NCBI GenBank assembly: GCA_017610385.1
Contig: JAFCCC010000007.1
Span: forward strand, 1 to 33,751
Reading direction: 5' to 3'
Origin: Candidatus Nanohalarchaeota archaeon
GTDB taxonomy: Archaea; Nanohalarchaeota; Nanosalinia; Nanosalinales; JAFCCC01
Length of the DNA: 33,751 nt
The position numbers and the translations under genes are program-made. Of the stretch, positions 1 to 33,751 are shown piece by piece. The notes below the pieces were generated by a model, which saw nothing but the letters and a program-made list of their open reading frames with translations, was not told where the DNA came from and searched no databases. The number at the start of each line of letters is the position of its first letter. Positions within the stretch are counted from its first letter, which is position 1.

Positions 1-70
1 TATTAATTTACAATAGTCAATTGATATTTTATAAAGAATGGGGTGCTATTTTATAAAAAATAGATAAGAA

Positions 71-568
71 CTATGTTTTTTTAAATGAGAATTTTTTAAG
101 TTTATTTGGTGCAAAAACTAAAGAATAAACAATAAATCCAAACAACACCGCTAATAAAATACTTGCTGATATAATCCACCAGACCTTGCTTTTCGGCTGA
201 TTTTCAGAAGTTTTGAGTAAGCAAACTCCATTTTCACATCCAAATTCACAAGTCTCTTTTAATACAAAACTACCATTTATACATTCATTTAAACTTAATC
301 CAATACACTTTAGTTCTCCGTCTGTGCAATTTGTTATTACATCTTCATTAGAATCATTAGTTGTTGTAGTTGTTTCAGCTGTGATTTCCGTAGTTTCACT
401 ACTATTAGTAGTAACTGAAGCACCGCCACTAAGAGTAGAGCCACTAGGACTACCAGGACTTCCTGTAGTTACTGTTCCCGGTTGACCAGAAACAAAAGTA
501 ACACCCACCACTACAAAGAAAAGTAACAGTACAGTAAAAACTACAGTAATTTCAGATAGGTTTTTCAT
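71..568 (-). CDS. Membrane-anchored Ser/Thr-rich surface protein
   Basis: I recognise no family. The 165-residue product has a hydrophobic N-terminal segment (residues about 7-28) that reads as a signal peptide or anchor, then a Gly/Ser/Thr-rich linker with many NxS/T sequons (about 30-78). A compact domain with six cysteines follows (about 80-117), then a C-terminal transmembrane helix (about 129-152) with a Lys-rich cytoplasmic tail. This is the layout of an externally exposed, probably glycosylated, disulfide-stabilised stalk protein. A TATA-like box (about 598-607 on the reverse strand) precedes the ATG. The cysteine domain resembles those in the tail of the subtilase at 17512-19410. Envelope location is well supported; function is unknown. 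Confidence 0.7.
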   Translation of the reverse strand: MKNLSEITVVFTVLLLFFVVVGVTFVSGQPGTVTTGSPGSPSGSTLSGGASVTTNSSETTEITAETTTTTNDSNEDVITNCTDGELKCIGLSLNECINGSFVLKETCEFGCENGVCLLKTSENQPKSKVWWIISASILLAVLFGFIVYSLVFAPNKLKKFSFKKT

Positions 569-806
569 TGTACTATTATGAAAACATGCCGAGACCGAGT
601 ATATAAAGATATTTATAAAGGAAATTTTGTGAAATAAAAAAATTCCAGAGCTCTTTGAAGAGTCAACGGCAGTTAAAACGCGCGTATTTAAAATAAAGGA
701 AATTTCTACATTCTTTAAAAAATTTATAGAAAATTTAGAACCTCTTTTTTATTAATTTTTTCATCATATTTGAATTATTTCAAAGAATAATTTAAGTAAT
801 TATTAA

Positions 807-1637
807 TTAACTGGAATTCAAAAATTTTCGTAGAGAGTTTTCTTTGCTTTTATGGGGAGTTAACTTAACTCTTTGGAAGTCTTTCGCAAAAACAACTTCG
901 CAGGAATTTTTTAGATTTTTTTTAAGCCACCACTCTTCTCGTTTAATAGAACCATACAACATAGCTAATCCAAAATGATGAAGAACTACTTTCTCTGGCT
1001 TGATTTTATTTATAATAGTCAAAACATCTTGTGTACTCAAATGGCCCTTCCAAGGATTGTTTTTTGGTCTAAGAACATTTATAAAAAGGATTTTGCAATC
1101 TTTAAAGAAATCGATTAGACCATCAAAATAAATTGTATCTGCAATATATCCTAATGAAAAACCTGTCTTTTTTATTTTAAAAGAAAGTGTATTTGGATCG
1201 CCATGCTTAGATTTAATAAACGAAAACTCATAATCACCAAATTTCTTTATTTCTTCATTATGAATCTCAATTACCTTTTCTAAACTCTTTAAATGATAAT
1301 TATCTATTTTTTGAGCAAAATTATAGTCTTTTTCTTTTAATCCGTGTAAGACAGTAGTATTTGTTATCAATGTGCCTTTTTTGTTGGTTGCACCAGACGT
1401 AATTGCCTCAATAATCACTTCTGCATCATTACAATGATCGATATGTGCGTGAGTAACTAAAAGTAAATTTAATTTATTTAATGGAACTTTTTGGGATAAC
1501 GCATGAACTAATGCGCCGGGGCCTGGATCTACAAGAAGTTTTAAAGAATCTAAGTCAAAATAAACTCCACCAGTCCGTCTCATTTGTTTTATTGAGCACA
1601 TTCGTCCTCCACCAGTGCCAAGAAAAAGTGCTTCCAT
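807..1637 (-). CDS. Metallo-beta-lactamase-fold hydrolase
   Basis: The metal-binding signature THAHIDH is at residues 62-68, preceded by a glycine-rich N-terminal strand (LGTGGGRM) and DPGPG near residue 38, as in RNase Z/PhnP-type MBL hydrolases. Further conserved positions are an SKHGD motif in mid-protein, a GYIADT motif that supplies the Asp ligand, and a late KVVLHHFG. At 276 residues it has single-domain length with no extra RNA-binding domain. Substrates in this branch include cyclic nucleotides, phosphodiesters and tRNA 3' ends. I cannot tell these apart from sequence, so the call stays at fold level. It is transcribed divergently from MetRS (gap 85 bases). Confidence 0.85.
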   Translation of the reverse strand: MEALFLGTGGGRMCSIKQMRRTGGVYFDLDSLKLLVDPGPGALVHALSQKVPLNKLNLLLVTHAHIDHCNDAEVIIEAITSGATNKKGTLITNTTVLHGLKEKDYNFAQKIDNYHLKSLEKVIEIHNEEIKKFGDYEFSFIKSKHGDPNTLSFKIKKTGFSLGYIADTIYFDGLIDFFKDCKILFINVLRPKNNPWKGHLSTQDVLTIINKIKPEKVVLHHFGLAMLYGSIKREEWWLKKNLKNSCEVVFAKDFQRVKLTPHKSKENSLRKFLNSS

Positions 1638-1722
1638 AAGTATGTTTTTATAGTTCTTTGTATAAAAATCTTCTATCTCAATAAGTACTATAAAATATAT
1701 TTAGGTGAATTTAAGCTAAGAG

Positions 1723-3402
1723 GTGATTAATTTCAAAAGAACAATCGTAACTTCTGCATTACCATACATTCATGGAATTCCGCATTTAGGAAACATTTGT
1801 GGTAGTATGCTTCCGGCAGATATTTTTCACAGATTTTTGAACCTAAAAGAAGAAGAAAATATCTTTATTTGTGGTTCAGATACTCATGGAACCCCTATTG
1901 AAATAGCGGCGCAGAGAGCAGGAATTAAACCAGAAGATTTTGCCAATAAAAATCATATTGCAGTTAAAAAAGTTTTAGAGGGTTTTAATTTGGATTTTAC
2001 ATATTATGGAAAAACTAATACTCAATTAAATAAAGAAGAAACTTACAAAATTCTAATCGGTCTATATAAAAATGGATATATTATAGAAAAAGAAGAATCG
2101 CAACCATATTGTAAGAACTGTAAAAGATTTTTAGCAGATAGGTATATTGAAGGAAGGTGTCCCTTTTGTGGTGGTCTAGCAAGAGGTGACCAATGTGATG
2201 ATTGTGGAAAATTATTAGAATCTATTGATTTAATTGATCCTGTCTGCAAATTGTGTGGTAGACGGAAAATTGAAATCAAAAAAACTAAAAACCTGTACTT
2301 ACAATTAAATAAATTCACCAAAAAATTGAAAAAGTGGATTGATGAAAAAGATCCAATTCCATTCAATAAAAAACAGGAAGTTTTAAACTTAATTAAAAAT
2401 GGATTAGTAGATCGATGTATTACTAGAGATATTTCATGGGGGTTTCCAGTTCCCGCTAAAGACTTAGGATTGAACGAAGACATCTACAAAAGTAAAGTAA
2501 TTTATGTGTGGTTTGATGCTCCAATTGGCTACATTTCAATCACTCAGGAGTATTTTAAAGAACGTGGGAAGATGTATTTGTGGGAAAGATATTGGAAAGA
2601 TAAAAACTGCAGAACAATTTATACTTTGGGGAAAGATAATACCATATTTCATTCTATAATTTTTCCAGCAATGTTAATTGGCTCTGGAGAGAATTACAAT
2701 CTACCAGATAAAGAAATGATTCATGAATATCTCCTTTCAGAGGATATTAAATTTTCTAAGAGTAGAGGAACGGGATTAGATTCTAAAAAAGCACTTAAAT
2801 TACTTCCCGCAGATTACTGGAGATTTTATTTATCGTATATGCTTCCAGAAGAACAAGATACAAAATTCTCATGGAAAGATTTAGAAAACAAAATAAATAA
2901 TGTTTTGAATGATGGGGTTGGTAATTTCGTAAATAGGACACTAACACTAACAGAAAAGTGGTATGATAATAAAATTCCGAATGCAGAATTAGGTGGGAAA
3001 GATCAGAAAATATTAGAAAAGGCAAAAGAAATAATCAAAAAATATATTGATCATTTTGAAAATTTCAGAATAAAGAAGGCGTTAGAAACCGCTTTAGAAA
3101 TTCCAAGACTAGGAGATAAATTTCTGGGGGATGAAGAACCCTGGAAAAATTTAGAAAGGAGAAATGAAGTTTTATTTGTTTGTGTAAACTTAATCAAATT
3201 GACTGCAGTTTTATTATGGCCATTCATACCCGAATCCTCCGAGAAACTCTATTCGATGCTTAATCTAAAAGATAAAATAATATTACCAAAACTAGATGGC
3301 CTGTTATTTGAATTATTAGAAGCAGGGCATAAATTAGGTAAAAAGGAAATCCTGTTCCAGAAAATTGACGCTAAAAAATTGCAAGAACAGGCGGAAAAAT
3401 AA
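1723..3402 (+). CDS. metG: Methionyl-tRNA synthetase, catalytic subunit
   Basis: Class I synthetase that charges tRNA-Met with methionine. The HIGH-equivalent motif is HLGN (residues 21-24), inside the typical SALPYIHGIPHLGN opening, and the KMSKS-equivalent is KFSKS at about 343-347. Two CxxC knuckle pairs between about 130 and 182 form the four-cysteine double-knuckle zinc insert of archaeal MetRS. The anticodon-binding helical domain follows, but the 559-residue protein ends without the C-terminal OB-fold tRNA-binding domain, which is encoded separately at 4171-4497. The start is GTG at 1723 and directly gives the expected N-terminal strand. An AAGAGGTGAT-like sequence overlaps the start. 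Confidence 0.97.
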   Translation: MINFKRTIVTSALPYIHGIPHLGNICGSMLPADIFHRFLNLKEEENIFICGSDTHGTPIEIAAQRAGIKPEDFANKNHIAVKKVLEGFNLDFTYYGKTNTQLNKEETYKILIGLYKNGYIIEKEESQPYCKNCKRFLADRYIEGRCPFCGGLARGDQCDDCGKLLESIDLIDPVCKLCGRRKIEIKKTKNLYLQLNKFTKKLKKWIDEKDPIPFNKKQEVLNLIKNGLVDRCITRDISWGFPVPAKDLGLNEDIYKSKVIYVWFDAPIGYISITQEYFKERGKMYLWERYWKDKNCRTIYTLGKDNTIFHSIIFPAMLIGSGENYNLPDKEMIHEYLLSEDIKFSKSRGTGLDSKKALKLLPADYWRFYLSYMLPEEQDTKFSWKDLENKINNVLNDGVGNFVNRTLTLTEKWYDNKIPNAELGGKDQKILEKAKEIIKKYIDHFENFRIKKALETALEIPRLGDKFLGDEEPWKNLERRNEVLFVCVNLIKLTAVLLWPFIPESSEKLYSMLNLKDKIILPKLDGLLFELLEAGHKLGKKEILFQKIDAKKLQEQAEK

Positions 3403-3482
3403 TCTATTATCTATAATATATTTTGTTCTAACAATATGCTTTAAATAGTAAAGTATATATTTACTTCTTATTGGTGAAAATA

Positions 3483-4121
3483 ATGCCTGTATCAGGAATA
3501 CTGCCTATAGTCGTTGTAAATCAGGATTTTTTTACTGTACGCTCTGGCAAAGGAATACCTCTCACAAATTTACAGGAATGTGATGGTTGGCTACAAGGAA
3601 ATAACGGAAGGTACGCTCCTAAAAAGCCCTTAGGAAGGATTGGAGACTATAAAGTATTGTTTCCTTATGCAGAAATAAATGGAAGTGATCCAATCGCAGT
3701 TATTGGATTTTCTAAAGGATACGATATCTCACTAAGAAACCGATCTGGATATGAAGTGCGTATGTGTGATCCTTTTGAAAATAAAGTGCTTTTAGTCAGA
3801 TCGGAAAGAGATCCAGAAGGTTTTATTATAACGAAATATGTTTCTGCGGATCTCCAAGATGTAAAAAATGCATTAAAATCTTCTAAAACACCTAAAAGAG
3901 ATCTAATTAAACTATTTTCTAATGAAACAGCCATATTGGACTCTGATTTAATGATTTCTCTAACTGAGTCTCCGAAAGACGGATTAATACTAACTTCAAT
4001 TCCTGCAAGTTGGGTAGAGGAACAATATGGTTTACCAAATAGATTACGTGAAAATACCATACAAGAAATGCCTCAGGGATGGAAACCAGTATATGGATTT
4101 GGAAAATATTTTGGAAAATAG
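3483..4121 (+). CDS. Unknown protein between the two MetRS genes
   Basis: No family recognised. The product is about 212 residues, soluble and of mixed alpha/beta character, with no signal peptide, membrane helix, cysteine cluster or obvious catalytic motif. Recurrent aromatic/Gly segments (GDYKVLFPYAEI; GWKPVYGFGKYFGK at the C-terminus) suggest a compact beta-rich domain. TTG (3471), GTG (3474) and ATG (3483) are all in frame. A TATA-like TTTAAATAG at about 3441-3449 predicts transcription starting near 3470, so a leaderless GTG start at 3474 is also possible. It has its own promoter although it lies between metG and its tRNA-binding partner. Confidence 0.75.
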   Translation: MPVSGILPIVVVNQDFFTVRSGKGIPLTNLQECDGWLQGNNGRYAPKKPLGRIGDYKVLFPYAEINGSDPIAVIGFSKGYDISLRNRSGYEVRMCDPFENKVLLVRSERDPEGFIITKYVSADLQDVKNALKSSKTPKRDLIKLFSNETAILDSDLMISLTESPKDGLILTSIPASWVEEQYGLPNRLRENTIQEMPQGWKPVYGFGKYFGK

Positions 4122-4170
4122 AACCATTAAAGTATTAAATAATTCTTTGTAAAACACATATTAGATTAAA

Positions 4171-4497
4171 ATGATTTCATTAAAGGAGTTTTTAAAAATA
4201 GATTTAAGAACAGCGACCATTGTTGAAGTTAAAGATCATCCTAACGCAGATAGATTATATTTGATGAAAGTTGATTTAGGTAATGAAATTAAACAATGTT
4301 GTGCAGGAATCAAGTCACATTACTCTAAAGAAGAGTTAACAGGAAAAAAGGTTGTTGTTGTCGCGAATTTGGAACCAGCAATGCTTCGAGGCGAAAAATC
4401 AGAAGTTATGTTGTTGGCGGCAGTAACAGAGAGAGATGAAGATATTGTTTTACTTCAACCAGAAAAAGAACTTTCAAATGGCGTTAAAGTTAGATAA
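4171..4497 (+). CDS. MetRS beta-type tRNA-binding OB-fold protein
   Basis: A 108-residue stand-alone OB fold of the Trbp111/EMAP-II/MetRS-C-terminal family. It shows the family pattern FLKIDLRTATIVEV, DHPNADRLYLMKVDLG, CCAGIKSHY and VVVVANLEPAMLRG(E)KSEVMLLAA. These proteins dimerise and bind the outside corner of the tRNA L, raising MetRS affinity. Here it supplies the domain missing from the MetRS at 1723-3402, so the enzyme is a split alpha/beta MetRS. A TATA-like AGTATTAAATAA at about 4130-4141 precedes a probably leaderless ATG. Confidence 0.93.
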   Translation: MISLKEFLKIDLRTATIVEVKDHPNADRLYLMKVDLGNEIKQCCAGIKSHYSKEELTGKKVVVVANLEPAMLRGEKSEVMLLAAVTERDEDIVLLQPEKELSNGVKVR

Positions 4498-4530
4498 AAT
4501 TTATAAAAAATAAAGACCTTTTTATTTATC

Positions 4531-5319
4531 TTAGACTTTCATCAAAATTCTTTTTAATCCTCGAAATACAAAACTTGGTATTTCCAGTCCTTTCAAATTT
4601 TTTAAGTCTTCTTTTTTTGTATAACCCGTCATTACAAGACCCGTTTGCATGCCCATTAAATTCCCGAATTTAATATCTGTTGCAGCTCGATCTCCGATTA
4701 GTAAAGACTCACCAGGAAATATTTTGAATTCATTTAAGAAAACATGTTTTGCGTAATCACTTGGCTTTCCGATAACTTCATAATCTTTTCCAGTGGCCAT
4801 TCTAATTCCTTCTGCAATGGCCTTATCTCCAGGATAAATTTTGTCTCCAATAATCCAATATTCTCCCGTTCCAGTAACCCAATGCTTGGCACCACGTTCA
4901 ATTAATTCACATGCTTTTCCAAGCTTCCAATAATTTACATTTCTATCCAACGCAGTTAAAACATGATCACAATTATCACTTATTTTAATATTTTCTCTCC
5001 CGAGCTCTTCAATTAAACCTGATTCTCCAATTACATAAACTTTATTAATTCCCAAACGAGCGAATGTTTTCGCCGCAATGTAACTAGCAGAAATTACCTG
5101 TTCTGTCTTTGTTCTAATTCCAAAATTAGTTAATTTTTTAGCAAACCCAGCCCGAGAAAGAACAGCATTATTTGTAATATAATATACATTTATTCCTCTC
5201 TCTTTCAAAGAATCAATAGTTTCTCCGGCACCCTCAATTAAATGAGTCCATTTCCATATTGTCCCATCTAAATCAAATATAACATTTTGAATATTTTCAA
5301 GTTTATCTGTACGATTCAT
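4531..5319 (-). CDS. HAD-superfamily phosphatase, NagD-like (subfamily IIA)
   Basis: Haloacid-dehalogenase phosphatase. Motif I is VIFDLDGTIW, with the nucleophile Asp first and the acid Asp two residues later. Motif II is YYITNNA, the conserved Lys lies in GKPSDY, and motif IV is LLIGDRAATDIKFG. The large cap between motifs II and III and the GKPS sequence place it in subfamily IIA (NagD, p-nitrophenylphosphatase, phosphoglycolate/sugar-phosphate phosphatases). The exact substrate is not predictable. The frame opens at 5346, but the ATG at 5319 directly precedes the hydrophobic strand carrying motif I and is the better start. It is divergent from nurA across a repeat-filled spacer. Confidence 0.88.
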   Translation of the reverse strand: MNRTDKLENIQNVIFDLDGTIWKWTHLIEGAGETIDSLKERGINVYYITNNAVLSRAGFAKKLTNFGIRTKTEQVISASYIAAKTFARLGINKVYVIGESGLIEELGRENIKISDNCDHVLTALDRNVNYWKLGKACELIERGAKHWVTGTGEYWIIGDKIYPGDKAIAEGIRMATGKDYEVIGKPSDYAKHVFLNEFKIFPGESLLIGDRAATDIKFGNLMGMQTGLVMTGYTKKEDLKNLKGLEIPSFVFRGLKRILMKV

Positions 5320-5340
5320 TTTAATCCTTAATTGTATTCT

Positions 5341-5460
5341 TAACAAACTTAATAAATCTTATGAATTAAACTTAGAAGAATTTGAATTAAACCTAATGGG
5401 TTGAATTAAATTTAAAATGAATTTGAAATAAGCTTAAAAGAATTTGAAATAAGTAAAAAT
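5341..5460. repeat. Degenerate ~21-bp tandem repeats between HAD gene and nurA
   Basis: Five imperfect units with the core TGAATTAAA/TGAAATAAG start at about 5362, 5383, 5402, 5424 and 5445, spaced 21, 19, 22 and 21 bases. The following AACTTAGAAG/AGCTTAAAAG blocks also repeat. The array ends directly before the nurA ATG and covers the region where both divergent promoters must lie. It could be a replication-slippage relic or a multi-site operator. Confidence 0.7.
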
Positions 5461-5461
5461 T

Positions 5462-6526
5462 ATGCAAGATTTAAATTCAATTATTAATTCGATTCAAAAA
5501 ACAGAAGAAGAAAAAAGATTATTTGCAAAATATCTTAGAGAAACAGAGTATTTTATTTCCTCTGACCGTCGAGTTCTTGAAAACAAACTTTTTGAAAAAT
5601 CAGGTATTGCTAAATTAAATGAAATTATTATTTCTGGTGTAGACGGAGGGTTAATTAAACAAGAAATGCATGGAATTGATATAATTTTAACTAGGGCAGT
5701 TGCTGCATTATTTTTATTCAAGGATGGAAAATTAAGTGCAGCGAAATATCTTCCAAGCAAAATTCCAAAGCCAGAAGTTACTGCATTGTATTCTATTGAT
5801 CGGCAAGAGTTTGAAGTTTCTAGTTCTCTTTTAAGAATAGAAAAAGAATTAAGAGTTGCAATTCTGGCGCTTGATGAAAATCCTCATATTTTGCTTATGG
5901 ATGGATCTATTGTTCCTCATCCAATGGATCAACCAGCCAAAGACTCTAAATTTATTCAATATTATGAAGAAATCATTTCGCTTTATTCTCAATTATACAA
6001 AAAAGCCATAGAAAAAAAGGTTCTTTTGGCGGGGATTGTAGAAGATTCACGAAGCAAAACTTTTTGTAAGATTTTAAAAGAACGAGTTCTGCAAAATAAA
6101 AAATTTGATTCTATATTAAATAAATGCTCAGATACAGGACTATTATATTATTTATTAAAGCAAGGAGAAAGATCATTTATTTTTCGGTATGCAAAAGATC
6201 CACAAAGAAATTCTTGCGTGAGTATGTTTCAGGAAAAGGATCAGATTTATTCTTTTTATTTAAGAACAGTAAAAGAAGATAATCCAATTAGAATAGACTT
6301 TCTAAATATAGGAAATCCATTGGAAATTGCTAAAAAAATCAGTTCTATTGTCTATCCTACTTCTACTATGAATAGGGTTTACGGAATTCCGCCTGTTTTA
6401 ATAGAAGCCGATCAAAGAGCAAAATTAAGTCCATATGACATAGAACTAGTAAAAAGGGCAATTTTTTCTAAAATTGGTCCGATTACCGCAATTAAGGAAT
6501 TAAGAAGAAAACGCAGACCATTCTAA
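5462..6526 (+). CDS. nurA: NurA-family 5'-3' nuclease
   Basis: NurA trims 5' ends with the HerA hexameric helicase during end resection for homologous recombination in archaea. Visible signatures are GVDGG (about residue 60), which carries the first metal-binding Asp, ILLMDGSI (second Asp), VLLAGIVEDSRS (the conserved Lys/Asp/Ser region) and the C-terminal IPPVLIEADQRAKLS with conserved Glu/Asp. At 354 residues it has normal length. HerA, Mre11 and Rad50 are not adjacent in this window, unlike the canonical operon. The ATG follows the tandem repeats directly. Confidence 0.9.
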   Translation: MQDLNSIINSIQKTEEEKRLFAKYLRETEYFISSDRRVLENKLFEKSGIAKLNEIIISGVDGGLIKQEMHGIDIILTRAVAALFLFKDGKLSAAKYLPSKIPKPEVTALYSIDRQEFEVSSSLLRIEKELRVAILALDENPHILLMDGSIVPHPMDQPAKDSKFIQYYEEIISLYSQLYKKAIEKKVLLAGIVEDSRSKTFCKILKERVLQNKKFDSILNKCSDTGLLYYLLKQGERSFIFRYAKDPQRNSCVSMFQEKDQIYSFYLRTVKEDNPIRIDFLNIGNPLEIAKKISSIVYPTSTMNRVYGIPPVLIEADQRAKLSPYDIELVKRAIFSKIGPITAIKELRRKRRPF

Positions 6527-6563
6527 CGAAAAGTAGTTAAATCAACTTGAGCAATATTGTTTC

Positions 6564-6992
6564 ATGAAAGTGTCTGAAATAATGAGCAAGAAAATAGAAA
6601 TTATTCATGAAAAAGAATCTGTTGAAACTGCTGCAAAACTTATGGTTGATGAACATATTGGTGCACTGATCATTCTTGATAAAAATGAAAAATTAGAGGG
6701 TATGATTACAGAAAGAGACATTCTAAAATTGATTGCAGCTAAGAAATCAGTTAAATGTGAGGTTAAATCAGTTATGACTCGAAAATTGATTACAATTTCT
6801 CCAGATGCGATTTTGGAAGAAGCAGCAGATCTAATGAAAGAGTATAAAATCAAAAAACTTCCAGTAGTTGAAACTGAAAGCCTGGTCGGAATTATTACTG
6901 CAACAGACCTAATTAAATATGAAGATAAATTAGTAGAAAAGTTGTCTGAGATTTTCTTATACACCAGAAAGAGACCGTTTATGGCTGGCTAA
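6564..6992 (+). CDS. CBS-domain-pair protein
   Basis: Two tandem CBS motifs fill the 142-residue protein: residues about 1-58 (VSEIMSKKIEIIHEKESVETAAKLM...GMITERDIL) and about 67-125 (VKSVMTRKLITISPDAILEEAADLM...GIITATDLI). A pair forms a Bateman module that binds adenosyl ligands such as AMP, ATP or SAM. With no fused catalytic domain it is likely a free-standing energy or ligand sensor acting on an unknown partner. It starts 37 bases after nurA and may be co-transcribed. Confidence 0.92.
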   Translation: MKVSEIMSKKIEIIHEKESVETAAKLMVDEHIGALIILDKNEKLEGMITERDILKLIAAKKSVKCEVKSVMTRKLITISPDAILEEAADLMKEYKIKKLPVVETESLVGIITATDLIKYEDKLVEKLSEIFLYTRKRPFMAG

Positions 6993-7090
6993 CGGCTAGC
7001 TCCGTTAACACGCTAGGCAGCATTCCTTCGGAAGCTACCTTCATTAAGAATTTAGTGGCTAGCGAGTTACGAGCATAACTTATTTCACAC
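6991..7090 (+). ncRNA. Candidate structured RNA related to the tRNA-Trp intron
   Basis: The spacer between two convergent genes is unusually structured. A 6-bp hairpin TAACGG/CCGTTA begins at the CBS stop codon. CGCTAG (7011-7016) can pair with CTAGCG near 7058-7063, enclosing AGC-a-TTCC-ttc-GGAA-GCT. A third hairpin has arms GAGTTA/TAACTT at about 7064-7081. TAGCTCCGTTAACACG at 6997-7012 is identical to 23564-23579 in the tRNA-Trp intron. In both places exactly 48 bases separate it from an AG(C/T)GAGTT hairpin. It could be an independent small RNA, an mRNA 3' element or a decayed intron copy. Confidence 0.5.
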
Positions 7091-7117
7091 TATCCCAAAA
7101 ACCAGAACGTGCGGTAG

Positions 7118-7468
7118 TTATCGGGACTTAGAAATCTTATCAAGAGTTAATTCACAATTAGGCGCCATTTTAAAAAATTCTCTGAGTTTTACACAAGGGT
7201 ATTGTTCACAATAGGCACAGTTCTTAATATTTTTGCCAAGTCCGCATTTTCTTATTTCACAGGAGTATTTGCAGTGGGTGAATTTTACTCCTTCTACTGT
7301 GCATCCTGTACAATTAATTTCATCTGGTTTAATTTCTGTCTTAAATTCTTTTGACCACAGTTTAGCTGTCTCTTTTCTTTTTTCATGGTCATTGTTCTTT
7401 GTTGCAATAAATGCGGGACATTCATTACAAATTAATCCGCAAAATCCAATTATTTTTTCAGTCATCAA
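7118..7468 (-). CDS. DUF3795-type cysteine-rich protein
   Basis: The 116-residue product contains about 13 cysteines in the DUF3795 pattern: GFCGLICNECPAF at the N-terminus, then CTGC, HCKYSCEIRKCG and NCAYCEQYPC. The family is widespread in archaea and anaerobic bacteria and is thought to bind zinc or an iron-sulfur cluster; its role is not established. The start is ATG at 7468 or the second ATG three bases in. It converges on the CBS gene across the structured spacer. Confidence 0.87.
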   Translation of the reverse strand: MMTEKIIGFCGLICNECPAFIATKNNDHEKRKETAKLWSKEFKTEIKPDEINCTGCTVEGVKFTHCKYSCEIRKCGLGKNIKNCAYCEQYPCVKLREFFKMAPNCELTLDKISKSR

Positions 7469-7631
7469 TTAAGAAATTGGTGTAAGAGAATAAAAAAGTT
7501 CGTTAAATGATTGTTAACTGAAATTGACCGCGGGGTCGCCGAATTCCACTCATATTTTGAATTTTCTTTGTATTTTAATAAAAAATATAATTTTGGAGAG
7601 GGTAAAACAACAAAAAACTTTAAACAATCTT

Positions 7632-7976
7632 TTAAGCAGAAACCGGATGATTTAATTCTACTTTTTGCGTTTCCAGTTCCTTTTGAATAAAGTAATCAGA
7701 GATTTTGCTGTCCATTTTTATTAGTTCCTGAACCAAAGAGTTTTTTTCGTTAAGCTGGTATAATTTGGCATTGGCTATTGCTCTTGTCTGCTCTACAAGG
7801 CCTATTTCCACCAATTTTGGAAATATTCTATGGAGGCTTGACCACGAAACCCCAGAGTTTTCAGAAATATCTGATAGCGTGTAGTCATATAGTCCTCTTT
7901 CAGCTAACAGGAAGTCCATAACCTTTATCATTGGCGAATTTCCAAAAACTCTTCTGAACGAGGATATGTCTTCCAT
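7632..7976 (-). CDS. Winged-helix transcriptional regulator (ArsR/MarR-like)
   Basis: A small winged-helix DNA-binding protein. Residues about 12-70 read as a complete wHTH: MIKVMDFLL (helix 1), YTLSDISENSGVSWSSLHRIFPKLVEIGLVEQ (helix 2, turn, recognition helix), then a wing with ANAKLYQLNE. The C-terminal helix may dimerise. The frame opens at GTG 7985, but GTGAT there is complementary to the 16S 3' end and sits 4 bases before ATG 7976, so 7976 is the better start. The TATA box TTTAAATAC lies at about 8013-8021. It is divergent from the small gene at 8097 and may control it or itself. Confidence 0.83.
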   Translation of the reverse strand: MEDISSFRRVFGNSPMIKVMDFLLAERGLYDYTLSDISENSGVSWSSLHRIFPKLVEIGLVEQTRAIANAKLYQLNEKNSLVQELIKMDSKISDYFIQKELETQKVELNHPVSA

Positions 7977-8096
7977 ACTTATCACTTCTTATTGTTAATT
8001 ATTATTATTCAAAGTATTTAAATTTAACTATTATGAATTTAATTTTTGGTATAATACCATATATAAAATATAAATACCTCTTTATAAATTATCATC

Positions 8097-8333
8097 ATGG
8101 ACGAACTCAAAATTCACATACTCAGAAAACTTTACAGACATACTTACATTGGCAGAAGGCACATAGCTATAACAGATTTACAACAGGGATTACCAAAAGA
8201 AAAGAGAATAATGAAAGACATAAAACAAGCAGTTAAGGAACTAATAAGCGAAGATTATTTGATACCTCACCACATAGACCGGGTTTCTATTAACCCAAAA
8301 ATGTTAAAGGAAGTTAAAGAGTGTGTGGAGTAA
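8097..8333 (+). CDS. Small basic protein, possible winged helix
   Basis: A 78-residue basic protein. LKIHILRKLYRHTYIGRRHIAITDLQQG, followed by an amphipathic helix IMKDIKQAVKELISEDYLIPHH and a final VSINPKML, is the shape of a minimal winged helix (helix, helix, recognition helix, wing). No enzyme motif is present. TATA-like sequence AAATATAAATAC at about 8066-8077 places transcription start at or next to the ATG, so it is probably leaderless. It is paired divergently with the regulator at 7632-7976. Family not identified. Confidence 0.7.
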   Translation: MDELKIHILRKLYRHTYIGRRHIAITDLQQGLPKEKRIMKDIKQAVKELISEDYLIPHHIDRVSINPKMLKEVKECVE

Positions 8334-8401
8334 TATGAGGATTGCTGGGATAAAATTACATATAGCTTCGTGAATCGAATTCTAATTAGAAGTTTACAAA
8401 G

Positions 8402-8420
8402 TCCGAGCGCTCGGATTTTT
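8402..8420. promoter_or_regulatory. Perfect GC-rich palindrome followed by T5
   Basis: TCCGAGCGCTCGGA (8402-8415) is a perfect 14-bp palindrome followed by TTTTT, in an otherwise very AT-rich spacer. It lies 69 bases after the stop of 8097-8333 and just before the TATA-like TTTATATT (about 8423-8430) of the EamA gene. It could terminate the upstream transcript or act as an operator for the transporter. The location fits both. Confidence 0.55.
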
Positions 8421-8455
8421 ACTTTATATTCAAATTAAACCAAGTTTGAAGTATT

Positions 8456-9307
8456 ATGAAGAGTTACTTATATGTTGTTTTAGCGACATTATGTTGGAGT
8501 TTTAGTGGGATTTTCATTAAATTAATCGCAAATTCCATTCCATTCATGACGCTTGTATGTTATAGAGCCATTTTCATGTTTTTATTTCTTTTAATTGTTT
8601 GTTCCGTAATTGACAGAAAAACTTTTAAAATCAATAAATCTGATCTTAAAAATTATGTTCTCATTGGATTTCTAATGGCATTAAGTTTGATTTTATTTAC
8701 TAGTGCGATGTATTTTGCCCCAGTTCAAAACGTAATTTTAATCACATATATGTATCCTTTTTTTGTTCTTATTTTTGCATATTTCATTCTTAAAGAAAAA
8801 ATTACAAAAACAAAAATTAGTACGCTACTGATTGCGATTACTGGTTTAGTTATTTTAAACCCTTTGCAAAGTGATTCTATGATTGGAAATTTACTTGCGT
8901 TGGGAAATGCAATTATTTGGGCCCTGTGTATGACACTAATGCGTCATGAAGATATCAATCACGGAATTGGAGATACAATGTGGTTTGGTCTATTTACATT
9001 GATTTTTGTGATACCAATGCCATTTATTTTTGGATTTGGAACTTTATCAGGAAATTTCGTTTATTTACCTGCTCTAGGAATTATTAGCTCTGGGCTCGCT
9101 ATTTTGTTATTTAATCGAGGTTTAGAAAAATTAGATGCAGAAATAACAGCTATTATGGCGTTGATTTCTGAGCCTTTATTTGCAATAATATGGGCAGCCA
9201 TTATTTTATTAGAACCATTAAATTTACGAGTAATCCTCGGTGGTACCATAGTAATTCTTTCTGGGATTTATCTACAAATGCATTCGAGAAAATTAAAAAT
9301 AAGTTGA
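8456..9307 (+). CDS. EamA/DMT-family membrane transporter
   Basis: The 283-residue integral membrane protein has about ten hydrophobic helices in two homologous EamA repeats. The first repeat carries ATLCWSFSGIFIKL and AMYFAPVQNVILITYMYPFFVLIFAYFILKEKI; the second carries ALGNAIIWALCMTLM and ALISEPLFAIIWAAIILLE. This is the drug/metabolite transporter superfamily, which exports or imports amino acids, nucleosides or other metabolites. The substrate cannot be assigned. Start ATG at 8456 follows a TATA box at about 8423-8430, so the mRNA is nearly leaderless. Confidence 0.93.
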   Translation: MKSYLYVVLATLCWSFSGIFIKLIANSIPFMTLVCYRAIFMFLFLLIVCSVIDRKTFKINKSDLKNYVLIGFLMALSLILFTSAMYFAPVQNVILITYMYPFFVLIFAYFILKEKITKTKISTLLIAITGLVILNPLQSDSMIGNLLALGNAIIWALCMTLMRHEDINHGIGDTMWFGLFTLIFVIPMPFIFGFGTLSGNFVYLPALGIISSGLAILLFNRGLEKLDAEITAIMALISEPLFAIIWAAIILLEPLNLRVILGGTIVILSGIYLQMHSRKLKIS

Positions 9308-9328
9308 GAGGTCGATTCTTAGGCCGAC

Positions 9329-10066
9329 CTATAGAATTTCATAAGTAATTGAAACTGTAGCTCGAAGTTCTACATCTGCGGGCTGAATTGAAGTTGATTC
9401 CATTGCTCCGAAGGTATCTTTTGTATAACCCAAGTAACGATTAATCGATCCGTAATAAAAGTTACTTTCAGAAATACTTCTGGGTTTTCCTAAAGATAGT
9501 CCTAAAGAATCAGCTAAGCTATTTGCTTTTTCCTTTGCTTTAACTGCCGCACTGTCTAAAACCTGAGCTTTAACTTCTGCTTCTTTATCCTTTGAAAGAG
9601 TGTAAGTTACGCTCTGAATTACATTTGCTTCAGCACCAACAGAATCATCTATAATCACCCCAACATCATCTAGGTTTTTTGTGGTGATTTTTAAGATGTG
9701 TGTTGTTTCAAAGCCAAGACTTGTTCTCTTTTCTTTTGAATAATCATATTTTTCGTAGATATTGAAAGAATATGTTTCTATATCTCCTGAAAGAACTCCT
9801 AATCTCTTAATTACACGAATTATGTTATTAGAAATTTGTGAATTCTGTTCTAGACTTTCCTTGGAGGTATCTGCAAGAACTTTGACTCCTAAGAATATTT
9901 CCGCTTGGTCTGGCTCTACAGAGTTTTCTACAGTTCCACTTACTTGAATTGTTCTAGGATCTTGTGTATTTACCTGGAATTTTGAGCTAGATACGGTAAC
10001 TAATCCAGCAGCCAAAATAATAGCAACAACTACAAGTCCGAATTGAAGTGCGTTTTTTGTTTCCAT
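9329..10066 (-). CDS. SIMPL-domain (DUF541) exported protein
   Basis: A SIMPL/DUF541 protein. A hydrophobic signal or anchor (about residues 5-25 from the chosen start) is followed by the conserved opening IQVSGTVENSVEPDQAEIFLGVKV and central GDIETYSFNIYEKYDY. The end motif is AQVLDSAAVKAKEKANSLADSLGLSLGKPRSISE with a final ADVELRATVSITYEI. SIMPL proteins are periplasmic or extracellular oligomers linked in bacteria to oxidative stress; the archaeal role is unknown. The frame opens at GTG 10075, but AGGTGA overlaps that codon and sits 5-6 bases before ATG 10066, which I choose. It follows the HTH membrane gene by 12 bases in one operon. Confidence 0.9.
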   Translation of the reverse strand: METKNALQFGLVVVAIILAAGLVTVSSSKFQVNTQDPRTIQVSGTVENSVEPDQAEIFLGVKVLADTSKESLEQNSQISNNIIRVIKRLGVLSGDIETYSFNIYEKYDYSKEKRTSLGFETTHILKITTKNLDDVGVIIDDSVGAEANVIQSVTYTLSKDKEAEVKAQVLDSAAVKAKEKANSLADSLGLSLGKPRSISESNFYYGSINRYLGYTKDTFGAMESTSIQPADVELRATVSITYEIL

Positions 10067-10078
10067 ATTTTTCACCTT

Positions 10079-10618
10079 TTATTTTTTTCTTTTCCAGTAA
10101 GAGTATGATAAAAGTCCGATCGTAACTAAAATTAATCCAATATACAAAAATGGAACACAATTCGAGGTTAATTGTGTAGACTTTGTTCCTCCTTGCACCA
10201 TCGCATCTCCAACAACATTCATGGATTTTATTAACATTTCTGGTTGATTAAAAGTAATTCTTGGAATATTTCCATTAATAAATTCATTTAAAAAAAGAGT
10301 TACAAACGCCCCAATTCCCAAAACAAACGAAATAATTGTTGTACTTAAAATCAACGTTACTGTGGTTTGTGGAATGACTAATCTTTTTCCCTGTTGCGTC
10401 AAAGAATAAATAACTCTTTTTCTTCCTTCTATGGCTTCTCGCTTAACTAAACCCGAATTTTGCAAAACTTTTAAATGTTCGACAATAGTAGATTTATGTT
10501 TTCCTAATATTTGTGATAAATATGTTGGGGTTGTGCCTCTGCGGCCTAATTCTTTTAATATTTCTGCTCTAGTTTCAGAGGACAATGCTTCAAACACATC
10601 TCGATTAATTTCCGTCAT
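10079..10618 (-). CDS. Membrane-anchored ArsR-type HTH regulator
   Basis: The N-terminal 75 residues are a winged helix (VFEALSSETRAEILKELGRRGTTPTYLSQILGKHKSTIVEHLKVLQNSGLV, then a basic wing RKRVIYSLT). Two hydrophobic helices follow (about 87-111 and 156-175) and flank an extracellular loop of about 45 residues with one cysteine. This makes it a membrane-tethered one-component regulator that could sense an envelope signal. It is the first gene of an operon with the SIMPL protein, a plausible target or ligand-handling partner. A palindrome covers its TATA box, suggesting autoregulation. Confidence 0.87.
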   Translation of the reverse strand: MTEINRDVFEALSSETRAEILKELGRRGTTPTYLSQILGKHKSTIVEHLKVLQNSGLVKREAIEGRKRVIYSLTQQGKRLVIPQTTVTLILSTTIISFVLGIGAFVTLFLNEFINGNIPRITFNQPEMLIKSMNVVGDAMVQGGTKSTQLTSNCVPFLYIGLILVTIGLLSYSYWKRKK

Positions 10619-10645
10619 AATTCTCTATAAATAAAGAATGTTTGG

Positions 10646-10659
10646 CCATTTATAAATGG
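10646..10659. promoter_or_regulatory. Palindrome overlapping the HTH gene's TATA box
   Basis: CCATTTATAAATGG is a perfect 14-bp palindrome with the TATA box TTTATAAA at its centre, 28-41 bases upstream of the HTH-SIMPL operon start. A protein bound here would block TBP/TFB. The obvious candidate is the HTH protein itself. Confidence 0.6.
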
Positions 10660-10762
10660 TTTGCAGATTGTTTGGTCAGAAGCAAACAAGTGTTTTATTT
10701 AAAATCAAAGATTGGTTGGTTATACCCAAAAAATAGAAAAATAAGGGGGATTTGGGTCCCTC

Positions 10763-11260
10763 TTAAATTAAATATTGGCTGGAATTATGGTCTAAATCTA
10801 AGAAATGATCAGCAGATTCTTTACTTTCTTTGGATGCTGATTTTCCAAAAGCCATAACTTCTACTCTAACTCCTTTTGACTTTAAATCATTTATAAGTGC
10901 TTGAAAATCTCCATCACCTGAAACTACAATAACTACATCCACTTTTGATGATATATTCAATGCATCAATTGCAAGACCCATATCCCAATCTCCTTTTTTT
11001 GCTCCACCATAAAATGTTTTTAGTTCTTTTATTTTAACTTCATATCCGATTTTATCTAAAGCATCAAAGAAAGATTGTTCTTCGGGGATATCCGCTCTAA
11101 TAACATACGCTAAAGCCCTAATAAGTCTTCTGCCTTGTAAACCTTTAGTCAAAATATTTTTGAAATTGACTTTCTTTCCGTAGAGATTCTTCGCTGAATA
11201 ATACATATTTTGTACATCAACAAAAACCGCCACTTTTTGCTCGTTGTGTATTCCACTCAT
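10763..11260 (-). CDS. NYN-domain (LabA/DUF88-like) PIN-fold ribonuclease
   Basis: The NYN fold is visible from KVAVFVDVQNMYYSAKN (first catalytic Asp) through WDMGLAIDALNIS (second Asp) to VDVVIVVSGDGDFQALINDLKSKGVRVEVMAFG (the SGDGDF motif with the last two Asp). These four acids coordinate metal in LabA/DUF88 PIN-like RNases, which cleave RNA. The open frame extends to 11320, but ATG 11260 is preceded by the Shine-Dalgarno AAAGGAGAT at 4 bases and a TATA box TTTATATATTTAAA at about 11296-11310, so the N-terminal 20 codons are excluded. At 165 residues it is a single-domain enzyme. Confidence 0.9.
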   Translation of the reverse strand: MSGIHNEQKVAVFVDVQNMYYSAKNLYGKKVNFKNILTKGLQGRRLIRALAYVIRADIPEEQSFFDALDKIGYEVKIKELKTFYGGAKKGDWDMGLAIDALNISSKVDVVIVVSGDGDFQALINDLKSKGVRVEVMAFGKSASKESKESADHFLDLDHNSSQYLI

Positions 11261-11361
11261 TTTAATCTCCTTTAATATTTGAGCTGATTCAAATAAATCT
11301 TTTAAATATATAAAACTCACACAAACAACAAATTTTTATAACAGGAAACCAAATTATTAAT

Positions 11362-11727
11362 ATGGTTGATCAATTATATCCTGAAATCTCGAAAAAAGAC
11401 TTTGAAAAGATATTAAAAAAAATAGCAATCAACGAACAAAAAGAAGACAGAAAAACACTAGAACAAGAATTAAACTCTCAAGGAGATATTAAAGAGTCCA
11501 CACTAGAAAATAAAGAAACATCACATTTCATAGAAGAAAACAAAGAAAATCTAAATCTACCAAAAGAAACACCAGATAGTGAAGTAGAAAAGAAAGTTAG
11601 CCAAATTGAAAAAAAAGCTGTTTCATTAATAATTGCTCATTTGCGAAAAAAAGGTTATTCTGAGGATTTCGTGAAAAAAAATATTGATTTAATTGAAGAC
11701 GCGGTTTATGATATTTTGTATATGTAA
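11362..11727 (+). CDS. Hypothetical charged protein with C-terminal helical domain
   Basis: I recognise no family. The 121 residues are very rich in Lys and Glu. A short N-terminal helix (YPEISKKDFEKILKKIA) is followed by a low-complexity acidic linker (about 35-75). The C-terminal segment is a predicted helical bundle (SLIIAHLRKKGYSEDFVKKNIDLIEDAVYDIL) that superficially resembles a UBA-like or small three-helix module. It has no cysteines or membrane segment. TATA-like sequence at about 11333-11340 puts transcription start near the ATG. It is divergent from the NYN nuclease. Confidence 0.7.
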   Translation: MVDQLYPEISKKDFEKILKKIAINEQKEDRKTLEQELNSQGDIKESTLENKETSHFIEENKENLNLPKETPDSEVEKKVSQIEKKAVSLIIAHLRKKGYSEDFVKKNIDLIEDAVYDILYM

Positions 11728-11780
11728 TTACAAGGATATTTTGCGGACCATACTTATTTTAATATTTTGTAGAGATTTAA

Positions 11781-11942
11781 TCACTTTTTAATTTTTGAAT
11801 AAGAAACATGACCACAGTTTCTACAAACTTTTTTAACAAAGTCCACATTTTCAAAATATTTTAACGAATCTTTTATTCTACGTTCTTTTTCAGAATCCAT
11901 CGGTTCTAATCTAACTTTTGAACCACACAACACACAATACAT
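11781..11942 (-). CDS. Small two-CxxC zinc-ribbon protein, 53 aa
   Basis: A short gene reading MYCVLCGSKVRLEP at the start and KVCRNCGHVSYSKIKK at the end, with an intervening charged helix (DSEKERRIKDSLKYF). The two CxxC pairs (C3/C6 and C40/C43) make a complete four-cysteine zinc ribbon. A Shine-Dalgarno GAGGT lies 6 bases before the ATG. The gene begins 8 bases after the stop of the gene at 11951-12337, so the two are probably one operon. Function unknown; such ribbons usually bind nucleic acid or a protein partner. Confidence 0.75.
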   Translation of the reverse strand: MYCVLCGSKVRLEPMDSEKERRIKDSLKYFENVDFVKKVCRNCGHVSYSKIKK

Positions 11943-11950
11943 TTTAAACC

Positions 11951-12337
11951 TCATGGAAGATAATTGTATTTTGGTTCCAATGGAACTTTCTTGGGTTTTT
12001 CAACTTCCTCTTTTTCACTATGGTGTTTTTCAGTTATATGTTTGTCTAATACTTCTCTTGATTCAAACTTATCCTCGCAATATGGACAAATGTAAACTTC
12101 TATTGGTTTTTGTTCTTCTGTGGTTTTCTTTTCTGGATTAGAAGTTGCTTTAGTCATGACAGAGAAAATAAATGCAATTATGCCTAAACCACATAAAACA
12201 TAGCCTGCAGCATCTAACATAGTTCCCAATCCCTGAGCACTGAAAAAAGATAAAGTCCTTTTTAGCATTTTATTTGCTAAAATAAGAAAAAGTCCGATTA
12301 GTGCGGTACCCAAAGAGATTGCAATTGGTCCTTCCAT
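11951..12337 (-). CDS. Two-helix membrane protein with cytoplasmic C2H2 zinc finger
   Basis: From ATG 12337 the product is about 128 residues. There are two transmembrane helices (about 4-23 and 43-63), then a polar linker and a classical C2H2 finger (YICPYCEDKFESREVLDKHITEKH). A Glu/Lys/Pro tail ends in PLEPKYNYLP. The frame opens at 12385, but residues before 12337 are polar and lack a ribosome site. C2H2 fingers are rare in archaea and rarer on membrane proteins. This one could tether DNA, RNA or a partner to the membrane. It lies divergent from orc1/cdc6 across a likely origin-side spacer. Confidence 0.75.
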   Translation of the reverse strand: MEGPIAISLGTALIGLFLILANKMLKRTLSFFSAQGLGTMLDAAGYVLCGLGIIAFIFSVMTKATSNPEKKTTEEQKPIEVYICPYCEDKFESREVLDKHITEKHHSEKEEVEKPKKVPLEPKYNYLP

Positions 12338-12391
12338 ACTTCCAAATTGAATTTTGTAATTTATCAATTTTTCCTTACAAAACAATATATC

Positions 12392-12401
12392 CTATCGGAA
12401 C
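12392..12401 (+). other. Candidate origin-recognition repeat, upstream copy
   Basis: CTATCGGAAC lies in the 79-base spacer between the zinc-finger membrane gene and orc1/cdc6. The same 10-mer recurs just after orc1/cdc6 at 13438-13447. Archaeal initiators often bind repeats flanking their own gene. The motif is shorter than a classical ORB, so this is a candidate only. Confidence 0.4.
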
Positions 12402-12416
12402 GCTTAATATTCCATT

Positions 12417-13433
12417 ATGTATGATAATTCTATTATTCAAAATGCCGAAGTTCTAAGAGAAAATTTTCTCCCAGAAACGTTATTTCATAGACAAACACAA
12501 ATTAAATCAATTGAACGAAATTTAAGCCCAATTTTAAAAGATCAAGAAGGGAATAATGTGATTATTTTTGGTCCACCAGGAGTTGGAAAAACCAGTAGTT
12601 CTAAATACGTGACTCGAGAACTTGCAAGAAATACAACCAAATTATTTAGAGCCTATGTTAACTGCTGGGTACATTATTCTTCGTTCAAAGCAGTGTATAA
12701 AATTCTAGAGCAAACTTCAAGTATATTAACGATTTCCAGGAAAGGTACAGGAACAGAAGAATTATTAGAAAAATTATCAACAATTTTAAAGAATAAAAAA
12801 GGAGTTATTATTTTAGATGAAGTAGATCAACTAGAAGATGATCGTTTATTATATGATTTATTAGAAATACAAAATTTATCATTGATTTTAATTGCAAACA
12901 AAGACACTTTTCTATATGATTCTGATCCGAGAATTCAAAGCAGATTATTGGGTTGTGATAGAATAAAATATACAAATTATTCTATACAGGAACTTGTATC
13001 TATTCTAAAAGATCGGGCAAAATTTGGGTTAATGCCTGGGACAATTTCAAATGAAATCTTATTAGAAATTGCTAAAAATTCTGGGGGGGATGCTAGAATT
13101 TCTATTTCTATATTGAGAATTGCAGCGCAGGAAGCAGAAGAAAACAATCAAGACAAGATTATAATAAATAATATTAAGAACTCTGTACAAACCGCCACTA
13201 TTGAAAATAAAAGAAAAAGCATTTCTCAATTAAACAAACATCAAAGACTTCTTTATCAAATTATTGAAAAGAATAATAAGATTGGTTCTAAAGAATTATA
13301 TGAAAAATATTATAGTCAAACTAAAGAAACAGTTGTGGATAGAACACTAAGAAAATATCTATCAAAATTAGAACATTATAATTTAATTTCTTGTGAGGGA
13401 AACGGGCGCTGGAGAAAGTACAATTTAAAATAA
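12417..13433 (+). CDS. cdc6: Orc1/Cdc6-type replication initiator
   Basis: AAA+ initiator ATPase that binds origin repeats and recruits MCM. Walker A is GPPGVGKT (about residues 51-58), Walker B is IILDEVDQL (about 132-138), sensor 1 is LILIANK, and sensor 2 is GGDARISISILRIAA. A C-terminal winged helix (about 265-338) recognises DNA. At 338 residues it is a compact version (370-420 is common). Start ATG 12417 gives a short N-terminus before the first AAA+ helix. The copy of CTATCGGAAC on each side and the divergent upstream gene are consistent with an origin nearby. This is the only initiator gene in the window. Confidence 0.95.
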   Translation: MYDNSIIQNAEVLRENFLPETLFHRQTQIKSIERNLSPILKDQEGNNVIIFGPPGVGKTSSSKYVTRELARNTTKLFRAYVNCWVHYSSFKAVYKILEQTSSILTISRKGTGTEELLEKLSTILKNKKGVIILDEVDQLEDDRLLYDLLEIQNLSLILIANKDTFLYDSDPRIQSRLLGCDRIKYTNYSIQELVSILKDRAKFGLMPGTISNEILLEIAKNSGGDARISISILRIAAQEAEENNQDKIIINNIKNSVQTATIENKRKSISQLNKHQRLLYQIIEKNNKIGSKELYEKYYSQTKETVVDRTLRKYLSKLEHYNLISCEGNGRWRKYNLK

Positions 13434-13437
13434 GAAA

Positions 13438-13456
13438 CTATCGGAACATACGGAAC
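13438..13456 (+). other. Candidate origin-recognition repeat, downstream double copy
   Basis: CTATCGGAAC (13438-13447) is followed by ACGGAAC, so CGGAAC occurs twice 9 bases apart (13442 and 13451), directly after the orc1/cdc6 stop codon. It matches the copy upstream of the gene. It could equally be a promoter-proximal element for 13515-13778. Confidence 0.4.
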
Positions 13457-13514
13457 AGTGCATTGAGTGGTCTTTTTAAAACAACCTTAGTCAAGTAAAG
13501 TTTAGTGATTAAAA

Positions 13515-13778
13515 ATGAAACATATTATCTCCCCTCAAACACTTGCCAATTTAAAATTACAACAATGGCAAAGTTCAATGAACTTTAATTCCTTAGAAAA
13601 AAGTTCATATACTAAATTGGCCACTAAACTTGGTCGAAATGATTTGTTTAATGATTCAATGAGTAATGATGTGTCTGTTCCTTTGTTACTTTCAATGATT
13701 GTCTCGCTAAAAAATGAAATAGAAGATATGCAAGATGAAATTGAACTTTCACGAATTCATGCTGTCCAGGGGGCCTAA
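13515..13778 (+). CDS. Hypothetical small helical protein
   Basis: The 87-residue soluble protein has a Ser/Asn/Gln-rich first half and a C-terminal amphipathic helix (PLLLSMIVSLKNEIEDMQDEIE) that could form a coiled coil. I see no known family, cysteines or signal. TATA-like CTTTTTAAAAC at about 13472-13482 precedes the ATG by about 35 bases. A G5/C5 hairpin terminator overlaps its stop codon, so it is a self-contained unit. Confidence 0.65.
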   Translation: MKHIISPQTLANLKLQQWQSSMNFNSLEKSSYTKLATKLGRNDLFNDSMSNDVSVPLLLSMIVSLKNEIEDMQDEIELSRIHAVQGA

Positions 13779-13790
13779 CCCCCTTTCCTA
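13768..13790 (+). terminator. G5/C5 hairpin terminator
   Basis: AGGGGG (13768-13773) and CCCCCT (13779-13784) form a 6-bp hairpin around a 5-base loop that contains the TAA stop of the preceding gene. A pyrimidine-rich TTTCCTACTTCTTTC tract follows. The stem is far more GC-rich than its surroundings. Confidence 0.65.
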
Positions 13791-13946
13791 CTTCTTTCAC
13801 CTTTCTCATATTTTTTATTTCTACTAGAATCTACTAGACGTTTGGCATAGAACTAAACATTTTGCAAGATTTGAAATAATATTGAGTACTAACTAGTAAT
13901 ATTATTTAAAGATTCTAATCCAGTTGCAATTATGGTTGTGATGTAA

Positions 13947-14609
13947 ATGAATAGGGAAGGCTATTTTATTGGATTTTTTCCGCCAGGAGACATACAAAAA
14001 ATACATAGACGGTGGGTAGAGAGTAATCAGACTCTTCTTATTAGTCAGGGATGGGAACCTTACGAAGATACGATTGTAGAGTGGATGCCAAAGTCTATAA
14101 TTCCAAAAATGGGGCGTTCAAAAGATTTAAAGAAAATAACAACGCATGCAACAGTAATTTATGTTGGAGGAATAGATGAAGAAATGGGGGACTTGTCTAG
14201 AGGATTAAGAAATTTATCAGGTCATTGGCGTTGTTCTGATAAAAGACCTTTACACTTTGAAACAGACGGCATAACTTATCTTCCTGGAGGACAAAACCCA
14301 GCATATCTTGCTCTGGTTCTGCAAGAAATATATGAGAGGGATGGTGAATCTTATTTGGCAGAAATTAGAGCAGATATAGATTCATTAAGAAAAAGTGTAT
14401 GTGTGGATACAAAAAAAGCTATTTCAAGGTATTATGAGCCGCATTTAACTCTTGCACGTGCTGGAGAATTATTAAACGCTAAAAAAGATGCTCCCATATT
14501 TCAATTACCGTTTTCTCAATCATTTGAAATTAATTGGCTTTACCTTGTAAGAAGCACAACAACTCATTCAAAACATAAATATACGGTTTTGGAGGCTTTC
14601 GCAATTTGA
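13947..14609 (+). CDS. 2H phosphoesterase-superfamily protein, copy A
   Basis: Two HxT motifs define the fold: THATVIY (H67, T69) and PHLTLAR (H166, T168), spaced as in LigT/ThpR-type 2H phosphoesterases. Those enzymes cleave 2',3'-cyclic phosphates, 2'-5' linkages or cyclic nucleotide derivatives in RNA and nucleotide metabolism. At 220 residues it is slightly longer than minimal LigT (about 180) and diverges strongly between the motifs, so the substrate is open. A GTGATG sequence upstream acts as ribosome site. The next gene is a second 2H protein 9 bases later, sharing little sequence beyond the motifs. Confidence 0.78.
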   Translation: MNREGYFIGFFPPGDIQKIHRRWVESNQTLLISQGWEPYEDTIVEWMPKSIIPKMGRSKDLKKITTHATVIYVGGIDEEMGDLSRGLRNLSGHWRCSDKRPLHFETDGITYLPGGQNPAYLALVLQEIYERDGESYLAEIRADIDSLRKSVCVDTKKAISRYYEPHLTLARAGELLNAKKDAPIFQLPFSQSFEINWLYLVRSTTTHSKHKYTVLEAFAI

Positions 14610-14618
14610 GGTAATAAA

Positions 14619-15272
14619 ATGTCAGAATCTAATTACTTTGTTGCGATACTCTGTCCAGAACCAATAACCAAAGAGCAATCAGAGTTTTTAAGAACATATG
14701 ATAAAAAAATAAGAGACTGTAATTGGATTCCTGTAAAAGACCATTTTGAAGGTCGTTCTGACTCTACGCACCTAACCATCAAATATTTTGGAAGCTTAAC
14801 TCGGGCACACGCTAAATGGTACACAGAAAAAGTTAGGGATCTAATCAAAAATGATGCATTATTCAGAAATAGAATTGGAAGATTATATTTAGGAACTACA
14901 GATATAGGATATCTAGAAGATGATAAGAAACCTACCGCAATGGTTTGGAAAGTGATTGAAGAAGAATATGAAGGTAGAGCTAAAACATTGAGGGAACTTA
15001 TTGACAAAGCTTTTGATGAACTTATTACAGAATCTCAAGAGATCTCAACAGAGGATTTTCCAAAAATAGAAGTCCCAGAACACGTATTTGATTTGGATTT
15101 GCACCTAAGTTTAGGTAGATCTCAAAAAGACAAAACACCTAAAAAAGTTCTGGGTTTAACCGCTCCTGAAGGTGGAATTTGGACTACAGACTCTTTTCAT
15201 TTAGTTGAAAGTAATAGAAAAGAAGACGGTTCTGTAATTTATAGAATTTTTGATACTATTTCTTTAATTTAA
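14619..15272 (+). CDS. 2H phosphoesterase-superfamily protein, copy B
   Basis: It carries the two catalytic signatures STHLTIKYFG (H51, T53) and DLHLSLGR (H162, S164) of 2H phosphoesterases. The first motif matches RNA 2',3'-cyclic phosphodiesterase/2'-5' ligase proteins most closely. About 35 extra residues (roughly 95-150, acidic) separate the halves compared with minimal LigT, giving 217 residues. A GAGGT ribosome site overlaps the stop of copy A, so the pair is translationally coupled. The third gene of the run is a tRNA-guanine transglycosylase, which makes an RNA-processing role plausible. Confidence 0.82.
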   Translation: MSESNYFVAILCPEPITKEQSEFLRTYDKKIRDCNWIPVKDHFEGRSDSTHLTIKYFGSLTRAHAKWYTEKVRDLIKNDALFRNRIGRLYLGTTDIGYLEDDKKPTAMVWKVIEEEYEGRAKTLRELIDKAFDELITESQEISTEDFPKIEVPEHVFDLDLHLSLGRSQKDKTPKKVLGLTAPEGGIWTTDSFHLVESNRKEDGSVIYRIFDTISLI

Positions 15273-15303
15273 GATTTAAGTCTTTGTTTGAAAAAGATAA
15301 ATT

Positions 15304-16506
15304 ATGGGGCATTTAAAATTCAAAATTAATTCAGAATACAAACACATGAGAACCGGCGTTTTAGAGGTTCCACATGGAAAAATAGAAACTCCGAATTTTG
15401 TTCCTGTTGCTACAAAAGCCACTGTAAAAGCACTATCTTCTGAAGACATGAAAGAATTAAATTCTCAAATCTTAATGTGTAATAGTTATCATTTATATCT
15501 TAAACCAGGGCTCGATGTAATTAAAAAATTTAACGGTCTTCATAAGTTCATGAACTGGAACGGTCCGATTATGACAGACAGTGCAGGGTTCCAAGTATTT
15601 AGTTTGGGTTTTGGAATGGAACATTTTGCGAATAAAATCGGATCTTATTTTATAGAAGATCAAAAGCAAAGTAAGGCAAAAATTAAAAAAATGGCGAAAG
15701 TAACAAATAAGGGCGTATGGATTGACTCCATTTATACAAAAGAAAAGATTCTTTTTACTCCCGAAAAATCAATGCGGATTCAAGAAGCTTTGGGATCAGA
15801 TATAATGATTGCATTTGATGAATGCACATCTCCGTACGCAAATAAAAAATATGTAAGTGAAAGCTTGGAAAGAACGCACAAATGGGCAAAAAGGAGTTTA
15901 GATGCGCACAAAACAAAACAGGCACTTTTTGGAGTTATTCAAGGAAGTTATTTCAAAGAGCTAAGAATTAAAAGTGCAAAATTTATTTCTAATTCCGATT
16001 TTGATGGTTTTTGTATTGGCGGAAGTTTGGGAAAGTCTAAAGCAGAAATGCACAAAATATTAGAATGGATTACAAAGGAAATTGACCCTGAAAAACCTAG
16101 ACATTTGCTTGGAATTGGGGTCGTAGAAGATTTTTTCAATGGCGTTGAAAGAGGAATTGATTTGTTTGATTGCGTTGGCCCTACAAGAATCGCCCGGGCC
16201 GGTTTAGTTTACGTTTCTCCTGAATGCGGCGGCACTGTAAAAAATAAATTTAGAATAAAAGTAACAAGAACCGAATTTGAAATGGATAAAAAACCAATTG
16301 ATTGCACTTGTAATTGCAAAGTTTGCCAAAACTATTCTCGTGCATATATTCGACATCTATTCAAATCAAAAGAATATTTAGCATATTATTTAACATCTTA
16401 CCACAATTTGCATTTTGTTTTAAACTTAATGGAACAAATTAGGGAAAGTATAAAAACTGGAACATTTTTTGAACTCAAGAAAAAATGGTTATCGAATAAC
16501 ATTTAA
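15304..16506 (+). CDS. tgt: tRNA-guanine transglycosylase, bacterial/eukaryotic (Q34) type
   Basis: Exchanges guanine in tRNA for a 7-deazaguanine base. The sequence has the general-base Asp in MTDSAGFQVFSLG (D92), FDECTSPYA, GIGVVEDF, and the nucleophile Asp in DLFDCVGPTR (D289). A zinc site follows (C336, C338, C341 and a His near 367 in SYHNLHF). Length (400) and motifs match bacterial Tgt/eukaryotic QTRT1, which modify position 34 with queuosine precursors. Archaeal ArcTGT is longer, carries a PUA domain and acts at position 15. The FDECTSP form resembles versions from small-genome bacteria, consistent with transfer. Confidence 0.9.
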   Translation: MGHLKFKINSEYKHMRTGVLEVPHGKIETPNFVPVATKATVKALSSEDMKELNSQILMCNSYHLYLKPGLDVIKKFNGLHKFMNWNGPIMTDSAGFQVFSLGFGMEHFANKIGSYFIEDQKQSKAKIKKMAKVTNKGVWIDSIYTKEKILFTPEKSMRIQEALGSDIMIAFDECTSPYANKKYVSESLERTHKWAKRSLDAHKTKQALFGVIQGSYFKELRIKSAKFISNSDFDGFCIGGSLGKSKAEMHKILEWITKEIDPEKPRHLLGIGVVEDFFNGVERGIDLFDCVGPTRIARAGLVYVSPECGGTVKNKFRIKVTRTEFEMDKKPIDCTCNCKVCQNYSRAYIRHLFKSKEYLAYYLTSYHNLHFVLNLMEQIRESIKTGTFFELKKKWLSNNI

Positions 16507-16536
16507 AATTTACAAATAATATTAGTTTTTAGTGCG

Positions 16537-17523
16537 ATGGAAAAATTCAATAAAAAATTTTCAATTGGTTCTTTACAAGATGGCCAAGAAATAGATGATA
16601 TTTTCGTAGTTAAAATAAAAAAGAAATTTGCGCCATATGGAGAAGGAAAAGGGTTTTATTTCAATTTATTATTAACAGATGCAAGTGGAAAGAGTATTGA
16701 TTACAAATATTGGGGTAGTGCGGAAGAATCCAAAGTTAAAACTCTTTTTGAATCAATTTCAAATGATTCTGTACTTCGAATTCAGGGAAAAGTTCAAAGC
16801 TACAGGAATAAATTAACGATATCAACAAATGAACCAAAAATATGTCAAGTTCTACTTCCAGAACAATTTGATTCAGAGTTATTTATCAAGTCTCCAAAAT
16901 GGAATATAGATAATATGGTTAAAGAACTGTATTCACAAATTAATTCTGTAACTAATTCAGAATTAAAATCGCTCCTAGAGTCTGTTTTTCTTGATGAAAA
17001 AATACTCAACAAATTTAAAATACATCCAGGTGCGATACAAATACACCACAACTGGAAAGGAGGCTTATTACAGCACACGTTAGAGGTTGTAAAAATATGT
17101 GAACTTATGTATACCTTCAATAAAACGTTAGATTTGGATTTAATGATTACTGGCTCTTTACTTCATGATTTAGGAAAATTAGAAGAATTAGAAGTTACAT
17201 CCAGAATAAAGGGAACAAAAGCAGGACAATTACACGGGCATATAATCCAAGGAATTATGTTCTTAACAGAGAGATTAAATAAGTCTAAAATGGACTTAGA
17301 TTTGAAAAATAAACTAATACATATTTTAATTAGTCATCACGGAAAAGAATTTTATGGTTCTCCAAAAACACCAATGATTCCTGAAGCATTTGTAATTTAT
17401 CATGCGGATGAGTTAAGTGCAAAAGTAGCGGAGATTACAGAATTCATTGAAGATTCAAAAAATGATACAGATGATGATTTTATGTATAGTGCAAGAAATA
17501 AACGTAATATATTACTCAGATAA
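16537..17523 (+). CDS. YhaM-like OB-fold/HD-domain 3'-5' exoribonuclease
   Basis: N-terminal OB fold (about 1-105; TLFESISNDSVLRIQGKVQSY) followed by an HD phosphohydrolase domain (about 150-310). Metal ligands are in QIHHNWKGGLLQHTLEV, SLLHDLGKLEE, HGHIIQG and LISHHG, with the last Asp in VIYHADELSAK. This is the YhaM/Cbf1 architecture, a manganese-dependent 3'-5' exonuclease on single-stranded RNA or DNA. At 328 residues it has family length. It starts 30 bases after tgt and is probably co-transcribed. The last 12 bases overlap the 3' end of the convergent subtilase gene. Confidence 0.92.
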   Translation: MEKFNKKFSIGSLQDGQEIDDIFVVKIKKKFAPYGEGKGFYFNLLLTDASGKSIDYKYWGSAEESKVKTLFESISNDSVLRIQGKVQSYRNKLTISTNEPKICQVLLPEQFDSELFIKSPKWNIDNMVKELYSQINSVTNSELKSLLESVFLDEKILNKFKIHPGAIQIHHNWKGGLLQHTLEVVKICELMYTFNKTLDLDLMITGSLLHDLGKLEELEVTSRIKGTKAGQLHGHIIQGIMFLTERLNKSKMDLDLKNKLIHILISHHGKEFYGSPKTPMIPEAFVIYHADELSAKVAEITEFIEDSKNDTDDDFMYSARNKRNILLR

Positions 17524-19410
17524 AGAACTACATATGAAATCTCCTGTTTTTTTATGTCCATATAATTGACATAATTTTTTACTCATGGCTTTACTAGACC
17601 ATGCCCGACCAGAATAAATTTTCATTACAAAAGGAAGTTCTGAAGTAAGATACCATTTAACAGTACAGTATTCGTAGCCTGTAGGAGGACAAGAAACCTC
17701 ACAAGCGGTAGTTAAATTTTCAAAAAGTAATTCTTCCTTATTTTCAGTACAAACACCACAACAAGTATCATCAAGAGGACTACAAATTTCTCCGTCTAAT
17801 TTACATGCCGGCGGTTTATTTTCAATTGTTTTAGAAACACAATTTCCCATCTCACACAATTTATCTTGTGGACAAGTATAATTAATCCATTTTTCAACAG
17901 GGGCACTTTCGCAAATAGAATAAGAGGTATTATTTACACAAACTTTTTCGCCGACAGTGCAGATTAGTTCTTTTTTAGGACAAAATTCAAAGCTGTGTAA
18001 TTGACAAAGAGAATCCTGCAATAAATATATGCTAGTATTTACTACAATCATAAAACTTTCTAACAAAGAAACTCTATTCTCTAAATTTGAAATTTTTAAT
18101 TTTAAATCTTTTGTCTCAGTTTCTATCTGAGTAATAGTATCAGTTAATTGAAAAACAACATTTTCTAAATTTTGTAGTCTTTCATGTATTGAACCATTTA
18201 CACTCTTATTGTCATCTGGAACCTCCAACTTGGGGTTTAGGTTTTTCCCATTGATTAATCCATATCCATACAAATTATCACGATCTTTTTCTCCTAGATC
18301 TATTGCATCAGAGTCCATTAAATCTCTAATTTCTTGATTTGTTTTATTTGAATAGGCTTGTATGTAAAGTGCTGCTACAGCAGATACCTGGGGCGTAGCA
18401 GGACTAGTTCCACTCATATACCCATAAGTTGAGTTTAATTTAGTAGAATAAATGGAAGTTCCTGGTGCTGCAAATTCTATTTCAGCTCCTGCGCTAGAAA
18501 ATGTGGCAAGAGTATTCTCTTCATCAGTTGCAGAAACTGCAATTACCGCATCAAATGCCGCAGGATAATTTACTGTACTAAACTCTTTGGCTCCTTCGTT
18601 TCCTGCTGCTGCGACTAATAAAATTCCTTTAGAATACAAATCATTAACTGCATCTTCTAAAATTTCAGATTTTTCAGGAGTTCCAAAACTCATAGAAACA
18701 AGGTCTATGTGATGGTCTAAAGCCCATTGAAATGCAAGCAATACATCACTGAGATATCCTACACCATCTTGATTCAATACCTTTAGAGAATATATTTCAG
18801 CATCAGAAGCAATTCCTAACGTACCAATATTATTATTAGAAGCAGCAATAATTCCTGCCATGTGTGTACCATGACCATGATCATCTAAAGGAAATTCATG
18901 TTCGTGTACAAAATCATAACCTCCATAATAATTTTCAAAAAGGTCTTCATGGGAATAATCTATTCCTGTATCTAATATAGCAATTCTAACGCCGTTTCCC
19001 GTTAAATTGTATTGAAAAAGATCTGAACAGTAAATGTTCTTTAGGTTCCACGGAATTTTTTGAGTAGATGAATTTTCCTGAGCAAATAACGAAACTTGAA
19101 CATCATCCCCTACAAAATCCACAGACGCATCATGCTTTAAACGATCTAATTTAGATGAATTTATTACTACACTCACAAAATCTTTTTTAATTTCCTTTTT
19201 TATTTCTCCAGAATATTTTGCTACTATTTTAATTGGATCTGCTTTAATAGTCCTCCTAATTAAAAATCCCTTTTCAACATCCTTAAATTTAACTAAAACG
19301 CGTTTTGTTGAATTATTTATTTCTTGTGCTGATATGACATTAATAAGTAAAAAAAGAATTAAAAGTAAGCAAAAAATTTGGGGTAGTTTTTTTGGAATTC
19401 TCAAATCCAC
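17512..19410 (-). CDS. Secreted subtilisin-like serine protease (S8)
   Basis: Order of parts: signal peptide (about 10-28), inhibitor-like propeptide (about 36-105, with VLVKFKD opening), then the S8 catalytic domain. The triad is Asp in ILDTGIDYSHEDL, His in DDHGHGTHMAGIIA and Ser in YMSGTSPATPQVSA, with oxyanion Asn in VAAAGNEG. After the protease come a coiled coil (about 407-455) and a disulfide-rich tail with about 20 cysteines. The frame opens at GTG 19419, but AGGTGA there is 5 bases before GTG 19410, which I choose. The coiled coil and Cys-rich tail suggest a multimeric cell-surface protease, possibly used on host or neighbour proteins. Confidence 0.95.
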   Translation of the reverse strand: MDLRIPKKLPQIFCLLLILFLLINVISAQEINNSTKRVLVKFKDVEKGFLIRRTIKADPIKIVAKYSGEIKKEIKKDFVSVVINSSKLDRLKHDASVDFVGDDVQVSLFAQENSSTQKIPWNLKNIYCSDLFQYNLTGNGVRIAILDTGIDYSHEDLFENYYGGYDFVHEHEFPLDDHGHGTHMAGIIAASNNNIGTLGIASDAEIYSLKVLNQDGVGYLSDVLLAFQWALDHHIDLVSMSFGTPEKSEILEDAVNDLYSKGILLVAAAGNEGAKEFSTVNYPAAFDAVIAVSATDEENTLATFSSAGAEIEFAAPGTSIYSTKLNSTYGYMSGTSPATPQVSAVAALYIQAYSNKTNQEIRDLMDSDAIDLGEKDRDNLYGYGLINGKNLNPKLEVPDDNKSVNGSIHERLQNLENVVFQLTDTITQIETETKDLKLKISNLENRVSLLESFMIVVNTSIYLLQDSLCQLHSFEFCPKKELICTVGEKVCVNNTSYSICESAPVEKWINYTCPQDKLCEMGNCVSKTIENKPPACKLDGEICSPLDDTCCGVCTENKEELLFENLTTACEVSCPPTGYEYCTVKWYLTSELPFVMKIYSGRAWSSKAMSKKLCQLYGHKKTGDFICSSLSE

Positions 19411-19598
19411 AAGATTCACCTTATATTTTTCCCAAGCCCCACATAAAATTAGAATAAATCATATATTAAAATTTGCTAATTTTTTAAAGAATAATATAAA
19501 GAATATTAGATAGGCATATAAAAATGACTGTGAAATAGAAAGTAAGCTTATATACTCAATAGATAAGATTTACTACTAGTAAGTTACCGAGGAATATA

Positions 19599-21029
19599 AT
19601 GCAACTTAAATTTCATGATCCACATTTTGAAAAAGATAAAGAAGAGTGGGAAAAACTAATTCTAACAGGAAATATAGAACTTGCAAAGAAAATATATTGG
19701 GAAAAATTGTATCCTACTGTAGAAAAAAGATTTTTGAAAAGAATGAAAAACCGCAAAGTTTCAGAATATGATGTATTGATTATTCCTATGGGAATGGCAG
19801 CACAATATTATATTCTACAAATTAAAGCGCTAAATCCTAAAAAAGTGTATTTTCTGTCGACTCCTGAAACAGAAAAAGAATATTTAGGAAAGATCATTGA
19901 AATGACTAACTTGCAACCGTCTCAATATCACAAAGAATTATTTGATTACGCCACGATTAATGCACCCGAGGCGTATGATGCGATTAAAAAAATAGTCAAA
20001 ACTAACAAAGGCAAAAAAATTGCAGTGGATATCACTCGTGGAAAAAGAAGCATGATTGCTGGAGCGTCCTTGGTAGGAGAATTCTTCGATTGTGATATTA
20101 TTTATGTATACAAAGGTTGGCTGCCAAATCTCAGATTAGGGGACCCCGGAACAGAAGATTTAGTTATTTTGGATAGTTCATTGTATTTATTTGGAGATTT
20201 GGAAAATAATTACGCCATACAATTATTCAATAACTATGAATATACGTCTGCAAGTGCCTTATTTGCAGTTTTAAAGAATAGGTCTCGGGATCCACGAATT
20301 TTTGAGATTAAAAACCTAATTAGTGATGCTTATGCGTATTGGGATTCCTTTAATTACAAAGCAGCAGGTAGAAAAATAGAAGAATCACTTAAAAAAATTA
20401 ATCAATATAAACTGCAAATTTATCCAGATCCCAAATTAAACTTAAATTTAAAGGTTCTGAAGGTTTTAGGTGACCTGCAAGGCACTAAAAAAACTTTCGA
20501 AGTGATAAAAAATGTACACTTAGTATCTCATTTAATCAGTGATTTGTACTGCAATGCCAGAAGAAGGGAAAAACAAGGGCGATTTGAAGATGCTGTATCT
20601 CGATACTATAGAATTATTGAATTAATCGCTCAAAATAGGCTTGCTTTAAGAGGAATTAGTACTGGAAATCCAGATTTTACAAAGATAGCGCCATATTTAA
20701 AGGAATTTAAAAAAACTGCTGAACAAGTTTATGTACAGGTTAAGTCTTTTCCAAGTAAAATTCCATTAATGGACGCTCAAGTCCTTTTGTATGTAATGAA
20801 AGACGATTTGTGGGAGGCGTCTACTCTTTCTTCTCTAAAAAAATTATATGAAACTATACTTCTAAGAGACACGTCTTTAATAGCTCACGGAATTAGAAGA
20901 ATAGATCGAAAAACATTTCTTAAGTTCGAAGATGTAACTAAAAAATTTATTTATACATTCTTTGAATTAAATAATTTTAAATTTGGAAATTTTTTGCAAG
21001 AACATAGACACATTTCCTTAGATGATTAG
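19599..21029 (+). CDS. CARF-domain protein with HEPN-like C-terminus (Cas02710/Csm6-like)
   Basis: The N-terminal Rossmann-like domain (about 55-195) has the CARF ligand signature VDITRGKRSM (144-152), after a beta strand DVLIIPMGM and before DCDIIYVYKG. CARF domains bind cyclic oligoadenylates. The middle is helical. The C-terminal part (about 320-460) resembles the Cas02710/Csm6-type end: RFEDAVSRYYRIIELIAQ, then LLRDTSLIAHGIRR, where R423-X6-H430 fits the HEPN RNase pattern. This suggests a ligand-activated RNase. No CRISPR array, cas10 or other cas gene is visible here. It has its own TATA (about 19545-19555) and ribosome site GAGG. The CARF call is firmer than the HEPN call. Confidence 0.75.
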   Translation: MQLKFHDPHFEKDKEEWEKLILTGNIELAKKIYWEKLYPTVEKRFLKRMKNRKVSEYDVLIIPMGMAAQYYILQIKALNPKKVYFLSTPETEKEYLGKIIEMTNLQPSQYHKELFDYATINAPEAYDAIKKIVKTNKGKKIAVDITRGKRSMIAGASLVGEFFDCDIIYVYKGWLPNLRLGDPGTEDLVILDSSLYLFGDLENNYAIQLFNNYEYTSASALFAVLKNRSRDPRIFEIKNLISDAYAYWDSFNYKAAGRKIEESLKKINQYKLQIYPDPKLNLNLKVLKVLGDLQGTKKTFEVIKNVHLVSHLISDLYCNARRREKQGRFEDAVSRYYRIIELIAQNRLALRGISTGNPDFTKIAPYLKEFKKTAEQVYVQVKSFPSKIPLMDAQVLLYVMKDDLWEASTLSSLKKLYETILLRDTSLIAHGIRRIDRKTFLKFEDVTKKFIYTFFELNNFKFGNFLQEHRHISLDD

Positions 21030-21095
21030 AAAAGAATTGGGGGTACTCTTAAATACATTAACTTTAATCGTTATTATGAAGTAGTAAAGATTAAA

Positions 21096-23192
21096 ATGTC
21101 GTACTTGCCTGAGGAAACCACACATTTGGGAATGGTTTATCGATTAGCGCAGATAATTGATTATCAGAGTAGGGGCAATGCAAGAACATATCTTAAAGGA
21201 AGCGAAGCGATTCGTGTTATGACAGATGGCTCTTCTGGAGATTTCAGTCATAGGGGCGATCCTACAACAGTAGATCCAGAATTAATTTCTGATATAGACA
21301 TTACAGTATTAGACGCGCCGACAGATAAGCGAGACATACTACCTGGTGCAGAATTCTTAGCTTCATGTATGTATGAACAACACATTAGACAAATGAATCA
21401 GGAAAGAGTTTATCCGCAAAAATTTGAACGTAGATCCGATCTTCCTTTAATGTCTGCTTTGGTTTATGCTCCAGGGTCTGGCTGTGAAAGAGTTTGGGAG
21501 TTTGAACTTTTAAAGGGGGGTTCAAAAGCATTAAAAAGAGCAATGCATGGGAAAGGATTTTTAAGATCTACAACAATGCTTAATTTGGTTAATGGAGAAA
21601 TAGTGGGCTTACCAGGATACAAAGAAGATTTAAAGAAAGGTATACTCAGAGCAATTCATCTAGAACTGCTTGATGAAATACCACACTATAACGTATGGGA
21701 ACTAAGAAATGAAATTAAAAGTGGCAATGGAGATTTAATTTTTGAGGGATTTCCTAGACCCGATCATCCTTATTTAGATCCAATGTCAGTAAAAGCATTT
21801 TATGAACATTTATTGGGTGTTGCAAAATTACCACATGTAGCACAATACATTTTATCAAGAGAGGTATTAACCTTGGATCCTAAAACCAATAAATTATTTG
21901 AAGAAATTCAGAAAAGACTGGGAACGCCATATAGTCCAGAATATCTTCTTGATGACGTGTCTCTAAGAGCTTCTTGCGGAGCACGTATTAAGAAATCACA
22001 TATGACCGCACGACATACGGTAAGAGCATATTGTCAACTTACAAATTCCGTATTTTCCAAAGATTTTGGACCAGTATTTGACTTAGCAGGGGTATATGAA
22101 AATTTAGGCGATGAAAATGCTGGTTTGGATTTAAAAACTAAGTCGATTATTGCCTTTGAACACTATATGAATCAGGATCCTCAAGAAAGACATCTTGCAC
22201 TAACATATGCTATCCCTCTATTTTATGCATATAGGTATGCAAAAAAAACAAGTGAAGAGCAAATTAGTAGGCGTCTTAGAGAGTTAGAGGAGGAATATGG
22301 TGATGAAGAATTAAAAAATTTGGTAGATTCGTCAGAACTGGATCATGTTGGAAAACAATTAGAAAATTTAAAGGAGGAGTTAGAAAGGGATGTTCATAGA
22401 AAACGTGTGGAACTCATAAAAGGCTGTGCGAGAAAATATATAAACAGAAAAGATCATGAAAAAGAAGTATCTCTTCTTTTATCTCTTGCGGAAAAGTATT
22501 ATGACAAGTTTATGGATGAAACCCCCATAAATTCTTTAGATATTGCAAATGTTGCTGCAGATATGGCAACGAGTTTAGAAAAAACAAGATTGGCACCAGT
22601 TCATCTTTTAGATCTTTATGATGCAATATGGACCAGCGAAGGAAGCTATGCAAATGAAGTTCTGTTAAACGGCAGATCTATTGAACAAATATTACATGAT
22701 ACTGAGCCACTCATAGGACTTCCAAGTATCTTAAATCCTTTTTTTGTTCCTCCTAAAGGCGTTTCTCCAAAACAAAGAGCAATAGAAACTGCAACAAAGA
22801 ATAATTGGCTAAATGCACTTGAGACCACTCAAAAACCAGTAGTAACGGCAGGAACGGTATTGGGAGAACTCAATGAATATGCAAAACGTGTCCTGATACC
22901 ACAAATAAGAGAAAATGGAGATCATTTAAAGAGGAATACCTTTACGAGACCGGTTCGAGACGTCTTCTTTAGAGAATTATTACGAAGACAGACTTCTGGA
23001 GAAATTACCACCGGACCCGACGCATTACAACTGTTGGTCAATATGACTAAAAAGTTAAATGTTGCTCAAATGCTATTACCGGTTTTCAGGGGAGATAAAA
23101 TAGATTTAAAACCATTAGAAAATACATTGAGCAAAGTAGAACCAATAGATGCCACATTTCGAAATGGCGCAGACAAACATACAATTGAATAA
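21096..23192 (+). CDS. Large nucleotidyltransferase-like protein of unknown function
   Basis: Family not identified with certainty. The N-terminal region has Pol-beta-type NTase features: YLKGSEAIR (34-36 = GS-like turn) and SDIDITVLD (D66, D68), then WEFELL (about 134-139), which could give the third carboxylate. RSTTMLNLVNGEIVGLPGYKEDLKKGILRAI (157-187, quoted in parts elsewhere) recalls the end of class II CCA-adding/poly(A) polymerase heads. The remaining 500 residues are helical, with a TPR-like stretch near 330-356 and a coiled coil near 383-440. It starts 67 bases after the CARF gene, with its own possible TATA (about 21047-21057). An active NTase is inference. Confidence 0.6.
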   Translation: MSYLPEETTHLGMVYRLAQIIDYQSRGNARTYLKGSEAIRVMTDGSSGDFSHRGDPTTVDPELISDIDITVLDAPTDKRDILPGAEFLASCMYEQHIRQMNQERVYPQKFERRSDLPLMSALVYAPGSGCERVWEFELLKGGSKALKRAMHGKGFLRSTTMLNLVNGEIVGLPGYKEDLKKGILRAIHLELLDEIPHYNVWELRNEIKSGNGDLIFEGFPRPDHPYLDPMSVKAFYEHLLGVAKLPHVAQYILSREVLTLDPKTNKLFEEIQKRLGTPYSPEYLLDDVSLRASCGARIKKSHMTARHTVRAYCQLTNSVFSKDFGPVFDLAGVYENLGDENAGLDLKTKSIIAFEHYMNQDPQERHLALTYAIPLFYAYRYAKKTSEEQISRRLRELEEEYGDEELKNLVDSSELDHVGKQLENLKEELERDVHRKRVELIKGCARKYINRKDHEKEVSLLLSLAEKYYDKFMDETPINSLDIANVAADMATSLEKTRLAPVHLLDLYDAIWTSEGSYANEVLLNGRSIEQILHDTEPLIGLPSILNPFFVPPKGVSPKQRAIETATKNNWLNALETTQKPVVTAGTVLGELNEYAKRVLIPQIRENGDHLKRNTFTRPVRDVFFRELLRRQTSGEITTGPDALQLLVNMTKKLNVAQMLLPVFRGDKIDLKPLENTLSKVEPIDATFRNGADKHTIE

Positions 23193-23262
23193 AAGAAACA
23201 CAAATAATTGAATTAATTTAAATTAAGTAAGTTTGAAATATAATTTAGAACAAAGTTATAAT

Positions 23263-23484
23263 ATGACTGTTATTTTGTACATTTTAACTGCAATGATTTT
23301 CTATGATTTTTCTCTACATTTTTTAAGACTTATTTTGGGTTTAGAGCAAGCAAGAAAATTAAAATTTTATTGGCCTATTTTTCTTATAGGAAATCAAAAA
23401 AGGTATGAAATATTCTGGACGATTTATTGGGGAACTGCCTTTATTTTAACAATAAGTTATATTATTGTACAAACTAAGAGTTGA
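23263..23484 (+). CDS. Small two-helix membrane protein
   Basis: The 73-residue protein has two hydrophobic helices (about 2-24 and 50-68) joined by a basic, aromatic loop (LEQARKLKFYWPIF...NQKRYEIFW). I see no catalytic motif or known family. The frame also opens at TTG 23233, but ATG 23263 lies about 20 bases after the start predicted from TATA-like ATTTAAATTA (about 23216-23225), and its first helix begins at once. It sits between the NTase-like gene and tRNA-Trp. Confidence 0.65.
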   Translation: MTVILYILTAMIFYDFSLHFLRLILGLEQARKLKFYWPIFLIGNQKRYEIFWTIYWGTAFILTISYIIVQTKS

Positions 23485-23519
23485 GTATTTAAACTTCGTG
23501 TTTAAACTTAAGAAAAGAG

Positions 23520-23757
23520 GGGGGTATGGGGTAATGGCATCCTTACCGGCTCCAGAGAATAGATAGCTCCGTTAACACGATAATGTGTCGCTCTATGCAC
23601 GAGCACATATAATCTTGTTCAGAGTGAAGTGAGTTGTTTACAACTCGCTGTGTTGATTAAGCTGACTGCAGCTTATTTGGAGCGATGAGTCCGTAGGACA
23701 ATGACTTAATACTTATGAAGACACCGGTCGATCCCGGTTCAAATCCGGGTGTCCCCA
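23520..23757 (+). tRNA. tRNA-Trp (CCA) with a 167-nt intron
   Basis: Exon 1 is 23520-23555 and exon 2 is 23723-23757. Acceptor GGGGGTA pairs with TGTCCCC (two wobbles), anticodon stem ACCGG/CCGGT, loop CTCCAGA with anticodon CCA at 23552-23554, T arm CCCGG/CCGGG with loop TTCAAAT, discriminator A; CCA is not encoded. The intron is at the canonical 37/38 site. BHB fits with bulges AG|A and AC|A, though the 4-bp helix CTCC/GAAG has one mismatch. The intron is highly structured, with hairpins at 23628-23649 (9 bp), 23658-23675 (7 bp) and 23689-23699. It also contains TTTGGAGC (23676-23683), complementary to the anticodon loop. Archaeal Trp introns often host a box C/D guide for C34. Confidence 0.92.
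23564..23649 (+). repeat. Structured module inside the tRNA-Trp intron, shared with 6997-7081 and 30191-30212
   Basis: TAGCTCCGTTAACACG (23564-23579) is identical to 6997-7012, and 48 bases follow in both before an AG(T/C)GAGTT hairpin arm. The hairpin at 23628-23649 (arms AGTGAGTTG and CAACTCGCT) recurs at 30191-30212 as AGTGAGTTA and TAACTCGCT, a compensatory G-C to A-U change. TATAATCTTGTTC (23608-23620) nearly matches the promoter motif TATAAACTTGTTC of tRNA-Lys and tRNA-Ile. Confidence 0.65.
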
Positions 23758-23796
23758 AACACATTATTTTTTAATCAGTAGAACAAAATACTATTT

Positions 23797-24534
23797 ATGA
23801 TTCCAAAAGTTCTTAGTGATTCAATGGGTTTCTTATGCAAGCATCCGGGATTTTTTATTCCTAGATTAATTGATTCTACAAATTGGAGTTTTATATTGTA
23901 CTTTTGGTTAAGACAAATTTTCAATCTTACAACCAATCATCAAATACAACACCTTTATTCTATTTTACTTGTTTTACCAATAGCATTTTTGTTTTGGCAA
24001 ATTACGATTATTATCAATAGCATGTATCCTGTTTTAGTCAAGCAATTTAGAGTAAATGGCTTATTAAAAATGAAACAGGCATTTCAAGAAGCATTGTACA
24101 AATACCCTCATGCATTTGTAGGAAATGCGTTGCCTATAGTGATAATGGCTCTTTGTTCACTTCCTTTTGGAGGATTAGCAATTTGGGGATATCTTGGAGG
24201 CATTAAAATTCTATTATACGTTGGAAGTATATTGGTTGCCGTTGTTGCCATAATTGGAAGTATTATTTTCTTTTTTTCGCCAACTGCAGTAATTTTAGAA
24301 AAAGGCAATCCACTCAATGCAATAAAGCATGGGATAAAATTATGTAAATCAAATTTAAAGGAAGTCACATTTTTCACAATATTTTCATTCTTGGTTTTGT
24401 CATTAGCAATAAGATTTGGTGGAACCTTACAAGAATATGGAATTGTTGGATTTTTTTTAAGCAGATATTTGGGTGCTATTATCCTAACCTACACCTCTGT
24501 AATAAATCCTAATATTTACATAGAATTAAAATAA
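23797..24534 (+). CDS. Polytopic membrane protein, unknown
   Basis: The 245-residue protein has about five hydrophobic segments (near 48-68, 100-125, 134-158, 186-205 and 215-235). The segment PTAVILEKGNPLNAIKHGIKLCKSN between helices is the pattern seen in DUF7847/glycerophosphodiester-phosphodiesterase-type membrane domains (a P..V.EK.NP..AI..G..L...N signature). No catalytic residues are evident, so it may be a scaffold or permease-like protein. Its TAA stop directly abuts the 3' end of the antisense tRNA-Met gene with no spacer. ATG 23797 lies 39 bases after tRNA-Trp. Confidence 0.75.
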   Translation: MIPKVLSDSMGFLCKHPGFFIPRLIDSTNWSFILYFWLRQIFNLTTNHQIQHLYSILLVLPIAFLFWQITIIINSMYPVLVKQFRVNGLLKMKQAFQEALYKYPHAFVGNALPIVIMALCSLPFGGLAIWGYLGGIKILLYVGSILVAVVAIIGSIIFFFSPTAVILEKGNPLNAIKHGIKLCKSNLKEVTFFTIFSFLVLSLAIRFGGTLQEYGIVGFFLSRYLGAIILTYTSVINPNIYIELK

Positions 24535-24679
24535 TGCCGAGGGCGAGACTCGGACTCGCGACCTCCACGTATCTCAACATAAATCATGGAAAACGTGAGT
24601 TTTCTCATTACTCACAAAGATACGTTTATGAGCTTCGCCTAAGATTATGTGGCGCTCTAACCAACTGAGCTACCTCGGC
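24535..24679 (-). tRNA. tRNA-Met (CAT), elongator-like, with two introns
   Basis: Read on the reverse strand: acceptor GCCGAGG/CCTCGGC, D arm GCTC/GAGC, T arm GCGAG/CTCGC, variable AGGTC, discriminator A. The anticodon stem is complete only if two introns are removed. A 15-nt intron (ATAATCTTAGGCGAA) lies between positions 30 and 31, and a 56-nt intron lies at 37/38. Then the stem is CCAC+G / CGTGG and the loop CTCATAA. Intron 1 BHB: bulges AC|A and AA|G, helix CGCC/GGCG, outer helix TAA/TTA. Intron 2 BHB: bulges TA|A and AT|A, helix CTCA/TGAG, outer helix ACGTA/TATGT. Mature length is 74. Elongator Met fits best; tRNA-Ile2 (CAT) is not excluded. Confidence 0.93.
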
Positions 24680-24737
24680 ATGATCTATCAAACTTTCCGT
24701 AGAATACTATTTAAAAGTGTAATCTGTTTTCTAATAT

Positions 24738-25004
24738 ATGGTAAAAATGAAAAATGGAACAAAGTCTACAATTTGTGTTTATTGCGGAAAAACTGCCACC
24801 AGAATGAACAAATGGAAACAACCCGTTTGTAGCGAACATGTAATCAAAGGAGAGAAAAAAAGAGATTGCCCAGAATGTGGCGCAACTATGGTTTTACGCA
24901 AAGGAAAATTTGGTTATTTTTGGGGTTGTTCTGCATTTCCCAATTGTGATAAAACACTTTCCATACAACAAGAGTTAGATTTAGACAAAGATAAAAAAGA
25001 GTAG
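24738..25004 (+). CDS. Topoisomerase-type C4 zinc-finger protein
   Basis: The 88-residue protein has two cysteine sets. N-terminal CVYCGKTA...CSEHV is a half-ribbon, and the C-terminal half is a full topoisomerase DNA-binding C4 finger (DCPECGATMVLRKGKFGYFWGCSAFPNCDKT). In topoisomerase I these fingers bind single-stranded DNA; free-standing copies are common in archaea. The TATA TATTTAAAA at about 24708-24716 puts the start at or next to the ATG (leaderless) and, being nearly symmetric, may also serve tRNA-Met on the other strand. Confidence 0.87.
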   Translation: MVKMKNGTKSTICVYCGKTATRMNKWKQPVCSEHVIKGEKKRDCPECGATMVLRKGKFGYFWGCSAFPNCDKTLSIQQELDLDKDKKE

Positions 25005-25022
25005 CTGTATTAAAGTTAATGT

Positions 25023-25109
25023 GGGCCTGTGGCTTAATTGGATAGAGCAGCTGGCTTCGGCCTTTTGGGAGTTACCAGCAGGTTGGGGGTTCGAGTCCCT
25101 CCAGGCTCA
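25023..25109 (+). tRNA. tRNA-Arg (TCG) with a 13-nt intron
   Basis: Acceptor GGGCCTG/CAGGCTC, D arm GCTT/GAGC, anticodon stem GCTGG/CCAGC, T arm GGGGG/CCCTC with loop TTCGAGT, discriminator A, no encoded CCA. The loop reads CTTCGG+A after removing CCTTTTGGGAGTT at 37/38, giving anticodon TCG. The BHB fits: helix CTTC/GGAG, bulges GG|C and TT|A, with only a minimal C-G-closed TTTT loop outside. The mature tRNA is 74 nt. The gene begins 18 bases after the zinc-finger ORF. Confidence 0.93.
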
Positions 25110-25172
25110 CTTTTTTAAATCAGGCAAAGTATTAGTGCATTTTATTTAAACATATGAACAGAAGTTTGTTGT

Positions 25173-25496
25173 ATGCAAGAAGTAATTCAAATGCTTCCCG
25201 CGCACTTGAAAATAGGTATTATAGCAAGTATTGGCTCAGCAGTATTAATTATTGCGGCAGGAATTTTCTTATTAAATTACTATAAAAATTTCTTTATTGG
25301 GGAAAACCCTAAAGAATGGAAATTAGCTGCTTTTGGTCTAATTCTTTATGGTTTATTCGTACCTATAGACATTGCGACTATTTTAATACTTTCTGAGAAA
25401 TATTTGTTTTTATTGTGTTTAGCACAACTAGTTGGTCCGTTAGTGATTCTGTTTGGTTTCTTAAAGGCATTTAGATCCAGAGAGGGCATAATATGA
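25173..25496 (+). CDS. Small three-helix membrane protein, copy A
   Basis: The 107-residue protein has three hydrophobic helices (about 14-34, 47-66 and 73-96). A loop NYYKNFFIGENPKEWKLAAFGLILYGLF matches, in spacing and aromatic/charged positions, the loop of the next gene (KYYKRFYEG...SEWKILILSLILFPLL). The two appear to be diverged tandem duplicates. The ends overlap by 4 bases (ATGA), so translation is coupled. The pair probably forms a hetero-oligomer in the membrane. Function unknown. Confidence 0.75.
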   Translation: MQEVIQMLPAHLKIGIIASIGSAVLIIAAGIFLLNYYKNFFIGENPKEWKLAAFGLILYGLFVPIDIATILILSEKYLFLLCLAQLVGPLVILFGFLKAFRSREGII

Positions 25497-25789
25497 TTTC
25501 TCTAGCACTTTTAATTCCAAATATTGTTCTAATTACGCTTTTTGCAATTGATGGGCTTTTAATCTATAAATACTATAAAAGATTTTACGAAGGCCCAAAA
25601 CTGCCGTCAGAATGGAAAATTTTAATCTTAAGTTTAATCTTATTTCCACTATTAAGTAAAATCTCTGTTTTAATATTACGAACAAATCCCAGTACAAATT
25701 TGGTTGTGTTTTTATATGTAATTCCACTACTTACTGCAATGGTTTTAAGCAGTAGTACCTTAATTCTATGGAAAAAACACAAGTTATAA
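25493..25789 (+). CDS. Small three-helix membrane protein, copy B
   Basis: The 98-residue protein has three hydrophobic helices (about 2-22, 39-58 and 68-90), with the same YYK-F-EG-x-EWK loop between helices 1 and 2 as copy A. ATG 25493 overlaps the TGA of copy A. Membrane protein pairs with this arrangement usually form a complex; no known family is recognised. RNase P component 4 follows 20 bases later and may share the transcript. Confidence 0.75.
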   Translation: MISLALLIPNIVLITLFAIDGLLIYKYYKRFYEGPKLPSEWKILILSLILFPLLSKISVLILRTNPSTNLVVFLYVIPLLTAMVLSSSTLILWKKHKL

Positions 25790-25809
25790 TACTCTATAAG
25801 TAAGTGATA

Positions 25810-26133
25810 ATGATGACCAAAACAGATACTCTAACAAATTTAGTAAAAGAACGAATTGAAATTTTGTTTGATGAGGCTGAGAAAGCATTTAAAACGCACC
25901 CAGAACGATCAAATCGTTATGTAGAACTTGCTCGCATATTATCTATGAAAATCAATTACAAATTACCAAAAGAAATCAAAATGAGGTTTTGCAAATTTTG
26001 CTATGCGTATCTTGTTCCTGGAGCCAATTGTAAAATTAGATTAAATTCGAATAAAAAAGTAAAGACTATTCAATGTGAGGTGTGTGGTAAAACTAGAAGA
26101 ATTCCTTATTCTCAAAGAAATTCACCAAAGTAA
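25810..26133 (+). CDS. rnp4: Ribonuclease P protein component 4 (Rpp21/Rpr2)
   Basis: A subunit of archaeal RNase P, which removes tRNA 5' leaders. An N-terminal helical pair (VKERIEILFDEAEKAFKTHPERSNRYVELARILSMK, in parts) is followed by a zinc ribbon with CKFCYAYLVPGANCKIR and IQCEVCGKTRRIPY. Length (about 107) is typical. ATG 25810 and 25813 are both possible; GTG at 25804 reads as ribosome site. The last 12 bases overlap the convergent presenilin-like gene. The tRNA leaders in this window are unusually structured, so this enzyme has demanding substrates. Confidence 0.92.
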   Translation: MMTKTDTLTNLVKERIEILFDEAEKAFKTHPERSNRYVELARILSMKINYKLPKEIKMRFCKFCYAYLVPGANCKIRLNSNKKVKTIQCEVCGKTRRIPYSQRNSPK

Positions 26134-26958
26134 TGATAATCCTAACCAAATTAAAAACCCAATTAAGGCCCCAGAACAAACTGCGGGCAGTCCTGGATAA
26201 ACTTTTCCTTTTTTTGCTCGAAACATTAAAAATGAAAGAAATAGTGCGGAAACTAAAATTGAACTAATACTTGCCCACAAACCAAACACTCTAAAAATAG
26301 AAATGGAGAAAATCATTGGAATTATAATATCACCACCACCTAAAACACCTACTTCTGTACCTATTTTTCCTTTTTCTGATTTCTGACTGCGTTTAGATTC
26401 CTTCGTTTTTTTCTTGTGATACATGAATGCCATCAGGGTGTTTGTTTTAAATCCAGATTTGGCTAAAGAAACCATGTGTTTTGTAAAGTGCACTGCAATA
26501 ATATCATATACGGATAATAACATTATAATCACCAAAGAAGGAATTACACCAACAGTCACTCCAAAAAAAGATCCTGCGCCTGCGAAAGCGCACACACAAA
26601 TTAAATTTTGAACAAACAAAGATTTAACAAAGATTCTAATTAAAACCGCCGAGATTGCAAGAAGTACTGCGATAATAAAACTGAAAAAAGACCCAAAAAA
26701 TAAAAAAGTTGTGGAAAACAAAGCCAAATAAAACCATCCCTTGATTAAAAAATTCACTTTAAATTTATACAAAATTAGAATTATTGCTGTAGCCACCATC
26801 AAAGACAGGAAAAAATACAGTCCAGAAATCGGATTGGAGTTTGTGATCACGGTTTCTTCAACAACCTGTGTAGTTAATAATTGAGATGCCGATAGCAAGC
26901 CCAAAAGATTACTAATTAAAAACAAAATTAAAGGAATGAACAAAAATTTTTTTTCCAT
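26122..26958 (-). CDS. Presenilin/signal-peptide-peptidase-like intramembrane aspartyl protease (A22)
   Basis: Nine or so transmembrane helices. The catalytic Asp motifs are in LSVYDIIAVHFTKHMV (YD) and VGVLGGGDIIIPMIF (GxGD), and the PAL-type segment is YPGLPAVCSGA. This matches archaeal presenilin homologues such as PSH/MCMJR1 (PF06550). It cleaves membrane-spanning helices, for example remnant signal peptides. Its hydrophilic loop between the two Asp helices is rich in Lys, Glu and Ser. ATG 26958 is the natural start. Confidence 0.92.
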   Translation of the reverse strand: MEKKFLFIPLILFLISNLLGLLSASQLLTTQVVEETVITNSNPISGLYFFLSLMVATAIILILYKFKVNFLIKGWFYLALFSTTFLFFGSFFSFIIAVLLAISAVLIRIFVKSLFVQNLICVCAFAGAGSFFGVTVGVIPSLVIIMLLSVYDIIAVHFTKHMVSLAKSGFKTNTLMAFMYHKKKTKESKRSQKSEKGKIGTEVGVLGGGDIIIPMIFSISIFRVFGLWASISSILVSALFLSFLMFRAKKGKVYPGLPAVCSGALIGFLIWLGLSLLW

Positions 26959-27032
26959 AGCAGTTATTTTTATTCAGTTCTTAAATGCTTTCTTTATTTT
27001 TCAAAAAGCAAATCAGTTCGTAGTATTAAAAA

Positions 27033-27413
27033 CTAATCAATTAGAACTGCGTTTACAATCCCATGTTGACCTGGTCTTGAGGTTACTTTTGCGTTACCCT
27101 TTTCTGTAGAAATAATTGCGCCTTTTGTAATGATATCTCTTCGGATATAATCCAAATTAGCGTGATTTTCAATAATATCAATTATTTTCGCCTTTGTTGC
27201 CTTACCGGTTTTTGTATTTGTCAAATTAGCGAATTCTGCTCTTTTTAATCTAAGTTTTAGGTTTCCACCCTCTACTCTACTCTTTAAAAGCCTATTGGAA
27301 CCTAAATGAGTTTCAGTAAAATTTCTACCTCTATTAAATTTTCTTTTTCTTCTTAAAGTTTTATATTTTCCAGAAGTACTTTTTCTTCTTGATCTTAAGT
27401 TCCATACAGCCAT
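27033..27413 (-). CDS. rps8e: Ribosomal protein eS8
   Basis: Small-subunit protein of archaea and eukaryotes. The sequence is diagnostic: basic N-terminus (WNLRSRRKSTSGKYKTLRRKRK), then GGNLKLRLKRAEFANL, IIENHANLDYIRRDIITKGAII and final TSRPGQHGIVNAVLID. The length of 126 is typical of the archaeal form. It is divergent from the LSm gene across about 64 bases containing both TATA boxes. Confidence 0.97.
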   Translation of the reverse strand: MAVWNLRSRRKSTSGKYKTLRRKRKFNRGRNFTETHLGSNRLLKSRVEGGNLKLRLKRAEFANLTNTKTGKATKAKIIDIIENHANLDYIRRDIITKGAIISTEKGNAKVTSRPGQHGIVNAVLID

Positions 27414-27477
27414 TTTAGTTCTACTGAAGATTTAAGCTAAAAGTTTAAATACCTATATGTTTCTTAGTAACATAGTT

Positions 27478-27711
27478 ATGGGGGAAAATAACATGTCACA
27501 GAGACCATTAGATGTTTTAGACAATTCAAAAAGCAAAAGAGTCATTGTCAAGTTAAAAAACGGTAGTATAATCTCAGGAGTATTAAGAGCTTTTGACTTA
27601 CATTTAAACATGTGGTTGGAAGAAGCCGAATTAGAAGACAAAGACGCAAAAACAAAGTTTGGAAAGTTATTAGTCAGAGGAGATAACGTAATAATTATTT
27701 CGCCCGAGTAA
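27478..27711 (+). CDS. LSm/Sm-like RNA-binding protein
   Basis: Sm1 motif KRVIVKLKNGSIISGVLRAFDLHLNMWLEEAE and Sm2 motif LLVRGDNVIIISPE identify an archaeal LSm (SmAP) ring protein that binds U-rich RNA. The frame opens at ATG 27457, but TATA-like GTTTAAATACC (about 27443-27453) predicts transcription starting after it, so ATG 27478 (nearly leaderless) is chosen; ATG 27493 is also possible. LSm followed by eL37, as here, is a classic archaeal gene pair. Confidence 0.93.
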   Translation: MGENNMSQRPLDVLDNSKSKRVIVKLKNGSIISGVLRAFDLHLNMWLEEAELEDKDAKTKFGKLLVRGDNVIIISPE

Positions 27712-27801
27712 TTAAGGTATTCTTAATAACAAATGGTGTTTCGTTCTATACGAACTAAAATAAGGGATATCTGAATTAAACTTTCATTGAGAGGTATTGA
27801 A

Positions 27802-27975
27802 ATGGGTACAGAAGGCGCAATGCGCAAAGGAAAAAGAAATAAACATGTCCATGGCAAATGTAGACGATGTGGTAAAGGCGCGTTTCATTTAAGTAGAGGC
27901 ATCTGTGCAGCGTGTGGTTTTGGAAGAAGCAAAAAGATTAGAAGATATGGTTGGATGAAGCTAAGAAAAAAGTAA
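27802..27975 (+). CDS. rpl37e: Ribosomal protein eL37
   Basis: A 57-residue zinc-ribbon large-subunit protein: N-terminal GTEGAMRKGKRNKHVHGKC, CRRCGKGAFHLSRGICAACGFG with the four cysteines, and IRRYGWMKLRKK tail. The frame opens at TTG 27787, but GAGGT (27791-27795) is 6 bases before ATG 27802, which is the standard start. It is co-directional with LSm and 90 bases downstream. Confidence 0.96.
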   Translation: MGTEGAMRKGKRNKHVHGKCRRCGKGAFHLSRGICAACGFGRSKKIRRYGWMKLRKK

Positions 27976-28023
27976 TAAAACTAATAAAAAGTAATTGTTC
28001 TTTTATCTGAAAACCGAACACAA

Positions 28024-28087
28024 TATAAACTTGTTCTAAAAAATGTTAGTATCATACCTATTACTAACAAGAAATATCATGAGGTAT
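28024..28087 (+). promoter_or_regulatory. tRNA-Lys promoter and possible leader pseudoknot
   Basis: TATAAACTTGTTC (28024-28036) is identical to the sequence upstream of tRNA-Ile (30159-30171). Downstream, TGTTAGTA (28044-28051) pairs perfectly with TACTAACA (28062-28069). ATACCT in its loop (28054-28059) is complementary to AGGTAT (28082-28087), just before the tRNA. The two helices can form together as an H-type pseudoknot in the 5' leader. Confidence 0.6.
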
Positions 28088-28092
28088 TTGAT

Positions 28093-28241
28093 GGGCTCGT
28101 AGCTCAGTTGGTAGGAGCCTTTTTGCACAGGCAAGCGCGCAAAAACTCTCGGGAAAAGTACGCTTCCGCAAGTAAAAAGGTCCGACAGAGAGCACACGGC
28201 TCTTAACCGTGGGGTCGCGGGTTCGAGCCCCGTCGGGCCCA
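28093..28241 (+). tRNA. tRNA-Lys (CTT) with a ~74-nt intron in the D arm
   Basis: Acceptor GGGCTCG/CGGGCCC, anticodon stem CACGG/CCGTG, loop CTCTTAA with anticodon CTT, T arm GCGGG/CCCGT, discriminator A. The anticodon loop is uninterrupted; the insertion lies between the D loop and position 26. Best-fitting BHB: helix TTGG (28108-28111)/CCGA (28182-28185), bulges TA|G and CA|G, so the intron is 28114-28187 and the D loop becomes AGTTGGTAGA. Junctions one or two bases away cannot be excluded because GAG repeats on both sides. The intron holds a TTTTTGC-N12-GCAAAAA hairpin and TACGCTTCCGCA, also found inverted in tRNA-Gly. Confidence 0.9.
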
Positions 28242-28312
28242 TTCAGTTTTCTTGATTTAAGGTTTTCTAAAAAGTAGTAAATATTATAAATTACAAGACA
28301 TATTTTCTCTGA

Positions 28313-28915
28313 ATGACTCAGAGAATTTACGAAACCATCTTAGAAGAAAAATCAGTTAGTTTAAAGGAATATGGGTTAACGTTAAAAAAACTAGAAGCAC
28401 TAAGACACACAGCGCCCACAGACCTTGTATCTTCTTTTAAGAATTCGCCGTACTTAAACTGGTTGGGTGAAGAAAACTCCTGTGAAATTCCTTTACAATT
28501 ACAGGGAACCTCCTTTGCCGAGCTCGTTGATCTATATTTTTCACAAGAGGGAACAATATCTCGTGGAACAATGTACACAGATATACTTAAAATCACAAAA
28601 TCAATAATGTGGATTGCAGAGATAGACAATCACACGGTGGGGGGAATTTGGTATGAACCACAAGAAGCCCTTACAGGAATCTTACCCACGCACATCATAG
28701 TTAATCCAGAATTTAGAGAATACGGCATAGGTTCTGCATTAGAAGAGATTTCTTGTGAAAACCTAAGGCATCAAAACAGATATAAGCGGCCATTAATTTT
28801 ACAAATATGTTGGCCAATCAATAGAAAAGAGACAGAACCAGCTTGGTTCAAGAGAAGAGGTTATTCTATACAAAAATCTAGTTTTATTTATTGTGCACAA
28901 AAAAGCATTGAATAA
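28313..28915 (+). CDS. GNAT-family N-acetyltransferase
   Basis: The 200-residue protein has a C-terminal GNAT fold: a strand IMWIAEIDNHTVGGIWY, then THIIVNPEFREYGIGSALEEISCEN, where the R/E-x-x-G-I-G-S/A pyrophosphate loop binds acetyl-CoA, and the last strand with WFKRRGYSIQKSSFIY. The first 90 residues are variable and probably set substrate choice, which is unknown. TATA at about 28286-28293 gives a nearly leaderless ATG. Confidence 0.87.
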   Translation: MTQRIYETILEEKSVSLKEYGLTLKKLEALRHTAPTDLVSSFKNSPYLNWLGEENSCEIPLQLQGTSFAELVDLYFSQEGTISRGTMYTDILKITKSIMWIAEIDNHTVGGIWYEPQEALTGILPTHIIVNPEFREYGIGSALEEISCENLRHQNRYKRPLILQICWPINRKETEPAWFKRRGYSIQKSSFIYCAQKSIE

Positions 28916-28947
28916 TCTTAATAAATAGTCGAATTCTAAAAGTAATT

Positions 28948-29643
28948 ATGAATACATTTAGAGTCAAGGTTCTAGAAATTCAGGAAAATGTTCCTAATGT
29001 ATTTTTCATTAGATTAGAACGACCAAAGAACTTTAAATTTCAAGCAGGGCAATTTATTTTCATTAAAAAGATTGTTAATCAAATTCCGGCAATTCGCGCG
29101 TATTCTATTTCAACAACGCCACAACAAAAAGAATATTTTGAATTATGCGTAAAAAAAGTTTCTGGGGGAAAGGTTTCACCGATTTTATGCTCTTTAAAAA
29201 AGAATCAGATTTTAGAATTTAAAGGGCCTGCCGGACGATTTACCTTAGATAAGGACATAAAAGGAGAACTTGTTCTAGCGGCAACTGGAACGGGAATTTC
29301 TGCTATTAAAGGAATCCTCGTAAATGCTCTAGAAACTGGCTTCAAGAACCAGATTTATTTGTTTTTTGGCGTTAAAACTCAAAAACACATCATCTATAGA
29401 AAAGAATTAGAGAAACAAAAAAAAAAATACAAGAATTTCCATTTCATCCCAGTCTTAAGCAGGGAAAATTGGGTGGGAGAAAAAGGTCACGTTCAAGATC
29501 CAATTAAGAAATACGCGAAGAAACTAAATTTAAATGAAACACACATGTTTATTTGCGGAATTCCGTTAATGGTTCAAGAAACTAAAAAATTGGCCTTAAA
29601 ACTCGGGTTTCAAGAAGAAAACATGCATTTTGAGCGGTGTTGA
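28948..29643 (+). CDS. FNR-like FAD/NAD(P)-binding oxidoreductase
   Basis: Ferredoxin-NADP reductase-type flavoprotein of 231 residues. FAD site is AIRAYSIST (RxYS) and FELCVKKV, then GPAGRF. The NAD(P) domain has LAATGTGISAIKGIL, YLFFGVKTQKHIIY and FIPVLSREN-GEKGHV, ending FICGIPLMVQETKKLAL. It lacks an iron-sulfur cluster domain and so needs a partner such as ferredoxin or rubredoxin. The AYSIST and CGIPLMV forms resemble the PyrK/benzoate-type FNR branch. It starts 32 bases after the GNAT gene. Confidence 0.92.
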   Translation: MNTFRVKVLEIQENVPNVFFIRLERPKNFKFQAGQFIFIKKIVNQIPAIRAYSISTTPQQKEYFELCVKKVSGGKVSPILCSLKKNQILEFKGPAGRFTLDKDIKGELVLAATGTGISAIKGILVNALETGFKNQIYLFFGVKTQKHIIYRKELEKQKKKYKNFHFIPVLSRENWVGEKGHVQDPIKKYAKKLNLNETHMFICGIPLMVQETKKLALKLGFQEENMHFERC

Positions 29644-29661
29644 TAAAAATAATAAAATAAT

Positions 29662-30108
29662 TTATAAGTTTAAACCCATTTCATAATGTTTTATTTTAAA
29701 ACCTATTTTTTTGTAAAAATTAATTGCATTGGTATTGTTCGTTAAAACGGCCAACCGCAAGGTTTTTGTTTTGTGTGCCTTTGACCAAGTTTTAAAGTAT
29801 TCGATAAGTTCTGTTCCAATTCTATTTTTTCTGTAGTTCGGCAATACAAAAATATCATCCAAGTAAGCAACTTTTTCATAAGTATTAGAAATTAAGGATG
29901 CAATTAAAAAACCAAGAAGTTTAGAGTTTTCTTCGGCAATTACCAAGATACGTTTTTTATTTGAAATCAATCTTTCAAACTCTTCTTTTATTTTTTGAGA
30001 TGAACTTTCGAGATTAGTTCCGGCTTGCTCGTTATATTCTCCAAGAGCTTGTTTTCTTAAGAATTCATAAGACATATAATCTTCAGGCAGAATGGTTCTA
30101 ATAAGCAT
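29662..30108 (-). CDS. GNAT-family N-acetyltransferase (Rim/AAC-like)
   Basis: A standard 148-residue GNAT: RTILPEDY opening, then VIAEENSKLLGFLIA, VAYLDDIFVLPNYRKNRIGTELIEYF with the R-x-x-x-I-G-T acetyl-CoA loop, and AVLTNNTNAINFYKKIGFKIKHY. The strand-N-x-x-A-x-x-F-Y-x-x-x-G-F end is typical of small-molecule or protein N-acetyltransferases. Substrate unknown. Convergent with the FNR gene, 18 bases apart. Confidence 0.92.
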   Translation of the reverse strand: MLIRTILPEDYMSYEFLRKQALGEYNEQAGTNLESSSQKIKEEFERLISNKKRILVIAEENSKLLGFLIASLISNTYEKVAYLDDIFVLPNYRKNRIGTELIEYFKTWSKAHKTKTLRLAVLTNNTNAINFYKKIGFKIKHYEMGLNL

Positions 30109-30158
30109 AATATATAATTGGAGTGTTTATACAAAAAGACGCACTAAAGAAACATTTT

Positions 30159-30286
30159 TATAAACTTGTTCTCATTACCTCTTTAGTTATAGTGAGTTAA
30201 TTATAACTCGCTGTGTTTGTGAATTTTGTTCACAAGTTAGAAAAACTCGTAAGAGTTTTACGTGATGATCAAACTTTCAGAAGTTT
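30159..30286 (+). ncRNA. tRNA-Ile promoter and 5' leader built of four hairpins
   Basis: TATAAACTTGTTC (30159-30171) predicts transcription from about 30187. The roughly 100-base leader then holds four near-perfect hairpins. HP1 is AGTGAGTTA/TAACTCGCT (30191-30212). HP2 is TTGTGAA/TTCACAA (30217-30235). HP3 is AAAACTC/GAGTTTT with a GTAA tetraloop (30242-30259). HP4 is AAACTT/AAGTTT (30271-30286), ending at the first base of tRNA-Ile. A GTGATGA box-C-like sequence lies at 30262-30268. HP1 is shared with the tRNA-Trp intron. Confidence 0.65.
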
Positions 30287-30420
30287 GGACCCGTAGCTCA
30301 GTCGGTTAGACATCCTAAATCAAATCGATTGCTGGGATGGCCCAAAGCGCTACATTCGTTTAAAAGACGCAGGCGAAGCTGATAACGTAGAGGTCGTGAG
30401 TTCAAGTCTCACCGGGTCCA
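30287..30420 (+). tRNA. tRNA-Ile (GAT) with two non-canonical introns
   Basis: Acceptor GGACCCG/CGGGTCC, T arm GTGAG/CTCAC, variable AGGTC, discriminator A. Removing a 36-nt intron at 22/23 restores the D stem GCTC/GAGC. Removing a 24-nt intron at 30/31 restores anticodon stem CTAC+G / CGTAG with the intact loop CTGATAA (anticodon GAT). Intron 1 has outer helix CATCC/GGATG and bulges AG|A and AA|A, but its inner helix GGTT/GCCC has one mismatch. Intron 2 has helix CGCT/GGCG with bulges AC|A and AA|G. It ends GGCGAA exactly as in tRNA-Met. Lengths add up to a 74-nt mature tRNA. There is no intron at the canonical 37/38 site. Confidence 0.93.
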
Positions 30421-30426
30421 TTAAAG

Positions 30427-30870
30427 CTATTTTTTAGTTAATAATTCATAAGCTTGCTTTAGAATGTCTCTTTGTTCTTTGTACGTAAGAATAGCTTTTG
30501 CATCCCGATAATTCAAGAAAAACCCGCGTTTATGCTCTGCGTCTGGATTATCTTTAATACTAATATGGGCCTTGGCAGGAACTTCTACTAGAAAGGGCGC
30601 AAATTCTGCTTTAATTTTTTCGCCATCTTGGGAATATTGCCAGGTATAAAAACCATTTAATTTTCTAATGCTTAAAATATCAGTAATTCCGGTTTCTTCT
30701 TTTATTTCTCTTTTAATGCATTCTTCATATGATTCTTCTATCCTTAGTCCTCCCTTGTTAATTTCCCATCCATTCCAGTGTAAAACACGTTCGAAAACGG
30801 CAAAATGATAATAACCTTCAATTTTCTTGTATACCAACGCAAAAATACCTTTTCTAATCTTCATTTTCAT
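30427..30870 (-). CDS. Nudix hydrolase (Ap4A-hydrolase-like)
   Basis: The Nudix box GGLRIEESYEECIKREIKEETGI (G-x5-E-x7-R-E-x2-E-E-x-G) is complete, so the enzyme hydrolyses a nucleoside diphosphate linked to another moiety. The surrounding pattern (KIEGYYHFAVFERVLHWNGWEINKGG, in parts, and late WQYSQDGEKI) resembles diadenosine-tetraphosphate hydrolase-type Nudix proteins, with a GGWEx-like GW segment. At about 147 residues it is single-domain. GTG 30873 and ATG 30870 are adjacent; ATG chosen. Its 3' end lies 6 bases from tRNA-Ile. Confidence 0.92.
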   Translation of the reverse strand: MKMKIRKGIFALVYKKIEGYYHFAVFERVLHWNGWEINKGGLRIEESYEECIKREIKEETGITDILSIRKLNGFYTWQYSQDGEKIKAEFAPFLVEVPAKAHISIKDNPDAEHKRGFFLNYRDAKAILTYKEQRDILKQAYELLTKK

Positions 30871-30960
30871 CACGAACTATTGGAAATTTATTAAAATTAC
30901 ACTACAATCATATTTATACATAAAAATATAACTGTAAATTAACGTCTTAGGTGTTAAATT

Positions 30961-31581
30961 ATGTTTAACTTTCTAAAAAAGTTTTTGTCTTTATTCTCTA
31001 AAAAAAGAGAGGCTATAAGTATTGGAATTTATGGTCCACCAAATGTAGGAAAAAGTACTCTAGCGAATAAAATCTCTTTAGACTTTACTGGATCGGAATT
31101 AAGTGCTGTTTCGGAAATACCGCATGAAACAAGAGTAGTTCAAAAAAAAGAGCGTGTTGAATTGGCTATTGACTCTAAAACAATGATCATAAATTTATTA
31201 GATATGCCCGGAATTTCAACAAAAGTAGATTTTCGTGATTTTGAAGAATTTGGCATTAGTGAAACAGAATCCAAGAATAGGGCAAAAGAAGCGACAAGAG
31301 GAATCGTAGAAGCGATTAAATGGTTGGATAATGTTGATGCGTGTTTGGTTGTTTTTGATTCTACAAAAGACCCATATACTCAAGTAAATATTACGATTAT
31401 AGGCAATTTAGAAGCGAAAAATATTCCGATAATTATCGTAGCAAATAAAATTGATTTGGACGATTCAGACCCGCAAAGGATCGCGGATGCATTCCCACAG
31501 CATCCAATGATTGAAATCTCTGCTAAAGAGAATATGAACATAGATAAATTATATAAAACAATATTTGATAAGTTGAGGTAA
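30961..31581 (+). CDS. arvA: Era-like small GTPase (ArvA/OapA-like)
   Basis: A translation-factor-class GTPase with all G motifs: GPPNVGKST (G1), ETR in switch I (G2), LLDMPG (G3), VANKIDL (G4) and EISAKEN (G5). The N-terminus (FNFLKKFLSLFSKKR) is an amphipathic basic helix suited to membrane contact. The next two genes encode the DUF2073 and Zn-ribbon proteins that accompany this GTPase across archaea (OapB/ArvB and OapC/ArvC). In Haloferax the GTPase drives extracellular vesicle formation. The order A-B-C with gaps of 2 and 9 bases is a tight operon. GGTG before the ATG is the ribosome site. Confidence 0.9.
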   Translation: MFNFLKKFLSLFSKKREAISIGIYGPPNVGKSTLANKISLDFTGSELSAVSEIPHETRVVQKKERVELAIDSKTMIINLLDMPGISTKVDFRDFEEFGISETESKNRAKEATRGIVEAIKWLDNVDACLVVFDSTKDPYTQVNITIIGNLEAKNIPIIIVANKIDLDDSDPQRIADAFPQHPMIEISAKENMNIDKLYKTIFDKLR

Positions 31582-31583
31582 AA

Positions 31584-31991
31584 ATGCTTGCTGTACGAAA
31601 AGATAAGAATAAGAAAAAGGGGGTTAGAATCGAGTTCATTTCTAAGGATAAATTAAAAGAAAAAGACTTTGATGAGAAAGTAAACTTAATTTTAGAAAAA
31701 GTGAAAGATAATTCTATTTTAGTTTTAGAAGAAGCATTAAGCCCAGAAGAAAAAAGAGAATTAATTACAAGATCTGTTGAAAGTATTACAGAGGAATTTC
31801 CAGGTATTGAGTTTTCTGGGCTGGAGAATCACTCTGCTTTTTTTGATCGTCTTTTAAATAATCTATCCAAGAAGTTTTTAGGAAAAGAAAGAAAAAGAGG
31901 GTTAACCATTGTTGGAAATTCTAATGTAATGGAAAAGATCGCAGAAGAACGTGACTCTGTTTCCTTATTAGCAAAATTTGACAGATTTTAG
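31584..31991 (+). CDS. arvB: DUF2073 protein (ArvB/OapB-like)
   Basis: The 135-residue alpha/beta protein has the DUF2073 pattern RIEFISKDKLKEKDFDEKVNLILEKVKDNSILVLEEALSPEEKRELI (in parts), then EEFPGIEF, and a C-terminal GLTIVGNSNVMEKIAEERDSVSLLAKF. No catalytic motif is known. Its constant location between the GTPase and the Zn-ribbon gene indicates one complex, and the homologous Haloferax operon is linked to vesicle formation. It starts 2 bases after the GTPase stop. Confidence 0.88.
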   Translation: MLAVRKDKNKKKGVRIEFISKDKLKEKDFDEKVNLILEKVKDNSILVLEEALSPEEKRELITRSVESITEEFPGIEFSGLENHSAFFDRLLNNLSKKFLGKERKRGLTIVGNSNVMEKIAEERDSVSLLAKFDRF

Positions 31992-32000
31992 AGGTTAAAA

Positions 32001-32516
32001 ATGCCACACATTTGTATGAACTGCGGAAAAAGGTACGAAGATGACTCTGAAGAGCTTTTAAAAGGATGTGAGTGTGGATCAACATTATTCTTATTTGAAA
32101 AAGAAACAGAAGGGGTTGAAGAAGACGAACCAAAAGAAACAAAGGGGAAAAATTCAAAAGAAACTAAAAAATCAAAGAAAGCATCTAATAAAAAATATAG
32201 AGATTCTTTAGTAGAAGAAATCGACTCATTTTTGAAGAATTTAAAGGACAAATTCAAAAAAAAGAGTGAAATTAAGTTTGATTTGGAATCTATTAAGGTA
32301 ATTAAAGAAGGGGTTTATGAAATTAACATTGGAAGACTTTTGGAAAAAATGCCATTGATTATAGAAATCAAAGAAGGTAGCTATAATATTCACCTACCCT
32401 CTGCATTTAAACCAGAAGAATTTGAGACCTTTGATATTAAAGAATTAGAAGATCTACGCGCATTAATTGTATCTAAAGGCAAAAAGGGTGCTAAAAAAAA
32501 GAAGAAGACCAAATAA
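32001..32516 (+). CDS. arvC: Zn-ribbon protein (ArvC/OapC-like, DUF2072)
   Basis: The N-terminal zinc ribbon HICMNCGKRYEDDSEELLKGCECGSTLF is followed by a very charged Lys/Glu linker (about 33-75). A C-terminal domain has FDLESIKVIKEGVYEINIGRLLEKMPLII and YNIHLPSAF, ending in a poly-Lys tail. This is the DUF2072/OapC layout. It completes the three-gene operon. The GAGGT ribosome site lies 6 bases before ATG 32001. Confidence 0.9.
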   Translation: MPHICMNCGKRYEDDSEELLKGCECGSTLFLFEKETEGVEEDEPKETKGKNSKETKKSKKASNKKYRDSLVEEIDSFLKNLKDKFKKKSEIKFDLESIKVIKEGVYEINIGRLLEKMPLIIEIKEGSYNIHLPSAFKPEEFETFDIKELEDLRALIVSKGKKGAKKKKKTK

Positions 32517-32583
32517 CCCCCTAATTATCTAATTTCAAGCGAAAAATAATGATAAAATAGAAAAATAAAATTGGGCGGTAGTA

Positions 32584-32724
32584 TTATCCGCCAATTCTGA
32601 AAACTTTTGTTCCACATTTCGGACAGGTGCCTTTTGTAGCAGGCCTTCCGTTCTTCATAATAATTTTTTGTGGATTTTTAATTTCAACCTTTTCTTTACA
32701 TTTTACGCAATATGCTTGTACCAT
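32584..32724 (-). CDS. DUF5679-like 46-aa zinc-ribbon protein
   Basis: Reads MVQAYCVKCKEKVEI, then a Met/Lys/Asn/Gly/Arg-rich middle (MKNGRPATKG), then TCPKCGTKVFRIGG. The two CxxC pairs and the K-N-G-R-P-A-T-K-G bridge match the very small DUF5679 family common in archaea and phyla with small genomes. AGGTG lies 6-7 bases before the ATG, and the TATA box TTATATATAC is at about 32757-32767. Function unknown; probably binds nucleic acid. Confidence 0.85.
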   Translation of the reverse strand: MVQAYCVKCKEKVEIKNPQKIIMKNGRPATKGTCPKCGTKVFRIGG

Positions 32725-33113
32725 ATTAACACCTAATAGTAAACTACCTTTAGACGGTATATATAAGTATGCACAAATCCCTTATAAATGACGCTCAAAA
32801 TACTCTAAAAAGAGGTTTAATTTCTTTTTGTTTTTATCGGTGTTTTTGAGAACAAACATGAAAAAATAACTTTTCCTAGTTCTGTCAAATTACGATGAAT
32901 AACTCAAAATGTGAAGCTTTATTTTTACGTATTTTTCTTTCAGTTAGATCAATTCAAGAACTTATGAATTGGAAATTAGTGGGGCACAGAGACGTGAAAA
33001 CAACACAGAAATGAATACTCCACAAGAAATTAACAAATTATATTTTTGCGTTTGGATCAACACATTTAAACATATAAAAGCTTTTAAACACAGAGTCAAT
33101 TTAATTAAAATAT
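32725..33113. other. Longest gene-poor stretch of the window
   Basis: The 389 bases hold the DUF5679 promoter (about 32757-32767), T-rich filler, the integrase-like remnant at 32895-33014 and the tRNA-Gly promoter (CATATAAAAG, about 33069-33079). I see no other gene. Confidence 0.6.
32895..33014 (+). pseudogene. Tyrosine-recombinase (integrase) C-terminal remnant
   Basis: A 39-codon frame ends VRSIQELMNW-KLVGHRDVKTTQK and then a stop. RSIQELM...GHRDVKTTQ is the conserved integrase segment around the second catalytic Arg/His region (typically IQELLGHKDVKTTQ.Y). The catalytic Tyr and everything upstream are missing, and a small insertion breaks ELMGH. It lies about 100 bases before tRNA-Gly, a typical integration site for archaeal viruses and plasmids. 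The match is short, so this is a probable relic and not proof. Confidence 0.5.
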
Positions 33114-33263
33114 GCGTTGTTAGTCTAGGGGCATGACACAACCCTGCCAACTTATTGCACTATAACTTTATGCGGAAGCGTAATTTTCATCAACGTTTTT
33201 GCACGTTTACTTGGGCAAAAAGGTTGAGCGGTTGAGGCGCGGGTTCAATTCCCGCACAGCGCA
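33114..33263 (+). tRNA. tRNA-Gly (GCC) with a 79-nt intron
   Basis: Acceptor GCGTTGT/ACAGCGC (one wobble), D arm GTCT/TGAC around AGGGGCA, anticodon stem CAACC/GGTTG, loop CTGCCA+C with anticodon GCC (33146-33148), variable AGGC, T arm GCGGG/CCCGC, discriminator A. The intron (33150-33228) is at 37/38. The BHB inner helix CTGC/GTTG has one mismatch, with bulges CA|A and AG|C. The intron contains TGCGGAAGCGTA and a TTTTTGC-N12-GCAAAAA hairpin, the tRNA-Lys intron module in reverse orientation. The mature tRNA is 71 nt. Confidence 0.92.
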
Positions 33264-33296
33264 CTCTAACAGAGAGTTCGGTTTAATCATTAGTTT

Positions 33297-33599
33297 TTAA
33301 TAGTGTTTGTCAAGATACGCCAAAAGCAGGATAATTCCAAGACCAATTAATGCTCCTTGAGTGGTTTTTAACTTTTGAGCGATTTCTTTAAGTTGATTTT
33401 CTCTTTGAGTTGTAAGATTTACGTACTTTATCTTTTCAGCTTTTTCAGTATCTATTTGTTTTTTTGCACTAGTCAGTTCTCCTTCACTTTGCAATAAAAT
33501 ATCCAAAAGCTTTGGGTTTCTCCTAAGTTCGTCTATTGCTTCTTGAGGTTTTTCTTTTAAGAGATTTATCAAGCTAGTTCTAAATTCTTCTGTTAACAT
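33297..33599 (-). CDS. Tail-anchored coiled-coil protein
   Basis: The 100-residue protein has an N-terminal helical segment (LINLLKEKPQEAIDELRRNPKLLDILL). A coiled coil follows (about 40-78; SAKKQIDTEKAEKIKYVNLTTQRENQLKEIAQKL, in parts). A C-terminal transmembrane helix (GALIGLGIILLLAYL) with a 4-residue tail gives the C-tail-anchored topology, with the bulk in the cytoplasm. No family recognised. TATA-like TAAGTTTATATTC at about 33612-33624 precedes the ATG. Confidence 0.72.
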   Translation of the reverse strand: MLTEEFRTSLINLLKEKPQEAIDELRRNPKLLDILLQSEGELTSAKKQIDTEKAEKIKYVNLTTQRENQLKEIAQKLKTTQGALIGLGIILLLAYLDKHY

Positions 33600-33751
33600 A
33601 GTTCTTAAGTGATATCTTAAGTTTATATTCTTTTCGTTATTTCGAAGAGGAATTGGGAATAAGAAATATAGACATCTAAAAGAAGTTAGTGGAGATAGAT
33701 TCCTGGGTGCAAGGTTTAAATTACTTACTAGATATAATTTATATATGGTGT

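Follow-up and report, generated by a model that had tools for sequence, protein, structure and literature searches.

Which ligand, if any, does a ribonuclease of a CRISPR-associated family answer to in an archaeal draft genome where no CRISPR genes are found? The question is raised by a 33,751-nt stretch of DNA (hereafter the window), which represents the entire contig C17 of an assembly of 788,277 bases in 18 contigs, 93.5% complete. Two consecutive ORFs of 476 and 698 amino acids lie there on the same strand, separated by a gap of 66 bp. The first is firmly assigned, on profile matches and conserved motifs, as a predicted Csm6-type CARF-HEPN ribonuclease, and the second had been described preliminarily as carrying Pol-beta-type nucleotidyltransferase (NTase) motifs. 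The features of the locus are as follows.

19547..19556 (about), + strand: TATA-like box 5′ of the CARF-HEPN gene (putative; by eye, AT-rich background)
19599..21029, + strand: Csm6-type CARF-6H-HEPN ribonuclease gene, 476 aa (TIGR02710 / PADLOC CARF1-HEPN; profiles, PDB match and alignment)
20028..20054, + strand: CARF ligand-pocket motif D144-I-T-R-G-K-R-S-M152 (alignment; family pattern DhTxGxKxM)
20865..20888, + strand: HEPN catalytic motif R423-D-T-S-L-I-A-H430 (Rx6H; alignment)
21048..21057 (about), + strand: TATA-like box in the 66-bp gap, 5′ of the 698-aa gene (putative; by eye, AT-rich background)
21096..23192, + strand: gene of a 698-aa orphan protein with a putative Pol-beta-like NTase N-terminus, the rest probably mostly helical (long ORF, local GC3)
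21195..21302, + strand: putative NTase motif K34-G35-S36 ... S65-D66-I67-D68-I69 (loose pattern, 0.4% of shuffles)

The CARF-HEPN gene and its product

The 476-aa ORF was of full length, and its CARF-6H-HEPN architecture was identified by Pfam, PDB, NCBIfam and PADLOC searches and by alignment. Significant matches were obtained with PADLOC CARF1-HEPN (PDLC01801, E-value 2.4e-91), NCBIfam TIGR02710 "CRISPR-associated CARF protein" (5e-38; 131 bits, cut-off 83.9), the Csm6 HEPN family Cas_Cas02710 of Pfam (PF09670, 3.1e-25, residues 311-450; score 89.1 against a cut-off of 27), and Csm6_6H (PF22205, 1.5e-10, curated cut-off passed). The N-terminus was matched weakly by the CARF profiles of Pfam. 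Residues 55-432 matched the structure of Thermus thermophilus Csm6 (TtCsm6; PDB 5fsh, 2e-16).

In a multiple sequence alignment of the window protein and 15 homologues, the segment D144-ITRGKRS-M152 was aligned with DLTSGTKAM of TtCsm6 and with its equivalents in 14 further homologues. Likewise, R423-x6-H430 was aligned with RNSALLVH of TtCsm6, the arginine and histidine being invariant in 16/16 sequences. The gene, with its full length and both motifs intact, had no signs of decay. The profile and structure matches (PF09670, TIGR02710, PDLC01801, TtCsm6) and the aligned motifs thus confirmed the preliminary description of a CARF-HEPN effector of the Csm6/Cas02710 type.

CARF domains bind oligoadenylate, and HEPN domains cut single-stranded RNA. 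The ligand class, the RNase activity and a role in defence are accordingly predicted for the window protein from knowledge of its family. In a tree of 16 CARF-HEPN proteins, the window protein was only loosely placed with that of G099 (support 82/79, long branches), and the nearest archaeal homologue sampled had 25% identity to it.

CRISPR genes in the draft genome and orphan genes in other archaea

No CRISPR-like repeat array was found in the window by repeat search, and no cas gene was present on either side of the CARF-HEPN gene, over 19.6 kb in the 5′ and 12.7 kb in the 3′ direction, in agreement with what had been noted from the sequence alone. Across the 788-kb, 93.5%-complete assembly, no match was returned by the profiles of the Cas10 palm (PF22335), RAMP proteins (PF03787) or Cas1 (PF01867), each of which finds matches in archaeal control genomes. 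This genome-wide check for cas10 favours the earlier reading of a locus independent of CRISPR. Linkage to type III CRISPR-Cas is usual for Csm6 and TIGR02710 proteins, although membership of the family does not need it, and in the draft no Cas10, RAMP or Cas1 profile match accompanies the gene.

The window holds archaeal genes (Orc1/Cdc6-type ATPase, OapB, OapC and ribosomal protein S8e), and the 28 genomes of the same phylum are small, 0.5-1.2 Mb, which together indicate a reduced archaeon. The CARF-HEPN gene was absent from the 28 same-phylum genomes other than its own, which would fit either a lateral gain of the gene or its repeated loss. Further genes identified on the contig were the following.

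807-1637: MBL hydrolase (confirmed)
12417-13433: Orc1/Cdc6-type AAA+ gene
13947-15272: two tandem, diverged 2H phosphoesterases (TIGR02258, weak, 7.4e-7 and 1.9e-6)
16537-17523: OB-HD protein (confirmed)
31584-31991 and 32001-32516: origin-associated protein genes OapB and OapC

A replication origin may be located near the Orc1/Cdc6, OapB and OapC genes. Both 2H phosphoesterases carry two H-x-T/S motifs, and their weak TIGR02258 matches are mutually consistent. The 2H phosphoesterases and the MBL and HD hydrolases had been put forward as possible signal-degrading enzymes; the genes themselves were confirmed, but no positional case was found for the 2H link, as TGT, OB-HD and opposite-strand subtilase genes intervene before the CARF-HEPN gene.

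Intron-bearing tRNAs seem dense on this contig. A tRNA-Trp(CCA) at 23520-23757 has a 167-nt anticodon-loop intron and was recognised by ARAGORN only when introns were allowed. A 27-nt stretch within this intron (23628-23654) recurs, 89% identical, at 30191-30217, about 70-100 nt upstream of an apparent intron-containing tRNA near 30290-30420. Two more tRNAs of about 150 nt, presumably intron-containing, were identified with Rfam at 24535-24679 (- strand) and 33114-33263 (+ strand).

The profile PDLC01801 gave matches in 57 of 394 archaeal genomes, many of which were weak, CARF-only matches, and 23 other genomes had stronger CARF-HEPN matches. In 12 of these 23 carriers Cas10 was 2.7-6.4 kb from the CARF-HEPN gene, in six it was on a separate contig, and in five (G035, G119, G183, G207 and G270) it was absent. 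RAMPs were also lacking in the five Cas10-less genomes and in G138, but present in the positive control G040. Orphan CARF-HEPN genes are thus met with repeatedly.

Among these five, the copy in G183 appears split, and the pocket motif of G270 is degenerate (DCTFSTDIM); the G270 genome, 99% complete and assembled as one contig of 2.87 Mb, has CARF-HEPN and neither a Cas10 nor a RAMP match. G119 may not be truly cas-less, because a 289-aa ORF adjoining its CARF-HEPN gene resembles Cas6 in sequence by eye. On the 16-protein tree, the Cas10-less members were scattered and formed no single group. Stretches with a CARF-HEPN gene and neither Cas10 nor RAMP match were L038 (G035), L039 (G207) and L040 (G270); in L038 (1-10000), the genes after CARF-HEPN resemble, by eye, an AbiEi-type regulator and a Fic protein. 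As every CARF family was found in the 2014 survey of Makarova et al. to include genes unlinked to CRISPR-Cas (PMC4012209), and as such genes recur in the archaeal genomes, an orphan Csm6 is uncommon but known.

The 698-aa neighbour

The 698-aa ORF is a real gene, on the basis of its length and of a GC3 (0.234) like that of its neighbours (0.17-0.26), in DNA of about 32% GC. Its product had no family match in Pfam, queried whole and in pieces, or in NCBIfam, PADLOC and PHROGs, and no match among PDB structures. Relatives were found neither in phages or plasmids (tblastn), nor in 28 same-phylum genomes, 394 archaeal genomes and 19 genomes of the phylum of G035, nor in viral contigs (four scans) or genome contigs, the contig scans being made with exact 8-residue patterns that detect close relatives only. 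The sole matches were coiled-coil-like, around residues 380-475. PHROG 22039 (8e-4) was rejected as a relative, its match being confined to this same helical stretch; the matches in G330 and G229 fell on ORFs of DHH-type phosphoesterases (by eye), where the NTase motifs have no counterpart, and were attributed to chance.

The NTase motifs described preliminarily do exist in part. The glycine-serine turn and the DID of S65-D-I-D-I69 are present, followed by W134-E135-F136-E137, and the order of helix, GS, DxD strand, helix, strands and acidic strand fits a Pol-beta palm by eye. The loose GS...SDIDI pattern arises in 0.4% of composition-preserving shuffles and was found in 1 of 146 other proteins, that one apparently being an NTase by its canonical motif. 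The canonical spacing hG[GS]-x7-13-Dh[DE]h, where x7-13 is the range tested as canonical, was however absent, with about 29 residues from GS to the first D in the 698-aa protein. Support for an NTase from fold or profile was found in none of Pfam, NCBIfam, PADLOC and PDB, and AlphaFold (AF2) models made with no alignment depth had pLDDT of 36 and 32, too low for a fold to be read from them. The odds that the protein has an NTase fold are roughly even.

Each of the two genes is preceded by its own TATA-like box. An operon is therefore not indicated and two promoters are plausible, in line with the caution against a single operon in the preliminary description. The co-occurrence of the two genes in relatives, proposed earlier as a check, was not observed, the 698-aa gene being present in 0 of the 23 other genomes with stronger CARF-HEPN matches among the 394 archaeal genomes. 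This counts against a functional pair, though as a weak negative: no relative of the 698-aa protein was detected, and unsampled relatives would fit equally. The link between the two genes is one of adjacency only, and the 698-aa gene is either an independent chance neighbour or a candidate partner of the CARF-HEPN gene.

Explanations of the locus and comparison with known systems

The explanation that we consider probable is an intact, orphan Csm6-type RNase in a genome draft with no Cas10, RAMP or Cas1 match, which answers to a ligand not made by Cas10 or is idle. The gene would most likely have been gained laterally, or would have stayed on when a type III module was lost. Its CARF domain would bind a small ligand of the oligoadenylate type, upon which the C-terminal HEPN domain would cut single-stranded RNA, leading to dormancy or abortive defence. 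With the ligand-making Cas10 and the remaining CRISPR machinery missing from the recovered genome, the effector would be left as an orphan, and may now answer to a ligand of other origin or idle under residual selection. That the protein is of full length and its motifs are intact speaks for some active source of the ligand and against a remnant in decay.

The unrecovered part of the 93.5%-complete, 18-contig draft could contain a small type III module or an array. If a type III system exists in this 6.5%, or is missing through loss in this one strain, the protein would be an ordinary ancillary Csm6, as might be expected from the Cas10 genes of most of its archaeal relatives, six of which have Cas10 on a different contig. 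Cas10, RAMP and Cas1 are nevertheless all absent, and where Cas10 shares the contig elsewhere it lies within 6.4 kb, whereas the window gene is flanked by 19.6 and 12.7 kb containing no cas gene; a missed type III system is thus regarded as improbable. Similarly doubtful is a CRISPR-independent pair, in which the 698-aa protein, as a Pol-beta-type NTase, would sense infection and make a cyclic or linear oligonucleotide switching on the CARF-HEPN RNase, with a logic like that of CBASS. The genes are adjacent on one strand, the GS...SDIDI and W-E-F-E segments follow an order compatible with such an NTase, the loose GS...SDIDI pattern is uncommon among shuffles, the assembly lacks Cas10, and an intact CARF pocket requires some ligand. 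Against these points stand the motif spacing beyond the range tested as canonical, the lack of NTase profile, PDB or fold support and of a CD-NTase match in PADLOC, the separate TATA-like boxes, and the missing 698-aa gene in all other CARF-HEPN carriers. Of the signal-maker and CARF-RNase pair proposed preliminarily, the CARF-HEPN protein and, by profile search of the 93.5%-complete draft, the absence of recognisable cas genes have stood; the cyclase partner has one weakly spaced motif and adjacency in its favour. That a highly diverged NTase activates the adjacent Csm6-type RNase, amounting to a CBASS-like defence with a captured CRISPR effector in a cas-less archaeon, is accordingly an unlikely outcome.

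A toxin-antitoxin module is very improbable. The HEPN RNase would in this case be the toxin, and the putative NTase neighbour its antitoxin, acting by nucleotidylation in the manner of MntA on HepT. The HEPN domain of HepT uses a tyrosine two residues past the histidine (R-x4-6-H-x-Y), whereas the segment RDTSLIAHGI of the window protein has no tyrosine at this position, and its HEPN domain is of the Csm6 type with no HepT match in Pfam. A HEPN gene adjoining a possible NTase gene is indeed the layout of HEPN/MNT modules (PMC7641770), but the partner here is 698 aa long, has non-canonical motif spacing and no match to an MNT profile, and each gene has a TATA-like box of its own.

If the preferred explanation of an orphan Csm6 holds and the enzyme is active, its ligand would come from a non-Cas10 maker in this cell or from outside, e.g. 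from a host archaeon if this archaeon is an episymbiont. Archaea that are cas-less and carry CARF-HEPN would then be a practical hunting ground for unknown oligoadenylate synthases. The question of the ligand source is not confined to the window, given that five further archaeal genomes have CARF-HEPN but match neither the Cas10 nor the RAMP profile.

Among known systems, CBASS (CD-NTase with CARF-related SAVED effectors) is alike only in the proposed logic of an NTase-made signal and a ligand-gated nuclease; the window pair has no SAVED domain and no CD-NTase match (Pfam, NCBIfam, PADLOC), and its signal synthesis is hypothetical. Panoptes, which uses a miniature Cas10-type enzyme (mCpol), is a CRISPR-independent system built of CRISPR-related signalling parts (PMC12657218, PMC12657230), as the window pair would be, whereas the assembly studied here had no match to PF22335, a Cas10-palm rather than a dedicated mCpol profile. 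HEPN/MNT toxin-antitoxin modules share the HEPN RNase adjoining a possible NTase, but neither partner in the window matches the HepT or MNT families. The CRISPR-unlinked CARF genes of the 2014 survey (PMC4012209) are likewise CARF-effector genes with no linkage to CRISPR-Cas, the difference being that the present one is of the Csm6 type and is found in a reduced archaeal genome where all cas profiles tested were absent. The gene of TtCsm6 (TTHB152; PDB 5fsh, 8jbb) directly follows cas10-csm2-5, whereas the genome draft of the window gene yielded no cas gene; TtCsm6, the TIGR02710 family and the window protein nevertheless have the same CARF-6H-HEPN architecture, with pocket and catalytic motifs in common and residues 55-432 aligned.
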